Positions 1 to 64,000 of a stretch of DNA of 64,000 bases are shown piece after piece. The position numbers and the translations under genes are program-made. Source of the stretch: Arenicellaceae bacterium (GTDB taxonomy: Bacteria > Pseudomonadota > Gammaproteobacteria > Arenicellales > Arenicellaceae); assembly GCA_029246505.1 (NCBI GenBank), contig JAQWNC010000026.1, positions 1 to 64,000 on the forward strand, written 5' to 3'. Below the pieces are notes generated by a model. It saw only the letters and a program-made list of their open reading frames with translations. It was not told the origin of the DNA and did no database searches. How positions within the stretch are numbered: position 1 is the stretch's first letter; every line of letters begins with the position of its first letter.

Positions 1-1
1 A

Positions 2-100
2 CTACCCGAGCCTTGGGAGTCCCTTATCGGAGTGGTCGGAGCACGGAAGTTTGTAGCTGGCCCGGGAATTGGTATTCGTGCGCAGAGGATATCTGACTAG
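2..100 (+). CDS. possible 3' end of a truncated CDS
   Basis: The second forward frame is open from the window edge to a TAG at 98-100 and has coding-like codon use (frequent G in first positions). It gives about 32 residues ending in GIRAQRISD. No family is recognisable from so short a tail. The other two forward frames also stop within the first 100 bases, so this could be chance; confidence is low. Confidence 0.3.
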   Translation, partial: LPEPWESLIGVVGARKFVAGPGIGIRAQRISD

Positions 101-220
101 TATTTAACCTGATTCATGAAATAGATCGCGGCTTCTGGAGATATATAGGTTTCCGCTTATTGGATCATATGTCGCCATACCCAAAACGCGAGTCACATTC
201 TCATGATGTCCATCTTTGGA

Positions 221-679
221 TTATTGGCAATCATCCGGTGAAATTGTAACTTCAGGAAGATTGTCCCGCGCACCCTTTTGTCGGATTTCATTACGCATCT
301 CCATAAACCCTACCTTTTCTGAAGTGATAGCGCTTAATGCCATTTCTTCTTTTCCATTGCGAGCAGGCCAACCGAGAATTGTGATGGTTTCACCAATCTC
401 TGCAAATTCGCTATCGTGGCCATGTCTCTCCCATAGGCGAATCGCTTTGGTAGCAATATGCCAAGTCTCAACCCGGCCATCTGCACAAGTTGATTCTACT
501 ACCATAGTGATGTGTGGCTGCCTGTAATTGAACTCTTTAAGTATGCCAACTCGTTCAATTTTATTGTCAATATCGTAGATGGCGTAAGAGTGGTGAGCAC
601 TTGCCTCAGTTGTTCCAATCGCGAATAACGAGACAGAAATATAAACGCTACGAGTGAGTATATTCAGTGGGTTTTTCAT
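221..679 (-). CDS. DUF6152 family exported protein (short form)
   Basis: A 152-residue protein with an N-terminal signal peptide (about residues 1-28) followed at once by the HHS triplet (29-31) that marks the mature start of DUF6152 proteins. The family's usual W-x-N-P-H motif appears as YRQPH (52-56), so Trp and Asn are lost. A typical WHIATKAIRLWERHG stretch and a GETITILGWPARNG strand follow. The function of the family is unknown; a small periplasmic beta-barrel or OB-like fold is an inference. It lies 147 bp downstream of an esterase gene on the same strand, with a dispersed repeat between them. This is the most divergent of the DUF6152 copies in the window. Confidence 0.8.
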   Translation of the reverse strand: MKNPLNILTRSVYISVSLFAIGTTEASAHHSYAIYDIDNKIERVGILKEFNYRQPHITMVVESTCADGRVETWHIATKAIRLWERHGHDSEFAEIGETITILGWPARNGKEEMALSAITSEKVGFMEMRNEIRQKGARDNLPEVTISPDDCQ

Positions 680-796
680 TTACTTTATTCCTGCGCATCT
701 GTGTTGAACCAACATATTCAGGTTTTCTATTATGGGGTGTACCTAAATAGGTGAGGTATAAGCTCGGTAGTGCGCTACTATTGGGAATGTTAAACT

Positions 797-826
797 GAAT
801 GGCCGCTTTGGGTAATTAGCTGCTGT
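797..826 (-). repeat. dispersed ~30-bp inverted repeat, copy 1
   Basis: Starts GAATGGCCGCTTTGGGTAAT; the left arm and core match the family, while the right arm is degraded. It ends immediately beside the stop codon of the esterase gene (827-829). Confidence 0.6.
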
Positions 827-1711
827 CTACGGTTCCGATAGCCATCCTAAAGCCACAAGAAATTCGTCCATACGTTTGAGGGTATCCGCGTAAGCCGAGC
901 CATCTCCACGACCAAAATTAAAGAATCCGTGATCCTCGCCGTCATAGCCTACTAACTCAGCCTGATTACCTACTGCCAGCATCGCTTCGGTAAATAATTC
1001 GGAATGTGAGTAGGGCACGGTACCATCGGCCTTACCATGGAAAATAATTGTTGGTGGGTTTTCAGTCCCTATATGGTGATATGGTGACAAAGATTCTCGA
1101 CTAGCGTACCCAATAATGTTCGGGTTACCACCTAGTGGCTTGACATCCGAACGTCCTTCTATTGGTACAAAAACTAACCCTGGGTTAAACAGCACGAGCG
1201 CGTCAGGTGCCGATCTAATATTAGAATCATCATTCGGGGCATCATGTTCCGGCAGGAGGGCGACAGCAGCAGCTAGTTGTCCGCCCGCAGATCCACCTGC
1301 CGCAGTGATGCGGTTAGGATCCACCCCCAAGCGACTAGCATTACTACGTACCCACCGCATTGCTGATTTCGCGTCTTGAACAGCAAACTCTATAGTTGTG
1401 CCGTTTCTATTAAGGACCCGATAATCCGCAGTGATCGCCACCATGCCGCGCGACGCAAAATATCTCGCTTGATTTTCAAATTGGGACGGTGAGCCTGTAA
1501 CAAAACCGCCTCCGAAGTAAAACACAACCGCTGGACGAGATTGAGAAGCATCGTGTCCATCCGGCTCAAAAATCCAAGCTTTTAGATCGACCTGTTCGAC
1601 GGACTTGAACGTCTCCACTCTTGCACCCGCCATTTCCGGCGGATAGTTGGATTGGGCGAGGATAGCCGTTGGTAGCAATAAAAGACTTAGGGCGGTGATT
1701 GCGTATTTCAT
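827..1711 (-). CDS. exported alpha/beta-hydrolase (acetyl-esterase/lipase-like)
   Basis: A 294-residue secreted hydrolase of the alpha/beta fold. The ATG at 1711 was chosen over an upstream one at 1729 because it has a GGAG site at the right spacing and begins directly with a signal peptide (about 1-19, ending ILAQ). Visible motifs are an FGGG oxyanion-hole segment (66-69, replacing the usual HGGG), the nucleophile elbow GGSAGG (139-144, Ser141), an acid in HGKADG (Asp229) and the catalytic His in GEDHGF (His261). These place it near hormone-sensitive-lipase or BD-FAE type esterases that act on small acyl esters; the exact substrate cannot be read. It is followed on the same strand by a DUF6152 gene. 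Confidence 0.85.
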   Translation of the reverse strand: MKYAITALSLLLLPTAILAQSNYPPEMAGARVETFKSVEQVDLKAWIFEPDGHDASQSRPAVVFYFGGGFVTGSPSQFENQARYFASRGMVAITADYRVLNRNGTTIEFAVQDAKSAMRWVRSNASRLGVDPNRITAAGGSAGGQLAAAVALLPEHDAPNDDSNIRSAPDALVLFNPGLVFVPIEGRSDVKPLGGNPNIIGYASRESLSPYHHIGTENPPTIIFHGKADGTVPYSHSELFTEAMLAVGNQAELVGYDGEDHGFFNFGRGDGSAYADTLKRMDEFLVALGWLSEP

Positions 1712-1919
1712 AGTTTCTCCACTGGTCAAATGTACGAGTTAGATATGTTGGTAAAACTACTATTGACTTGATTCTATATTTAAATAGGCTTTTGATGACA
1801 AATTTTAGAATAAGGATTATTCATCATTTTATCTTGGGATATTCGAAGTCCGACTGCCTTACGCTAATTACGCCTGATAAACAGTCAATAAATTGTTAAA
1901 CACTATAACGCTGTAGAAA

Positions 1920-2459
1920 TTAATCTGAGTTTTTAGGTCGGGGTAGCTTTTGAATAAACAGAGTAACTTCGCCAACTTTAAAACCGAACTTTGTTAAAGC
2001 CGCTTTATTGATTAGCGAGTTCTCATTCACTAGATACATCCAATCGTCAAAACTGATATTCCAGTTAGAACCATCCACTTCCAATAGAACACTGTATTGC
2101 CAATTCATTGCAATACCGTTAGTACCGCCATTGGCTGGCGTTAGAACATCGTTTGCAGTTCCACTGTAGCGGCCGTTTTCGAGTTTGATTAGGTTCCAGC
2201 TGCGATGTTGTTGTTCACCATCGTTGTAGATAAAAGTTTCGTCAAGAATGCCTTGGTTCCCTTCCCATTGCCCATTTAACTCAGCAGTGAAGGTGCGTAT
2301 TACTTTGCCGGAACGCCCCTGGACGATACCCCAAGCTTTCAAGTCCCCATTAAAAAAGGAGTCCAGTTCAAGTTGGGGATGTGTGTTGGTATAGTCATCC
2401 AAAGTGGTCGTGCAACCTACTATTGATAAAAGTAACAGCGTTAATCCAAGTTTTTGCAT
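1920..2459 (-). CDS. DUF3833 family lipoprotein
   Basis: A 179-residue protein with a lipobox (IVGC, Cys16), hence a predicted membrane-anchored lipoprotein. The segment FFNGDLKAWGIVQGRSGKV and the later NWQYSVLLEVDG / FDDWMYLV stretches are characteristic of DUF3833, a family of unknown biochemical role with a lipocalin-like beta-rich pattern. In other gammaproteobacteria DUF3833 genes commonly sit in a cluster with cyclopropane-fatty-acid and flavin amine oxidase genes. That cluster is absent here; only a small membrane ORF lies 9 bp upstream. Confidence 0.85.
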   Translation of the reverse strand: MQKLGLTLLLLSIVGCTTTLDDYTNTHPQLELDSFFNGDLKAWGIVQGRSGKVIRTFTAELNGQWEGNQGILDETFIYNDGEQQHRSWNLIKLENGRYSGTANDVLTPANGGTNGIAMNWQYSVLLEVDGSNWNISFDDWMYLVNENSLINKAALTKFGFKVGEVTLFIQKLPRPKNSD

Positions 2460-2468
2460 TTGATATAC

Positions 2469-2702
2469 CTAGGTAGTTGTATTTTCATTGATTCTTATTC
2501 TCAACTTCCTATCTAGGTGAAATAAGCTTGGGCGTAATAAAGCCCAACTGCTGGCGAGAATTAAGATAGTTGATAAGAGGCCGAAGGGGAATTCGACTAC
2601 TTTAAATCGCCAGCCCGCGAGATAGGAGATCGTGCCAAAGCATCCTCCGAATAAGCTAATTACAACCGTCGGGAGTTGCCCTATTTGCCATTTTATCATC
2701 AA
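2469..2702 (-). CDS. small membrane protein upstream of DUF3833 gene
   Basis: A 77-residue protein with two hydrophobic stretches (about 10-30 and 38-58) and a basic C-terminal tail. It ends 9 bp before the DUF3833 start, so the two are probably co-transcribed. No strong ribosome site precedes the tandem ATGs. I do not recognise a family. It may be the remnant of a larger membrane protein of the usual DUF3833 neighbourhood, but this is speculation. Confidence 0.5.
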   Translation of the reverse strand: MMIKWQIGQLPTVVISLFGGCFGTISYLAGWRFKVVEFPFGLLSTILILASSWALLRPSLFHLDRKLRIRINENTTT

Positions 2703-3146
2703 TATTGTCGTTGTTGGCTTAAACTATCTCTACGTGACCTATAGGAAAATAGATCATTTTCTCTTTAAAAGGACAATGCCATTAGCGGTCTGGATCTATG
2801 CCGGGATGAGATTACACCTTCTAGCGTGGAAGAGATGCAAAAAAAAGTAGCTATCTACTTTGAGAAGTTCTAGTTTTATTTAGCCTTCAGGATCGGAGGG
2901 GGTAGCCCATCCGAAAACTTCCAGTTAAGGGGTATCAATACGTAAGCTGCTATAAAAATCATGATTATTTAGACATACGATCACGAAAACAGGTATCTCA
3001 AGGTCGCCGTATATCGATAAGGTCTTTCATGGTGTCTAGCTTCTCTTCGTCTTAACCTACCTCTGAGAGGTCTTCAAGCATCTTCTCTCATTTACTAGGC
3101 TATGTAATAATGAACCATGTTCAAATTTGACCTTTCATTTTAATAT
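2703..3146. other. gap without recognised gene
   Basis: About 440 bases of AT-rich sequence with short, unconvincing open frames on both strands. No repeat copy, hairpin or RNA gene was seen. The end of the gap holds the upstream region of the lipoprotein gene at 3147. Confidence 0.5.
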
Positions 3147-3482
3147 ATGATTTTAAATATACGTCAGTTTATTGCTCTGCTTTTAGTTGTTATTTTTTGT
3201 ACAAGTTGCGGTGGTGATGGGAGTACAGATACCGGCGCTGCTACAGCTGCTTATGCCCCTCCCGCTACAGTGGCTACACCTGAACCTGAACCTGAACCTG
3301 AACCGGTAGAGCTTATTAGAAATGTAGTTGACGACTGGGGTAGCAATTGTCCTATGCAGAATAGTACCTCGTGTGGTGGCTATGGAGTAGCATTGGTACC
3401 CGGCCCCCCTAAGGGCCTTGCTTGTGGGCCAGGTACGGCAGTTGGTCAATGGGTACAAAACTTTGAATGGGTACCGTGCTAA
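3147..3482 (+). CDS. small Cys-rich lipoprotein with Glu-Pro repeat linker
   Basis: A 111-residue predicted lipoprotein: hydrophobic signal (1-20) ending in a Cys-containing lipobox (FCTSC). A Thr/Ala/Pro-rich spacer follows, then four Glu-Pro units, then a compact C-terminal part with four cysteines (NCPMQ, TSCGG, LACGP, VPC). The layout is a lipid anchor, an extended EP linker and a small disulfide-stabilised domain, suggesting display of a small domain away from the membrane. No family is recognised. It stands alone, with no obvious operon partner. Confidence 0.6.
   Translation: MILNIRQFIALLLVVIFCTSCGGDGSTDTGAATAAYAPPATVATPEPEPEPEPVELIRNVVDDWGSNCPMQNSTSCGGYGVALVPGPPKGLACGPGTAVGQWVQNFEWVPC
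3279..3302 (+). repeat. in-frame hexanucleotide tandem repeat CCTGAA x4
   Basis: Four exact CCTGAA units encode (Pro-Glu)4 in the lipoprotein linker. Because the unit is a multiple of three, copy-number change would alter linker length without shifting frame. Confidence 0.9.
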
Positions 3483-3623
3483 AAGTTCAAGGTACCTAAA
3501 CGGCTTAGCTTCACTCAATATGGGACTTCCTTGGATCTCCTGATAAAAATAGTACGCTAGGTTTTGCTCATAAAATAATTTCCTGCACCAAGATAGTCCT
3601 TTAGTTCTTGGTGATGACTTGCA

Positions 3624-3821
3624 ATGCCTAAAAATTGGCGTCGCGATATCAGAATAGACGAAAAGAATATGCGTAAGATGGAAGATCTAGGTTTTACGGT
3701 ATTCGAAATTTGGGAGTGTAAGTTAAATACGGGAAACTTTTCAGTAGTAGTTCAGTTTATACAACTTATAATTGGAAGAGGTTTTAAACCGGTTATCGGC
3801 CAATACGTAGGAATTCCTTAG
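3624..3821 (+). pseudogene. remnant of Vsr-type very-short-patch repair endonuclease
   Basis: A 65-codon open frame whose first half reads like the central Vsr segment: WRRDIRID, then LGFTVFEIWECKL (Vsr proteins carry N-x-x-RD followed by GW-x-V-x-x-IWECE). The N-terminal half with the catalytic region and FWHGH motif is missing, and a TGA lies in frame just upstream (3615-3617). The last ~28 residues do not resemble Vsr. No intact DNA cytosine methyltransferase, the usual partner, is present nearby. Best read as the decayed remains of a restriction/modification-associated locus. Confidence 0.6.
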
Positions 3822-4317
3822 TCGCTAACCTTTATGTCAGAAAAGTATGCTGTGGTGCCAGAATTAATCCACAATCCAATACGACTAGATTTATCTCCCA
3901 ACTTCAGATCCTTAAAAATTAGATTCGGCTGCTCGGCGTCATTCAGATAAAGCTCTTAATTAGTGATTTATCTGATGTTTTTGTAACTCATGATGAAATA
4001 AGTTCCATTAAATTTGTACATGAAACGCGCTGGTATATGGAAGAGAAATCTATTTGGTCAGAGTTCATGTTGAACAAGTAAGTTATAAATCCTTTGCTCG
4101 ACTGAGGCGAAAAATTTAACGCGGAAACTCGGACAAGGCACTTAATTAGGAAGTAATAAATCTACAAGGCCAGGTTATTACGAACGGCTGCTTTATACTC
4201 AAAGCGGACATTAGTAATGTAGCGAGCAGCTCTTATCTAAAGACTCGGCATCCCTCATTAAAAGCACAGAGAGTATTTCCTATGTGCTTCCAATTTATGG
4301 AAAGTCACATGGTTTGA
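3822..4317. other. gap with decayed sequence and one dispersed repeat
   Basis: Holds a short open frame ending at 4081 (tail ...WSEFMLNK) that is not recognisable, and a dispersed-repeat copy at 4182-4212. Together with the vsr fragment just upstream it looks like degraded accessory DNA. Confidence 0.45.
4182..4212 (+). repeat. dispersed inverted repeat, copy 2 (divergent)
   Basis: Arms GAACGGCTG and CAAAGCGGACATT surround a changed core. The preceding AAGGCCAGGTT also occurs upstream of copy 4 (near 8598), so the repeated unit may extend beyond the palindrome. Confidence 0.5.
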
Positions 4318-5577
4318 CTAGCGGATCACAGTCGGTGCTACGGTTGAACCAGCAGCTCCCATAGTTGGAATGGTTGGAACAATCAGTGTTGATATGTAGC
4401 ATGACTGGTCAGCTGATCTTGGTTGGTTATTTTTAGCAATTTCCTGAATACGCTCATTCTCGCAGTCGGCGGCTAGCACCTCCAGATCAACATCTTCGAG
4501 CAGGTGGATGCCGCTAGCAAGCCAACTAACGTGCCCAGGCACGGAATACGCGGGCTCACGCGTCTGCGCTGAACCAATTCTGCTCTCGATACTTTTCGTA
4601 TCCGCGCTTACTAAGACAGGCGCACGGTTAATGGTCCACTGAACAGCTCTGAGGCTTAATCCAGTTCCTCCAGGCATGACTTCCTGACTTTGCCCAAAGT
4701 TATAATACTTCTTACGATCATCGCGTGGATCATCGGGGTTGGAGGTCCAAAATTTTGCGGCCCAACCAGTTCGGATGAGTAGAGCGTCGCCAGGGTGAAT
4801 GTCGTTTACAGTCAGGCCCTGACGAATCAAAGCTTGCTCGAGGTCTTCCGGGGTAAATTCATAAACTGAAGGTGGGAATTGATCGGGATCACGTCCGGCG
4901 GCCGACTCTCGCTCTCGTAGTAGCTGCCCAACGTCAATCAGAATCGCCCGCGCGATGATAGTTCCCACGTTCTGAATGCCGAGTTTATTATGGCCGCGGA
5001 AGATATAATTGGCTTTCGGGTTACCCTTCGGCAGGTCACCAGGATCGCCTTCTGCTAGCAGATGGTTGGCAGGATCGCGAACGTCATAACAGTTATAGGC
5101 TATACCTTTCATAGTTGCATGTAGGAAACCGTCTAGTTGAGTGCCAATCTCGCCTTGCAATATGCCCTTCCGATCTGGATTGTGAGTACTATTACCTATA
5201 GTTTCATCAACGATAAATATCGCTTCCTCGGCACCACGGCCGGGCCAAGGCGCCAAGTCGGTCTTGAAATCAAAATAGCCATCAAAACCCATTTGTCCTG
5301 GTTCAATCACGTGCGCGAGATTGTAGACTTTTCCAGATTGAATCAAGCTCAGGTTTTTACTCACTCTATCCGGAGTGAGGTAATTTTGGTTGCCCAACTC
5401 ATCATCTGGCCCCCATTTGCGTGTCGTCGGATTATCGCAAGCATCCGGCAGTGTGATTACTTCAGAAATAGGGTCCATCGAAGGAATGACTTCTGACTCT
5501 TGCGCCTCGATCGAGGAAACGCCTATCAGGAAGAGTCCAGTGACTAATATTATGGCTTGTTTAACGTGATTTGCCAC
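4318..5577 (-). CDS. exported cyclase-family (kynurenine formamidase-like) hydrolase
   Basis: A 419-residue protein with a signal peptide (about 1-25) and the body of the cyclase / arylformamidase-like family (PF04199): WGPDDELGNQNYLTP near 55-69, GTQLDGFLH (145-153) and a PGDALLIRTGW segment. Family members are usually metal-dependent and carry H-x-GTH-x-D-x3-H. Here the segment is GTQLDGFLH, so one usual His is Gln, which may change metal binding. The gene starts with GTG at 5577, sharing one base with the TAG stop of the sugar dehydrogenase gene, so translation is probably coupled. The substrate is unknown; a cyclic amide or ester is the family expectation. Confidence 0.8.
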   Translation of the reverse strand: MANHVKQAIILVTGLFLIGVSSIEAQESEVIPSMDPISEVITLPDACDNPTTRKWGPDDELGNQNYLTPDRVSKNLSLIQSGKVYNLAHVIEPGQMGFDGYFDFKTDLAPWPGRGAEEAIFIVDETIGNSTHNPDRKGILQGEIGTQLDGFLHATMKGIAYNCYDVRDPANHLLAEGDPGDLPKGNPKANYIFRGHNKLGIQNVGTIIARAILIDVGQLLRERESAAGRDPDQFPPSVYEFTPEDLEQALIRQGLTVNDIHPGDALLIRTGWAAKFWTSNPDDPRDDRKKYYNFGQSQEVMPGGTGLSLRAVQWTINRAPVLVSADTKSIESRIGSAQTREPAYSVPGHVSWLASGIHLLEDVDLEVLAADCENERIQEIAKNNQPRSADQSCYISTLIVPTIPTMGAAGSTVAPTVIR

Positions 5578-6875
5578 TACTGAAGTTCTGTACTTACTGG
5601 CTCGAGACGTAACAGCGCGCCATTCTCGTCCTCGGTCAGCAGATATAGCAGGCCATCTGGACCCTGTCGAACATCACGAATTCGCTGGCGTAGCTCTCTA
5701 AGAAGTGACTCTCGAGCGACTTCCTCACCACTGTCGTTGAGCTCGATCCGCTGAAGATGCCCCGTGCCTGGAATTTGGCCTTCCTGCATTGATCCGACGA
5801 AAAGGTTCCCCTGCCATTCGGGAAAACGATCCCCCAAGTAAATGGCGAGACCGGACGGGGCGATTGAAGGAACCCAAAGAACAGTAGGTTCCTGCATACC
5901 CTTTTCCCAAAATTGCTTCGTGACGCGTTGTCCGTCGTAATGACGGCCATAAGAAACGACTGGCCACCCGTAGTTACTGCCCGGCTGGATCGTATTCAGT
6001 TCGTCACCGTTCTGCGGACCGTGCTCAGTTAAATACACAACGCCGGTTTCTGGATGCACTGCTAGCCCTTGCTGATTGCGGTGCCCATAGGAATAAATCT
6101 CCGGTTTGTGGCTCGCAAGGCCAACAAACGGATTATCGTCTGGCACTGAACCGTCGTCGTTGATGCGAAGCAGCTTGCCGAGGTGACTGTCTAGGTTCTG
6201 GGCTAGTGGTGCTTTACCGAAAAAAGTAACCGTTCCGTCGTCTCGTTCCAGACCGAATGCACCGCCCATAGTCATGTACAACTTTCCATCCGGTGCAAAC
6301 GTCAGGCGCGCAGAGGCTGTAAACTCGCCATCCGCTCTCGGGTGATCAGGGGGTGCTCGACGGTTCCAGGGCTCCACCACAAGCAAGTCTTCAAGATCCC
6401 GAAGGGTCGTTCCATCGAGGCGGCCCCGCACAAGTGCGACTGTTCCGACATCATCGGCCAGGGCCCTCGTGTACGTCAGGTAGACGAGGTGGTTACTCTC
6501 GAACTGCGGATGAAGCGCGACCTCCATCAGACCGAAAAATCTTATGGCCATAATGTCGTCCGGTAATCCGTCGATCGGATCTGGAAGTAGCACGCCGTCC
6601 CGCACCATGCGCAGAGTTCCGGTACGCTCGGTAATCAGCATGTCGCCGTCGGGCAGGAATGCCAACGACCACGGGTGTGACAAACCACGAACGACGGGTA
6701 CTACACGGACTTCATTGATTTTGTGCGTGTTGATGACGAACGGCTGCCGAGACAACTCGACCCGAGGCAGCCCGGGGTCGTCCTGCGCATAGCCGGCACG
6801 GATGATAAATAGCGCAAGGCTAATCCCAAGAAATACGTGTCGAACGCTTGAAATTGAGTTCTTTTGAGTCATCAT
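5577..6875 (-). CDS. exported PQQ-dependent sugar (aldose) dehydrogenase-type beta-propeller
   Basis: A 432-residue protein with an N-terminal signal (to about residue 30) and the six-bladed glucose/sorbosone dehydrogenase fold (PF07995). Visible motifs are HPWSLAFLPDGDMLITER near the start of the domain, SYGHRNQQGLAVHP, and EHGPQNGDELN, which in characterised enzymes lie around the PQQ/calcium site. The predicted role is periplasmic oxidation of aldoses or similar hydroxyl compounds with electrons passed to the respiratory chain. No PQQ biosynthesis gene is in the window. It is upstream of, and overlaps by one base, the cyclase-family gene, forming a two-gene operon. Confidence 0.85.
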   Translation of the reverse strand: MMTQKNSISSVRHVFLGISLALFIIRAGYAQDDPGLPRVELSRQPFVINTHKINEVRVVPVVRGLSHPWSLAFLPDGDMLITERTGTLRMVRDGVLLPDPIDGLPDDIMAIRFFGLMEVALHPQFESNHLVYLTYTRALADDVGTVALVRGRLDGTTLRDLEDLLVVEPWNRRAPPDHPRADGEFTASARLTFAPDGKLYMTMGGAFGLERDDGTVTFFGKAPLAQNLDSHLGKLLRINDDGSVPDDNPFVGLASHKPEIYSYGHRNQQGLAVHPETGVVYLTEHGPQNGDELNTIQPGSNYGWPVVSYGRHYDGQRVTKQFWEKGMQEPTVLWVPSIAPSGLAIYLGDRFPEWQGNLFVGSMQEGQIPGTGHLQRIELNDSGEEVARESLLRELRQRIRDVRQGPDGLLYLLTEDENGALLRLEPVSTELQ

Positions 6876-7025
6876 ATCTATCTCTCTATTGGAATGCGAT
6901 CAGGTATAGGCAGCATAAACTCCCCATTTCCCAACATCAAGAAGTATCAACCAGACCAAAACTTCCTACCGCTTACGTTGCCTGGTGACACTAATGCGGT
7001 TAGCATCGTTACCGGGGGCTTTTTT

Positions 7026-7057
7026 GAATGACCGCTATGGGCAAATAATCGGTCATT
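7026..7057 (-). repeat. dispersed inverted repeat, copy 3
   Basis: Well-preserved arms: GAATGACCG at 7026-7034 and CGGTCATT at 7050-7057. It lies 115 bp beyond the 3' end of the dioxygenase gene. Confidence 0.75.
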
Positions 7058-7172
7058 TAAAAGTTTGAGAAAATTCCTGGAGCTGACTTTCAAGACTCGT
7101 CATTAGGTGGCTGGAATATAAGATGGTAAATAGTAGCCGCCTCGATAACATTTAGGTACGTCACTAAAGCAG

Positions 7173-8393
7173 CTATTTTTTTAAAAAGAAAACCCCTTGC
7201 TGGTCTTCCTCATAATAATTTTCCGGCCAATCTTCACTACAAAAATAGTGTGTAACCAAAGACTTTCTGGTCAAAGATGGATTATTAATCGGCGTACCAC
7301 CGTGTAATAAGTGCGCGTGCCAAATAAAAACGTCACCTTTTTTTGCACTAAACTCCAATGGCTCTATACCGCTGTTAATTAACTGCTGCTCAATATACTC
7401 AATACATTGCGGCTTCTCATCCAAATTCAAATTATATCGGCCGTTACTGAAACGATACGGCGGTATCTTGTGACTACCGGGGTAATACCTTAAAGGGCCT
7501 GCATCTGGATCTACATCTTCTAATGCTATCCAAGAGGCCACCATTTGATTACGGGTCAGCGGTGGCATGAAAAAAGTATCAAAATGATCTGGCTGCTGGG
7601 AGCCTCGCTCAAAATACAATGAATTACAAATCATTGGCGTACCTCCAATTAACGGCAGTAAAGAATCCCGCAATTTTTCACTTAACAAGTACTTACGAAG
7701 TTCAGCCGATTCCAAATGTAGATCATTCAATTTGTATGAAGTCTCGCGTAACCCAGGATCAGCATCGGCAAATGAAATGCGTTGCTCCATGTCAGTACCA
7801 ATGTGCTCATCAACTGTGATACTAGCTGAGTAGTTAGTTCGGTTACCCCAGGCTGACTCGATAAGCTCTTTTAATTTATCTACTTCTTCAACTGAGCAAA
7901 ACTGGTTTATTACAAAAAACCCATCTTCTTGCCACTTTTTATAAGCCAACGCATTGATCTGTGTATTTGGTATTGACATATCACGCTTTTGGAAATAGCT
8001 ATTCACGCCAGCAACACTTTCATCGATTTCTACCTCGATCGTAAAAGTTTCTTTTCCACCCGGCCAACGAGCCACCAGTTGGACATCTTTATACCAATCC
8101 ACGTTTTTACTTGAAAGATCCGCATTAATATCAAAAAGCGAATTAAACCCGGTGCAGAACTGCCCGGTTAAGCCGTCACTAACATCTGCCCTGTGCTCAA
8201 GAGCAACCGGCAGTGACACACCAGCTGTTTCAAGCTTTATCTCCAGTCCCGACAAATCGAACGGTTGGTCAAACGCGAGCCAACCACGCACTTCTAGCTC
8301 AGGTTTTGCAATGGCTAATCCTTGTTTAGGCGAATCTAAATCTTTATGCACCAAAGCAATGAAGGGAGCCGTTTTCTTAAAAAAACCAAACAT
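7173..8393 (-). CDS. phytanoyl-CoA dioxygenase (PhyH) family protein with extra N-terminal domain
   Basis: A 406-residue protein without a signal peptide. Residues ~150-406 form a non-haem Fe(II)/2-oxoglutarate oxygenase of the PhyH type. The metal triad is visible as H-x-D (His270, Asp272 in DHFD) and His364 (HLLHGG), with Arg376 (TRKS) in the position that binds 2-oxoglutarate. The first ~140 residues are an additional beta-rich domain (LEVRGWLAFDQPFDLSGLEI) not normally part of PhyH; related arrangements occur in proteins linked to surface glycans. Hydroxylation is the expected reaction and the substrate is unknown. It appears monocistronic. Confidence 0.85.
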   Translation of the reverse strand: MFGFFKKTAPFIALVHKDLDSPKQGLAIAKPELEVRGWLAFDQPFDLSGLEIKLETAGVSLPVALEHRADVSDGLTGQFCTGFNSLFDINADLSSKNVDWYKDVQLVARWPGGKETFTIEVEIDESVAGVNSYFQKRDMSIPNTQINALAYKKWQEDGFFVINQFCSVEEVDKLKELIESAWGNRTNYSASITVDEHIGTDMEQRISFADADPGLRETSYKLNDLHLESAELRKYLLSEKLRDSLLPLIGGTPMICNSLYFERGSQQPDHFDTFFMPPLTRNQMVASWIALEDVDPDAGPLRYYPGSHKIPPYRFSNGRYNLNLDEKPQCIEYIEQQLINSGIEPLEFSAKKGDVFIWHAHLLHGGTPINNPSLTRKSLVTHYFCSEDWPENYYEEDQQGVFFLKK

Positions 8394-8980
8394 TTGAATA
8401 TTAGATCATAGATTTATAATTAAACTGACAATAACTTTCTAGAAGCTATCTAGATGAAGGTCATTATATCGCTCGATTAGCAGAAAAGGTCTAAAATTAG
8501 TTGGTGCAAATTAGCCAACTCCCACATAGATTTGTTAAGCCTGTCGAAATGACTTAACCAAAATGGGTTACGTTTTCTGAAATTCCTAGACACTACCAAA
8601 GGCCAGGTTTTGTCAGTTTGAGTAATTTAGTCTCAACCGTGAATGGCCGTTAATTATCTAAAGTAGTCATTCACTTAAATATTTACTACGTATTAAGAAC
8701 GCCGACTCGGAGCGTTCTACTTCAGAATAACTAGCAGATAAAGTTGTTATGATCTTAAACTCCTTTTGCAGACCTTGATTAACTGGTGTTTTTTCTCTGC
8801 GGGTACACATTTCCTAGCTACGTACATCTCAAACCAATTGCGTCACTACCTCCAAGGGATATATAAATGAAGATGTATAACTGCCAATCCTACAAAGAAT
8901 TTGTCAGGTAGTGCATGACAGTTGTTTACAATGACTAACAGCATTATCCTTATAACTCATAACCTATAACTATAGATTTA
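8394..8980. other. divergent intergenic region with repeat and hairpin
   Basis: 587 bases between divergently transcribed genes. It contains dispersed-repeat copy 4 (8641-8672) and a 7-bp inverted repeat AGAACGC / GCGTTCT (8696-8718). Promoters for both flanking genes should lie here, but none is clear enough to place. Confidence 0.5.
8641..8672 (+). repeat. dispersed inverted repeat, copy 4
   Basis: GAATGGCCG ... GTAGTCATTC with core TTAATTATCTAAA. It is preceded by GGTTTTGTCAG (near 8606), which also precedes copy 5. Confidence 0.75.
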
Positions 8981-10471
8981 ATGTCCCGCGCAAATATTGG
9001 ACTAATTTCTGGTATAGCATTGTTTGCTTTACTTACGCTATTACCAACACCGGATGGCATGCCCATTGCTGCCAAGTATGTTGCAGCCATTGCTGTACTG
9101 ATGGCTATTTTCTGGATGACCGAAGCAATCCCTATTCCGGCTACTGCTATGTTGCCCATATTCCTGTATCCATTATTTGGCGTTATGCCTGGCACCCAGG
9201 TAACACTTTCCTATGCCAACCACTTGATTTACCTGTATATGGGTGGTTTCTTAATTGCCGTCACCATGCAAAAGTGGAATTTGCATAAACGGATTGCCCT
9301 GCAAACTATAAGGTTGATTGGAATCACGCCCGACAGGATCGTCCTTGGATTTATGATTGCGACAGGCTTTCTTTCCATGTGGATTAGTAATACCGCTGCA
9401 TCCATGATGATGGTAACGATTGCCATGGCAGTCGTCAGTCAAATAATCCGGGAAATCCAGGCTAATGATTCTATTTCTGTGGATACAAGTATCGGACAAT
9501 TTAATTTTGCGGCCGCATTAATGCTGGGCATTGCCTATAGTGCCTCAGTTGGTGGCGTTGCCACTTTGGTAGGGACTCCCACTAATGCCGTGTTTGCCGG
9601 TATTGTTGAGAGCACATTCGGCATCACTATCAGTCTGGTGGACTGGATGAAAATAGGATTCCCTCTAGCTGTCGTCATGATGTTTATTACCTGGTATCTC
9701 CTGGTGAAAGTAATTTACCCAAGCGAGATCAAGCACCTACCCGGCGGCAAGGAAGCAATTTATCGTGAAATAAAACTCTTGGGGAAAATGACAAAAGAAG
9801 AAAAGATGGTATTAACCGTGTTTCTGAGTGTGGCCTCTTTATGGTTACTTCGTGGATTTATCAAAATCGATGCTCTTAGTATGGTTGCCGACTCTACCAT
9901 TGCAGTTGGTGGCGCGGTGCTGTTATTTATCATTCCTTCTAATTTCAAAAAACGAGAATTTTTACTGGACTGGGACACCGCTGTTAAAATTCCATGGGAC
10001 ATCTTGCTATTGTTTGGTGGTGGCTTTGCGCTGGCAACAGGATTTAGTGAAACAGGATTGACTAGTTATATGGCAACCCGGCTAACCATCCTAGAAGGGA
10101 CCAGTATCTTTTTGATGATTCCCGTAATTGCCGCCTTGATTATCTTTTTAACAGAATTGACGTCCAATACGGCCACAAACTCTATAATGCTCCCCATCAT
10201 GGCAGCATTGGCAGGCGCAATGAGCGTGCATCCTTTCGGTTTAATGATAACAACTACCATCGCCGCATCATTTGCCTTTATGTTGCCAGTTGCCACTCCT
10301 CCAAATGCGATCGTCTTTGGAAGCCGTTTCATTAACATTGATCAAATGATAAAAGCAGGCATTTGGCTGAACATTATTGGTGTTGTTCTAATCTCAATCG
10401 TTGTGCTATTCCTGTTGCCTGCTGTCTGGAATATCGACCTTTCTATCAATTCACTCGCGTTACCCAATTAA
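8981..10471 (+). CDS. SLC13/DASS family sodium-coupled anion (dicarboxylate) transporter
   Basis: A 496-residue inner-membrane protein with 11 or more hydrophobic helices. It carries the two SNT signatures of the DASS family: WISNTAASM (SNT at 136-138) and LTSNTATNS near 390. These line the Na+ and carboxylate site in VcINDY-type transporters. FWMTEAIPIPATAMLP early in the protein is another family hallmark. Likely substrates are C4-dicarboxylates or related anions; sulfate cannot be excluded. It stands alone between divergent or convergent neighbours. Confidence 0.9.
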   Translation: MSRANIGLISGIALFALLTLLPTPDGMPIAAKYVAAIAVLMAIFWMTEAIPIPATAMLPIFLYPLFGVMPGTQVTLSYANHLIYLYMGGFLIAVTMQKWNLHKRIALQTIRLIGITPDRIVLGFMIATGFLSMWISNTAASMMMVTIAMAVVSQIIREIQANDSISVDTSIGQFNFAAALMLGIAYSASVGGVATLVGTPTNAVFAGIVESTFGITISLVDWMKIGFPLAVVMMFITWYLLVKVIYPSEIKHLPGGKEAIYREIKLLGKMTKEEKMVLTVFLSVASLWLLRGFIKIDALSMVADSTIAVGGAVLLFIIPSNFKKREFLLDWDTAVKIPWDILLLFGGGFALATGFSETGLTSYMATRLTILEGTSIFLMIPVIAALIIFLTELTSNTATNSIMLPIMAALAGAMSVHPFGLMITTTIAASFAFMLPVATPPNAIVFGSRFINIDQMIKAGIWLNIIGVVLISIVVLFLLPAVWNIDLSINSLALPN

Positions 10472-10584
10472 AAATCTCTTGTCTACGCCTAGCGAATACG
10501 CCTCGAATCTCAAGAAGTGCAACGCTAGAAAAGGGCCTTGCAAAAGTAAGGTTTTGTCAGGTTCTAGGTTTTAAGCTTTTCCCC

Positions 10585-10614
10585 AAATGTCCGTTAATTA
10601 CCCAAAGCGGTCAG
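10585..10614 (+). repeat. dispersed inverted repeat, copy 5, overlapping a stop codon
   Basis: AAATGTCCG ... CAAAGCGGTCA with core TTAATTACC. The terminal TCA is the TGA stop codon (minus strand) of the DUF6152 gene at 10611. Confidence 0.8.
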
Positions 10615-11624
10615 AGTTGGCAGTCGAAGGGTTTGATGACCTCGTCAGGTACCCAGGTCCAATAAGTGCCTTCGCGTCGAGCTGGCGTGGTGAGTATCGC
10701 TGGATCAGTGACTATCATTACCAAATCCAGGCGATGTTCGTCCTCAACTAAGCTGTAGCGCTCGACGACTTCAATCGCCTGGCTTATCGGTGTTCCGATA
10801 TCGTCGAAATACGGCCAGTCGATCTTCGTGGTCACGATGACCAGTTCGTTGCCTTCCCAATGCCCTACCGAGTAACCATGCGGCGTGGCAGGTGCATTTT
10901 CGGGAGCCCCCCCATTCATGTGAATCGTGCGCAGGACGTCCCACTCCTCCATATGGATATATATTGCATCACCGCCATCGACGATCTCCATAGGAAAGGG
11001 ATTATCGATGATGCCAGGCATGCCCTGCGGGATACAGCTCAGCGCGGTGTCGTCAGTGAGAGGATCGTAGTGCTGTCGCGCGGCGAGCGCTTCCGGCTTC
11101 AACGGCAGAGGTGCCTCAGCAGCGGAGCGTCCCATGGATTCTGACCCGACGCTCCAGACCCGGAATATTCCCTGTGGCTTCGTTGATTGAGTATCCGAAG
11201 TGGCCACGACACTGGCACTATCCGACAAACCAGCCTTTGTTCCGTGCCCGAATAAGCCAGGCCACAGTACGACTTCATTGCCACTGGCAAGTGTGATATG
11301 TGATGCAACCATCTGGGCCCGTCCGAATCGGGACCTATACCCCACGACCTTGATCTGGTCGCCTGGCGTAAGAATATCGCGGCTGACGCCGTCGCGCTCC
11401 AGGAAGTTCACAGCACCAGACTCAATCTCCCAAACTTCTGGCTGACCATTCTCCCCGGATGTTTTGACGGTGAATCGAATATGGGGGTTGGCCCACCGTA
11501 CACCAGTGATTGTCCCTTCAATCTCGCTGACGTTCTGATCGTCGTAAAACGCCCGAATCGAATGATGGCCAAATACCCAGTTTGGCAGTAACGCGAGCAG
11601 TAAAGCCGTAGCCAGATGTCTCAT
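10611..11624 (-). CDS. DUF6152 family exported protein (long, two-module form)
   Basis: A 337-residue protein. The ATG at 11624 is preferred to one at 11657 because a GAGGAA ribosome site sits upstream and the signal peptide (1-19) begins there. The mature protein starts HHS (20-22), with WANPH (44-48) and WEIESGAV, then a GDQIKVVGY strand: the DUF6152 domain. A linker with GIFRVWS leads to a C-terminal module of about 150 residues (GIIDNPFPMEI, RTIHMNG, GYSVGHWEGNELVI, ERYSLV) shared with the other long DUF6152 proteins in this window. The function is unknown. The 3' end overlaps a dispersed repeat. Confidence 0.85.
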   Translation of the reverse strand: MRHLATALLLALLPNWVFGHHSIRAFYDDQNVSEIEGTITGVRWANPHIRFTVKTSGENGQPEVWEIESGAVNFLERDGVSRDILTPGDQIKVVGYRSRFGRAQMVASHITLASGNEVVLWPGLFGHGTKAGLSDSASVVATSDTQSTKPQGIFRVWSVGSESMGRSAAEAPLPLKPEALAARQHYDPLTDDTALSCIPQGMPGIIDNPFPMEIVDGGDAIYIHMEEWDVLRTIHMNGGAPENAPATPHGYSVGHWEGNELVIVTTKIDWPYFDDIGTPISQAIEVVERYSLVEDEHRLDLVMIVTDPAILTTPARREGTYWTWVPDEVIKPFDCQL

Positions 11625-11754
11625 GTTTAGATTCCTCAGATATTCTACTACCTGCATATTAACAGTTCTTGCCTAACTAAAAAAACGGTCAGACCCATTG
11701 AATGAATTGCAAAACAATTAAGCGACTTATTCGCACTGCGTAGCGATATTTAAT

Positions 11755-11782
11755 TCTAAACCATCTATAAAGATGGTTTAGA
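11755..11782. repeat. perfect 12-bp inverted repeat (hairpin)
   Basis: TCTAAACCATCT and AGATGGTTTAGA are perfect reverse complements separated by the loop ATAA. It directly abuts dispersed-repeat copy 6 with one base between. There is no T-run on either side, so it is not a standard terminator. Confidence 0.8.
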
Positions 11783-11783
11783 C

Positions 11784-11815
11784 GAATGCCCGCTTAAGGC
11801 AATTAGCGGTCATTC
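11784..11815 (-). repeat. dispersed inverted repeat, copy 6
   Basis: One of the best preserved copies: GAATGCCCGCTTAAGGC at the left and AGCGGTCATTC at the right. Confidence 0.85.
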
Positions 11816-12280
11816 CTCAAGTTAAGTTAAGCCAAGCTAAATACTCAGAATCTGATAAAACCTTACATTTGTAGGGCTCTTATTGATCAGCAGTAAGTAT
11901 GAAAAAGAGATACCCAGCCCTATTCAAATACAAACCATTTTTGGACCCAACCCCCCTTCATTTACAGACCCCCTCCCTTAAATTAACGTGCAGGAAGCTA
12001 TTTAGGGGTAATTACAATGAAGGTGTCTCCAGCCAAGGACAATCCACAAATCACAACTGGAAATGCGGACGATAATTTTATTCCCAAAGTACATCTGAAC
12101 ACAGGGGTGCCTATCCCTTCCCTCGTTAATCGAACATCAAGTTTCGCCCGTATAATTGAACATCTCAAAGCAGCAAACTTTTGAGAGGACACTTTTAAAT
12201 TAGGGGGTATTATTGGGGGTATAATTTAATAGTCTATATTTATAAGTGTTTGTCGGTAGTCAACGCCTCCACCACATAAA

Positions 12281-12312
12281 AGAAAAGGTCACCCACGGGT
12301 AACTTTTTCTTT
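12281..12312 (-). terminator. intrinsic terminator of the sulfatase gene
   Basis: AGAAAAGGTCACCC pairs with GGGTAACTTTTTCT around a short ACG loop (two wobble positions). Read on the minus strand the stem is followed by a CTTTTCTTTTA tract, 32 bp after the sulfatase stop codon. Confidence 0.75.
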
Positions 12313-12343
12313 TACTAATTAAATTATCTTAGTCAATTATTCT

Positions 12344-14050
12344 CTAGTCCATAATTGGAACAATCAAGCCATTGGTCGAACTGTATTTCTGCCAAGCAGA
12401 TTGCAGCTCCGCCACCTTAGCTGGGAATTCCGCTGACAGATCGTTGGTTTCACCTGGATCAACACGCATATCAAACAACTCCCATTTATCAGCGCGCTCG
12501 GCTAATGGCTGGCGAGCCTCTGAAGGTTTAGAGGTTAGGCGTAAAAGTTTCCAGTCGCCTTTTCGAATAGCTAGGTGCCCAAATACTTCCCAACCAAAAA
12601 TAAATTCATCTGATCTAACTGCATCCGCATCGCCAAAAGCTAAAGGCAGTAGTGATTCTCCCTGCAGGGGCTGCAATGGTCGACCGTTAAAACCAAACTC
12701 TGGGTGCTCAACTCCCGCTAACTCCAAAAAGGTCGGAGCCAAATCAACCACGGAGACAAAGGCATCACTAATTTGCCCTTTTTTACTGACTTCAGGGGAA
12801 TGAATAAACGCTGGGCCACGTGTACCACCTTCGGAACTTAAAGACTTAAAGTACCGCATAACACCAACTCCAGCAGCAGCCCATTCCGGGCCATAGGAAA
12901 CATACGAGCTAATGCGCCCCATATTCTCCAAACTGTTATCCCAGCCCTGACCAGCTCGCTCAAGTCCTTCTGCGCCATTATCAGATATAAATACAATAAA
13001 AGTATTATCGTATTGCCCAATTGCCTTCAAGTGATCAATAAGACGCCCGATATTTTGGTCGATAACATCAACCATCGCTGCATAAACTTCCATCTCTTTA
13101 GAAGAGATGGCTTTTTCCTCATCCGATAGAGAGTCCCAGGCTGCTACCACTCCAAGGCGGGGATACATTTCCGCCTCTAGCGGAATTACACCCAATTCTT
13201 TACCTTTGGTAATCCGATTCTCGCGCAGTTCTTCGTAACCATTATCGTAATAGCCTTTGTACTTGGCAATCTCAGCATCTGGTGCTTGTAATGGCCAATG
13301 CGGGGCGGTATAGCCCAGAAATGCGAACCAAGGCTCGCGGCTTGCGCTGTCTTTATCAATGGAGTCAATAATGTAATCGGTGTAAAAGTCTGTCGAATAA
13401 AAATCTACTGGTAATTCCTCTACTAAATTCTCATCTTCGAAATACTCAACGCTAGAATCAAAGTTCCCCCTCTTGGCATCAGAGTAATGGCTGGCAGTGC
13501 CGTCCATTAGGGCAAATGAGCGGTCGAACCCACGCGCATGTGGAATTTGATGAGGTTCGTCTCCCAAATGCCACTTTCCCGCCCAGTAAGTGTTATATCC
13601 GGACTGTTTCAATAGCGCTGGAAAGGCCACTACATCTTCATTTAAATAAGATTCATACCCTGCAACATCTCTTTGGTTTGGAGACTGATGCATTGCACCA
13701 CCAGCATTATGATTGTCAGTACCAGAAAGAATCGCAGCCCGTGTCGGAGCACAAACTGCCTGGTTGTGAAAATCTGTTAAAATCAATCCATTATTAGCAA
13801 GCTGATCTAAATTTGGCGTATCAATCTCACTGCCGTAAACCCCCAGATCTGTGTAACCGAGGTCGTCCGCAACGATTAGTAATATATTCGGTCGCGACCT
13901 CTCTAAATCACCTACGCCCTCGGGCGCAGTAGCGGTAGTTGTAACTTGAGTTCCGACCTGCTGTGTTTCGGTTTGAGAACCGGTATCACAAGCGGTTAGA
14001 ACAATTACCGATGTGCAAATCAGTAACATATAACTATAAATTTTATACAT
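12344..14050 (-). CDS. lipoprotein sulfatase (arylsulfatase type)
   Basis: A 568-residue type I sulfatase. The lipobox LTAC (Cys21) predicts a lipid-anchored protein, followed by a Thr/Gln-rich linker. The metal-site Asp pair is in VADDLGYTD (Asp62-63), and the active-site signature CAPTR (Cys100-Arg104) contains the Cys that becomes formylglycine. GKWHLGD and HNAGG follow as expected. An AGGGG site lies just before the ATG at 14050. It would hydrolyse sulfate esters at the cell surface or in the periplasm; the substrate is unknown. No formylglycine-generating enzyme or carbohydrate-degradation locus accompanies it. A palindrome upstream (14115-14141) may be regulatory, and a terminator follows. 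Confidence 0.9.
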   Translation of the reverse strand: MYKIYSYMLLICTSVIVLTACDTGSQTETQQVGTQVTTTATAPEGVGDLERSRPNILLIVADDLGYTDLGVYGSEIDTPNLDQLANNGLILTDFHNQAVCAPTRAAILSGTDNHNAGGAMHQSPNQRDVAGYESYLNEDVVAFPALLKQSGYNTYWAGKWHLGDEPHQIPHARGFDRSFALMDGTASHYSDAKRGNFDSSVEYFEDENLVEELPVDFYSTDFYTDYIIDSIDKDSASREPWFAFLGYTAPHWPLQAPDAEIAKYKGYYDNGYEELRENRITKGKELGVIPLEAEMYPRLGVVAAWDSLSDEEKAISSKEMEVYAAMVDVIDQNIGRLIDHLKAIGQYDNTFIVFISDNGAEGLERAGQGWDNSLENMGRISSYVSYGPEWAAAGVGVMRYFKSLSSEGGTRGPAFIHSPEVSKKGQISDAFVSVVDLAPTFLELAGVEHPEFGFNGRPLQPLQGESLLPLAFGDADAVRSDEFIFGWEVFGHLAIRKGDWKLLRLTSKPSEARQPLAERADKWELFDMRVDPGETNDLSAEFPAKVAELQSAWQKYSSTNGLIVPIMD

Positions 14051-14114
14051 TTTTCCCCTAGATAATCGATAATTTATCGCTAATATATGCCTGTAATCCT
14101 ATTAGACTGAGTTT

Positions 14115-14141
14115 TTTTGATTACATCAACAGTAATCAAAA
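14115..14141. promoter_or_regulatory. perfect 10-bp palindrome upstream of sulfatase gene
   Basis: TTTTGATTAC and GTAATCAAAA are separated by ATCAACA, 65-91 bases upstream of the sulfatase ATG on the minus strand. The spacing and AT-rich symmetry resemble a dimeric repressor or activator operator. No cognate regulator can be named. Confidence 0.5.
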
Positions 14142-14326
14142 CCCAATTTCTAGAAAAAAGTAATTAGCCCATCAGATGAACCCATTCTTAAGTAAGAGCA
14201 GAAAAAAAGGAATACCCACCTGATCAAAAAGTTATTTTCGTCTAGCTCACTGAAACCCTATGCTCAAAGCCCTTCTAAGAACACGCAACGTTAAAGACTA
14301 ACTAGCATTCCTATTCCGAGATTCGA

Positions 14327-15340
14327 CTAACCCTCTTCGAGCTTACAATTGTATGGCTCAACCTCATTTTCAGGAATCCAGACCCATGACTTCGATAATG
14401 TCACTGGTTCAGTAAATGCTGTTGCATCAGTCACAGTAATCTCATATTCGAGTTTTGCACCAGATTCCGTCGGCGTAAACCGCTCCGAGATCATAACTTG
14501 GTCACTTAAGATGACACCTCGCCCCGACAAATGCCCCCAATTAACATGGCTCGTCTCAACCACTAGCGTTTCGTCTTCCCAGCGACCAATAGAATGTCCC
14601 ATTATTGATGCAGCAGGTTCTACAGCAGTTTCTGAATTCATATAGATCGTGCGCACCGAGTCGTATTCTTCTATCTTTATTTCGATGACATCCCCACGAT
14701 CGTGAAACTCAAGCGGATAGGGGTTACTCATAATCGCTGGCATACCTTTTAATTGGCAATACAACAATGGGTTATCAACAGCCGGATTGAAAGCGGCTTG
14801 TAATACTTTCGCTTCTTCTGTAAGAGGGTATTCCTGCAACCAGAGAAAAAATTGTCCTCCTGAGAGTGTAGAACTCCAAACTCGGAATATTCCGAGTGTC
14901 TCCGCAGAGGTATCTCCGGTCGCAGCAAACCACTTGTTATCAGCGCTCCACATCCGGTCTGACCAGATTAAATCAGATGGCTCGGCCTTAAACTTGAAGA
15001 CAAACTCCTCACCGCTAGGTAGCAGCATGTTGTTAACAAACATACCAAACCCTTGTCTTGCCGGCCAACCTGCAACTTTGACGCTATCTCCAATCTCAAC
15101 AAAGGATTCGGGAGAATCCATTCGACGTAAAATACTCACTGAATGAGTTTCCAGTTCCCACTCGGTCCCATCTGCTGCGGAAATCGTAAAAAGTATATGT
15201 GGGTTTTGCCAAAGAACTTTAGTGATCTCCCCTTCAACCTCAACCGTTTTGCTCTGATCGAATTTAACCGCAGTACTATGGTGAGCGAATACCGAAGCAG
15301 AGGTTAGAGCAAATAAAATAAACAGGCGTCGAATCCGCAT
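14327..15340 (-). CDS. DUF6152 family exported protein (long form)
   Basis: A 337-residue protein with signal peptide 1-19, mature start HHS (20-22), WQNPH (44-48), WELETHSVSILRRM and GDSVKVAGWPARQG: the DUF6152 module. After GIFRVWS it has the C-terminal module with LKGMPAIMSNPYPLEF, YDSVRTIYMN, GHSIGRWEDETLVVETSHVNW and ERFTPTESG. The domain order is the same as in the 10611, 46745 and 57812 proteins, and closest by eye to 46745 (shared ILRRM/ILSRM and FVNNMLL/WVNNMLL stretches). The role is unknown. It appears monocistronic. Confidence 0.85.
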   Translation of the reverse strand: MRIRRLFILFALTSASVFAHHSTAVKFDQSKTVEVEGEITKVLWQNPHILFTISAADGTEWELETHSVSILRRMDSPESFVEIGDSVKVAGWPARQGFGMFVNNMLLPSGEEFVFKFKAEPSDLIWSDRMWSADNKWFAATGDTSAETLGIFRVWSSTLSGGQFFLWLQEYPLTEEAKVLQAAFNPAVDNPLLYCQLKGMPAIMSNPYPLEFHDRGDVIEIKIEEYDSVRTIYMNSETAVEPAASIMGHSIGRWEDETLVVETSHVNWGHLSGRGVILSDQVMISERFTPTESGAKLEYEITVTDATAFTEPVTLSKSWVWIPENEVEPYNCKLEEG

Positions 15341-15655
15341 AGTTCTTTTCTACAAAAGTTTAGTTATTCTGATAATACTTTGAGAACCTCTAACACTCAA
15401 GTTACCACCACAATCTAGAATAATCAGTTAACAGGTGTCGGAATACAAGAATAAATAAATATCTATGACGGGGAGGCAAGTAATTTATGGTGTGTAAGAA
15501 TCAGCGACGTTTAGCACGACGTCTTTCTTGGATGCCATTTATTTAGGAGTCTTATTTTAGTTATATCAGAATAAATATAGTTGAAAGCCGGTGCTTGTTG
15601 ATTTAAAAAAATAGAGAGTTTATGCTTCCTGTACTGATACTTTTAGGAAATATAA
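15341..15655. other. gap without recognised gene
   Basis: 315 AT-rich bases between the DUF6152 start and the small-membrane-protein cassette, which diverge. Promoters for both should be here; no hairpin or repeat copy was seen. Confidence 0.45.
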
Positions 15656-15877
15656 GTGGCTCGATTAATAGGTAATAATTTTAAGTTTGGCCGAGCTTTA
15701 GTGTATTTCGGTTGGGTTTTCTTGGCGGCATCGATGATTATGACCTTAGGGATAATACTTGGCCTGGTTACAGTTGAATATTTTTCTATTAATGGTACGT
15801 CTGGAATCAGGTCTGTGGCAGCGGTTGCTGTCATGGGCTGCCTGTTGGCGGCGTTAGGATATATGAAAGAGGAGTAA
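15656..15877 (+). CDS. small membrane protein A of a three-gene cassette
   Basis: A 73-residue protein starting with GTG at 15656, with an AGGA site upstream. It has two hydrophobic helices (about 16-38 and 51-69) joined by a short polar loop, with basic residues at the N terminus. No family is recognised. It is followed after 7 bp by a second and then an overlapping third tiny membrane-protein ORF, so the three probably form one transcript and perhaps one complex. Confidence 0.6.
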   Translation: MARLIGNNFKFGRALVYFGWVFLAASMIMTLGIILGLVTVEYFSINGTSGIRSVAAVAVMGCLLAALGYMKEE

Positions 15878-15884
15878 TTTAGTT

Positions 15885-16064
15885 ATGATTAAAAAGTCGG
15901 ATGTTTTTATACTTTTGGCAGTAGCCATATCCTTCACGGTTTCAGGATACCTATGGTTTTCAGGCCAACGAGAGGAAGGATTATTTACTGCTATTTGGGT
16001 CCCATCTATTCTTTGTTTTGGTATGTACTTTAAACTAATGGGTATCGTGGGGAACTTAAAATGA
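15885..16064 (+). CDS. small membrane protein B of a three-gene cassette
   Basis: A 59-residue ORF with ATG at 15885 preceded by GAGGAGT. Two hydrophobic helices are visible (FILLAVAISFTVSGYLWF near residues 8-25, and a second from about 36 to 54) around a charged GQREEG loop. Its TGA stop overlaps the start of the next ORF in an ATGA arrangement, evidence for translational coupling. No homologue is recognised. Confidence 0.55.
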   Translation: MIKKSDVFILLAVAISFTVSGYLWFSGQREEGLFTAIWVPSILCFGMYFKLMGIVGNLK

Positions 16065-16213
16065 GCAGTGAAGGCTTGCTTGTTGTTGCAGGCGTCGTCT
16101 TCGCTCTTATGATTACTGGTCTATTCGTGTCAATGAATGAATTTCTCAAAGCTTCAAAGGACCCTTCCACCGTGAAAAGCACTGATGGAAACAATAGTGA
16201 CCTAGGCAGTTAG
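16061..16213 (+). CDS. small membrane protein C of a three-gene cassette
   Basis: A 50-residue ORF starting at the ATG that overlaps the stop of the preceding gene (ATGA) with a GGGGA site upstream. It has one N-terminal transmembrane helix (about 5-23) and a polar C-terminal tail rich in Lys, Ser and Asp. This is a single-span protein of the size often seen as an accessory subunit. No family is recognised. Confidence 0.5.
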   Translation: MSSEGLLVVAGVVFALMITGLFVSMNEFLKASKDPSTVKSTDGNNSDLGS

Positions 16214-16577
16214 ACGGATAATCGCCCAGAGTATCAGTAACATACTTGTACATTGCTGTGGAAGGTTGCTGCTTATCGATATTTTCTAACTGAAAATTCG
16301 CCTGTCGGTAGTTCGATATTTTGTATCATCAGGATACCCACCCCTTTGGGGTTGCCTGCGGCTAAGCAAATACGTCTCTGAGGTATTTGTCTGTCTCTGG
16401 CCACCATTTCTTTCTGATATTACAATAAGTCACCAACCACCTGCACAACCCCACAATCTTCTGTTTTCGTAAAAGGACAAATAAGGGACACTTTGGTCAG
16501 CGATATTCTTATGAATATCCATCACAGGACTAATGGATCGCTTTAGAAGTTTGAGCGGCAATTGAATATCTAAATGA
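16214..16577. other. gap without recognised gene
   Basis: Between the small-protein cassette and repeat copy 7. Weak hairpins are visible (ACCCC TTT GGGGT near 16340; CAAATAC ... GTATTTG near 16367-16389). Either could end the cassette transcript, but neither has a T-run. Confidence 0.4.
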
Positions 16578-16602
16578 CTACTTATTACCCAAAGCGGTCA
16601 TG
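16572..16602 (+). repeat. dispersed inverted repeat, copy 7
   Basis: AAATGACTACTTATTACCC followed by AAAGCGGTCATG. The open frame of the adjacent gene fragment (16578-16784) begins inside it. Confidence 0.75.
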
Positions 16603-16784
16603 AAGAGATCGAGTATCTAGCCCACACACTTGACGGTTTTTATGCTTATCGAAGCGTGCCTCAAAATAATGAAAGTGAATGGCACCATTTAACTAACTTT
16701 CTATACCACCAGCCTATCCACAGAAATTTATGCGGCTCATGTTCCCCTGATATATTATCCAATGTTCTAATTGAATCAACATGA
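16578..16784 (+). pseudogene. unrecognised gene fragment (C-terminal part)
   Basis: A forward frame open from a TGA at 16575 to a TGA at 16782-16784, with coding-like composition but no ATG or good start. The readable part includes HEEIEYLAHTLDGFYAY, EWHHLTNFLYHQPIH and LCGSCSPDILSN, with a C-x-x-C pair. It begins within repeat copy 7 and ends 11 bp before the FAH-family gene. Best read as the 3' remainder of a gene cut at the repeat; the family is not recognised. Confidence 0.4.
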
Positions 16785-16795
16785 ATTAAGTATCA

Positions 16796-17407
16796 ATGAA
16801 TTCTATAAAGCTAGATCAGGTGGATATATTTCCCTCAAAGGTTATTTGTATTGGAAGAAACTATGTTGAACACATTGAAGAACTGGGCAATGAAATACCA
16901 GACGAACCAGTAATTTTCATGAAACCTAATTCCGCCATATCGCAAGAAATTATCACGCATGATATAGATCTTATCCACTATGAAAGCGAAATAACTTTTT
17001 CAATAAAATCAGGGAAGTTATCGGGTGTCGGTTTTGGTCTGGACTTAACCAAAAGAAAAATTCAAGCTAAACTAAAAGCGAAAGGCCTGCCTTGGGAAAG
17101 AGCCAAATCATTTGACAACTCTGCAGTATTTAGCGACTTCATTACTTTTGATAGAAATTTTAATGATCTCAGAATGGAGCTTTACATAAATAACAAACTG
17201 ACTCAGCTTGCAAATTGTGAGTTGATGATCAATAAGCCAGACGCGATATTAAGAGAATCTTCGGGGTTTATAACACTGGTCGATGGGGATTTAATTATGA
17301 CCGGAACACCAAAGGGGGTCGGCATTCTGCATATAGGTGATGAATTTACCGGAAAAATAATTGAGAAAGAAAACTTGATAATCGAACATTCTTGGACCGT
17401 AAAATAA
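16796..17407 (+). CDS. fumarylacetoacetate hydrolase (FAH) family protein
   Basis: A 203-residue cytosolic protein of the FAH superfamily. The N-terminal VICIGRNYVEHIEELGN is the family opening, IHYESEITFSI holds the acidic metal ligands, and VDGDLIMTGTPKGVG is the conserved C-terminal loop. The length matches the short FAH clade (acylpyruvate hydrolases, oxaloacetate decarboxylases and isomerases of aromatic degradation). The exact reaction cannot be assigned. No strong ribosome site is visible before the ATG. A remnant frame ends just upstream, and a convergent cupin gene follows after 21 bp. Confidence 0.85.
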   Translation: MNSIKLDQVDIFPSKVICIGRNYVEHIEELGNEIPDEPVIFMKPNSAISQEIITHDIDLIHYESEITFSIKSGKLSGVGFGLDLTKRKIQAKLKAKGLPWERAKSFDNSAVFSDFITFDRNFNDLRMELYINNKLTQLANCELMINKPDAILRESSGFITLVDGDLIMTGTPKGVGILHIGDEFTGKIIEKENLIIEHSWTVK

Positions 17408-17428
17408 TCCACAGAAGTTACAAGCATG

Positions 17429-17944
17429 CTAGTCGATACCGGGCGCCCCAGCCGTCTCTTCAATACCATACTTAACGCGTAGCCTAGCCATGCTTGAGCT
17501 AACCTCGTGTTGCCCGATTTCGCCAGCTTTTAGCTTCTCCGCTTCACAGTGAATTGCTTCAAAAAAACTGTCTAGACCAGCCGGCGTACAAACCAACATA
17601 ATACGTGACGGTTGATCGTCCGGATTCCAGAAAGTATGAGAGAGCCCGCTGGGGACAGTTACCGCGTCACCCGCCGGAACATAAAATGGTGCCTCACCTA
17701 AATATTGAAAAGCTAAGCGCCCTTCCAGCACCGAAAATACCTCAATAAATTCATGCCGCGTAAACGGCGGTGGACTCCCACAAATAAAATCAACGTACTC
17801 GATAACAGTTAAGCGTTGATCTGTTGTCTTGCCATGTGTCAATACTCTAACGGTGTTGCCATTTAACAAGGTAAGTATGGGAACAACCTCCACTCCTTTC
17901 GAAGTATCGCCATTATTGAAACTCTGATCGCTATCACTCATCAA
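17429..17944 (-). CDS. cupin-domain protein
   Basis: A 171-residue protein with a single cupin barrel. Motif 1 is partly conserved (TRHEFIEVFSVLEGRLAF), and motif 2 is VPSGLSHTFWNP with its His. Tandem ATGs at the start (17944 and 17941) make the first residue uncertain. Cupins of this size are often metal-binding dioxygenases, isomerases or sensor domains; nothing here narrows it down. It is convergent with the FAH-family gene. Confidence 0.75.
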   Translation of the reverse strand: MMSDSDQSFNNGDTSKGVEVVPILTLLNGNTVRVLTHGKTTDQRLTVIEYVDFICGSPPPFTRHEFIEVFSVLEGRLAFQYLGEAPFYVPAGDAVTVPSGLSHTFWNPDDQPSRIMLVCTPAGLDSFFEAIHCEAEKLKAGEIGQHEVSSSMARLRVKYGIEETAGAPGID

Positions 17945-18141
17945 TGTACCGCAAATATAGGGCTGGTTATAATATTATACGTTACCTATGTCATTGAGAG
18001 TTATCAGAAGCTCCCACGAACGTCGATAATATGAGGTTTAATCGATTCAGGCGGTACTAAAAATGAGTTTTCACAACGTTAAAGACGCTAGTTCTAGTAT
18101 CCAAGTTGCCCCATAATCCGCTCCTGAAAAAAAGGTGAAAT

Positions 18142-18942
18142 ATGAACAAACAATTAAAAACCCCCCAAGAGTTATTTGATATTAGTAGCAAAGTGGCTGT
18201 AATTACCGGCGCACTTGGAGCCTTCGGTAGCGTTGCCGCTCGGACGCTTTCAAAGGCGGGGTGTAGGCTGGTTATTGCTGACGACAAGCAAAATAAATTA
18301 GACGAACTAGCTGCAGAACTGAAACAAGATGGTGGTGAAGTTGACGTGGTCGCCAAATGGCCAAATTCAACTGAGAATTGCGCTGATATCGTTGAAGCCG
18401 CCGTAACCGCCTATGGTCGCTTGGACATATTAGTCGTAGCATCGGGTACGATGGATATTGACCCTATAGTTGATATGGACGTTAGACGATTTGAGGATGT
18501 GATGCGTGTGAACGTAACCGACTCCTGGATGATAACTCAGGCTGCCGGTCGTCAAATGATTACTCAAGGCGATGGCGGCAAGATCGTGCTAGTTTCCTCT
18601 GCACGTGGGTTGTTGGGACACCCGGCTGGATACTCTGCGTATTGCAGCTCTAAACATGCGGTTAATGGCATCGTTAAAGCGCTTGGTTGCGAATGGGGGA
18701 AAGAGGGCATCACTATAAATGCTTTGGCTCCGACTGTTTTTCGATCCAATCAAACCAGCTGGATGTTTGAAGACGATGAGCTTGCGGCTGCTACTCGAAA
18801 GAGTATCTTGTCACGCATACCTATGGGACGTTTAGGTGAACCGGAGGACCTTGCAGGGCCACTATTATTTTTAGTTTCGCCTGCATCCGACTTCCATACC
18901 GGGCATACTATTTCACCGGACGGTGGTTATACAGCGGGTTAA
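18142..18942 (+). CDS. short-chain dehydrogenase/reductase (SDR)
   Basis: A 266-residue classical SDR: cofactor-binding TGALGAFG (about 22-29), acidic residues after the second beta-strand (IADD, favouring NAD), catalytic Ser152/153, and Tyr167-x3-Lys171 (YCSSK). The C terminus HTISPDGGYTAG is typical. It oxidises or reduces a hydroxyl or keto group; the substrate is unknown. An AAGGTGA site precedes the ATG. The methyltransferase gene follows after 66 bp on the same strand. Confidence 0.9.
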   Translation: MNKQLKTPQELFDISSKVAVITGALGAFGSVAARTLSKAGCRLVIADDKQNKLDELAAELKQDGGEVDVVAKWPNSTENCADIVEAAVTAYGRLDILVVASGTMDIDPIVDMDVRRFEDVMRVNVTDSWMITQAAGRQMITQGDGGKIVLVSSARGLLGHPAGYSAYCSSKHAVNGIVKALGCEWGKEGITINALAPTVFRSNQTSWMFEDDELAAATRKSILSRIPMGRLGEPEDLAGPLLFLVSPASDFHTGHTISPDGGYTAG

Positions 18943-19008
18943 ACGCAATCCTAAATCGCGCGCTAAGTAGAAAGAATCACGAAATCTTAGACACTGAGAA
19001 TATAAACA

Positions 19009-19611
19009 ATGAAAATAAAATGGGATGAAAGGTATAGCGAGGACGAGTATCTATTTGGAACCATTCCTAATTCCTTTTTGGCAGAGCATTACAAAAGCAT
19101 ACCCAAGGGTGACGTACTTTGCCTCGCAGACGGAGAAGGACGCAACTCGGTCTTTCTGGCTAAGCAGGGCTATCATGTAACCGCCGTTGATATGTCGATA
19201 ATTGGTATTAATAAGGCAAAGAAGTTGGCAGAAGAAAATGAGGTCTCCATCGACTTTATCCATAGCAATATAAAAGATTATCCAATTGCCGAAAATCGCT
19301 GGCATGGCATCGTGTCTATATTTTTTCATATCCCGGTCGAGTTTCGAGAGTATTTGCACAGGTGTGTAGTGAATGGATTGAAAAATAACGGCGTGTTTCT
19401 ACTCGAAGCCTACACGCCGAATCAGCTAAAGCATGGAACTGGCGGCCCATCGGTCGTAGAAATATTGATGACAAAAGAGCCCTTAAAACAAGAACTAAAG
19501 GGTTTAAACTTTAGTCATTTAGCTGAAATCGAACGTGACGTTCGAGAGGGGTCAGCGCATGCAGGTTGGTCTTCTGTAGTACAGGTGGTGGCCAATAAGC
19601 AAGACGAATAG
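19009..19611 (+). CDS. class I SAM-dependent methyltransferase
   Basis: A 200-residue soluble protein. WDERYSEDEYLFGTIPN at the N terminus and CLADGEGRNSVFLA (about 38-51, SAM-binding motif I) followed by VTAVDMS match the TehB-like / thiopurine-type small-molecule methyltransferases. The C-terminal GWSSVVQVVANK strand is also usual. The acceptor is unknown; tellurite or thiol detoxification is typical of near relatives. It lies between the SDR and a membrane-anchored NAD(P)-binding protein on the same strand. Confidence 0.8.
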   Translation: MKIKWDERYSEDEYLFGTIPNSFLAEHYKSIPKGDVLCLADGEGRNSVFLAKQGYHVTAVDMSIIGINKAKKLAEENEVSIDFIHSNIKDYPIAENRWHGIVSIFFHIPVEFREYLHRCVVNGLKNNGVFLLEAYTPNQLKHGTGGPSVVEILMTKEPLKQELKGLNFSHLAEIERDVREGSAHAGWSSVVQVVANKQDE

Positions 19612-19855
19612 CCTATGCCTTTATGTTACGGATCTGCCTGATGAGTCCAGCTTTACTCCCCAAAGATCTCAACAAATATAACGCTGCTGCTGGCTATAAC
19701 TATTACGATAGATTTTACTTTAGCAATTATCAAACACCGGTCTCGAATTCCAGCGTAAGTAATTATTATACAATTAAATTTAAAACCATCACAAACAGAG
19801 GCATAACTCAGAGCACTATAAACTGTTCAGGACTTTGTTTCGGAGAATGACAAAG

Positions 19856-20593
19856 ATGAACAAGACAAAACTTACTAGCCTATTGGTGTTGCTCCTAATT
19901 CTAGTGTTAGCCGGCACATACGTATATGCCGACACTATCGTCGTCTACGGTGCCACTGGCAAGATTGGGTCTAAGATAGTTACCGAAGCATTAGACCGTG
20001 AGCACAAGGTAATTGGCGTTAGCCGAAACCCAAAGAATCTCACCATTGACCACCAAAACTTTTCGGCGGTTGCAGGCGACGTAAGCAGCCTCGAGTCAGT
20101 GCTGGAGACGATACAGGGTGTCGATGCAGTCATTCTATCGGTTCGCGGCTATGGCCCAAATAATTACCCCGAAGAAACCCTAAACAATCGCTCATCTAAA
20201 ACTTTTATCGCAGCATCACGTCAAATCGGGGACGATGCTCCCAGAGTGATTCATTTAGGTGGTGGCTCAACACTTTATAGCAATGGTGTGCTGGGTTTAG
20301 ATGCTCAACCAAAAACCGAAGGTACACTCCTACACGGACTGATTTGGGGGCATTGGCTAGCGCTGCAAAACTATCGTGCCACAACCTCGGTCAATTGGAC
20401 GGTTATTTCTCCGTCTGGATCTTATGATGCGGACGGGCCACGAACAGATATCTATCGAATTGGAACCGATGAAGTGTTAGTCGATGAAAACGGTGAAGCC
20501 GCAGGAATATCGCACCGCGATATGGCTGTGGCAATTGTTGATGAAATCGAAACCCCTCTATTTGTTGGCAAACGTATGACGGTTGGCTACTAA
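19856..20593 (+). CDS. exported or membrane-anchored NAD(P)-binding atypical SDR
   Basis: A 245-residue protein. The ATG at 19856 was preferred over TTG at 19835 because a GGAG site lies 10 bases before it and a hydrophobic signal segment (about 6-24) follows directly. After it comes IVVYGATGKIGSKIV, the nucleotide-binding G-x-x-G-x-x-G of the NmrA / atypical-SDR group, then VAGDVSS and VDAVILSVRG. No Tyr-x3-Lys pair is visible. A Rossmann protein behind a signal sequence is unusual, since NAD(P) is cytosolic; the hydrophobic stretch may be an uncleaved anchor with the domain inside. A hairpin follows at 20636. Confidence 0.75.
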   Translation: MNKTKLTSLLVLLLILVLAGTYVYADTIVVYGATGKIGSKIVTEALDREHKVIGVSRNPKNLTIDHQNFSAVAGDVSSLESVLETIQGVDAVILSVRGYGPNNYPEETLNNRSSKTFIAASRQIGDDAPRVIHLGGGSTLYSNGVLGLDAQPKTEGTLLHGLIWGHWLALQNYRATTSVNWTVISPSGSYDADGPRTDIYRIGTDEVLVDENGEAAGISHRDMAVAIVDEIETPLFVGKRMTVGY

Positions 20594-20934
20594 ACCACAT
20601 ATTCATCAGGCGCCTAAAACAAGAATTTTAATCCCGCGCGGAAGGTTCGAGGTTCTTTCGCGCGACTTACCCGCCCTTCACTAGGCCCAAGCCCGGCAAC
20701 GTTAGTTCAACGTTAACAAATGCTTATAGCCTTAGCGTTATAACCGCTCTGCATCTTTATAAAATACGGTCCCTAAGAGGCGCATACGATGAGTTAGTAA
20801 AAACTCAGGTAATATAACCGCACGTCATAGTAGATAGGTAGCTACTGATATAGCACGTCGAACTAAATCATGATTTAATCCGCCTCTACTATAAAATGCA
20901 TTACCCCTATTTCATGCTTAATACGGGAACCTTC
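20594..20934. other. intergenic region with hairpin
   Basis: Between two forward genes. It contains a 9-bp stem GCGCGGAAG / CTTTCGCGC (one wobble, 20636-20663) 43 bp after the upstream stop codon, without a T-run. Promoters for the downstream sulfatase are expected but not evident. Confidence 0.5.
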
Positions 20935-22674
20935 ATGACTACATTCTTGCCACATAAATTGCTTCTTCTACTTAGTTGCGTGTTTCTGCTGATCGGCTGC
21001 GGTCAGGCTGACCCAGTTGAGGACAACTCAGGTCAAAACGTATCGATTCAAAACGAAGCACTTCAAAACGAGTCCATGCAGAACGAACTAGGCGCAAGCA
21101 AACGGCCTAATTTTTTGCTTATCACCACCGATGATATGGGTTACACAGATATAGGTGCTTTCGGCGGCAACGACATACCTACCCCAAATTTAGATAAACT
21201 TGCACTTGAGGGTCTTCGCTTAACCAACTTTCATGTCAGTGTTAGCTGCGCTCCCACACGATCAATGCTCATGAGTGGAACTGGCAATCACGAAGCAGGT
21301 ATGGGAAGCCAACAACGCTATGCCGCATTTCAAGATCAGCCCAGATATGAAGGCTATTTGACCAGTCGCGTCGCCTCCTTACCAGAGCGAATGCAAGCCG
21401 CGGGCTATCACACCTACATGGCTGGTAAATGGCATCTGGGCAACACGCCTGGTAGTACTTTACCCGGTGACAGAGGGTTTGAACGAAGTTTCGCACTTAT
21501 GCCGGGCAGCGCACATCATTTCAAACTTGCAGACGATATGCCTCCACCAGGATTTCCTGCCAGTGCAGTACTCAGGGTTCCGTACAGCGAAGATGGTCAA
21601 ATTCTTGATGATTTACCCGATGATTTTTATTCAACCACAGCATATGTAGATAAGATGCTGGAGTATTTAAAATCCAGTGAATCAAGCGAACAACCATTTT
21701 TTGCCTGGTTTGCACCCACTGCCCCGCATTGGCCCCTGCAAGTTCTCCCAGAATGGATGGAAACGTTTCGCGGAGCATACGATGCTGGCTATGACGCGCT
21801 ATGTGCTGAGCGTCAGCAAGGCGCAATCGATGCTGGAGTAGCACCCGATAACGCTGATTATTCGCGCTGCCCGGAAGAAGCAGTGCCATGGAGTGAATTA
21901 AGTGAAGAAGACCGCCAGTTGAATCGACGTACTATGGAGCTCTACGCCTCAATGGTCGCACATTTAGACGCAGAGTTTGGTCGGATCATTACTTATTTGG
22001 AACAATCAGGACAACTAGAAAACACCTACATTATCTACCACAATGACAACGGACCAGAGGGCGGGCCTACTTTCGATCTCCGCCGCTCAGAGCACGATCA
22101 TTTCGACAACTCGCTAGAAAACCTGGGAAATCCAAATACCTGGGTTAATGTTGGTCAAGGCTGGTCTGACGCCCAATCTGCACCTTTTCGGGAAGATAAA
22201 GGCTCTTCATTTGAAGGCGGCACGCGAACTGCGGCATTTATCCGTCCGTTAAACCCAGAAGAATCGGAACGTACCAGCTCATCACTGACTATGGTGATGG
22301 ATATTATGCCAACGGTTATGGATCTCGCTGGTATACAAGAGTCTGAATTTGATTCAAATAACCCAGACCTATTACCCATTCGCGGAAAATCTTTTGCTGC
22401 ATTGCTGGATAACCCTTCTCAAGCAATTCACTCTGCTGAAGACCCGATAGCACTGGATCACGCAGGGTTAAGCTGGCTCCACCAAGGTGACTGGAAAATT
22501 ACTCGTGGTGCCGCGAACGATGACAATTGGCAACTTTTCAATACAAAAGACGACCCAAGCGAAACCCGAGAACTTTCTATAGAGCATCCTGAATTATTAG
22601 CAGAATTAGTGGCGGTGTACGATGACCACGCACAGGCGACCGGGATTCTAAGACGCGAACCGCCAACTCCTTAA
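20935..22674 (+). CDS. lipoprotein sulfatase (second paralogue)
   Basis: A 579-residue type I sulfatase. The ATG at 20935 (GGGAA upstream) gives a clean lipoprotein signal with lipobox LIGC (Cys22); an upstream ATG at 20896 would add 13 residues. The linker carries three QNE units (IQNEALQNESMQNE). Asp66-67 in TTDDMGYTD and the CAPTR signature (Cys105-Arg109) are intact, with GKWHLGN following. It has the same overall design as the sulfatase at 12344, so both are probably surface-anchored sulfate-ester hydrolases. An insert with several Cys residues (about residues 280-310) distinguishes it. No maturation enzyme is in the window. Confidence 0.9.
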   Translation: MTTFLPHKLLLLLSCVFLLIGCGQADPVEDNSGQNVSIQNEALQNESMQNELGASKRPNFLLITTDDMGYTDIGAFGGNDIPTPNLDKLALEGLRLTNFHVSVSCAPTRSMLMSGTGNHEAGMGSQQRYAAFQDQPRYEGYLTSRVASLPERMQAAGYHTYMAGKWHLGNTPGSTLPGDRGFERSFALMPGSAHHFKLADDMPPPGFPASAVLRVPYSEDGQILDDLPDDFYSTTAYVDKMLEYLKSSESSEQPFFAWFAPTAPHWPLQVLPEWMETFRGAYDAGYDALCAERQQGAIDAGVAPDNADYSRCPEEAVPWSELSEEDRQLNRRTMELYASMVAHLDAEFGRIITYLEQSGQLENTYIIYHNDNGPEGGPTFDLRRSEHDHFDNSLENLGNPNTWVNVGQGWSDAQSAPFREDKGSSFEGGTRTAAFIRPLNPEESERTSSSLTMVMDIMPTVMDLAGIQESEFDSNNPDLLPIRGKSFAALLDNPSQAIHSAEDPIALDHAGLSWLHQGDWKITRGAANDDNWQLFNTKDDPSETRELSIEHPELLAELVAVYDDHAQATGILRREPPTP

Positions 22675-23394
22675 TTAAACTGCAGTTGATAGAACTATAA
22701 GTTATGGCTGGCCAACGTATCTCAATAGTCTATTTATTGCAATTTTAAGGACAAAACCAACTAAGCTAATTCACTAACCCGCTTGCCACATCTAAAAGGA
22801 TCAAAAAATTGAGTATGTAGAGCTAGACTAAGCTCTAGTTCAGCATCCATAGTATCGTCTTTTATCGATTTGAAGCATAGACTACGCGCATAAATATAGG
22901 ACAATAATAGTCGATTTGCTCGATCAAATTCAATTCTACGTTCCGGAATTACGATCGCAATCTTAGCCAATATTAGCCCAACCTCGCACAATACATTTCA
23001 CCCAACAGAATCAGGAAACTCGAGATACAAAAAAATAACCAACAACTTGTGAACATTCAAACTACCAACTTAAAATATTACTTTCTACCTTCTGGGTCTA
23101 GTCCTGTACCCAGATAAAGATAAACAATTAGTAAAAGAATCGAACGTAAAGCGTTATTTTAAAATAATTAATAATGGTTAAAAAATTTTATTAAAACTTG
23201 ATAAATCAAACATAAAAATGGGTAAATCGAGCTAATTTTTGGTCTGATTTTAGACCTAAAAATCGGGCTTGGATTTATCAGAATATTCGTTTATTCTCCC
23301 GCCTCGCTTAGTAGGGTTTACGTGGTCGCTCCGATGCTATTTATATCGGCATCGAAACCATAAATTAATATAAAAATTTGGAAAGGTTAACGAG
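22675..23394. other. upstream region of the nuo operon
   Basis: About 720 AT-rich bases. A weak 76-codon minus-strand frame (22761-22991) is not convincing. The last 200 bases hold two inverted repeats (23235-23262 and 23331-23354) and should contain the nuo promoter; I cannot place -35/-10 boxes with confidence. Confidence 0.5.
23235..23262. promoter_or_regulatory. imperfect palindrome upstream of nuoA
   Basis: TTTTTGGTCT and AGACCTAAAAA flank GATTTT, with a one-base bulge. It lies ~135 bases before nuoA and could be an operator or a leader hairpin. A second pair, CGATGC / GCATCG (23332-23354), sits closer to the gene. Confidence 0.45.
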
Positions 23395-23847
23395 TTGAAC
23401 GAAGTTTCAAACTTAGCGCTTTGGCCGCTAGTTGTTTATTTTATCGCAATCCTCTCTTTGGTACTAACCATGCTGGGTCTGTCGTGGCTATTGGGCGAGC
23501 ATCGCACAAATGCCGCAACAAATGACCCGTTCGAATCTGGCGTTGTATCCGTAGGCAACGCGCAAAGCCGCATTTCAGTTGATTTTTATCTAATCGCCAT
23601 CTTCTTCGTTATTTTTGATCTCGAAACCGTTTTTATCTTCGCTTGGGCAATCGCCTTTTTCGAACTCGGTTGGCAAGGCTATTTTGCCATGCTTGTTTTT
23701 GTTGCCGTCTTAGTAATAGCGTTAATCTACGAATGGCGCTCAGGCGCATTGGATTGGGGCATCAAAACCCGTACTGGTCTTGAAGCGAGCTTAAAAGGCT
23801 CACTTGAGCCCGCCTTAAAACCTGTGGCTAGCTCGGAGGCCAGCTGA
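23395..23847 (+). CDS. nuoA: NADH-quinone oxidoreductase subunit A
   Basis: A 150-residue membrane subunit of respiratory complex I with three transmembrane helices. DPFESGV, then a [17 protein letters not shown] helix with its conserved acidic pair, are diagnostic. It starts with TTG at 23395, preceded by GGAAAGG at 8 bases. The C terminus is extended by a Ser/Ala/Leu-rich tail relative to many homologues. The stop codon overlaps the nuoB ATG by one base. It is the first gene of the nuoA-N operon. Confidence 0.95.
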
Positions 23848-24485
23848 TGGAATGGAACCTGACAAAACCCGGTGAATCATCAACCTCAGAACTAAACGAT
23901 GGGATGATCGAAGAGCAAGTAAAACGTAACGTTATGTTTGCCAAACTCGAAGATCTAATTGCTTGGGGGCGAGCGCATTCACTTTGGCCGTTTAATTTTG
24001 GCCTATCTTGTTGCTACGTAGAAATGGCAACCGCATTTACCTCCCGTCACGATATCGCGAGATTTGGTTCCGAAGTAATACGTGCAACACCGCGGCAAGC
24101 GGACCTGATGGTGATTTCAGGCACCGTGTTTAGAAAGATGGCTCCGGTTGTGCAAAGGCTTTATGACCAACTGCTGGAACCTAAATGGATCATTTCCATG
24201 GGCTCTTGCTCTAATTCAGGTGGCATGTACGACATTTACAGTGTTGTGCAAGGCGTTGACAAATTTATTCCAGTCGATGTGTACGTCCCAGGTTGCCCTC
24301 CACGCCCAGAAGCGTTAATGCAGGGACTAATGATGTTGCAAGAATCGATCAAGCAGGAAAAACGACCATTAAGTTGGACCGTGGGTGAACAAGGTATTAT
24401 TAAACCGGACATGCCGAGTCAGCGTGATCGATTACAGAAAGAGCGTAATGCGGCGACCATTTATCGGCCTCCGACAGAAGTGTGA
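23847..24485 (+). CDS. nuoB: NADH-quinone oxidoreductase subunit B
   Basis: A 212-residue peripheral subunit that carries the terminal [4Fe-4S] cluster N2, which passes electrons to quinone. The ligands are visible as the tandem Cys55-Cys56 (LSCCYVEMA), the Cys of MGSCSNSGG and that of VPGCPPRPE. The start overlaps the nuoA stop. A 57-bp gap before nuoCD is the longest inside the operon. Confidence 0.97.
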
Positions 24486-24542
24486 ATAATAAAGTTATAT
24501 AGTTTTAAATCAGTCGTTAAAAACCAACTTTCGGAAATACAT

Positions 24543-26294
24543 ATGCTGGTAGTTGAACAAACTACAGATAACACCGTTCTAGCTGAGCTCTTTGAAAAGT
24601 TCGGCGAGGATAGTTTTGTTGTTCAAAAAAGCTCCGATGGAATTCCTACTTTGTGGCTGCAAGCCAATAAGTTGCATGAGGTCCTGCGCTTCCTTAAGCC
24701 CGAATACTCCATGTTGTACGACTTGTTTGGCATTGACGAACGTTTGCGAACCAACCGGCAGGGCCAACCAGATTCCGACTTTACCGTCGTTTATCATCTA
24801 CTCTCATTAAGCAGTAACGCAGATATCCGACTCAAACTGGCAACCCCAGAATCCAATCCAGAAGTACCGACCATTACTGATGTTTGGAAAAATGCTAACT
24901 GGTATGAACGGGAAGCCTGGGACATGTTAGGCATTAAGTTCACTAACCACCCTAATTTATATCGAATCTTGCTACCCCCAACATGGGAAGGTCACGCGCT
25001 GCGCAAAGACCACCCTGCCCGTGCTACCGAGTTGGAGCCGTTTAGCTTAAATGAAGCCAAACAAGCAGAAGAGCAGGAAGCCTTGCGCTTTCGTCCTGAG
25101 GAATGGGGCATGCAAACTAGTAAGGATGGTACCGAGTATATGTTCTTAAACCTCGGGCCAAACCACCCCAGTGTGCACGGTGTTTTTCGTATTGCCTTGC
25201 AACTTGATGGTGAAGTGGTTGTAGATGCCGTGCCTGATATTGGTTATCACCATCGTGGTGCCGAGAAAATGGGTGAGCGCCAAAGCTGGCCATCCTATAT
25301 GCCCTACACCGATCGAATTGATTATCTCGGTGGGGTGATGAACAACCTACCGTATTGTTTATCTGTAGAGAAATTAGCCGGCATTGAAGTACCAGAACGC
25401 GCAAAAGTTATCCGCATAATGCTGGCCGAGCTGTTTCGCATCTCAAGTCATTTAGTTTTTTACGGCACCTTTGTTCAAGACATCGGCCAGATGTCGCCAG
25501 TATTTTATATGTTCGCCGATCGCGAGCGTTTATTTGGCATTATCGAAGCGATAACGGGTGGACGTATGCATCCTGCCTGGTTCCGCATCGGTGGTGTTGC
25601 CCAAGATCTACCTAACGGCTGGGAAAAACTAGTCAAGGAATTCATCGACTCTATGCCTGCCAGGCTAGATCACTACGACAAAATGGCGATGCAAAACAGC
25701 CTGATAAAAAGTCGAACCGTTGGAATAGGTAAATACAGCGCTGAAGAAGCCATCGAATGGGGCGTAACCGGTCCTAATTTACGTGCTACCGGAGTTGATT
25801 GGGATTTACGTAAGCAGCGACCATATGCCGGCTATGATCAATTCGAATTCGAGGTGCCGATCGCACAAAATGGCGACAGTTATGACCGTGCAGTTGTGCG
25901 TGTCGAAGAAATTCGTCAAAGCCTTCGCATTGTTCGGCAATGTTTGGACAATATGCCCGAGGGGCCTTATAAGTCCGATCACAAATTGACCTCCCCACCG
26001 CCTAAAGAAAGCACTATGGAGGACATTGAAACACTGATCCATCACTTCCTACATACAAGTTGGGGGCCCGTTATTCCGGCTGGTGAGGCCTGCATCCCAA
26101 TCGAAGCTACTAAAGGTTTGAATAGCTACCATTTGATAAGTGACGGTAGCACCACTTCTTATCGAACCCGCATACGCACACCTTCTTTTCCACATCTTCA
26201 GCAAATACCACTGATTAGCCGAGGATTAATGATTCCGGATTTAATTGCGATCATTGCAAGTATTGATTTTGTAATGGCAGACGTAGACCGTTAG
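24543..26294 (+). CDS. nuoCD: NADH-quinone oxidoreductase fused subunits C and D
   Basis: A 583-residue fusion. Residues ~1-180 are NuoC ([33 protein letters not shown]). The rest is NuoD ([44 protein letters not shown]), which forms the quinone cavity with NuoB and NuoH. The C-D fusion is the arrangement of E. coli and many other gammaproteobacteria and supports that affiliation. Confidence 0.97.
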
Positions 26295-26307
26295 CTCAAC
26301 ACACTAA

Positions 26308-26850
26308 ATGATGAATTCAAAAACAGACAACCCTCTACAGGCCACGTCGGTATTAACCCCGGCAGAATTGGCTGAGATAGATAAAGAGATATCTCATGCG
26401 CCTTATCGGGCGGCGGTAGCAATTGATGCTTTGAAAATTGTGCAGAAGCATCACCGCTGGGTGTCTGACGAGAGTCTAAACGCACTTGCGGATTATCTTG
26501 GCATGTCACCAGCTGAGCTTGATGGTATTGCCACGTTCTACAACCTGATCTACCGTCGACCAGTAGGTGAAGAAGTCATTTCTCTATGCGATAGCGTCAC
26601 CTGTTGGATTATGGGTTATAACAAACTACAGCAGCATATAATTAAGCGATTAGACGTCGGCCTTGGTGAGACTACGGACGATGACCGATATACGTTTTTA
26701 CCAGCACCTTGTTTAGGTGCCTGTGACCGAGCACCAGTAATGATGGTTGGAAATGAACTACATCAAAATCTGGATGAAGCAAAAATTGACCAAATTTTGA
26801 AGGTTAAATCATCCACTAGTGACGTTAATAACAATGGGAGGCAAGAATAA
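26308..26850 (+). CDS. nuoE: NADH-quinone oxidoreductase subunit E
   Basis: A 180-residue thioredoxin-fold subunit holding [2Fe-2S] cluster N1a. Ligands are LCDSVTCW (C-x4-C) and PCLGACDRAP (C-x3-C). It starts at tandem ATGs at 26308; its TAA overlaps the nuoF ATG by one base. Part of the NADH-input module with nuoF and nuoG. Confidence 0.95.
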   Translation: MMNSKTDNPLQATSVLTPAELAEIDKEISHAPYRAAVAIDALKIVQKHHRWVSDESLNALADYLGMSPAELDGIATFYNLIYRRPVGEEVISLCDSVTCWIMGYNKLQQHIIKRLDVGLGETTDDDRYTFLPAPCLGACDRAPVMMVGNELHQNLDEAKIDQILKVKSSTSDVNNNGRQE

Positions 26851-28157
26851 TGTCTTCTCTGCCGTTAACCCAAAATATCAATGAGCAGCGCGATCCGGTT
26901 GATCTAGCCGCCTACGAAAAAAATCATGGCTACGAAGCCGTGCATAAAGCACTCAAGGAAATGTCTCCGGCAGATTGCCTGCAAGAAATTAAGGACTCTG
27001 CGCTTCGGGGCAGAGGGGGGGCCGGCTTTCCAACGGGTATGAAGTGGAGCTTTGTGCCAATGGATAATGTATCCGAAGGCCATAAGTATCTGGTTTGTAA
27101 CGCTGATGAAATGGAGCCGGGTACCTTCAAGGATCGCTTGTTGATGGAATGTGACCCACACCAACTGATTGAAGGCATGATCCTTTCTGCCTGGACCATT
27201 CAAGCAGATATTGCCTACATTTTTATTCGTCACGAATATCATCTTGCCGCACGACTGTTGCAAGAAGCTATCGACGAGTGTAAGGCAAAAGGTTATTTAG
27301 GTAATGACATTCTAGGTACTGGGTTTAATCTAGAAATGTACGTGCATAGCAGCGCAGGACGCTATATTTGTGGCGAAGAAACTGCGTTAATCAGCTCCCT
27401 TGAAGGCAAACGTGCCAATCCTCGTGCTAAACCACCATTCCCACAAATCAGTGGATTATGGGGGCGCCCAACCATCGTCAACAATGTTGAAACACTGTGC
27501 AATATCACTCACATTATTCGTAATGGTGCAGGTTGGTTTAAATCTCTTGGGCTAGGCGCTGATAGCGGCACTAAACTATTTGGTGTTAGTGGTAGAGTTA
27601 AAAACCCGGGTTGCTGGGAATTACCTATGGGCACGCCAATTCGAGAGTTAATCGAACAGCACGCTGGCGGCATGCAAGACGGATACAAATTACGTGGGTT
27701 ACTACCCGGTGGCGCGTCAACTGACTTTTTAGTTGAAGAACACCTTGACCTGGCTATGGATTACGACGTTATTGGCAAGGCTGGCAGCCGTTTAGGCACC
27801 GGCACCATGATTATTCTCGATGATAAAACCTGCCCGGTTGGCATGGTTAAAAATTTAGTCGAATTTTTTGCGCAGGAATCCTGCGGTTTCTGCACCCCAT
27901 GTCGAGATGGCCTACCCTGGACAGCCCAAGTACTTGACGACATTGACACAGGAAAAGGTATGAAGGTCGATATGGTGACGCTAAAAAATCAAGTGCGTTT
28001 TATCGGTGCTATAGGCAATACTCACTGCGCACTCGCACCAGGCGCTATGGAACCCGTGAGTAGTGCAATGAAGTATTTTGCTGAGGATTTTGAAACCCAT
28101 ATAAAAAATAAGGCTTGTTCTTACTGCAAAACAAACTCTTCGACGGGAGGCGCTTAG
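26850..28157 (+). CDS. nuoF: NADH-quinone oxidoreductase subunit F
   Basis: A 435-residue NADH-oxidising flavoprotein. RGRGGAGFPTGMKWSF binds NADH and FMN, and ESCGFCTPCRDG with a later Cys (NTHCALAPG) binds [4Fe-4S] cluster N3. A short Cys-containing tail (KACSYCKTN) extends the C terminus. The stop is followed by nuoG after 2 bp. Confidence 0.97.
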   Translation: MSSLPLTQNINEQRDPVDLAAYEKNHGYEAVHKALKEMSPADCLQEIKDSALRGRGGAGFPTGMKWSFVPMDNVSEGHKYLVCNADEMEPGTFKDRLLMECDPHQLIEGMILSAWTIQADIAYIFIRHEYHLAARLLQEAIDECKAKGYLGNDILGTGFNLEMYVHSSAGRYICGEETALISSLEGKRANPRAKPPFPQISGLWGRPTIVNNVETLCNITHIIRNGAGWFKSLGLGADSGTKLFGVSGRVKNPGCWELPMGTPIRELIEQHAGGMQDGYKLRGLLPGGASTDFLVEEHLDLAMDYDVIGKAGSRLGTGTMIILDDKTCPVGMVKNLVEFFAQESCGFCTPCRDGLPWTAQVLDDIDTGKGMKVDMVTLKNQVRFIGAIGNTHCALAPGAMEPVSSAMKYFAEDFETHIKNKACSYCKTNSSTGGA

Positions 28158-28159
28158 CT

Positions 28160-30931
28160 ATGCCAACGATCTATATCGATGACGAAGCCTACCAAGTACC
28201 TGAAGGCGACAACGTATTACAAGCGTGTTTAAGTGCTGGAATCGATCTACCGTATTTTTGCTGGCATCCCGAGATGGGGTCGGTGGGCGCTTGTCGTCAA
28301 TGTGCCTTGGTACAGTATCGAGACGCCGAAGATACCCGCGGGCGAATTGTTATGGGGTGTATGACTCCTGTAGCTGATGGCGCAAGGTTTTCTATGAGTG
28401 GCGGCTCAGCAGGTGAATTTCGCGAGAACGTAATCGAGTCCTTGATGCTTAACCATCCGCACGACTGCCCAGTTTGCGGTGAAGGTGGCGAATGCCATTT
28501 ACAAGACATGACGGTAATGGTTGGGCATCGCAATCGTCGCTACCGTGGAAAGAAAAATACCCATAGAAATCAGGATCTTGGTCCGCTGATCAATCACGAA
28601 ATGAATCGTTGTATTACCTGTTATCGCTGTACACGATTTTATAACGACTATGCTGGCGGCAAAGACCTTTCGGCACAAGCCTCGCACGACCACACCTATT
28701 TTGGCCGCCAAGAGGACGGTACGTTAGAAAGTGAGTTCGCTGGTAATCTAGTAGAAGTCTGCCCTACCGGTGTATTTACCGATAAACCGTTAGTGAACGA
28801 ATACACCCGGAAATGGGACATGCAATCTGCACCTTCAGTTTGTGTTGGCTGCGCACTTGGATGCAACACATTACCAGGCGAACGCTACGGTAAATTAAAA
28901 CGAATACACAATCGTTTTAACGATGAAGTGAACGGATACTTTTTATGCGACCGCGGTCGCTACGGCGGAAGCTTTGTTAATGATGAGCAGCGTGCTTTGT
29001 TTCCTGGCTTACGCCAATCAAATAGTACCTATAACGCTATTGAAAGCATAAAGGCGATACAAACTCTGGTTGATTGGTGCGTACCCGGCAACAAACTGGC
29101 TGCGATTGGTTCACCCCGCACCTCTCTAGAAAGCAACTACTTACTGCAACGGCTAGTTGGTGAGGAAAACTTTTCTAATGGCATCGCGGTTCACGAAGCT
29201 GCTCTAATCGAACAAATTAGTGGGATTCTCCAAAACGGTTCGGTGGCAACACCGTCCATGCGTAAAACAGAAAGTGCTGATGTCGTGTTGGTGCTTGGCG
29301 AAGACGTGACAAATACCGCCCCGCGTTTAGCACTCGCGCTACGCCAATCAGTGCGCAATCTTGCCAAAGAAATGGCCAGCGATATGAAGATTCCGCTCTG
29401 GCAAGACGAAGCTGTGCGCGTATTGGCGCAAGATCAGCTAAGTCCAATGTATATAGTCGCAATGTCTGACACCCCACTGGATGATATCGCAGCCCAAACA
29501 TTGACTCTCTGCCCTAACGACATTGCTCGTATGGGACTCGCGATTGCCGCCCAGATTGACTCATCTGTACCTGGGACCGAAGGCATGCTGGAAGGTTTCG
29601 ATACAGAAACACAGAAATTAATTACTCAGATATCAGATAGCTTAAAAGGCGCGAAGTCTCCGCTGGTTGTTTCTGGAACAGGCAGTCAAAATGCTGCAGT
29701 GATAGAAGCGGCTTCGTTAATTGCATCTGCCTTACAAACCAACGGTGCAGATGGTAACGATTCAATGCTTAGTTATTGTCTTCCCGAAGCCAACAGCCTC
29801 GGCGTCACGCTAATGCGTAATGAAGCTCAAATCTCACTGGACGATATTTGCCAACGCGCGGCTGAGGGCAATATTGAAACCCTGATCGTTGCTGAGAATG
29901 ATTTGTACCGCCGGGCGGCTAAAGAACAAATCGACACACTATTAAGCAAAGTCAAAAATTTAGTTGTGCTCGATGCGATAGGCACACCGACGCTGTCGCA
30001 ATCAGCGCTTGCTTTACCTGCCGCCACCTTTGCAGAAACCGAAGGAACTTTAGTTAGCAGCGAAGGTCGCGCTCAACGGCACTACCCGGCGTTTTTACCT
30101 GCCGAGCAACGAGACTCTACGTGGCACTGGATAACGCAGTTGGGTCAAGCACTAGCCTTGCCCGGTTTTGATGAACTGGATCATTTTGATCAGATTACCG
30201 CTGCGTGTGCTGCTGAATTCCCTGCATTGCAACAAATTTGCGAAGCAAGCCCACTAGCAGACTTCCGCAACAAGGGCTTGAAAATTCCTAGGCAAACTCA
30301 TCGGTACAGCGGTAGAACCGCAATGCGTGCCGATATTTCGGTTCATGAGCCCAAACAGCCTCAAGATGATGACACACCATTGTCTTTCTCAATGGAAGGC
30401 AGTAACGGCTCGCAACCAGGTGCACTATTGCCATTCGTATGGTCTCCGGGCTGGAATTCAAACCAATCGCTGCACAAATTTCAAAGTGAAGCGGGTGGCG
30501 CCTTAGCCGGTGGAACTGCGGGAGTCAGAGTGTTGGATCCTGCGAACACTGGCAGCACTTCTAAAAAAACTAATTTACCAGTCGAGTCTAAAGCCAAGAA
30601 AGATCAATGGCAATTGCTACCTCTCTATCGAATATTTGGTAGCGAAGAGTTAAGCGCGCATTCGCCAGCAATACAGGAATTGACTAAAAAACCCTTTATT
30701 CAGTTAACACCCGAAGATGCAACCAAGCTTAAATTGTCAGCTGGTGATGGGCTTACAGTTAACATTGCAAACCAAGACTGTGTGCTCGAAGTGCAGGTAA
30801 ACACGACCATCCCGAGGGGTTGCGCTGGTTATTCAGTCGGATTGCCTGGCGCTTGCTGGCTGCCACCTGCAACTAGTGTAAATCTCGGTAAGGCGGAGAT
30901 TCGGGCAAACTCTAGGGGTGACGATGTCTGA
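28160..30931 (+). CDS. nuoG: NADH-quinone oxidoreductase subunit G
   Basis: A 923-residue iron-sulfur subunit. The ATG at 28160 is chosen because GGGAGG sits 9 bases upstream; an earlier in-frame ATG would overlap nuoF. It carries an N-terminal ferredoxin domain ([2Fe-2S], YFCWHP / ACRQC), CPVCGEGGECHLQD, RCITCYRCTRF and VEVCPTG. C-VGC-ALGC with a later FLCDRGR matches the extra N7 cluster found in E. coli-type NuoG. The long C-terminal molybdopterin-oxidoreductase-like region is retained. It overlaps the start of nuoH by 8 bases. Confidence 0.95.
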   Translation: MPTIYIDDEAYQVPEGDNVLQACLSAGIDLPYFCWHPEMGSVGACRQCALVQYRDAEDTRGRIVMGCMTPVADGARFSMSGGSAGEFRENVIESLMLNHPHDCPVCGEGGECHLQDMTVMVGHRNRRYRGKKNTHRNQDLGPLINHEMNRCITCYRCTRFYNDYAGGKDLSAQASHDHTYFGRQEDGTLESEFAGNLVEVCPTGVFTDKPLVNEYTRKWDMQSAPSVCVGCALGCNTLPGERYGKLKRIHNRFNDEVNGYFLCDRGRYGGSFVNDEQRALFPGLRQSNSTYNAIESIKAIQTLVDWCVPGNKLAAIGSPRTSLESNYLLQRLVGEENFSNGIAVHEAALIEQISGILQNGSVATPSMRKTESADVVLVLGEDVTNTAPRLALALRQSVRNLAKEMASDMKIPLWQDEAVRVLAQDQLSPMYIVAMSDTPLDDIAAQTLTLCPNDIARMGLAIAAQIDSSVPGTEGMLEGFDTETQKLITQISDSLKGAKSPLVVSGTGSQNAAVIEAASLIASALQTNGADGNDSMLSYCLPEANSLGVTLMRNEAQISLDDICQRAAEGNIETLIVAENDLYRRAAKEQIDTLLSKVKNLVVLDAIGTPTLSQSALALPAATFAETEGTLVSSEGRAQRHYPAFLPAEQRDSTWHWITQLGQALALPGFDELDHFDQITAACAAEFPALQQICEASPLADFRNKGLKIPRQTHRYSGRTAMRADISVHEPKQPQDDDTPLSFSMEGSNGSQPGALLPFVWSPGWNSNQSLHKFQSEAGGALAGGTAGVRVLDPANTGSTSKKTNLPVESKAKKDQWQLLPLYRIFGSEELSAHSPAIQELTKKPFIQLTPEDATKLKLSAGDGLTVNIANQDCVLEVQVNTTIPRGCAGYSVGLPGACWLPPATSVNLGKAEIRANSRGDDV

Positions 30932-31880
30932 AGGAATGACCATCCTATTTGCGTTGGCAGTAATGGGCGGTGCAGTCGGTAGTGCTGCAGTGTTAACCTG
31001 GTTTGAACGCAGACTTTTGGGTATCTGGCAGGATCGCTACGGTCCAAACCGACTCGGAGCATTTGGTATTGGTCAGGTAGCCGCAGATATGCTCAAGCTG
31101 CTTACCAAACACGACTGGGTACCTCCGTTTGCTGATAAGTGGGTATTTATTTTTGCGCCTACCGCCATTGTTATCGTAATGCTGCTTGGCTTCGCCGTAG
31201 TGCCCTTTGGTCCCGACTTACACATCATTGACATCAATATTGGATTGCTATTTTTTCTCGGTATGACATCGCTCGCTGTCTACAGCGTGCTGCTTGGTGC
31301 CTTGTCATCAAATAATAAATATGCCCTGCTAGGTGGATTGCGATCTGCCGCGCAAATGGTTAGTTATGAAGTATTTATGGGGCTATCGTTAATAGGCGTA
31401 GTAATGCTCACCGGCAGTTTCAGCTTGCAAGATATCGTCGAAGCACAACGTGATGGCTGGTATTTCATTTCTCAATTCCTTGGCCTATTTGTGTTTGTTA
31501 TCGCGGCCATCGCAGAAAGCCACCGACTGCCATTTGATCTTCCAGAAGCCGAACACGAATTAACCGCTGGGTTTCACACCGAGTACAGTGGTATGAAATT
31601 TACTCTATTCATGCTTGGAGAATATCTAGGTTTAATACTAATTTCCTGCATGATAACTACGCTGTTTTTTGGTGGTTGGTTGGGTCCATGGCTTCCGCCA
31701 ATCGTTTGGTTCGGAATAAAAACCTTTCTGATTATTTGCTTTTTCATTCTATTGCGCGCGGCCATTCCGCGACCACGGTATGACCAGCTTATGTCACTTG
31801 GTTGGAAAATTATGTTGCCACTGACATTAATAAACTTAGTTGTTACTGGTGCAGTCGCTTTATGGATGTACGGGGGTTAA
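30924..31880 (+). CDS. nuoH: NADH-quinone oxidoreductase subunit H
   Basis: A 318-residue membrane subunit at the junction of the two arms, contributing to the quinone channel. [33 protein letters not shown] and [10 protein letters not shown] are hallmark loops. The ATG at 30924 follows AGGGG at 5 bases; a GTG six bases earlier is a weaker alternative. It has about eight transmembrane helices. Confidence 0.95.
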
Positions 31881-31881
31881 T

Positions 31882-32415
31882 GTGGAATTACTAAAAGCAC
31901 TTGGAAGTCAGCTACGCACGATGTGGACGATCTTGATGCACACCTTTACTCGTGCCGAAACGGTCGAATATCCTGAACAGCAACCCTATCTGGCTCCCCG
32001 TTATCGAGGCCGCATTGTTCTAACTCAAGATCCTGATGGCGATGAACGCTGTGTAGCTTGTAATCTTTGTGCAGCAGCTTGTCCACCCGACTGCATTGCG
32101 CTGCAACAAGGCACTCGCGACGATGGACGTTGGTATCCAGAGTTTTTTCGTATCAATTTTTCGCGCTGCATTATGTGTGGTTTGTGTGAAGAAGCCTGCC
32201 CTACCAACGCCATTCAGCTAATTCCTGATTTTGAAATGTGTGAATATGATCGTCAAAATATGGTGTACGAAAAAGAACATCTTATGATTGATGGCCCAGG
32301 CAAATACCACGACTATAATTTTTATCGGGTTGCCGGTATGCAAATTGAGGGTAAAGACAAAGGCGAAGCCTTAAACGAAAACCCACCAGTAGATACCAAG
32401 AGTCTGTTGCCATAA
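31882..32415 (+). CDS. nuoI: NADH-quinone oxidoreductase subunit I
   Basis: A 177-residue subunit with two ferredoxin-type [4Fe-4S] motifs: [12 protein letters not shown] and [12 protein letters not shown] (clusters N6a and N6b). The GTG at 31882, one base after the nuoH stop and preceded by GGGGG, is preferred to an upstream start inside nuoH. Its stop overlaps nuoJ by one base. Confidence 0.95.
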
Positions 32416-32969
32416 TGGAGCTCATTCTATTTTATATCGCAGCTGCTGTTGCCCTGTTTGCGACTGTTTTTGCACTGACCCGAAGTAACGCTGCTCACGC
32501 CTTGATCTACCTCATTGTATCGTTGCTTGCTGTTGCTGTGATTTTCTTTTTGCTGGGTGCGCCATTCGCCGCAGCATTAGAAATACTAGTCTACGCAGGC
32601 GCAATCATGGTTCTATTTGTATTCGTTATCATGATGCTCAACCTTGGAGAAGAAGGTCAAGAGCGCGAAAGACAAAGAATGCATCCAGCTGTATGGGTCG
32701 TTCCGGCACTATTATCAACAATATTACTGGTCGAGATGGTTGTCTTGCTGACCAAATTTGATGGTCCGCAAACCGGCGCGCTGATAACTGCCAAACAAGT
32801 GGGTATGAGCCTTTATGGACCATATGTACTAGCCGTCGAAATTGCTTCGATGCTTTTATTAGCTGGTTTAGTTGGCGCTTACCACGTAGGCCGGCGCTTT
32901 CGATCTAACGATAGTGATGAGCAAAGCATAGCCAAACCTACACCCGAAAGTAGGGAGGTAAATAACTAA
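32415..32969 (+). CDS. nuoJ: NADH-quinone oxidoreductase subunit J
   Basis: A 184-residue integral membrane subunit with five helices, including the family stretch LEILVYAGAIMVLFVFVIMM. It starts in a TAATG overlap with nuoI and ends in a TAATG overlap with nuoK. A polar C-terminal tail of about 20 residues is present. Confidence 0.94.
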   Translation: MELILFYIAAAVALFATVFALTRSNAAHALIYLIVSLLAVAVIFFLLGAPFAAALEILVYAGAIMVLFVFVIMMLNLGEEGQERERQRMHPAVWVVPALLSTILLVEMVVLLTKFDGPQTGALITAKQVGMSLYGPYVLAVEIASMLLLAGLVGAYHVGRRFRSNDSDEQSIAKPTPESREVNN

Positions 32970-33283
32970 TGGAAGGGTTAATTATTCCGCTAAATCACGT
33001 GCTTATAGTTGCTGCCCTGTTGTTTGCGACTGGACTCGCCGGGCTAATGTTTCGTCGAAACGTTATTTTCATATTAATGTCTCTAGAAGTGATGTTGAAC
33101 TCCGCCGGACTTGCATTTGTCGCCGCCGGTGCTGCCTGGGCACAAGCTGATGGCCAAGTGATATTTATGTTGATACTCGCAGTAGCCGCTGCAGAAGTGT
33201 CGGTAGGTCTAGGTCTAGTTCTACAAGTTCAGAAGCGCTTTAAGACTTTGGATATGGATCACGCGCAGAAGCTAAACGGATGA
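32969..33283 (+). CDS. nuoK: NADH-quinone oxidoreductase subunit K
   Basis: A 104-residue, three-helix proton-channel subunit related to MnhC. The conserved Glu residues are in helix 2 (MSLEVMLNSAG) and helix 3 (AVAAAEVSVGLGL). Start codon shared with the nuoJ stop. Confidence 0.95.
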   Translation: MEGLIIPLNHVLIVAALLFATGLAGLMFRRNVIFILMSLEVMLNSAGLAFVAAGAAWAQADGQVIFMLILAVAAAEVSVGLGLVLQVQKRFKTLDMDHAQKLNG

Positions 33284-33296
33284 GGTTAAGTATTTA

Positions 33297-35153
33297 ATGC
33301 TACAAAATATCTGGCTAATCCCGCTACTCCCTTTCGTCAGCTCGGTGCTATTAATACTCACCGCCGGGCGCTTGCCACGCCGATTAATCGCGATCATGGG
33401 TGCAGGTTCTGTTGGGCTCTCAGCGCTCATAGTGCTTGCGGTTGGTATGCAATTCATGGAACTACAAACGCCGTACTCGCTAACTCTATGGGTTTGGATG
33501 CAGGTTGGTAACTTTGCTCCAGGCTTTTCTTTTTATATAGACCAATTAACCGTCGTAATGTTGTCGGTGATTACCGGCGTTGGCTTTTTGATCCATCTAT
33601 ATTCGACTGAATTCATGCAGGACGATAGTGATTACAGTCGCTATTTTGCTTACATGAACATGTTTGTTGCCGCGATGTTGATTTTGGTAATGGCCGATAA
33701 TTTATTACTCCTGTATCTCGGCTGGGAAGGCGTAGGTGTTTGCAGTTATTTGTTGGTGGGCTTTTGGTATAAAGACCCCGTCAACGGTGCCGCTTCACGC
33801 AAAGCTTTTGTGGTTACCCGGGTGGGTGACACGGCAATGGCACTTGGACTGTTTTTATTATTTACTGAATTAGGCACCTTACAAATTCAACCGATGTTGG
33901 AAGCAGCTAATAGTCGCTGGGTAACTGGCGATACGATACCTGCCATTGCTGCATTGTTACTGTTAGGCGGAGCAGTCGGAAAATCAGCACAGTTACCACT
34001 ACACACCTGGCTGCCAGACGCGATGGCCGGCCCGACGCCCGTTAGTGCGCTCATCCACGCTGCCACCATGGTGACTGCTGGGGTTTATCTTATTGCCCGT
34101 ACGCATGGCCTTTTTCTACTAGCACCAGATGTTCTAATGCTGGTGGCTCTGGTTGGTCTGTTCACGTTACTTTTAGCTGCATTCACTGCGTTGAATCAAA
34201 CCGATATCAAACGAATACTGGCCTACTCCACCATAAGCCAAATAGGTTATATGTTTCTAGCGCTGGGCGTTGGTGCCTGGAGTGCCGGAATATTTCATCT
34301 AATGACGCATGCATTTTTCAAGGCTCTATTGTTTCTCGGCGCTGGTGCAGTGGTTCATTGTTTGCACCATGAGCAGAACATATTCAAAATGGGAGGCTTA
34401 CGAAGCAAATTACCAATAGTGTTTTGGAGCTTTCTAATCGGATCTGCGGCGCTCGCGGCACTACCTTTTACTTCCGGGTTTTTCAGCAAGGACCAAATTC
34501 TACTATCCGCGTTTGAGTTACATGGCACTACCGGCATCAGTTTATGGATTGGCCCATGGTTGTGGGCTGGCGGTCTGGTTGGCGCAATACTAACCGCAAT
34601 ATATAGCTTCCGCCTGGTATTTATCGTATTTTATGGCGAAGCAAAAACCGAGCCCGATCGGCAACCCGGTTGGCGTATGGCCGCCCCGTTAAGCTTGTTA
34701 TGTATATTGTCCTTGATTGGGGGCTACTTTGTATTGCCATTGGCAAGCGTGTTTCCCACAGTAGCCCAGCATCAGGTAAGTCATCTAGTTGAAGGGATTT
34801 CTATATCAATACCATTAATTGGCGTACTTATAGCCTGGCTTGTTTATTACAAACATAGCCTACCTGTAGAAGGTTTTACCGAATCCAGTTTAGGTAAAGC
34901 CCTACGTAATTTTTGGTACAGCGGATGGGCTATGGATAAGCTTTACGACACGATAATAGTTAAGCCATATACAGGAACTGCCAACGCGATGCGCGGGGAA
35001 TGGCTGGATAGAATTTACCACGGTATCGTTTCACTCTGCCAAGGTTCACATGCCTTGTTGAGCAGAACCCAGGGCGGGAAAATGCGCTGGTATGCCACCA
35101 GTATGGTCTTCGGCCTGATTATATTGGTTACCTTATTGGGGTGGGTGAGCTAA
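33297..35153 (+). CDS. nuoL: NADH-quinone oxidoreductase subunit L
   Basis: A 618-residue antiporter-like proton-pumping subunit. LLYLGWEGVGVCSYLLVGFW carries the conserved Glu, LHTWLPDAMAGPTPVSALIHAATMVTAG is the channel signature, and the long lateral-helix region is at the C terminus. Its TAA overlaps nuoM by one base. Confidence 0.96.
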   Translation: MLQNIWLIPLLPFVSSVLLILTAGRLPRRLIAIMGAGSVGLSALIVLAVGMQFMELQTPYSLTLWVWMQVGNFAPGFSFYIDQLTVVMLSVITGVGFLIHLYSTEFMQDDSDYSRYFAYMNMFVAAMLILVMADNLLLLYLGWEGVGVCSYLLVGFWYKDPVNGAASRKAFVVTRVGDTAMALGLFLLFTELGTLQIQPMLEAANSRWVTGDTIPAIAALLLLGGAVGKSAQLPLHTWLPDAMAGPTPVSALIHAATMVTAGVYLIARTHGLFLLAPDVLMLVALVGLFTLLLAAFTALNQTDIKRILAYSTISQIGYMFLALGVGAWSAGIFHLMTHAFFKALLFLGAGAVVHCLHHEQNIFKMGGLRSKLPIVFWSFLIGSAALAALPFTSGFFSKDQILLSAFELHGTTGISLWIGPWLWAGGLVGAILTAIYSFRLVFIVFYGEAKTEPDRQPGWRMAAPLSLLCILSLIGGYFVLPLASVFPTVAQHQVSHLVEGISISIPLIGVLIAWLVYYKHSLPVEGFTESSLGKALRNFWYSGWAMDKLYDTIIVKPYTGTANAMRGEWLDRIYHGIVSLCQGSHALLSRTQGGKMRWYATSMVFGLIILVTLLGWVS

Positions 35154-36673
35154 TGTTATTGCTAAACCTTATCCTCATATTACTCGTTGGCGGTGCTATC
35201 GCTTGGTGGTCCGAACGTTTAGGCACCCATTGGCCACGTTTGGTTGCAGTATTCGTCGTTTTGGTTGATCTGTTGTACCTGCTGAATTACCTGGCTGGTA
35301 TTCCGATAGAGCAGTTATCTGTAGTACCTGCCGCGAGCGATCCATCCAGTTGGTTATTGGCGTATCAGCTAGATTGGATTCCACGTTTTGGAATCAGCTT
35401 TCATCTAGCAATGGACGGACTCAGTTTAGTTCTGGTCCTATTAACATTAGTACTCGGTGTTATATCAATCATTTCTTCGTGGAACGAAAAGAACGACCGG
35501 CAGGGATTTTTTCAGGCCAACATTCTTTGGACACTGGCCGGGGTGATTGGTGTTTTCTTGGCTATGGATCTATTCCTGTTCTTCCTCTTCTGGGAAGTAA
35601 TGCTGGTCCCAATGTATCTGCTAATTGCGATCTGGGGCCACGAAGGTAAAGCCTACGCTTCGATGAAGTTTTTCATATTCACGCAATTTAGTGGACTATT
35701 GATGCTGCTAGCCATTCTGGCGCTTGCCATACTGCATCACAGCGCCACCGGTGTTTATAGTTTCAGCTATTTTGATTTACTTTCCACACCGGTAGAAAAT
35801 GGTATGGCACACTGGCTAATGCTTGGGTTTTTTATAGCTTTTGTAGTGAAGTTACCCGGTTTCCCATTTCACACATGGCTGCCAGATGCGCACACACAAG
35901 CCCCAACGGCTGGTAGCGTTATCCTCGCAGGTATCCTGCTTAAGACGGGTGCATATGGTCTGATACGTTTTACAGTTCCGCTATTCCCTGAAGCTGCGCT
36001 AGATTTCGCCCCAATCGCCATGTTCCTTGGCATCGCAGGGGTTATTTACGGTGCCGTATTAGCGTTTTCCCAGACCGATTTTAAACGCCTGGTTGCGTAT
36101 AGCAGTGTCAGCCATATGGGGTTTGTATTGTTGGGAGTATTCGCCTGGAATTCTTTGGCCTTACAAGGAGCAGTCATGCAAATGGTCGCCCATGGTTTTA
36201 GTACCGCGGCGCTATTTATGATTGCTGGTGCATTACAGCAGCGGCTGCACACTAGAGATATGCGCGAAATGGGTGGTTTATGGCATCACATGCCTCGCAT
36301 GGGAGCAGTGGCACTGTTTTTTGCACTAGCCTCACTTGGTATGCCCGGTGTTGGTAATTTTGTAGCAGAGTTTTTGGTGCTGCTAGGACTATTTGCCGTT
36401 AATCCATGGATGACCGCTGCCGCTGCATTAGGACTTATCACCGCTGCTGTCTACTCGCTAATAATGATGCAGCGCGCATTTTACGGAAAACCCAAAGCAG
36501 ATCTTGTAGTCGCCGACTTCGGCTGGCTTGAAATGAATGCTATGGCGATTATGATCATTGCGCTGATATGGCTTGGTCTGTATCCGCAACCAGTATTAGA
36601 TATGGTGCAACCCGTACTAGACAGTTTATTTAGCGTAGTTAGTAGTAATTCGATTACGGTAGGGGCGCAATAA
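35153..36673 (+). CDS. nuoM: NADH-quinone oxidoreductase subunit M
   Basis: A 506-residue antiporter-like subunit: LFFLFWEVMLVPMYLLIAIWG, FHTWLPDAHTQAPTAGSV and FKRLVAYSSVSHMGFVLLG are characteristic. The ATG at 35153, within the TAATG junction with nuoL, is preferred to a GTG four codons earlier. The end is again in a one-base overlap, with nuoN. Confidence 0.96.
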   Translation: MLLLNLILILLVGGAIAWWSERLGTHWPRLVAVFVVLVDLLYLLNYLAGIPIEQLSVVPAASDPSSWLLAYQLDWIPRFGISFHLAMDGLSLVLVLLTLVLGVISIISSWNEKNDRQGFFQANILWTLAGVIGVFLAMDLFLFFLFWEVMLVPMYLLIAIWGHEGKAYASMKFFIFTQFSGLLMLLAILALAILHHSATGVYSFSYFDLLSTPVENGMAHWLMLGFFIAFVVKLPGFPFHTWLPDAHTQAPTAGSVILAGILLKTGAYGLIRFTVPLFPEAALDFAPIAMFLGIAGVIYGAVLAFSQTDFKRLVAYSSVSHMGFVLLGVFAWNSLALQGAVMQMVAHGFSTAALFMIAGALQQRLHTRDMREMGGLWHHMPRMGAVALFFALASLGMPGVGNFVAEFLVLLGLFAVNPWMTAAAALGLITAAVYSLIMMQRAFYGKPKADLVVADFGWLEMNAMAIMIIALIWLGLYPQPVLDMVQPVLDSLFSVVSSNSITVGAQ

Positions 36674-38142
36674 TGGAGACGGGTATACAAGCACTATTAG
36701 CTCCACTGGTCGTCTCAATAGTTGCGCTTATACTAATGATGCAAATCGCATTTAAGCGCCATGCCATTGTTTCCTGGTTATTAGGCTGCACCGGTTTTAT
36801 CCTGGCAATTCTCGCTCTAAAACCAATGGCCGATATCGTACCTAAAATGGTAACGCCACTATTGCTATCAGATCAGTACAGCCTATTTTTTAGCGCGTTG
36901 ATCTTATTTTCCGGACTGATTACTACCCTGCTTGCAAAGGATTATTTGCAGAACCGCAGAGGTGAAAACGAAGAATTTTATTTGCTACTTTTACTATCTT
37001 CACTTGGCGCAATGATTCTGGTTTCTGCAACTCACGTTGCCTCATTTTTACTCGGTATGGAGCTACTTGGTGTCGCTTTATACGCTCTAATTGCATACCC
37101 AGAACGCGGCCAACTACCGTTGGAAGCAGCGATTAAATACTTGATACTTTCAGGGGCCGCATCCGCAATATTGCTATTCGGCTTTGCTCTAATCTATGCC
37201 GTTCTTGGAACCCTGTCATTTGTCGGCATTGGACAAGCATTGACACAACCGATTTTAGAGGACCAACAGCTGCTAATTCTTTTAGGAACCGCAATGGTCT
37301 TCACCGGTATAGGTTTTAAACTATCACTTGTACCTTTCCATATGTGGACGCCTGACGTTTATCAGGGTGCTCCGGTGCCAGTTACCGGCTTTTTAGCCAC
37401 CGTATCAAAGGGAGCTATTTTTGCTGCCCTGTTACGTTTGTTTATTGATGCAGAGCTATACCAGTATCAAGGACTAATGTTAAGCCTATCTGTATTGGCA
37501 ATTGCATCCATGTTGGCTGGAAATTTATTAGCGTTAAAGCAAGACAATCTAAAACGGATCCTTGCCTATTCATCAATAGCCCACATTGGCTATCTATTTA
37601 TAACGCTAATCGTATATGGCGTTTTACAACAACCTGGACTAGCAGTAGAAGCCGCGACTTTCTATCTATCCGCTTACATCATCACATCGTTGGCAGCTTT
37701 TTCACTATTGAGTATTATTTCCAGCAATATCAGTGAAACCGACCTTGACGACATTAGCCATATTCAAGGCTTGTTTTGGCGTCAGCCAATGTTAGCGTTG
37801 ATGTTAACGATTGCCCTACTCTCACTGGCAGGCATTCCGTTAACCGTGGGCTTTATTGGGAAATTTTATATATTTACAGCCGGAATTGAAGGAAGCCTGT
37901 GGGTTCTATTGGCAGCACTAATAATTGGTAGTGGCATTAGTATTTATTACTATCTACGCATTGTGTTTCAAATGACGATGAAAGAACCAGCTGGCGGATC
38001 AGGCGCAGCTAATATGGACCCAAATTCAGTACGGCTCTCGGTATTATCAAAATTCGTAGTCTGGCTATTAATATTTATGATGCTATATCTAGGCGTATTA
38101 CCTCAAACATTGATGGAATATTTAGGCGGGCTGTCTTTATAA
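36673..38142 (+). CDS. nuoN: NADH-quinone oxidoreductase subunit N
   Basis: A 489-residue antiporter-like subunit and last gene of the operon: FLLGMELLGVALYALIAY, FHMWTPDVYQGAPVPVTGFLATVSKG and LKRILAYSSIAHIGYL are visible. No strong terminator follows; a 7-bp hairpin without T-run lies 41 bp downstream. Confidence 0.95.
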   Translation: METGIQALLAPLVVSIVALILMMQIAFKRHAIVSWLLGCTGFILAILALKPMADIVPKMVTPLLLSDQYSLFFSALILFSGLITTLLAKDYLQNRRGENEEFYLLLLLSSLGAMILVSATHVASFLLGMELLGVALYALIAYPERGQLPLEAAIKYLILSGAASAILLFGFALIYAVLGTLSFVGIGQALTQPILEDQQLLILLGTAMVFTGIGFKLSLVPFHMWTPDVYQGAPVPVTGFLATVSKGAIFAALLRLFIDAELYQYQGLMLSLSVLAIASMLAGNLLALKQDNLKRILAYSSIAHIGYLFITLIVYGVLQQPGLAVEAATFYLSAYIITSLAAFSLLSIISSNISETDLDDISHIQGLFWRQPMLALMLTIALLSLAGIPLTVGFIGKFYIFTAGIEGSLWVLLAALIIGSGISIYYYLRIVFQMTMKEPAGGSGAANMDPNSVRLSVLSKFVVWLLIFMMLYLGVLPQTLMEYLGGLSL

Positions 38143-38560
38143 GGCGGATGTCGCGAGGCATAGACCTTCGCCCTAAATTTATAATGTAGCCTCGCTACAT
38201 AGGTAATAAACGTATAACCAGCATCACTACGATAAAAAAGGAACCAGAGATTCTGCGCGCTGCCAAAGAACTTCTCTTATCTGAAAACACATCCGAGTAT
38301 TAACTCATGGCTCAACATTCCCCCTAAGCTTATTTGTTTTGGGCTTCTATCCAGGAATATCTAACAACTTCCACTTCCTGGCTTAAACGTATTCACATAT
38401 GTCATATACAGCGTTCTATTACTTTTCTCAAAAAAGTGGGTTTTTACAAGAAATTTTCCTTATCTTCCATAATCTTCCCGTGGTATGGTGGTCAGGCGTA
38501 TAATTATCGCAAAACCAGCTGTATAAATTAACTCTTAAATGTAACTCTGAGGATTGAAAT
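38143..38560. other. gap after the nuo operon
   Basis: 418 bases. A perfect hairpin ATGTAGC CTC GCTACAT (38184-38200) may mark the nuo transcript end, though it lacks a T-run. A 65-codon frame at 38334-38531 is not convincing. The promoter of the small membrane gene should lie just before 38561. Confidence 0.45.
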
Positions 38561-38869
38561 ATGAATGTTGGAAAAATCTTACTTATCGCAATACTAGTAC
38601 TTTCTGTAGCATCCGCATTTGTTGGTGTTCCCTATTTAGGTCTACTACTAGCTCTGGCCGGCGTCGTGTATGGTGTTCTCGCCGTGGATGATGATGGAAA
38701 AGTTTATTTTCTAATTATGGCTGTAACGCTAGCGATGGCCAGCGGATCTTTAAGCGCTATTCCGGCAGCCGGTGATTACTTAACAACTATGCTGACTACG
38801 CTTAGTAGTGCTGCAAGCGCAGCTGCAATCGGCGTCATTGTCAAAGATATCGTCGATCGTTTAACGTAA
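38561..38869 (+). CDS. small three-helix membrane protein
   Basis: A 102-residue hydrophobic protein with three predicted helices (about 5-41, 49-66 and 78-96), a DDDGK loop between the first two and an amphipathic end. An upstream GAGGAT serves as ribosome site. Its coding character is strong and it is followed by a textbook terminator, so it is a real monocistronic gene. No function or family is recognised. Confidence 0.75.
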   Translation: MNVGKILLIAILVLSVASAFVGVPYLGLLLALAGVVYGVLAVDDDGKVYFLIMAVTLAMASGSLSAIPAAGDYLTTMLTTLSSAASAAAIGVIVKDIVDRLT

Positions 38870-38888
38870 ATACTTTACGTTATTAATG

Positions 38889-38919
38889 TAAAGGCCCGCT
38901 ATTAGCGGGCCTTTTTTTA
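38889..38919 (+). terminator. strong intrinsic terminator
   Basis: AAGGCCCGCT / AGCGGGCCTT form a perfect 10-bp GC-rich stem with loop ATT followed by T7, 20 bp after the stop codon of the small membrane gene. The A-rich left flank also allows it to act on the convergent deacetylase gene. Confidence 0.95.
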
Positions 38920-38987
38920 TACCTGATTTCAAAACCATAATTACTGTCGATATAAAAATAACACCTATAGTTAAACTAAACGCTAAT

Positions 38988-39908
38988 TCAAATCCCTAGA
39001 AGCCCAGTCAGATGCATCTTCACACTACGCGCTAAAGCATCTAGATCGTAGCCACCCTCCAACATTGATACCACTCTACCACCGGCAAATTTATCCGCTT
39101 GTTCTACTATCAATTCAGTAATCCAGAGGTAATCATTATCAATCAAATTCAAGCCTCCGAGAGGATCTTGCTGGTGAGCATCAAACCCTGCTGAAATAAA
39201 TATCATTTCTGGCTGATGCTGTGTAATTGCCGGCAACCAGTCACGCTCAATGGCTTGGCGGAAATTATCGCTTGCTGCGCCTGCTTGCAGCGGTGTTAAA
39301 CAGATGTTTGGCAAGCACACATCATCAAAGCGCCTGGGGTAGAAAGGATGCTGAAAACTGGAACAAACCAGCACTTCAGGTTGATGCTGAAATATCTCAA
39401 CGGTTCCATTACCGTGATGCACATCAAAATCCAGAATCGCAACGCGAGACAAACCACTGGCTAACGCACGTTGTGCTGCTAATGCCACACTATTAAACAC
39501 ACAAAAACCCATCGCAATAGTGCTCTCGGCATGATGTCCAGGTGGACGCACTGAGCAGAACGCATTTTCTGCAGAGCCAGCCAGTACCTGATCAGTAGCA
39601 AATATTCCCGCTCCAGCGGCATGTAAAGCAGCATTGACGCTATGAGGGTTTATCGCTGTATCTGCTTCTAAATACACCAGCCCCTCGTCAGGAATACGTT
39701 CCAGTATTGCGTTAACGTGATCTAACGGGTGAATAGACACAAGATCGCGTGGATCTAATAAGGGTGCCTGCTTTTGTATAAGACTGTTATCCCAGTCAGT
39801 ATTCAGCATCATCGTGTTTATTGAATTTAATCGATCAGGTGATTCAGGATGTGATGGCCCCATATTATGCCGCTCACAGTCTGAAGATGATAGAAATAGA
39901 GTGCTCAC
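38988..39908 (-). CDS. histone-deacetylase-family (acetylpolyamine/acetoin-type) amidohydrolase
   Basis: A 306-residue zinc-dependent deacetylase of the HDAC superfamily, starting with GTG at 39908. RPPGHHAE (catalytic His pair), LDFDVHHGNGT (Asp and His zinc ligands) and SAGFDAHQQDPLGG (second Asp ligand) are all intact. Bacterial members deacetylate acetylpolyamines or protein lysines; class II-like features (HPESPDRL at the N terminus) fit the polyamine group, but the substrate is inference. It lies alone, convergent with the small membrane gene. Confidence 0.9.
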   Translation of the reverse strand: MSTLFLSSSDCERHNMGPSHPESPDRLNSINTMMLNTDWDNSLIQKQAPLLDPRDLVSIHPLDHVNAILERIPDEGLVYLEADTAINPHSVNAALHAAGAGIFATDQVLAGSAENAFCSVRPPGHHAESTIAMGFCVFNSVALAAQRALASGLSRVAILDFDVHHGNGTVEIFQHQPEVLVCSSFQHPFYPRRFDDVCLPNICLTPLQAGAASDNFRQAIERDWLPAITQHQPEMIFISAGFDAHQQDPLGGLNLIDNDYLWITELIVEQADKFAGGRVVSMLEGGYDLDALARSVKMHLTGLLGI

Positions 39909-40134
39909 TTATGCTAATACCAAACCATGATTCAATGCTATGTTAACTGCTTCAAAAGCAGTGCTCGTTACTGTAATAAAGGTATAGTAAATGAAACTTT
40001 CCAATGCTTAAACTACATATAGTGGCCAATGGCCCTAAGCACACTCACCTACATATAAATCAAACTGGTTCTGGTAGGGTAATCGCAGTTTTTACTGTAT
40101 ATTTCTAAAATGAAAATCACTCAAGAGGAGTTAG

Positions 40135-40854
40135 TTGTCGCACCCAAACACATCATTACCTCGTTTCGACTTGGTCGTACCTGTCTACAACGAAGAAGCC
40201 GGCCTACCACAATTTTTTTCTCGGCTGGATAAACTTCAACTGAACTGCCAGCCTATATTTGTTGACAACGCTTCCACAGACAACTCACTGGCGCTATTAA
40301 AAAGCTACCCCAATGCGCAGGTAATCGAGCATGCACAAAACGAGGGCTACGGTGGGTCTTTAATCGACGGTATGGCCGCCGGCAGCAGCGATTATATTGT
40401 GGTCATAGATGCCGACTGCGAATACCCTCCTGAAAGTATCCCGGCCCTAGTGAGGGCTTTGAAGTCACACAGCGTAGTCTATGCTAGCCGGTTTTTAGAT
40501 CCGGCACTCGAACAAGCAGCTAATATGGGCTTCATCAAAACTAACGGAAATCGATTATTTAGCTTCGCCTACAACAGCCTATTTAAACAGCATACAACCG
40601 ACTTATATACAGGGTGCAAGGGACTACAACGCAGTGCCTTAAATAATATAGAATTCGAGCAAAAAGGTTTTGAACACGTTACTGAATTGTCGGTAAAACT
40701 CGCCGCAAACGGCCACACTATTTTTGACATTGCAATTCAATACGAGCCCCGTGCGACTGGCAACTCCAAAATGCATTATTTGCAAGATGGTGCCAAATTC
40801 CTGAAACTGCTAAGCCACTACTACATTCAGCAACGCCAGGGGAAATTGGTCTAA
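40135..40854 (+). CDS. GT2 glycosyltransferase (polyprenyl-phosphate type)
   Basis: A 239-residue family-2 glycosyltransferase. It starts with TTG at 40135, with AAGAGGAG just upstream. DLVVPVYNEEAGLP opens the GT-A fold, FVDNASTDNS is the nucleotide-sugar region, and VIDADCEYPPE holds the DxD-type metal site. There are no C-terminal membrane helices, unlike GtrB. It is followed 78 bp later by a nucleotidyltransferase-GT2 fusion gene, so both probably act in one surface-glycan or glycolipid pathway. Confidence 0.85.
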   Translation: MSHPNTSLPRFDLVVPVYNEEAGLPQFFSRLDKLQLNCQPIFVDNASTDNSLALLKSYPNAQVIEHAQNEGYGGSLIDGMAAGSSDYIVVIDADCEYPPESIPALVRALKSHSVVYASRFLDPALEQAANMGFIKTNGNRLFSFAYNSLFKQHTTDLYTGCKGLQRSALNNIEFEQKGFEHVTELSVKLAANGHTIFDIAIQYEPRATGNSKMHYLQDGAKFLKLLSHYYIQQRQGKLV

Positions 40855-40932
40855 CATTTATTTTCAATTGTTCGAAACTATTTTCTCTAACTTTCTAATC
40901 TCTTAATCCTCTCAAACTTAAACACAGAACTA

Positions 40933-42399
40933 GTGCCAAAACAATCAATTCAAGCCCCATTGATTGGTCTAATCCCTGCTGCAGGAGTAGGCTCACGTGC
41001 TCGCCCATACACCCATAAGACACATAAGGGTTTATTTAACATCAACGGGCGCACTAATCTTGAGCGGATTGTCTCTCTTATGCGGGATGACTTAGGTATT
41101 GAGAAGATCATCGTTATCGTTGGGTATCTAGGCGACAGTATTCGGGAGCACCTAGGTGATGGCTCAAAGTATCAAGTAAAAATTGAATACATTGAAAATA
41201 CTAAACTTGAACGTGGCTGGGCCTGGTCAGTACTATTAGCTCGAGAGCATATAGATACTCATTTTTGCGTGATGCTCTGTGACGAGTATTACACCAGCTC
41301 AAACCACGTTGAATTAAAAAACTTTCCCTTTTCGGCGTATCTATCGGTATGCACGGGCATACGTGTTGATGACGTTACACTAATCAAACAGAACTACGCG
41401 ATTGAACATAATGCTGGCGTAGTTACAAATTTAATTGAGAAACCTAAAACCGTCACCAACGACATTATGGGTAGCGGAACCTTTCTATTCAGCCCCAAAA
41501 TTTTCGATATGCTCGATGCCAAATTTAAGGCCAACAACTATGCTTCGTTTAATCTTATTAACGAATTGAATAATAGTATCCGCTCGGGTGCTAGTGTTAG
41601 CTTTTTTGAGCTGCTTGGGAATTATGTAAATATTAATGATCCTGATTCTCTTCAACTCGCTAAATATCGCGACAGAATAGCTCACTTTTCAGAATATAAG
41701 ATATCCCTACTGATATGTCCGGTCGGTAACGAGCACGATATTCAATTTACGACTAAGCGTTATCGCGAATTACGAATATTTGATCAAATATCCATTGTCT
41801 TACCCTCCGACCACCAATTAAAGCAAGAAGTTTCCGCCTCTAATATCGACACCATAATTTGTCCGCCGCGGTATAAGTATTTTGGCCAAAGGGTTAAATA
41901 CGGATTGTCGGAATTGAAAGGGGATATTTTCATTACCACTGAGGCAGACTACTCATTTGCCAATCGCGATGTAGAAAAGTTACTTGGCTATTTAAAGGAG
42001 GCCGACATAGTTGTTGGCACGCGCACTACCCGACAACTGATCCATAAGGGATCAAGAATGCATGGAGCTGCAAGGCTTGCACACAGTGGACTAGGTAAAT
42101 TAATACAGGTGCTTTGGTGGACACGCGGGGGCAGATTCACCGACGTCGGCTGCACATTTCGCGCAATTTGGGCTACTTCGTACCGGGAAATGGAGAGCCA
42201 TTTGCTCAGCACTGGCCCGGAATTTCTCGCCGAAATGGTAATGCAGGGGCTACACCACCGGCAGCGAATAATTGAGATTCCAGTTAACTACTTTAATCGT
42301 AGCAAATCACTTAATCTTAGACACCGCAACGTGGCCACATTTATCCGCATACTATTGTTTATTGTTCGTAAACGTATAAAACTGCTGTTTTCAAGTTAG
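40933..42399 (+). CDS. bifunctional sugar nucleotidyltransferase - GT2 glycosyltransferase fusion
   Basis: A 488-residue protein starting with GTG at 40933. Residues ~8-250 are a nucleotidyltransferase (LIPAAGVGSRARPYTHKTHKG signature region, MLCDEYY metal site, IMGSGTFLF). Residues ~255-488 are a second GT-A domain: SLLICPVGNEHDI, then TTEADYSF as metal site and TDVGCTFRAIWAT, resembling dolichyl-phosphate-mannose-synthase-like GT2 enzymes. The C-terminal end is basic and hydrophobic, suggesting membrane association. The likely logic is that one protein activates a sugar or polyol phosphate and a linked domain transfers the product or a partner sugar. The product is unknown. Confidence 0.8.
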   Translation: MPKQSIQAPLIGLIPAAGVGSRARPYTHKTHKGLFNINGRTNLERIVSLMRDDLGIEKIIVIVGYLGDSIREHLGDGSKYQVKIEYIENTKLERGWAWSVLLAREHIDTHFCVMLCDEYYTSSNHVELKNFPFSAYLSVCTGIRVDDVTLIKQNYAIEHNAGVVTNLIEKPKTVTNDIMGSGTFLFSPKIFDMLDAKFKANNYASFNLINELNNSIRSGASVSFFELLGNYVNINDPDSLQLAKYRDRIAHFSEYKISLLICPVGNEHDIQFTTKRYRELRIFDQISIVLPSDHQLKQEVSASNIDTIICPPRYKYFGQRVKYGLSELKGDIFITTEADYSFANRDVEKLLGYLKEADIVVGTRTTRQLIHKGSRMHGAARLAHSGLGKLIQVLWWTRGGRFTDVGCTFRAIWATSYREMESHLLSTGPEFLAEMVMQGLHHRQRIIEIPVNYFNRSKSLNLRHRNVATFIRILLFIVRKRIKLLFSS

Positions 42400-42413
42400 A
42401 TAGCTGTCATAGC

Positions 42414-42445
42414 AAAGAGGCGCATACCAAAGTATACGCCTCTAA
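42414..42445. terminator. bidirectional terminator hairpin
   Basis: AGAGGCGCATAC and GTATACGCCTCT pair (one mismatch) around CAAA between the convergent fusion gene and amtB. Weak A/T runs flank it on both sides. Confidence 0.65.
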
Positions 42446-42469
42446 TAAACTTAAACTAGAGCGTGAGTT

Positions 42470-43747
42470 TTAAAAGTTATAGCCCCGCTCATCGTGACAA
42501 ACGATATCCAAACCTTGGTCCTCTTCTTCTTCATCAACTCGTAACGGTGTAATTGCTCCAACAATTTTAAAGATCACATAACTAACCAACGCGGTATAAC
42601 CAACCGCCGCCAGCACACCTATAGCCTGCACTCCCAATTGACCAGTGATAGACCGATCGAAACCAACACCGCCAAGGGCCGCTGCGCCGAACACAGCCGC
42701 TAGCAGTGTTCCCATGGCTCCACCAACACCATGCACCGGGAATACATCCAAAGAATCATCCAGCTTTAGGCCGCGCTTAATAAATTGGGTCGCAAAATAA
42801 CATACCACTCCGCCTGCGACACCAAGTGCAACACCACCAATCGGTCCTATAAAGCCAGAGGCGGGCGTTACTGTACCTAGCCCTGCGACCATGCCAGTAA
42901 CTATGCCAAGCACACTGGGTTTACCGTGTTTGATCCACTCAACGGTCATCCACGCTAATGAACCGCAGGCTGCAGCCAAGTGAGTAACCAGCATCGTCAT
43001 ACCCGCTGAGCCGTCGCTAACCAACGCTGAGCCAGCATTAAATCCAAACCATCCAAACCACAACATACCGGCACCAGCGACCGTTATGGTTAAATTATGC
43101 GGTGGCATAGGTGAACGTGGAAAACCTTTCCGACTGCCAACAACCAAAGCAGCGACCAAAGCAGTTACACCGGCCGATATGTGGACCACGGTGCCTCCGG
43201 CAAAATCCATAAGTCCGAGATCAGATAACCAACCACCACCCCACACCCAATGGCATAGAGGCAAATATACGGCGAATATCCACAATATTGAAAATAGCAA
43301 CATACCGCTAAAACGAATGCGTTCAGCAAATCCGCCAACAAATAGTGCGGGGGTAATCATTACAAACGTCATCTGAAAAATAATAAATACTGACTCAGGA
43401 ATAGTTCCGCTCATACTGTCAAAACTGACGCCAGACAGAAATGCCTTACTGGTACCGCCGATAAACCAGTTCATACTTCCACCATCACTAAATGCAAGGC
43501 TGTATCCAATTACAAACCATATAACTGATGCGACACAGCCAATGGCAAAGCATTGCATAACTACTGACAAAGCATTTTTTGAACGTACCAGACCACCGTA
43601 AAATAGTGACAGGCCGGGCAGTAGCATAAATAACACCAACGCCGACGAAGTTAGCATCCACGCGGTGTCCCCTGAATCTAGCTCATCTGCTGCCGCTACT
43701 AATGGCAATAAAGTAAGCAACATTCCACCAACTAAAGTCTTAAACAT
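42470..43747 (-). CDS. amtB: ammonium transporter
   Basis: A 425-residue Amt/MEP channel with a cleavable signal sequence (to about residue 20), as in E. coli AmtB, followed by 11 helices. DTAWMLTSSALVLFMLLPGLSLFYGGLVR is the family opening; the conserved Asp and twin-His pore regions are in DFAGGTVVHISAG and FPVHGVGGAMG. The C-terminal tail (DEEEEDQGLDIVCHDERGYNF region) contains the segment that contacts GlnK. It is transcribed after glnK in a two-gene operon with an AGGTG ribosome site. Confidence 0.95.
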   Translation of the reverse strand: MFKTLVGGMLLTLLPLVAAADELDSGDTAWMLTSSALVLFMLLPGLSLFYGGLVRSKNALSVVMQCFAIGCVASVIWFVIGYSLAFSDGGSMNWFIGGTSKAFLSGVSFDSMSGTIPESVFIIFQMTFVMITPALFVGGFAERIRFSGMLLFSILWIFAVYLPLCHWVWGGGWLSDLGLMDFAGGTVVHISAGVTALVAALVVGSRKGFPRSPMPPHNLTITVAGAGMLWFGWFGFNAGSALVSDGSAGMTMLVTHLAAACGSLAWMTVEWIKHGKPSVLGIVTGMVAGLGTVTPASGFIGPIGGVALGVAGGVVCYFATQFIKRGLKLDDSLDVFPVHGVGGAMGTLLAAVFGAAALGGVGFDRSITGQLGVQAIGVLAAVGYTALVSYVIFKIVGAITPLRVDEEEEDQGLDIVCHDERGYNF

Positions 43748-43821
43748 ATTAATTACACCTAATTTAATGATTAAACAAGAACCGCCGCGCCAGAATCGAC
43801 TGTTTTAAATTACCCTCGAAC

Positions 43822-44485
<664 letters not shown>

Positions 44486-44819
44486 TTAATCAGCAGCAAA
44501 GCAGTAGTAAAGGCCATCACCACCAAATGCATGTAAGTTTTCTTGAGAGCAGCCACGTGAAGGATGTGCAGAATTCCATGGGCCTTCACCAATACGATCA
44601 ATGGCATTTACAGCAGGCTCGCCAGTCACGCTCACCTGCACCAACCACAGTTGCAAGTGCAGAACAATGAGCATCGGCTCCGGCCAAACCTCCCAAATTT
44701 ACCCCGCTACCAAGACCAACGCTGGTAACAAAGAATCTAAGCGGTAGCGATTCAGGCGCAGCCGATACCTGAGCAAATATATTTTGAGTGAATACAACTG
44801 AGACCAAAGATACAGCCAT
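44486..44819 (-). pseudogene. decayed exported-protein gene with frameshift and internal deletion
   Basis: The first frame gives a signal peptide and FFVTSVGLGSGVNLGGLAGADAHC... up to ERDWRA. It then shifts; the next frame continues EPAVNAIDRIGEGPW and jumps to NSAHPSRGCSQENL...GGDGLYYCFAAD. These are the start, middle and end of a common ~200-residue exported family whose members read WRAYLST...AVNARDRIG...GPWYN...WNSAH-S-GCSQ. About 10 residues with frame loss are missing at the first junction and about 90 at the second. The family function is unknown. Recognition of the family is from memory. Confidence 0.7.
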
Positions 44820-45019
44820 CAATTAATAAAGTGATCTAGAAACGCTTTTTTTATGAATACTTCCTATTTGGATTACGAATGAATATTACCTTCACCAAGG
44901 TATACCCCTAAGCTTCGCAACAGACAAGTGACCCACTCAGCAGTACTTATTAGTCAAACGAGCTTAGTGAGTGCGATGTACAATAGAGACGAAACCCAGA
45001 AAAACTTCAGACTCGCGTA

Positions 45020-45376
45020 ATGACGGCTAAGCTAAAAGTTCTATCAATACTATTATTAGTTTGCATTGTCTACATCAGCTACGTTTGGCTAGCGCCAAAA
45101 GTAGTATCTATGCGACTTGTAAGCTCTAATTGCGAAAAACTTGGCTGCAGCTACGAACTAGTATTAAAAAGCGAAAGTAATACCCCGGTCGATGCTGAAC
45201 TTAGGATGCTAGCCTTCGGAATACCCAATGCTATCGCGCCTATCCAAACTTATCGCACAAGCCGCAGCCTGCATTTGTTACCAAATGAAACAAAACCAGT
45301 AAGCGGATTTGTCGACATTCATTTCGTACCGGCTCGCCTTGAAGTATCTCTGCACAAGTGGCAGGAATTAAAATAA
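45020..45376 (+). CDS. membrane-anchored hypothetical protein
   Basis: A 118-residue protein with one N-terminal hydrophobic helix (about 5-25) that may be an uncleaved anchor, then a predicted periplasmic beta-rich domain. Two Cys residues close together (SSNCEKLGC) may form a disulfide. The middle (YELVLKSESNTPVDAELRM) suggests an Ig-like or FxLYD-type fold, but this is a guess. It stands alone, convergent with a DUF6152 gene. Confidence 0.6.
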   Translation: MTAKLKVLSILLLVCIVYISYVWLAPKVVSMRLVSSNCEKLGCSYELVLKSESNTPVDAELRMLAFGIPNAIAPIQTYRTSRSLHLLPNETKPVSGFVDIHFVPARLEVSLHKWQELK

Positions 45377-45432
45377 AGCTACTGGGCAAAATTAAACTCT
45401 TACAGTGACGCTCCATTTGCATACGTCAAAAT

Positions 45433-45867
45433 CTAACGCTGCCGCCTATACTCCGCAAGGCTCGCATTTAAAATCTTTAGGCGCTCGAGCAAGCGACCGT
45501 CACCACCGCCAATTTCAGAGCCGTCCGACAGCGTGATATTGTTCCAGCCCATCATGTTTTCACCCGCTAGCGATGGGCTGCCGGTAATCTCAATAATATC
45601 ACCAGGTTTAAATTGTTCTGCCGACCAGCCTGACCGGCGTAGCGCTACCGAAGCATCCCCTTCGGCCATCCAACTGACGACTGTTCCATCATCATTTTTT
45701 ACGTCGATATATACCCGCGCATGCGGATTAACGAAACGAAATTGGGTAACCACACCAGTAATCGATAAACTTATATCGGTCTGATAATGCGCAGCAAAAT
45801 TATGATGCGCCAAAGAAGGCAACGTTACTAAACCGGTAAGTAATCCTAAAAGTATTTTTATTCGCAT
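45433..45867 (-). CDS. DUF6152 family exported protein (short form)
   Basis: A 144-residue protein: signal peptide 1-20, mature start HHN (21-23), FVNPH (45-49) in place of W-x-N-P-H, then VSWMAEGDASVALRRSGW and GDIIEITGSPSLAG. It has only the DUF6152 module and stops before the IFRVWS linker. The gene immediately upstream on the same strand (13-bp gap) encodes a protein resembling the missing C-terminal module, so the pair looks like a split version of the long form. Confidence 0.85.
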   Translation of the reverse strand: MRIKILLGLLTGLVTLPSLAHHNFAAHYQTDISLSITGVVTQFRFVNPHARVYIDVKNDDGTVVSWMAEGDASVALRRSGWSAEQFKPGDIIEITGSPSLAGENMMGWNNITLSDGSEIGGGDGRLLERLKILNASLAEYRRQR

Positions 45868-45880
45868 TATTTAGTACCTA

Positions 45881-46720
45881 CTAAAATTGTCCAGATATAA
45901 CTTCACAAGGCGCAAGTTCAAGACTAACTCCCGGTGTCAATATTCGAGGGCGCTCTATTACTATTGGGGCTTTTAGCATCACCGGATCATAAAGCGTAAA
46001 ACTTGTGAATAGGACATTACTCGCTTCGTTAAGTGTATAACGCTCGATACTGTGCGCTTGATCGCTATGGTGCAGACTAAGCTGATCATCAACCATCCCG
46101 GCAGAGACATTCGTTGTTTCAACTACAAGTGTTCTACCTTGGTACCAACCGACCGAGTGTCCCGCAGGCGTATTTTCGTTGTTCACCGGGTGTGCATCTC
46201 TATCGAGATAAATTGTGCGATCAACCGTCAAATCTTCGCCCTTAATAACTACTCGATCTTCAAAGGTTTCAAATTCAATTGGATCTGAATGCAAAACTGT
46301 TCTGAAGGCACCAAAACGTTCACATTGGATAGCTGGGTCATCTGCAAGATCAAATTCTGCGCCATATTTAGTGCCTGCATCATTTAAGCGATCTGCAATC
46401 ACCTCCAGAGTATGCGCCTCCAACCGTTCGACAATATCTCGCGCCGACATCCCATCTTGCGCTGGATCGTTTATTATCGATCGAAATAGTTGATTGGTTT
46501 CATCGGTACAACGACACGAAAATAAACCTTCGGTATCCCAAGCTGGGTTTTCAAATACATCAAGACTGTTAACACTCCAAACACCCGATAACTCAAATGG
46601 CGCAGACTCTTGACTGCTCGCGATACTCGCGCCAAGGCAAGTACACATTACCAGTAAAGATCCGCACACTGCTGCCACACGAATCTTAGGCAGGTACGTT
46701 TTGTTAAAACCGAAATTCAT
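45881..46720 (-). CDS. exported protein equivalent to the C-terminal module of long DUF6152 proteins
   Basis: A 279-residue protein with a signal peptide (to about residue 36). It lacks HHS and W-x-N-P-H. From about residue 40 it has LSGVWSVNSL (compare IFRVWS in the long proteins). Then come CERFGAFRTVLHSDPIEFE, VDRTIYLDRDAHP, GHSVGWYQGRTLVVETTNVS and SIERYTLNE, matching block by block the C-terminal halves of the 10611, 14327, 46745 and 57812 proteins. It is upstream of the short DUF6152 gene with a 13-bp gap and downstream of another long one (24 bp), so all three are likely one operon. Confidence 0.7.
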   Translation of the reverse strand: MNFGFNKTYLPKIRVAAVCGSLLVMCTCLGASIASSQESAPFELSGVWSVNSLDVFENPAWDTEGLFSCRCTDETNQLFRSIINDPAQDGMSARDIVERLEAHTLEVIADRLNDAGTKYGAEFDLADDPAIQCERFGAFRTVLHSDPIEFETFEDRVVIKGEDLTVDRTIYLDRDAHPVNNENTPAGHSVGWYQGRTLVVETTNVSAGMVDDQLSLHHSDQAHSIERYTLNEASNVLFTSFTLYDPVMLKAPIVIERPRILTPGVSLELAPCEVISGQF

Positions 46721-46744
46721 AAACTCTCCAAAATTAACAGTTAG

Positions 46745-47791
46745 TTATTCACTTCTTGCGCACTTGTATGGATTTACTACTTCTCCTGGGCGCCAGATCC
46801 AGGCTTTATCGAGCATTACCGCCTCAGTAAACATGGCTGGATCATCAATCACTACCGTATAATCCAGTCTGCGGCCATTAGCACTAGGTGTAAAGCGCTC
46901 CAATAAATTGATAGCCTCACTCTGCATCAAACCGATTGAATTGAAATACGGATAATTAATCTGAGTTGTCGTTACAACAAGAGAACCGTCCTCCCAATAC
47001 CCATTTGAATGCCCCAACAGCGAATGCTCCGCACTTTGAGGCAGCTGCCCATTCATATAAATAGTTCGAACGCTGTCGTACTCTTCTAAGTAAAACAATA
47101 TCTTTCCATCAGCTTCTACAAACTCGATAGGATAAGGCTGCTCCATAAGCCAAATCATTCCCTTAGGCTCACAATTAGCAATGGGACTATTATACGGATC
47201 AAACTTTGCCAGCGCAGCCTTTGAGGCTTCCGTCAAAGGATAGCTATCAGCCCAAAGCGATCGATCATCACTAGTAAAATGTGTACTCCAAACCCTGAAT
47301 ATACTCGTTGACTCAGTCTCGCCCTCTTCTATTTCCGACCCACCTGCTAACCAGGTATTCTCATTGCCAACTTTTTCTCCGGTCCAAACCCGAGCAACCC
47401 CAGGTCGTAACACAACTTCCTGACCGTTATCCAAAAGCATATTGTTTACCCACATGGCGTTACTTCCATTAATCGCGCCATATCCGGCAACCCTAATGCT
47501 GTCGCCAACACCAATAATGTCACTTGGAATATCCATACGGCTCAGAATACTCACCGAATTAGATTCGATATCCCACGACACCCCATCAGCATCGAGAATC
47601 GAGAAACGTATATGGGGGTTACGCCAAATGACACTGGTAACTTCACCCTCCACTTCGGTCATAGTGTTCATATCGAATACGCCAGCAAACGCATGGTGCG
47701 CGATAGCAGAATTTGAGATTAATAAGCAACCGATTGCAGTCAAAAACAAAGTGCGAAAACATCGGTTCGTAATTTTTCTAAGTATAGCCAT
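46745..47791 (-). CDS. DUF6152 family exported protein (long form)
   Basis: A 348-residue protein: signal peptide to about residue 31, HHA (32-34), WRNPH (56-60), WDIESNSVSILSRM and GDSIRVAGYGAING, then SIFRVWS. The C-terminal module follows: PKGMIWLMEQPYPIEF, YDSVRTIYMN, GHSNGYWEDGSLVVTTTQINYP and ERFTPSANG. It is first in a three-gene minus-strand run with the split pair at 45881 and 45433. Confidence 0.85.
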   Translation of the reverse strand: MAILRKITNRCFRTLFLTAIGCLLISNSAIAHHAFAGVFDMNTMTEVEGEVTSVIWRNPHIRFSILDADGVSWDIESNSVSILSRMDIPSDIIGVGDSIRVAGYGAINGSNAMWVNNMLLDNGQEVVLRPGVARVWTGEKVGNENTWLAGGSEIEEGETESTSIFRVWSTHFTSDDRSLWADSYPLTEASKAALAKFDPYNSPIANCEPKGMIWLMEQPYPIEFVEADGKILFYLEEYDSVRTIYMNGQLPQSAEHSLLGHSNGYWEDGSLVVTTTQINYPYFNSIGLMQSEAINLLERFTPSANGRRLDYTVVIDDPAMFTEAVMLDKAWIWRPGEVVNPYKCARSE

Positions 47792-47928
47792 TGGTTATTT
47801 TCCGTTGAATCAACTGGGCAGGTCGTACTGAGAACAGGAGGCTACCTGACACCTAGTTAGCAAGTCAATTTTCTTGTTACCTAACAACTTTCAGAAAATG
47901 CCACCATCATCTATTCAAGGAAATGGTA

Positions 47929-47959
47929 TATGCCAGCTAATTATCCAAAGGCGTCATTC
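47929..47959 (+). repeat. dispersed inverted repeat, copy 8 (degraded)
   Basis: ATGCCAGCTAATTATCC then AAAGGCGTCATTC. The right arm has lost one base. It lies 71 bp beyond the amidase stop codon. Confidence 0.55.
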
Positions 47960-48029
47960 GTTATGGCAGGATTTGAATCATAGATGATGTGTCCTTAGGA
48001 TCTGGAGCTATAGGCCATATAAGTACACA

Positions 48030-49529
48030 TTAGGCTTCAATTAAAGCAGGGGCTTGTTGCAAATGATTGGTAATGGCTTCATAGGCCAAGGCGAAACTCA
48101 GCACTTTTCTATCGGTGCCAAAGCGACCCATAACCTGCATACCCATAGGCCGACCCTGCCCATCGAATCCTACCGGGACGTTAACCACTGGTATTCCACC
48201 TAGGCTTCCCAAAATTACAACTTCCATCCATCGGTGGTATGTATCCATTTGTCGGCCACTTATTTCAGTTGGCCAATGCATAGTTTTCGGATAGGGGAAT
48301 ACCTGTGCCGAAGGCAGAGCAAGAAAATCGTACTCATCGAATAGCCGATCAAGCTCAAGGTACCAGTTTTGTCGAATCACATTTGCATGTAGACGATCAT
48401 CGTCGGTCAGGGTCATAGATTGTTCAATTTCCCAAATCAGCTCCGGTTTAAGCTGCGCATGAGTCTTAGGGTTATCGTAATAGTCTTGCATCTCAACGCG
48501 AATAGAGTGTCGCAACGTAGTCCAGCTCTGCCATAAGTCCGACATGGTAAATCTGGGTGAAACGGAGTCCAGACTTACCCCAGCATCCTCCAGCGTCGTC
48601 AAGCTGGATTCACATAAATCAATCACGCCTTCTTGCATCGCTAAATAATTATCGAGATTGCCAAGCCAGCCAATTTTTATCTCTTGTAAATTGATTGCTT
48701 CGATATCCTCACCGATAGGATTAACAGCCACCGTTTCGAGAAGACGAATAGTATCTAAGGTATTGCGACCCATGGGCCCGGGGGTAGATAGTGGTCGAGT
48801 AGCAGATTGATTATCCGACATAACACTGGTGCTGGGCCGGTAGCCAATCACATTATTATAAGCACCAGGATTACGTAGTGATCCCATCATGTCGCTGCCA
48901 TCGGCCACGGGTAGCATACGGGTACCCAGACCACTGGCAGCGCCGCCACTGCTACCACCTGAAGTAACAGTTGGATTGTAGGCACTGCCAGTTGTACCGA
49001 AAACAGGATTATAAGACTGGGAACCCAGGCCAAATTCCGGCGTATTAGTTTTACCAATGAAAATCGCACCTGCCTCTCGTATCCGTGCAACCATGGCGCT
49101 ATCTGTTTCGGCAATACGCTCAGCAAATATTGGTGATCCACTGGTGTGCGGTAATCCGGCTACAGGCATTAAGTCTTTTACTGCGTGGGGCATACCGTGC
49201 ATCCAGCCTCTGTATTGCCCACGAGCTAATTCTTGGTCAGCTGCCCTGGCTTGGCTTAATAAATCATCATCATCCACCAAGCTAACAATTGCGTTATATA
49301 TAGGATTATAACGATGGATTCGCTGTAGATAGGCTTCCATTACTTCGACGCAGCTGGTGTGTTTCTCACGAATCGCTGCGGATAACGTGTTGGCAGTTAG
49401 AGCCGTGAGGTCAGATTCGAGACTCGCCGCGAATGTACTGGGGCTTGATAGGACCAAGCCGGTTCCTAAAACAGTGGTGTTGCGGATAAAACATCTTCGA
49501 TTTAGAGTACAGGTTCGAGTATTGATCAT
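48030..49529 (-). CDS. exported amidase (amidase-signature family)
   Basis: A 499-residue enzyme of the Ser-cisSer-Lys amidase-signature family. The triad is visible: Lys118 (HAVKDLMP), Ser193 in TSGGSSGGAASG, and Ser217 in GSDMMGS, with the canonical 24-residue Ser-Ser spacing. The N terminus (NRRCFIRNTTVLGTG...) has a twin-arginine followed by a hydrophobic stretch, suggesting Tat export. It hydrolyses an amide to acid and ammonia; substrate unknown. Its neighbours (propeller, amidohydrolase) are separate transcription units on the same strand. Confidence 0.88.
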   Translation of the reverse strand: MINTRTCTLNRRCFIRNTTVLGTGLVLSSPSTFAASLESDLTALTANTLSAAIREKHTSCVEVMEAYLQRIHRYNPIYNAIVSLVDDDDLLSQARAADQELARGQYRGWMHGMPHAVKDLMPVAGLPHTSGSPIFAERIAETDSAMVARIREAGAIFIGKTNTPEFGLGSQSYNPVFGTTGSAYNPTVTSGGSSGGAASGLGTRMLPVADGSDMMGSLRNPGAYNNVIGYRPSTSVMSDNQSATRPLSTPGPMGRNTLDTIRLLETVAVNPIGEDIEAINLQEIKIGWLGNLDNYLAMQEGVIDLCESSLTTLEDAGVSLDSVSPRFTMSDLWQSWTTLRHSIRVEMQDYYDNPKTHAQLKPELIWEIEQSMTLTDDDRLHANVIRQNWYLELDRLFDEYDFLALPSAQVFPYPKTMHWPTEISGRQMDTYHRWMEVVILGSLGGIPVVNVPVGFDGQGRPMGMQVMGRFGTDRKVLSFALAYEAITNHLQQAPALIEA

Positions 49530-49847
49530 GGTATCGATGCTTTTTTATCATTAGCATAATTTAGCTGAACTGCCATTATTCATTAACTAGACTCAAACGC
49601 CAAGCTTGCTGATGCTAACTGGGATCTGACCCCAACAGGAACCAGCAAGAAAATCACTATCCGCCTAACCCTGACAAGACTACTGACGTTGCTTCTAGCA
49701 ATTGGAACTTAAACTACAAGGGTGCAAGATACGGATAATGCCACTTTTCGTGAGTCTATAAAGTTACCAGGTTCACGACTACTTTGAACCAAAGAATTCC
49801 ACCATGCTAACAAATTACAGTTGGCCCTTAAACACAGACCGGAAATT
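49530..49847. other. gap without recognised gene
   Basis: 318 bases between two minus-strand genes; no hairpin terminator, repeat copy or convincing frame was seen. Confidence 0.45.
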
Positions 49848-51086
49848 TCACCTTAGGCTAATGCGCTGCGTGCAGGTCATCGTATCTAAATCTAAACGTG
49901 CGAGATGATCATCCACCGAACAGGCCACGTACGCGGTTTTCCGATCAGTAAGGAACGCAATATGGGAAGATCCACGTCCAACTTCAATTCGTGCGCTCTC
50001 GGTATTAGTCGCCGCGTCGTAGATTCTGATTTGATCTGAAGAGAAGCCGCTCGCAACAAGCCACCGACCGTCGAGTGATATCTCAAGACCATGCGGGTAT
50101 GGCTCAGTATCCAGGCTAGTAATTTTATTCATGTTGTCAGCGTCAAACACCGAAATCGTATCATTAAAAAAATTAGCTACATACACAAAGCCACCGTCGG
50201 GTGAAATCGCTGGTTGGTGGGCCCAAGGACCACTGACTTCATGGGCGAGGAGATCGCCTTCAATAGATAGGCAACTCAAGGTCCCGTCAAACGTGTTAGC
50301 AGAATAAAGCCGGTTACCATCAGGATGAAGTGCAAGGTGCGCACAACCATCACCTGCTGGATACCGGCCCAGAATTCGCCCATCTTCGAGATTGATACTG
50401 ACCACCGTTCCATCACCAGCGCAGGGAATGAAAGCGAGCTTTCCATCCGGCGTGGCAAGAGGGTCATGTGGACGGGCATCAACCTCGACGGTCTGTACTT
50501 CGTAACCTTGCGTGCGGGGCCGAACAATAGTCACCGCATTAGCCCCACCCCCAGTCACGCAAACGATACCTTCGTCGGTAATCAGCGGCAGTTGGGGCCC
50601 TCCCGGAGCCGGCCACCGGTGCTGCACCGAAAGATCTTCACTCGAAATCGCTAGTAGCTCATCGGCACCTGGGTCCGCAACGATAATCCACTTTTCATCT
50701 GTACTAATCGCAAGATGCGAGGCCTTCTTGGCGATCTCTGCTATTTGCGCCACTTTGCCAGTGGTGCCATCCACGCGAACTAGATGCCGTTCACGTTCAC
50801 ACGCCCAAATATTGTTTCCCGCAGCAGCAAGATGATGCAAGCCTGGTATCGAACCTTGCCCTGGCGACAGACGGCGATGAACTGTCAAACAGACGCCTTC
50901 GTCCGATTCAGACTCGATCCAGTGTCGTGCACCAGCCTCGATAAGCCACATCCGTAAGCCAGCATCCAGAGTATCTATCAGGACCGGAAATTCGACACCG
51001 TTTTCGGCTTCATTATATGTTTTGAGTATCGCCAGACCAGTCTGTTGTAGAGAAAACCCCCGGCAGTCTAGAGTATTTGGAATCAT
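49848..51086 (-). CDS. YncE-like seven-bladed beta-propeller protein
   Basis: A 412-residue protein made mostly of WD/YVTN-type repeats: TPDGKLAFIPCAGDGTV, HPDGNRLYSANTFDGTL, SPDGGFVYVANFFNDTI, SLDGRWLVASGFSSDQI and a final TDRKTAYVACSVDDHL. The spacing fits a seven-bladed propeller such as YncE and the PQQ-associated YVTN proteins. No signal peptide is seen at the annotated ATG, which is odd because relatives are usually exported. The first 17 codons and the upstream ~50 bases are duplicated at 52815-52878. Confidence 0.8.
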   Translation of the reverse strand: MIPNTLDCRGFSLQQTGLAILKTYNEAENGVEFPVLIDTLDAGLRMWLIEAGARHWIESESDEGVCLTVHRRLSPGQGSIPGLHHLAAAGNNIWACERERHLVRVDGTTGKVAQIAEIAKKASHLAISTDEKWIIVADPGADELLAISSEDLSVQHRWPAPGGPQLPLITDEGIVCVTGGGANAVTIVRPRTQGYEVQTVEVDARPHDPLATPDGKLAFIPCAGDGTVVSINLEDGRILGRYPAGDGCAHLALHPDGNRLYSANTFDGTLSCLSIEGDLLAHEVSGPWAHQPAISPDGGFVYVANFFNDTISVFDADNMNKITSLDTEPYPHGLEISLDGRWLVASGFSSDQIRIYDAATNTESARIEVGRGSSHIAFLTDRKTAYVACSVDDHLARLDLDTMTCTQRISLR

Positions 51087-51098
51087 TTAAAGTGCCCA
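51035..51098. repeat. direct repeat, intact copy (5' end of the propeller gene)
   Basis: 64 bases covering the first 17 codons and 12 upstream bases. They match 52815-52878 with a single mismatch. Similarity continues upstream (AATATGAAACTATTAT at 51112 and 52885) with a spacing difference. Confidence 0.95.
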
Positions 51099-51167
51099 AA
51101 AGCGAAAGATAAATATGAAACTATTATATAACTGTTATGAAACTATAAAGCAGATGTTTCATTGGTC

Positions 51168-51197
51168 GAATGATCGTTAATCACCCAAAGAGGTCAC
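51168..51197 (+). repeat. dispersed inverted repeat, copy 9
   Basis: GAATGATCGTTAATCACCC then AAAGAGGTCAC. Its last base belongs to the TAG stop (51197-51199) of the minus-strand fragment that follows. Confidence 0.7.
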
Positions 51198-51331
51198 TAG
51201 TTGACGTTAATGATATTTTCTTCCATCCACTGCGTGAGTCCTGGCCTTAATAGCATCTTGGCATCTTCCCAACCCTCACCCAACGCAGGGCTATCGGCGT
51301 TATGCAAAACGCGGAAATAACCTGACTGCAT
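51197..51331 (-). pseudogene. possible C-terminal gene remnant
   Basis: A 44-codon minus-strand frame with strong coding character: readable pieces GYFRVLHNADSP, LGEGWEDAKMLLRPG and LTQWMEENIINVN. It overlaps the last 32 bases of the amidohydrolase gene in another frame and ends at the edge of repeat copy 9. The family is not recognised. It may be a gene tail left behind by rearrangement; a genuine tiny gene is less likely. Confidence 0.35.
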
Positions 51332-52337
51332 TTTCACGGTCTATAGCATGCAGGTCGCTTTCGCTGAACAGGCCGGTATCGGCGAGTTCAGCGGCAACTG
51401 CCAAGCTGGTGCCGCCAGGAGGAAAATCTGTCCCGAATACAATTTGTGTGCTCTCCACCAATTCTAACAGTGACACCAACGCACCACGATTGGTAGAACC
51501 GGCCACATCGTAATAGAACTTTTTTAATTCGGACGAGAAGCCGTTTGGCAGTGCGTCTTTTGCCCTGTTTCCGGCCCGATCGATGCGGCCCGCCAAAAAT
51601 GGCACACTGCCACCCGCATGGGACCAGATAAAACGAATATCGGGAAATCTTACCGCATCACCGTTGAATGCGATGCCCATGATGGCACGGGTCGTATCGG
51701 TGCCATATTCTATACTCGATGCACTGGCACCAGGGGCATATTCCAGGTTCCTACAACAATTAGCAGCCGTTGGGTGCACATTGACTACCGCTTTACGCCT
51801 GTTAAGTTCCGCCATCACCGGTCTGAATGTGGGGTCACCCAGCCATCGTTCACCATAACTGGTAAACAGTCCAATACCATCAACTTTGAGGGTATCGTAT
51901 GCAAACTCTATTTCATTGAGCGTCGCATCTACATTTGGCAAGGGCATTGCCGCAAACAAACCAAAACGTGTTGGATAATCCTGAACCAGTTGCGCGCCGT
52001 ACTCGTTACACGCGCGCGCTAGACCGAGGGACTGCTCCACATCACCAAACCAGAGTCCGGGATTGGTGATGGATATCACTGACGCAGCAACACCACCTTT
52101 ATCCATATCTTCAATTGAGTGTTCGGGCTTCCACCTTGTGTTGGCCGGGTTGAGTAGTGGACGACCGGTGACATCGGTTACCCATGCCGGTGGTGCAAAA
52201 TGATGATGAACGTCGATACGTCCTGGGTTCGTGGCTAAAGAGCCCACACCCTGCGCTCGTAGCGTTCGAGTATAGCACGTTGCTAGCGCGGTACTTATTG
52301 CCGTTGTCAGCAATGTACGCCGAGTAATATCTCTCAT
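51300..52337 (-). CDS. Tat-exported metal-dependent amidohydrolase (ACMSD-like, Amidohydro_2)
   Basis: A 345-residue TIM-barrel hydrolase. The ATG at 52337 is preferred to one at 52364 because GGGGGGA lies upstream and a twin-arginine signal (TRRTLLTTAIS) begins there. IDVHHHFAPP (His44-46) supplies the first metal ligands, VNVHPT and FIWSHAGG further His, and FGTDFPPGG the catalytic Asp. Relatives include aminocarboxymuconate-semialdehyde decarboxylase and vanillate-type decarboxylases/hydrolases. It sits between the two copies of the direct repeat. Confidence 0.85.
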   Translation of the reverse strand: MRDITRRTLLTTAISTALATCYTRTLRAQGVGSLATNPGRIDVHHHFAPPAWVTDVTGRPLLNPANTRWKPEHSIEDMDKGGVAASVISITNPGLWFGDVEQSLGLARACNEYGAQLVQDYPTRFGLFAAMPLPNVDATLNEIEFAYDTLKVDGIGLFTSYGERWLGDPTFRPVMAELNRRKAVVNVHPTAANCCRNLEYAPGASASSIEYGTDTTRAIMGIAFNGDAVRFPDIRFIWSHAGGSVPFLAGRIDRAGNRAKDALPNGFSSELKKFYYDVAGSTNRGALVSLLELVESTQIVFGTDFPPGGTSLAVAAELADTGLFSESDLHAIDRENAVRLFPRFA

Positions 52338-52702
52338 GGTCAATCCCCCCTTACCGAATAGCAAGTATTACAATACCAATGGGGCGAAGTCCCCTTTTCA
52401 GATCCAGTGATTTTCTATCTATGTACGCCAATTTTATTGGCCACGCACCGACATTCTCAGCGATTAAACACCCGTTCTCGGGGTGATAAACATTGTCTGG
52501 CGCATGCAACAGCGAGATACCCCACAGCAATGCGAAACATCTTGCGTTGGTAAAGCTGGTTAATAATAGACGAGTCAGCCAATGATCCATTTCCCCTTAA
52601 GAGCTCTTATTGCGACTGATTCTACCCTCAATTACGTCCAAATTGACATATTAGGGTACAGATCGGGTGTTTGCTCACCAAACGGTAACTGTCCGCTTAG
52701 TT

Positions 52703-52732
52703 GAATGACTGCTTATTGCCCTTATGGCGAAG
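52703..52732 (+). repeat. dispersed inverted repeat, copy 10, overlapping a stop codon
   Basis: GAATGACTGCTTATTGCCC then TTATGGCGAAG. The TAA stop of the cytochrome c tail (minus strand, 52722-52724) lies inside it. Confidence 0.6.
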
Positions 52733-52814
52733 CGAGAGTATTAATAGAGGCAGTGACATCTAGCAACGCCTGCTCGTCAGGTAAGGCACTAGAAAATGCG
52801 ACCATCTGAGCACC
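52722..52814 (-). pseudogene. C-terminal remnant of a cytochrome c
   Basis: A minus-strand frame reads GAQMVAFSSALPDEQALL then DVTASINTLASP and stops at TAA. This is the typical last helix of class I cytochromes c (Met ligand, L-x-D-E-Q, D-x-x-x-Y-I-x-x-L; here the usual Tyr is Ser). The haem-binding part is missing: at 52815 the sequence switches to the duplicated start of the propeller gene. So this is a chimeric scar joining the 3' end of one gene to the 5' end of another. Confidence 0.55.
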
Positions 52815-52878
52815 GACCAGTCTGTTGTAGAGAAAATCCCCGGCAGTCTAGAGTATTTGGAATCATTTAAAGTGCCCA
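52815..52878. repeat. direct repeat, truncated copy of the propeller gene 5' end
   Basis: Matches 51035-51098 at 63 of 64 positions. On the minus strand it encodes the same first 17 residues from ATG at 52866. The frame then runs into unrelated sequence and soon stops. Confidence 0.95.
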
Positions 52879-53033
52879 CAAGGCAATATGAAACTATTAT
52901 CAAACTTTAAAGTAGTCATTTACAAGCCATTGGCTATGGATTATTCACTTTCAAGTATGATTATAATTGTGAATACTACTAACACTTAGTGGATATTATT
53001 TTAGTGTACTTTCCAAAATTTGGGAGTTTCTCT

Positions 53034-54116
53034 ATGAGAACCAGATATATTTTATTTCTAATTTGTAGTTTTTTAATTTTTAGAATCGCGGTTGTTCATT
53101 CTCAGACAGATAAGCCCCTGGAGTTATGGGCGCCTATACCCGAGTGGGCTTACGGTTATGACTCTCAGCCACAGTTAGGTGATAAGCCGCCTATTCCAAC
53201 TCCGGGGAACAGAGCGCTCCAGTCTGGAGAAGATGCGAAAGAACTCTCTAGGCCCCTTACGCTTGAGGGGAGTAGTGCTACTTTCTCTCGTCAGGAAATT
53301 CGTCATGCTCAGGACGTCATTGACTGGTTCCCGGAGGACTATCCGCCGATGGCGGAGATCATTAAGTACGGGCCTGAAGCCCTTAGAGGTGGTGAACCAG
53401 ATTGGGCTTGTGGCTCCTGCCATCTACCCAATGGTAAGGGACGTCCTTCGAACGCACCTGTTGCCGGGTTATCGGCCGAGTACATGATTCAGCAATTGTA
53501 TGATTTTCGAAAAGGCTTGCGTTACAGCGCTGACCCTAGAAAACCGAACACGCCAAATATGATCCGAATGGCTAGAGCGATGACCGAGGAAGAGATAAAG
53601 AAATCTGCCGAGTTTTGGGCGGCCGTCCCGTGGACGCGCCGCTACAATGTAATAGAAGCAGATCTGATTCCAAAGATGTATCTAAATCCGAATAATAATA
53701 TGTTTTTTACAGTCGGGACGGAACCAACAGAGCCGCTTGCAGGGCGCATTATTGAAAGCCCCATTGATACCTATCAGGTGGATTATCTCCGTAACCCGCG
53801 TACTGGCTTTAATGTTTATGTCCCGGTGGGGAGTCTAGCCAAAGGGGAGGAACTTGTTACAACTGGTGGCGGAAAGACAATTCAGTGTAATATCTGTCAC
53901 GGGCAGGATCTTAACGGTCTCGATATGGTTCCCCCCATCGCCGGCCGGTCGCCCAGCTATGTGATGCGTCAGTTATACGACTTCAGACAGGGAACTAGGA
54001 ATGGTATTAGTTCGCAACTAATGAAACCTACTGTAGCGAACTTAAGTATTGAAGACATGACAAATATCGCCTCCTATCTAGCTTCCATTATTCCATCTAG
54101 CTCAGGAGGCACATAG
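53034..54116 (+). CDS. exported dihaem cytochrome c
   Basis: A 360-residue protein. The ATG at 53034 follows GGGAG by 7 bases and starts a signal peptide (to about residue 23). Two c-type haem sites: CGSCH (126-130) and CNICH (285-289). Each is followed by a matching block (YMIQQLYDFRKGLR and YVMRQLYDFRQGTR), so the protein is an internal duplication of two cytochrome domains. It acts in periplasmic electron transfer. It is the first gene of a three-gene plus-strand operon with DUF6152 and another exported protein, suggesting the DUF6152 partner works with it. Confidence 0.9.
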   Translation: MRTRYILFLICSFLIFRIAVVHSQTDKPLELWAPIPEWAYGYDSQPQLGDKPPIPTPGNRALQSGEDAKELSRPLTLEGSSATFSRQEIRHAQDVIDWFPEDYPPMAEIIKYGPEALRGGEPDWACGSCHLPNGKGRPSNAPVAGLSAEYMIQQLYDFRKGLRYSADPRKPNTPNMIRMARAMTEEEIKKSAEFWAAVPWTRRYNVIEADLIPKMYLNPNNNMFFTVGTEPTEPLAGRIIESPIDTYQVDYLRNPRTGFNVYVPVGSLAKGEELVTTGGGKTIQCNICHGQDLNGLDMVPPIAGRSPSYVMRQLYDFRQGTRNGISSQLMKPTVANLSIEDMTNIASYLASIIPSSSGGT

Positions 54117-54120
54117 CCTT

Positions 54121-54540
54121 ATGTATAAAGTTAAATCATACTTGAAGAATCAAGCTTCTAGAAAACAGAAGGTGTTGTTAAGAGTGCTAATCCTTGGGAG
54201 CGCTGCGTTAATCTATGGAAGTGTTATATGGGCCCATCACTCTCATGCCAATTTCGATATGACGTTATATACTAAGCTTGAAGGTAGAGTAAAAGAAATC
54301 CTTTGGATCAATCCTCATATTTGGATTTTTATTGAAGTTGTGGATGATAACGGTAAAGCGGTGCAGTGGGCATTAGAGTCCGCGACGCCGATTCAATTAG
54401 CTAAAAGTGGGGTGACTCGGGACACTGTCCATGAAGGAGATATGGTCTCCGTGCGCTGCCACCGCCTTAAAGATAATGCGAATGGTTGTTTGCTCGGATA
54501 TTTAACCGGACGGGATAATGTGGAAAGGCTCTGGGATTAA
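54121..54540 (+). CDS. DUF6152 family exported protein (short form, cytochrome-linked)
   Basis: A 139-residue protein with an N-terminal hydrophobic segment (about 19-37), HHS (39-41), WINPH (62-66), WALESATPIQLAKSG and GDMVSVRCHRLKD. It has the DUF6152 module only. It starts 4 bp after the cytochrome c stop and shares its TAA with the ATG of the next gene, so it is firmly in an operon with a dihaem cytochrome. This is the clearest functional hint for DUF6152 in the window. Confidence 0.88.
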   Translation: MYKVKSYLKNQASRKQKVLLRVLILGSAALIYGSVIWAHHSHANFDMTLYTKLEGRVKEILWINPHIWIFIEVVDDNGKAVQWALESATPIQLAKSGVTRDTVHEGDMVSVRCHRLKDNANGCLLGYLTGRDNVERLWD

Positions 54541-55217
54541 TGAAACGTATAACACAGCTCATATTTACATCATTAGCTTTTCTGAGCGCTTTGCCTGTTT
54601 TTGCCCAGATCGAGTATATACATCGATCTGACCGATTCGCTATAACGTTCCCGAATATACCAGAGGTCGATGAACGGACTCGACTATCCGCGCATGGTGT
54701 GATATTTCCGGCACGAGTATATTCTGCTTATAGTAGCTCCGGTAATTACTCATTAACGCTAGTCGACTATACAGAGGCTGAAAAGAGGCACCGCGCACGT
54801 TTAGACCAAACGGATGCAAGCTCGGGGGCTACTTTTTGGGTGATGGATGTCCGAGCATCCGTTGCCCACGAAGCTCAGAGTATCCGCGAGAGCGTTCGCG
54901 ATGCGGGTGGTGAGATCACTTATGAGGGTTGGGCGGATATTGACAAGATCGAAGGACACCAAATGCAGATTACGAATAAGGATCAGTCTCGAAGTTTTAT
55001 TGGAATCCATTTAAATGCTAGCCGCCTTTATATTCTTGAGGCGACTTCCCCACAAGGCTTTCCGCCGCCCGCATGGTTTCAACAGTCACTTCAATTTATC
55101 GATGAGAATGGACAGCGGATTCGATATACATTCGATACCGATGGTCAGAGGACGAATATTCGAATTGTACCCCTAGCGGATGTTCCTGAGGGGGTAAGGC
55201 GGGTCATAGTGGAATAA
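54540..55217 (+). CDS. exported protein of unknown function in cytochrome c operon
   Basis: A 225-residue protein with signal peptide (1-22, ending VFAQ) and no Cys in the mature part. The pattern DRFAITFPNIPEVDERTRLSAHG, a central SGATFWVMDVRASVAHEA and late RLYILEATSPQGFPPPAWFQQSLQF recalls PsbP/DUF1795-like secreted folds, but I cannot assign it firmly. Translation is coupled to the DUF6152 gene through a TAATG overlap. Confidence 0.7.
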   Translation: MKRITQLIFTSLAFLSALPVFAQIEYIHRSDRFAITFPNIPEVDERTRLSAHGVIFPARVYSAYSSSGNYSLTLVDYTEAEKRHRARLDQTDASSGATFWVMDVRASVAHEAQSIRESVRDAGGEITYEGWADIDKIEGHQMQITNKDQSRSFIGIHLNASRLYILEATSPQGFPPPAWFQQSLQFIDENGQRIRYTFDTDGQRTNIRIVPLADVPEGVRRVIVE

Positions 55218-55555
55218 TACTAAAGACTAAACATAGAGCGACATTGCGTGGCTGGAGAGGCTATTGTGAATATTATATCGTTTTAGAAAGGAACATAGGT
55301 TTCGTTTAATCTTGGGAAGTTCAGAATAATGAGTAAATAAAGTCGTTATGGCCTTAAACATCTTCTGTTATCTCAAAAATTGGCAGCTAACCACAAGCCT
55401 ATTAACACTTCCAGGAGATTAATTACCATCTATTCTGGTTTGTTGTGGTTATTTACGGTCTAGTGTCCCACAGACACTTTCCCTTTGAAGCTCAATATAG
55501 CCGTTGATTGCCCAAGGTAGTCATTCGGCTCTTGTTACTACTATGTGAGTGAGTA
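55218..55555. other. gap between convergent genes
   Basis: 338 bases with dispersed-repeat copy 11 at 55494-55526. No clear terminator for the cytochrome operon was seen. Confidence 0.45.
55494..55526 (+). repeat. dispersed inverted repeat, copy 11
   Basis: AATATAGCCGTTGATTGCCC then AAGGTAGTCATTC; 29 bp beyond the stop codon of the amidohydrolase gene at 55556. Confidence 0.7.
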
Positions 55556-57217
55556 TTAAGGAGCGGAATAAACCACTTCGCCTTCAACAACTGTCATTAC
55601 TGAATATAGATCTTCAATATCCTCTTCAGGCACGCTCATGTAATCACGATCCAGCACCACAAAATCAGCCTGTTTACCTGGTTCCAAGCTGCCTAGATCA
55701 TCTTCACGGAATAGAATATAGGCGTTGGTTCGCGTGTGTGCAGTAAGAGCGTCTTCGCGCGACACGGTAAAGGGTTGAGTTATATCTCCTGCGATGTTTC
55801 GGCCACTCACCACCCATCCAATAGTATGAAAAGGGTTTGGGCTACCCACGGTAGTGGCATCTGAACCCAACCCCCAGATACCACCCAAGTCATTTATTAT
55901 TTGAGCTGGCGGTTGGCTGGCGGGATTTTGGGAACCCACTTGAGCTGATTGCCTTCGCGAACTATGCACTGCGAATACCATTCCTAATGCCTTGGCACGT
56001 TCTATGGATTCCGGCTGGATACCGTTGGTGTGGGCAATTGTAAAGCGCATATCCAACATTGCTGGATGAGTTTCGGCAACTTCCTCCAAAATATCCAGCA
56101 TGCCGGAGATTTTTACTTCACGGCTGGAATGCTCATTCGTCTGCCAGCCATTCTCCACAGCTGTAATCGCGATATTTTTAAAATGTTCCCTGTCTTCATC
56201 TGAAATCACAAAGGGATTGGCTCGCATAGGACGATAAACGGTTTCACCATAACCAAATTGAGCAAACCGAAGGCCCTCCCTATCGGGGGAGTTATTACGC
56301 ATCTCCATCATAATTTCTTCAGCGCTGCTGCTGGCGCTGTTTTGCTCGTTCAAAGAATAGTAAACGCGCATATTTAGGTCGCCGGCATCGGCGATGCGTC
56401 CCACGGATTCATAAAAGGCGGGCGTGACGGTATTGCCACCCACATCGTACACCGCTGTCATTCCCATACTAAGCAAGCTCTCAATGGTGAGTTTGACACT
56501 GTTGTCCCATGTTAGCTCTGAGGGTTCCGGAATATGCTGGTCTACCAGACCGTAGGCACCACGTCCTCGTAGTTCTCCAGTCAGCTCACCTTGCTCGTTC
56601 CGAATCAAACCGGCCGGGCCCTCAATTTCATTTGAAATACCTGCAGCTCCTAAAGCAGCGCTATTCACAAACGCTCGACTATAAGCTTCCTGGATATAAA
56701 GAGGCCTATCTGGTAATACTTCATCTAATTCCTCTACGCTGAAAGTCTCAGAATTATCTTGAAACTGATCAAAGATAAAACCTCCCATGACCATCAACCA
56801 TTCACCTTCGGGTAGCTGCGCTGCGCGCTGTTTGACCATATCCAGAGCTTCTGCTCTAGATTTAACACCATCCCAGCGTATAAGCCGGTACCAATGCTTG
56901 GTCCCGCGAACAAAGTGCATGTGGTTATCTATTAAGCCCGGGACGATAGTTTGTCCGTCCAGATCAGTAACGCTGGAATCAAGCCCGGCGTATTCCATCA
57001 TCTCTTCGTTTGAGCCAGTGGCGAGAATTAGACCATCTTTAACCGCCATGGCTTCGACCGTATTAAAGTCTGCGTCGACGGTCAGAATTTGACCATTGGT
57101 GAGAACCCAGTCTGCCATGTTATCCATCATAATCTCTGGCTCAGGACCTTCAGTGCACCCTAAAAGCAGAGTAAAAATCGCTAATGTTGACGTTAACTTG
57201 ATATTGTTGAACCGCAT
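55556..57217 (-). CDS. lipoprotein amidohydrolase (YtcJ-like, Amidohydro_3)
   Basis: A 553-residue lipoprotein (lipobox LLGC, Cys21) with the composite barrel of YtcJ-like amidohydrolases. VPGLIDNHMHFVRG carries the first metal ligands (His99, His101). TNEHSSRE, FTIAHTNG and GSDATTVG supply later His/Asp positions. EDALTAHTRTNAYILFREDDLGSLEPGKQADFVVLDRD is the standard C-terminal region. These enzymes hydrolyse amide or imide bonds with broad or unknown substrates. A dispersed repeat lies at each side (copies 11 and 12). Confidence 0.88.
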   Translation of the reverse strand: MRFNNIKLTSTLAIFTLLLGCTEGPEPEIMMDNMADWVLTNGQILTVDADFNTVEAMAVKDGLILATGSNEEMMEYAGLDSSVTDLDGQTIVPGLIDNHMHFVRGTKHWYRLIRWDGVKSRAEALDMVKQRAAQLPEGEWLMVMGGFIFDQFQDNSETFSVEELDEVLPDRPLYIQEAYSRAFVNSAALGAAGISNEIEGPAGLIRNEQGELTGELRGRGAYGLVDQHIPEPSELTWDNSVKLTIESLLSMGMTAVYDVGGNTVTPAFYESVGRIADAGDLNMRVYYSLNEQNSASSSAEEIMMEMRNNSPDREGLRFAQFGYGETVYRPMRANPFVISDEDREHFKNIAITAVENGWQTNEHSSREVKISGMLDILEEVAETHPAMLDMRFTIAHTNGIQPESIERAKALGMVFAVHSSRRQSAQVGSQNPASQPPAQIINDLGGIWGLGSDATTVGSPNPFHTIGWVVSGRNIAGDITQPFTVSREDALTAHTRTNAYILFREDDLGSLEPGKQADFVVLDRDYMSVPEEDIEDLYSVMTVVEGEVVYSAP

Positions 57218-57450
57218 TGACTCACCCCTGTTAAGACTTTGTTTGATTTGATCGCAATTTTTAAGTCGTCCGATAATACCCTAGACCAAACCCGAAATAA
57301 CACCAAATACAATACTTAAGGCTTGTAAAGCATATACTCCATTAATCGAATGACGGCTAATTGCCCAAAGTAATGGTATGGACTCCTCCTCCCCTAAACG
57401 GCATCTAAGTGCCACACTGGCAATCCTATACCAGCAGTCAACGAAAAGAA
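57218..57450. other. upstream region of the amidohydrolase with repeat copy 12
   Basis: Contains repeat copy 12. Left of it a minus-strand frame ends at 57281 with a hydrophobic tail (VYALQALSIVFGVISGLV) and could be another gene tail abutting a repeat. Evidence is too thin to call. Confidence 0.35.
57348..57375 (+). repeat. dispersed inverted repeat, copy 12
   Basis: GAATGACGGCTAATTGCCC then AAAGTAATGG; left arm and core well kept, right arm lost. Confidence 0.6.
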
Positions 57451-57669
57451 GGAGCCACCACAAAGCTCAATAGAGTTGGAATAGGTTGAGCAAAAATTAT
57501 TTATCAGTTATACGGCGCTGATCGCTTGGGTAAGGTGCTATGGAAGGATCGCTTGAAGCGTAATCAGTGGTTTAACGCATTACTAGACACCATAGAGCCG
57601 GGCAGTGCGATTGGTATGGAAGCCTGCTCGGCATCAGTTAACGGGGTAATGTTTATCTGCGAACGTTAA
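57451..57669 (+). mobile_element. IS110-family transposase remnant
   Basis: A forward frame reads KLNRVGIG, a TGA (57487-57489), then QLYGADRLGKVLWKDRLKRN and EPGSAIGMEACSAS before diverging and ending at TAA. This is the N-terminal RuvC-like part of IS110 transposases (NRVGIDIAK...GMEACSSAHHW). The start codon is changed, a nonsense codon replaces the catalytic-Asp region, and the C-terminal Ser domain is absent. An old, inactive fragment. The sequence from 57670 to 57811 is unrecognised. Confidence 0.75.
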
Positions 57670-57811
57670 TGATCCATGGTGTAAGAGCATAGATAAGCTA
57701 GCGGAGTTTCTCGAAAGCTAGTCACCGGAGTCGCTAGCGGCAAAAGCCGAGTAATTAAGGGGCATTGCCCTACCCCTCTTTTTCGCCTTAAACTGCTAGC
57801 AATTTGATTCG

Positions 57812-58912
57812 CTATTCCGATGTGACGACTTCTGCTGCACAGTCAAACTTGACCATAGCGGTACCCGGTTGCCAACGCCACGCACGCTCCAGTTCGATTG
57901 GCGCGGTCAGATTAACTGGATCTGTAGCTACAATCGAGTAATTCAGTTGACTATCGTCTTCAGCAATCCAAAAGGTTTCTTTGTAGGTCATCTGATCGGA
58001 TTGCGGTGTACCGTATGGGTCAAAGTACGGCCAATCAATATGAGTGGTTTCAACAATCAATTTCCCGCCTTCCAAATACCCAACGGAATAACCAAGGTTA
58101 CTGGCAACTGGTTCTGGTCGGTCATCGGTCATATGCACTACACGCACTAAATCATGCTCTTCAGTATGAATAAGTATGCGGTCACCATCGTTAATAATTT
58201 CCATTGGGACTGGGTCAAACATATTGGTAGGTACACCTGAGCGACAATCAAGTTCAGGGTTATCTGTAGCGGCAAAATATTCTGCAGCACTCGCCTCGCC
58301 TATCTCAGTTAATAAGCCCGCATACGCTTCAGGAACAGGTCGTGGGCTGGGACGTCGACCCCAAACCCGAAAGAAACCATCGGCAGAATCTTTTGCTGCT
58401 TGCACTGCCGCAGGATCAAATGATTTTTGAATCAGCACCATTTGTTCAGTCGACCACAGCAATTTACCATTCCTACTATTATTTGGGCCAGGACCTGCAG
58501 TTATCATTTCTTCGCCGTTAGGCATTAGCAAATTAATTAGCCCAATCGCTACGGGGTCACGCATTGATACAACACCAGCAGCTTTGACTTTGTCACCAAC
58601 TTTAAGAAAGTCCTTAGTGATACCTTCAGCTGCGTAGCTATTCAGGCTACCACCCATTTCTAACTCCCATTCTTTTTCTACACCCTGCTCATCAACCACC
58701 TTAAGCATCAACCTTGGATGTGGGTTACGCCAGAAAATAGTCGTTATCTCACCTTCCAGCCTGAGTAAATTATCAGCTAGGTACAACTCCGGGTTTGAAT
58801 TACTACCGTGGTGCGAGAGGGCTACCGGAGACAAGCCTATGCCTAAAAATACCGATATTGTCGTTACAAACTTGCAACACGCAGACCAAAAACTCTTTAA
58901 TCTAATTCTCAT
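57812..58912 (-). CDS. DUF6152 family exported protein (long form)
   Basis: A 366-residue protein: signal peptide to about residue 33, HHG (34-36), WRNPH (61-65), WELEMGGSLNSYAAEG and GDKVKAAGVVSMRD, then GFFRVWG and the C-terminal module. That module shows SGVPTNMFDPVPMEI, HDLVRVVHM, GYSVGYLEGGKLIVETTHIDWPYFDPYG and ETFWIAEDD. It differs from the other long copies by a longer middle segment (about residues 135-200). Monocistronic by spacing. Confidence 0.85.
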   Translation of the reverse strand: MRIRLKSFWSACCKFVTTISVFLGIGLSPVALSHHGSNSNPELYLADNLLRLEGEITTIFWRNPHPRLMLKVVDEQGVEKEWELEMGGSLNSYAAEGITKDFLKVGDKVKAAGVVSMRDPVAIGLINLLMPNGEEMITAGPGPNNSRNGKLLWSTEQMVLIQKSFDPAAVQAAKDSADGFFRVWGRRPSPRPVPEAYAGLLTEIGEASAAEYFAATDNPELDCRSGVPTNMFDPVPMEIINDGDRILIHTEEHDLVRVVHMTDDRPEPVASNLGYSVGYLEGGKLIVETTHIDWPYFDPYGTPQSDQMTYKETFWIAEDDSQLNYSIVATDPVNLTAPIELERAWRWQPGTAMVKFDCAAEVVTSE

Positions 58913-59054
58913 GCTTTTCTAACTTAATCTATCCTTGTATGTTTAATTGAGAGCACCTTACCCCAAACTAGCTAGGTATTGATTGTAATTATTGCTCTTA
59001 ATTACTATAAATATAGATTATTACTCTACAAAAATTATAAATTAGAGAATAATT

Positions 59055-59213
59055 TTGCTAGATAAAACAGATAAAAAGATTCTTGTCCTACTTCAAAAAT
59101 GCGCCGATATCTCCATTTCTGATATCGCTGATGCCGTGAACTTGTCCTCCTCCCCCTGTTGGCGACGTATTCAGCGTTTGGAAGAAGACGGCTATATTCA
59201 ACCAAACCCATAA
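59055..59213 (+). pseudogene. truncated Lrp/AsnC-family regulator (HTH only)
   Basis: A 52-codon forward frame from TTG at 59055: LDKTDKKILVLLQ, then ADISISDIADAVNLSSSPCWRRIQRLEEDGYI. This is the complete N-terminal helix-turn-helix of an Lrp/AsnC regulator. It stops at TAA just after the HTH, where relatives continue into the ligand-sensing ACT-like domain. The downstream bases do not restore that domain, so it is a truncated gene; a stand-alone HTH product could still bind DNA. Confidence 0.75.
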
Positions 59214-59237
59214 TACTTTAATTGCCAGCATTCAATG

Positions 59238-60170
59238 CTACACCTGATCAATATACTTGGCCATCCGTTTTCTAACAACCTCATTAGGTAACTGGCTAGA
59301 AGCGGTCATCGCATTTTCAACCATGTGCAAAGGATTGCTCGTTTCGGTCAATACGCAGGTAATCAATGGATTCGCCAATATATATTTAAGTGAAAACTGT
59401 GCCCAGCTATTACAATCGAACTCGCTAGTCCATTCTGGTAATGGCATGTCTCGCAAACGCTCAAAGTAAGACCCGTTCATAAAGGGTCGATTTATTATCA
59501 CACCCACTCCCATATCGGCGGCCATCGGTAATAATCTTGATTCAGCCATTCGTTCCGCAATCGAATAGTTAAGTTGAATAAAATCCGGCTTTTCACGTTT
59601 TAAAAATGCTTCTAACTGCGCGTATAAAGCTTCTTGTGACACTGTGACACCAATGTATCTTGCCTTACCCTGCTCTTTCCAATCACGCAAACTCGGCCAG
59701 TGCACATCAAGATCGGTTAGGCTAAATATCTGTGCTAAATCTACTGAATCGCGTTGATACAAACGCAGTGTTTGCTCAAACTGATCTATACCTGCCTGCT
59801 TACCAATTTGGTCAATTTTGGTAGTAATAAATAAAGCATCCTTTATACCTTCTTGACTTATCACTTCTCCGAAAGCGCCATCGTTATCTACATTCCGCGG
59901 CCAGGTATCAACCATCGAGCCACCGTGCTCGATAAGTGCTTCTAATACTGCCTCTAATGGAGCCGGGCCATTCTCAGCAATACCAGTAACCACTTTACTC
60001 GAGCCAAGCCCTACAATGGGTAATACCTTATCGGTTCCAGGTATTTGACGCACCGGCATACTCGACTGCGCTAATGCTAGCTGAGGTGCCAACATCGCCA
60101 AGCTGGTTACAGTGCTCGAGGCGAGAAATTTGCGGCGTGAAATTTGCTGAGCGTATGGAGAATGTTTCAT
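59238..60170 (-). CDS. Tat-exported aldo/keto-reductase-fold protein
   Basis: A 310-residue protein. The ATG at 60170 is preferred to one at 60236 because AGGT lies upstream and a Tat signal (SRRKFLASS, 11-19) starts shortly after. The aldo/keto reductase barrel is recognisable (LPIVGLGSSKV, ITTKI, RYIGVTVSQEAL, FIQLNYS, GVIINRPF), but the tetrad is incomplete. The Asp is in MVDTWPRN, the usual Tyr region lacks Tyr, and the His of Q-V-H is Phe (QIFSLTD). A different reaction or a non-enzymatic role is possible. A paralogue lies upstream on the same strand. Confidence 0.82.
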   Translation of the reverse strand: MKHSPYAQQISRRKFLASSTVTSLAMLAPQLALAQSSMPVRQIPGTDKVLPIVGLGSSKVVTGIAENGPAPLEAVLEALIEHGGSMVDTWPRNVDNDGAFGEVISQEGIKDALFITTKIDQIGKQAGIDQFEQTLRLYQRDSVDLAQIFSLTDLDVHWPSLRDWKEQGKARYIGVTVSQEALYAQLEAFLKREKPDFIQLNYSIAERMAESRLLPMAADMGVGVIINRPFMNGSYFERLRDMPLPEWTSEFDCNSWAQFSLKYILANPLITCVLTETSNPLHMVENAMTASSQLPNEVVRKRMAKYIDQV

Positions 60171-60446
60171 ATCAGTTACCTGCGTTAAAGCTTGTTGGCT
60201 ATTATTTCTACTAACTATGAGCACATGATAAACCAAAAAATTATCACTTAGCTTTTGATTGCAAGCAATTGTCCACAGCTATTGGGTATATTTAAATTTG
60301 TAGATATTACGAGTATTAATAAACCAAAATTTAAATATTGCCATGCATACAAAAGGAGCCTGTTAGAAAAATAGCTCCCCATCCTCTACTTTCAAAACCG
60401 GCTTTCTCGAATTATTATAATCCCACCTAAGTCCTTTATTTCTTCT

Positions 60447-61382
60447 CTATAACATAGAGTAAAAGTGATCAGACATGCGCTTGCGCATTGCCTCGTCAGG
60501 AAGTCGTCCATAGCCACCGCGCATATTATCAACTACATGCGAAACGCTGGTAGTTTCAGTAATGATGCCGGTAATCGCTGGATTCGATAGAATATATTTC
60601 AACGAAAACTGCGCCCAGGATTCACAATCAAATTCTGCTGCCCATTCCGGTAACTCTTTGTCTCGCGTTAAGCTGAACAAAGCGCCATCGTCAACCACCC
60701 TAAATGGTTCGACTACAAAAACGCCGATGCCCATATCTTGCGCAAGCGGCAAAATACGCGCCTCGTGTTCGTTTTGATGCATATTGTAGCCAATCATAAT
60801 AACGTCTGGCTTCGCAGTTTTCATAAACTGCTCTAACGCTTCGTTGGTAGTGCCGGCGGTGCGACTAATGCCTATATGCCGAACCTTACCGTCTTCCTTG
60901 GCTTCTTTAAGAACCTGCCAATTGGTCGGCACATCTTTAAAATTATGAATCAGCATTAAATCCATTTGTTCTCTGCGGAAATTAGCAGCAGTTTTAGCTA
61001 GATGCTCCTTAGCCGCGTCTTCACCTTCCACGGTAATTTTACCGATCAGAAACAAAGCGTCTTGCAGATCCATTTCAGTCACAAGACCACCTACGTCAGG
61101 CGGGTCAGGTCTAAAAAAAGCCGGGGTGTCTAATATTCGACCACCCTGATCAACCATCGCCTGAACAAGGGATTTAGGTAACTCAGAGCCTTCAGGGGGG
61201 GTTGTAAAAAACATATCTGGCGCACCTAATCCAATCACCGGTATCTGACGGTCTGACCCTGGAATAGCTCTAGTCATCATGCTTTCTTGAGCAAATGATG
61301 CCATTGGCAATGATAAAGTGGCTGCTGCCGCGGTAGTCTGTGCCAAAAATTTTCTTCGGCTTAATGTGTTTGTTCGAGTCAT
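60447..61382 (-). CDS. Tat-exported aldo/keto-reductase-fold protein (paralogue)
   Basis: A 311-residue protein with a Tat signal (SRRKFLAQT, 8-16), AAGGTAA before the ATG, and the aldo/keto reductase barrel (IPVIGLGAPDM, LIGKITVEG, LMLIHNFKD, RHIGISRTAG). Compared with the paralogue at 59238, the His of the tetrad is kept (LIHNF) and Lys is present, but the Tyr region after RILDTPAFF again lacks a clear Tyr. The last ~60 residues (EWAAEFDCESWAQFSLKYILSNPAITG) are nearly the same in both, indicating tandem duplication. Confidence 0.85.
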   Translation of the reverse strand: MTRTNTLSRRKFLAQTTAAAATLSLPMASFAQESMMTRAIPGSDRQIPVIGLGAPDMFFTTPPEGSELPKSLVQAMVDQGGRILDTPAFFRPDPPDVGGLVTEMDLQDALFLIGKITVEGEDAAKEHLAKTAANFRREQMDLMLIHNFKDVPTNWQVLKEAKEDGKVRHIGISRTAGTTNEALEQFMKTAKPDVIMIGYNMHQNEHEARILPLAQDMGIGVFVVEPFRVVDDGALFSLTRDKELPEWAAEFDCESWAQFSLKYILSNPAITGIITETTSVSHVVDNMRGGYGRLPDEAMRKRMSDHFYSML

Positions 61383-61656
61383 TGTTTACCTTAGGTATAT
61401 AGTAATTTTTGTAAGTCTAGAACTGAGTGTATACGATAGAAAAAACATCGATTGAGTACAAGTAATACTTTGTACTCAACCCTTTTTTATCTTTTATTTA
61501 CACTTTGACTACTGGATAAGTCCACCAGCCAGCTAAGATTCTGTGCGTGCACAACATGCAGACCTAATCGAAGCGAACCGCCTATCAAAAACTTTACGGT
61601 AGTATGAACAAATTGGTTTAATCTAATATCGAGCGTTAATAAAAGGGTAATTTAAA

Positions 61657-61995
61657 ATGCTATACTAAGGTTCGTGTCATTATGGTGCCGTTCAGTTTGA
61701 AGTGGAGGTAGATAACAAGATTAAATGTGGTGACTACAATTGTTCGATCTGCTCGAAGTCTGGATTTCTTCATTTCATTGTTCCTAAATCAAAATTCAGG
61801 TTGTTGCGGACCAAATCCCATACAACAATCTATACATGGGGTACAGGCGTTGCCAAACACACCTTTTGTAAAGTCTGTGGCATAAAGCCGTTTTATACGC
61901 CTCGATCAAACCCAAACGGTTACGATATTAATGTGCGCTGTCTTGATCTTGACTATAGCCAGGTTAAAATCGAACCCTTTGACGGAAAAAGCTAG
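61657..61995 (+). pseudogene. GFA/CENP-V family gene with nonsense codons
   Basis: From ATG at 61657 the frame reads MLY, TAA (61666-61668), then GSCHYGAVQFEVEVDN, YNCSICSKSGFLHFIV, YTWGTGVAKHTFCKVCGI and IEPFDGKS before TAG. GFA-family zinc proteins read M-x-YEGSCHCGAV at the start and FDG-x-x-WE at the end. So codon 4 looks like a GAA-to-TAA change, CHCG has become CHYG (one zinc Cys lost), and the final TAG replaces Trp. Three independent defects make a pseudogene likely. Restart at GTG 61702 would omit the first motif. Confidence 0.7.
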
Positions 61996-62150
61996 GAAAA
62001 AAACGCGCATACTCTCAAACACATGAGTGTTGACTCAGATAGCTAAATACAACGTGTCGCTCAGCTTGCAAGTAGCTCAATAAGCAGTGCGTGTCAGCAT
62101 AACGTTTGGGTTAAAGCCCTAATCTAGCTTAGCTAAGTGAAGGTTTACTA

Positions 62151-62267
62151 ATGAAAAAGATCCAGCCTGGGCAAATAATTATAATTCTCGCGAATATCAA
62201 TGTTATCGCGGGCGTCGCGTTTCTTGGTTTTGAGTTGCAACAAAATAACGATGCGAAGGACCTTTAG
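62151..62267 (+). pseudogene. N-terminal fragment of a small membrane-protein family
   Basis: A 38-codon frame from ATG at 62151 with one transmembrane helix (IIIILANINVIAGVAFLGF) followed by ELQQNND. Many proteobacterial ~150-residue proteins share this opening and continue with LL-x-x-QA-R. Here the frame stops at TAG, but the next frame continues ARLERENTNSS, indicating a frameshift and truncation. Confidence 0.45.
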
Positions 62268-62376
62268 GCAAGGCTGGAGCGAGAAAACACTAATTCCTCA
62301 TGATATCGAGTTCATTCGATGGTTCGAAGAGAATGTGATAAGCGTTATCCAATGATAATTTTTCAGTAAGAATAAA

Positions 62377-64000
62377 ATGAAAAACCAAATAAAGAACTCG
62401 TTATTAGCTGTAGTAACAGTCGTTGTAATTGTTATTCTAACAGGCTGCTTCCAATCTTCACCAGACACTGAGTTGGAGGCAGGTATCGATGCAGAAGCTA
62501 TCGTCATCGGCGCTGGAATTTCAGGGCTATCGGCCGCAATCGAAATGGGTCGTGCAGGTGTAGAAGTTTTAGTTGTCGATATGAACTCAGTTCCTGGCGG
62601 CCACGCAGTTATGGCGGGTGGCTTCGCGGTTATTGGCACGCCGCTCCAGGAAGCCGCTGGCTATCAGGATACTCCTGAGCTGGCTTATAAAGAATGGCAG
62701 GAATGGACCGAGGTTGGCGACCCATATTGGACGCGCTTCTACACTGAGAACTCCCGTGAGATGCTGTACGACTGGGTTATCGAGATGGGCATTGAGTGGA
62801 CCCGAGTAGTAATGGGCGGTTTCGAGAACAGCATACCGCGGTTTCATTTTACTGAGCATAATGCTCTGGACGTAGTTCAAGCACTGGTTCGCACCGCACT
62901 GGAGCTACCAACTGTTAATTTTCTTTGGAATCAAAAAGTTGAACAGTTGATTGTAGAAGATCAGCAAGTAACGGGTGTGCAAGTACGCGACGTTAGGGGT
63001 GGTGATATCAAAACACTGAGGAGCGAGCACGTCGTGCTAGCAACCGGTGGATTTGAAGGGAATCTCGATAAAGTTCTCTCCAACTGGATGCCTGACTTAC
63101 CGAAGCCCGGCAGGCTACTCATTGGTGCATCAGTGCACGCGCAAGGCCAAGGGTTGGACCTAGCAAGCGAGGCTGGCGCACAGGTAACAAATATGGACCG
63201 CCAGTACATCTACACAAATGGCATAGTCAATATCCATGACCCTGAGGGCGTATTTGCAGTTACAGCTGGCAACGTCCACGCTATGTGGGTTGATTCGAAC
63301 GGCAATCGATTTACTAATGAAGCTGGCTTAGATAAGGAAATTCTCCGCGATATGCTCAATCTTGAGATCGCGACTTACTGGGCTATATTCGATGAACCTG
63401 GCCGGGCGGGCTTCGCGATGCGCGGTGCCGAATGGGTAAACAATCCCACCGATGGACATCCATTGATGGATAACCCAGAGATTACAAGCAAAGCGGCGAC
63501 ATTGGCTGAGTTGGCCGACACAACCGGCTTACCTGCCGATGCTCTCGCGACAACTCTCGCGAACTACAACGCGCTAATCGATGCTGGAGAAGATTCAGAT
63601 TTCAATCGTTTCCCCGAAATGAACAATACCCCCCCTCGTATCGATCAAGCGCCGTTTTATGCGATGCAGTTCTATCCAATGACACGAAAGAGCATGGGCG
63701 GCGTCGTAGTTGATGCCGGAACCCGCGCCCTAAACGATAGCGGTGAAGTTGTTGCCGGCCTGTATGCTGTTGGAGAATTAAACGGCAGCGTTGGCATCAA
63801 TGGCAAACACGGAATGGATGGCATGTTCCTTGGGCCCGCGGTCATCACAGGTCGCGTTGCCGGGCAAACCATCGCTACTGCACATACCCAGCGCGACACC
63901 AGCATTAGAATCCTGCCTTCATCCGAGGAAGACTTACTACCCGACTCATCAACCTGGGCAGCTTCTTTGAGCGCAACCGAACTAGAATCCTTGCTAGCTA
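62377..64000 (+). CDS. FAD-dependent lipoprotein oxidoreductase (fumarate-reductase flavoprotein-like), partial
   Basis: Open from ATG at 62377 through the window end (541 codons so far, 3' end missing). Lipobox LTGC (Cys24) predicts a lipoprotein. IVIGAGISGLSAA (43-55) is the FAD-binding motif and VVDMNSVPGGHAVMAGG the following segment. Later blocks SEHVVLATGGFEGN, GQGLDLASEAGAQ, FYPMTRKSMGGVVVD and GLYAVGELNGSVGINGKHGMDGMFLGPAVITG match the fumarate reductase / 3-ketosteroid dehydrogenase flavoprotein superfamily. An extracytoplasmic FAD enzyme of this kind usually takes electrons from a cytochrome; a C-terminal haem domain could lie beyond the edge. Confidence 0.88.
   Translation, partial: MKNQIKNSLLAVVTVVVIVILTGCFQSSPDTELEAGIDAEAIVIGAGISGLSAAIEMGRAGVEVLVVDMNSVPGGHAVMAGGFAVIGTPLQEAAGYQDTPELAYKEWQEWTEVGDPYWTRFYTENSREMLYDWVIEMGIEWTRVVMGGFENSIPRFHFTEHNALDVVQALVRTALELPTVNFLWNQKVEQLIVEDQQVTGVQVRDVRGGDIKTLRSEHVVLATGGFEGNLDKVLSNWMPDLPKPGRLLIGASVHAQGQGLDLASEAGAQVTNMDRQYIYTNGIVNIHDPEGVFAVTAGNVHAMWVDSNGNRFTNEAGLDKEILRDMLNLEIATYWAIFDEPGRAGFAMRGAEWVNNPTDGHPLMDNPEITSKAATLAELADTTGLPADALATTLANYNALIDAGEDSDFNRFPEMNNTPPRIDQAPFYAMQFYPMTRKSMGGVVVDAGTRALNDSGEVVAGLYAVGELNGSVGINGKHGMDGMFLGPAVITGRVAGQTIATAHTQRDTSIRILPSSEEDLLPDSSTWAASLSATELESLLA

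Follow-up and report, generated by a model that had tools for sequence, protein, structure and literature searches.

A histidine at the N-terminus of a protein is a natural metal chelator. Signal strapping has uncovered the N-terminal-histidine metalloproteins DUF4198, DUF6702, Ang-1 and Ang-2, for which, according to that paper, metal binding by the histidine left after the signal peptide was predicted and then shown; DUF4198 binds nickel, and DUF6702 and the anglerases are further cases (PMC12537917). DUF6152, the subject of this analysis, resembles these families, as they are described there, in being exported, in having a predicted His1 after cleavage and a further conserved histidine, and in a function on which homology is silent; it differs from them in its OB-fold model, two histidines at the start, a dedicated partner gene and 47-192 copies per genome. 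Within the passages of its main text considered here, that paper does not name DUF6152 or use the term OB fold, and a literature search found no paper naming DUF6152 or PF19649.

For a copper histidine brace, a second histidine is required in addition to the N-terminal one (PMC10952591). The mononuclear Cu of the brace is bound by the NH2 and N-delta of His1, and the second His makes up a T-shaped N3 site. Proteins with this site (LPMO, CopC, pMMO/PmoB, X325, Bim1) share with DUF6152 the N-terminal histidine (predicted in DUF6152) plus an internal conserved histidine, a likeness of sequence pattern, no sequence relationship having been found. CusF and SilF are periplasmic Cu(I)/Ag(I) carriers built on OB folds (PMC10656224), and DUF6152 is, like these chaperones, a small periplasmic protein with an OB fold (here predicted) and conserved Trp and His. 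No sequence match joins them, CusF is not among the fold matches listed, which excludes nothing, and unlike for CusF/SilF no efflux genes were seen near DUF6152. The ligands of CusF and SilF are placed differently from those of DUF6152. Members of the cytochrome c4/c552 dihaem family, of about 190 amino acids, possess two c-type domains and two CxxCH motifs, as does the cytochrome studied here, which at 360 residues is longer, being extended at its N-terminus and having a long linker.

The locus lies in a 64-kb stretch of DNA (the whole stretch analysed, hereafter the window) and comprises three genes (Table 1). The cytochrome c gene starts with an ATG at 53034, with GGGAG ahead of it, and stops at 54114-54116; 4 bp (54117-54120) separate it from the DUF6152 gene (54121-54540), and the third gene opens with an ATG at 54540-54542 whose first base is the last A of the TAA of the DUF6152 gene (54538-54540). 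The original prediction of a two-domain cytochrome c followed after 4 bp by DUF6152 and an exported third protein agrees with these coordinates and with the domain matches; the stop codon which it described as shared does overlap the next start, by its final A (1 nt), and is not common to both genes as a whole. N-terminal signal sequences were recognized by inspection on all three products. The cytochrome matches PF00034 at 5.7e-9 and PF13442 at 7.9e-7, and its two c domains with CxxCH, together with similarity to a solved c4 (6q2u), place it as c4-like. The second product scores 91.7 bits against PF19649 (cut-off 27). The third, predicted earlier to be exported and of unknown function, has a signal peptide and no match in Pfam or NCBIfam. 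Scanning the locus for promoters and terminators gave consensus matches at the shuffled expectation and none above the shuffles.

Table 1. Features of the locus and other DUF6152 genes of the window
Feature	Position	Strand	Support
Exported c4-like dihaem cytochrome c, 360 aa	53034..54116	+	PF00034/PF13442; phmmer to c4 6q2u 2.9e-16; two CxxCH
Haem motif 1, CGSCH	53409..53423	+	sequence
Haem motif 2, CNICH	53886..53900	+	sequence
DUF6152, single-domain, 139 aa, third-gene-pairing subfamily	54121..54540	+	PF19649 91.7 bits; clade SH-aLRT 99
Predicted mature DUF6152 chain, HHSH start, OB-fold model	54235..54537	+	cleavage-site statistics; AlphaFold2 pLDDT 93.7; Z 9.6 to PriB
Conserved H1, H2, H4, H28 (NPH), H76, Cys75/Cys85 of mature DUF6152 chain	54235..54537	+	residue counts
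Third gene, exported protein with predicted PsbP/MOG1/DcrB-like fold, 225 aa, DUF6152 partner	54540..55217	+	70 homologous loci; pLDDT 92.8; Z 11.9 to CyanoP 2xb3
Predicted mature third protein, start QIEYIH	54606..55214	+	signal peptide by inspection; part that was modelled
DUF6152, single-domain	221..679	-	
DUF6152 fused to C-terminal domain without Pfam family	10611..11657	-	
DUF6152 fused to C-terminal domain, same as in 10611-11657	14327..15340	-	
DUF6152, single-domain, just downstream of separate C-terminal-domain gene 45881-46720	45433..45867	-	
DUF6152 fusion protein	46745..47791	-	
DUF6152 fusion protein	57812..58912	-	

An HH followed by a P[HY] motif was present in 154 of 156 DUF6152 matches; of the two exceptions, one is a frame that lacks the N-terminal part and the other a variant reading HH...NSH. 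The 149 distinct proteins analyzed were picked for HH before P[HY], a filter which only 2 of the 156 matches failed. Among them 145 have A, G or S at -1 of the HH (115 Ala, 19 Gly and 11 Ser) and A, V, S, T, L, G or I at -3, and this signal-peptidase-like pattern is strongest at offset 0 (145), followed by +5 (105) and -2 (74). The small-residue|HH junction recurs in 30 of 31 diverse sequences of the wider phylum sample. Since the site, placed by the -3/-1 rule and not by a trained predictor, falls exactly before the HH, the mature protein should begin with His-His, which puts a predicted histidine at position 1 in 145/149 proteins. H28, in an NPH motif, is 99% conserved by weight, and H1, H2 and H28 are the only near-invariant coordinating residues, all others reaching 79% at most. 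The subfamily of the partner type (47 HHSH-type sequences) has invariant H4, W30 and H76 in addition. Of the 149 proteins, 45 have both Cys75 and Cys85, 102 have neither and 2 have one of them; that they appear and vanish together, and that the model places them on the two adjacent strands of its final hairpin, makes a disulphide between them likely in the partner-type proteins.

A near-identical block with an HHSHVP-type DUF6152 gene and its neighbours occurs in both species of the genus (L034:6918-9431 and L045:5044-7557). It is far more alike than other paralogues are, and may reflect recent transfer or bin contamination.

Both folds discussed here come from models. DUF6152 is predicted to form an OB barrel, with residues 1-10 modelled at the lowest confidence (mean pLDDT 79) and with PriB as the best fold match (81 residues, rmsd 2.6). 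A PDB sequence search with the DUF6152 profile returned no chain at E < 0.45; the weak matches to PriB (E 0.45) fit the OB-fold model and are no evidence of DNA binding. A common fold by itself reveals no function. SSB-like DNA binding was rejected because DUF6152 is exported, a lipoprotein because it has no lipobox Cys, and a CcmE-like haem chaperone on the position of the histidine, which in CcmE lies in a different place. The third protein is predicted to have a PsbP/MOG1/DcrB-like domain, matching CyanoP over 131 residues (rmsd 2.9). The likeness to PsbP/CyanoP, DcrB and MOG1 is one of fold at 10% identity, and extra C-terminal strands of the third protein lie outside the match; a Pfam search with 8 members gave no PsbP or DcrB match even with E values as high as 1, and PDB profile searches with this protein gave nothing convincing. 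Polymer binding being common among OB folds, DUF6152 could be a metal-free ligand- or polymer-binding OB domain, with the His-His start serving as a signal in structure or processing. Without coordination, however, it is difficult to account for two adjacent invariant histidines at the predicted mature terminus and a PH motif that is near-invariant throughout the phylum, and we consider this reading most improbable.

No third gene or DUF6152 gene was found in relatives outside the genus within the same family and order (zero DUF6152 in 39 other genomes), which left no local synteny to compare there; the third gene was searched for across GTDB. This gave 70 further loci, in Gammaproteobacteria, metagenome-assembled genomes (MAGs) filed under Rhodospirillaceae, Acidobacteria and others, besides 6 copies in the genome of the window and 2 in the sister species. 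The 86 third genes scored have a same-strand single-domain DUF6152 gene directly upstream in 30 cases and directly downstream in 16; the others comprise 8 at a contig edge, 9 in tandem, 2 beside a fused DUF6152 and 21 with none of these. A single-domain DUF6152 is thus directly beside 46 of the 78 that lie off contig edges, and the pairing survives the change of gene order. Chance adjacency would yield a few such cases, DUF6152 making up roughly 4% of genes. About a quarter of third genes stand beside neither a DUF6152 gene nor a second copy, often in Acidobacteria, so the third protein would be able to act alone. In an alphaproteobacterial MAG three PsbP-like third genes stand in tandem with no DUF6152 nearby (L088:7947-9879). 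Third-gene reading frames are long in L075, L093, L097 and L118, probably because their starts were set too far upstream in GC-rich DNA and not through fusion.

Distances between the paired proteins correlate with r = 0.74 over 43 pairs, which none of 2000 within-genome shuffles reached (best 0.52); specific DUF6152 and third proteins therefore co-diverge. In the genome of the window the partner-adjacent DUF6152 proteins group in a single clade (none of 500 shuffles gave as low a value). In a tree of 69 DUF6152 sequences from this genome and the sister species, the 5 copies labelled as partner-adjacent share a branch with SH-aLRT 99, two such copies of the sister species being left out as duplicates of L071 and L078. 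Layout, cleavage pattern, conserved residues, pairing and co-divergence are all read from sequence, and on that basis the conserved unit is the predicted exported DUF6152/third-gene pair and not a cytochrome operon.

The order cytochrome, DUF6152, third gene is confined to the window, with no repeat among the 70 loci and the copies of the own genus, and among the 43 pairs listed in the co-divergence analysis only that of the window has a cytochrome directly upstream. Around the third genes most similar to that of the window (L049-L052, 63-67% identical), the cytochrome is absent from the vicinity in L049, L050 and L051 and convergent on the other strand in L052; in two of these genomes the orthologous cytochromes (77-78%) belong to a different tandem cytochrome pair (L178, L179). 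As a family, the cytochromes are enriched beside DUF6152: in 15 genomes DUF6152 adjoins 19 of 56 homologues against 3.9 expected by density (binomial 3e-9, the real significance being lower because orthologous loci are counted repeatedly among the 19), and the third gene adjoins 6. The order third gene, cytochrome, fused DUF6152 is found in L188, L194 and L195. The association appears genuine but loose. A fixed three-protein operon, in which the dihaem cytochrome exchanges electrons with DUF6152 and the third protein, would account for the tight spacing in the window and draws on the same enrichment; with the gene order nowhere else, the cytochrome of the closest relatives elsewhere or on the other strand, and some of the 19 loci counted more than once, it is quite unlikely. 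Conserved synteny, which the original prediction had named as its own refuting test, thus fails for the three genes and holds strongly for the DUF6152/third-gene pair. The proposed tie of DUF6152 to periplasmic electron transfer keeps a loose statistical association without a fixed operon, so that a redox link is plausible but loose, and the small undescribed redox system stays a proposal.

Two further observations concern the paralogous cytochromes. In both species of the genus, a dihaem paralogue stands next to genes for a CstA-type transporter and a fused DUF6152 protein (L017:13548-16361, L038:6992-9840, L078:1136-3984), and one paralogue of the own genome is split into two reading frames (L191:6204-7181), possibly as a pseudogene or through an assembly error.

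The genome of the window (2.64 Mb, 97.5% complete) has about 100 DUF6152 matches and the sister species 40; in a 398-genome sample of the phylum the next highest count is 8. The 13 counted relatives with the third gene are all rich in DUF6152, with 47 to about 190 matches (up to 192), two of the counts resting on 150 scored of 159 and 192 candidates. Seven members of this huge paralogous set fall in the window. The prevailing architectures are two, one short and single-domain, the other a fusion to a C-terminal domain of about 250 aa, for which profile searches gave no convincing Pfam or PDB match; the same domain is also found as a separate gene beside DUF6152 and is probably a second, commoner partner. 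Its consensus, PDxSGxW ... GDSxGxWEGDTLVVET ... HS, occurs behind or beside DUF6152 in dozens of copies (45881-46720, 46745-47791, 57812-58912, 10611-11657 and 14327-15340 in the window; L037:13949-15505). Around DUF6152, in the window and its genome, there are many exported amidohydrolases, amidases, beta-propeller lactonase-like proteins and aldo/keto reductases as well as apparent xanthine-dehydrogenase-type genes, a setting as in degraders of diverse organic matter.

These numbers bear on whether DUF6152 and its partner could, without catalysis of their own, chaperone or scavenge metal in the periplasm and supply metalloenzymes or importers with Cu or Ni. An N-terminal histidine has a similar role in CopC, YcnI, DUF4198 and the anglerases (PMC8424229, PMC12537917), and the OB folds of CusF and SilF set a precedent in metal carriage. 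Yet 47-192 copies per genome are many more than metal traffic would be expected to require, and the recognisable neighbours are mostly hydrolases and dehydrogenases and not metal transporters; we regard such a role as unlikely. The high copy number would rather point to diversification by substrate or partner.

The reading we prefer, to which we give a probability of roughly one half, is that DUF6152 is exported and belongs with the N-terminal-histidine metalloproteins, that a PsbP-like protein is its dedicated partner, the two forming the core of a periplasmic module, and that in some genomes a c4-type cytochrome serves them. Following export and removal of the signal peptide the DUF6152 chain would start with His-His; the terminal amine and the first histidine, probably with the histidine of the NPH loop, would chelate a transition metal on the OB barrel, most likely Cu(II) or Ni(II). 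Metal binding, physical contact and electron transfer are steps that we infer: the partner, of predicted PsbP/MOG1 fold, would bind its own DUF6152 subfamily and shape, load or use the metal site, and the c4-type cytochrome would be an electron carrier recruited beside the pair in the genome of the window, not obligatory, which may feed or drain that site. A bolder version sees in the DUF6152 proteins copper enzymes with a histidine brace on an OB fold, acting as oxidases or oxygenases on small molecules of the periplasm. They would have diversified to 50-190 copies per genome, every one having a partner domain of its own (PsbP-like, or the unnamed domain in fused or adjacent form), with c4-type cytochromes serving them; this version is very unlikely.

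New here are the HH cleavage junction, the predicted OB barrel, the PsbP-like third protein and the presence of about 100 DUF6152 copies in 2.64 Mb, and the His-His family is a more interesting feature than the operon. With DUF6152, a large family of periplasmic metalloproteins may have been overlooked. If its His-His start does bind metal, the family, with up to about 190 copies in the genome of an environmental bacterium, would be among the larger known expansions of N-terminal-histidine metalloproteins, here on a predicted OB barrel, and very many unannotated proteins would gain a hypothesis for their role, one that is cheap to test on a predicted mature chain of only 101 residues.
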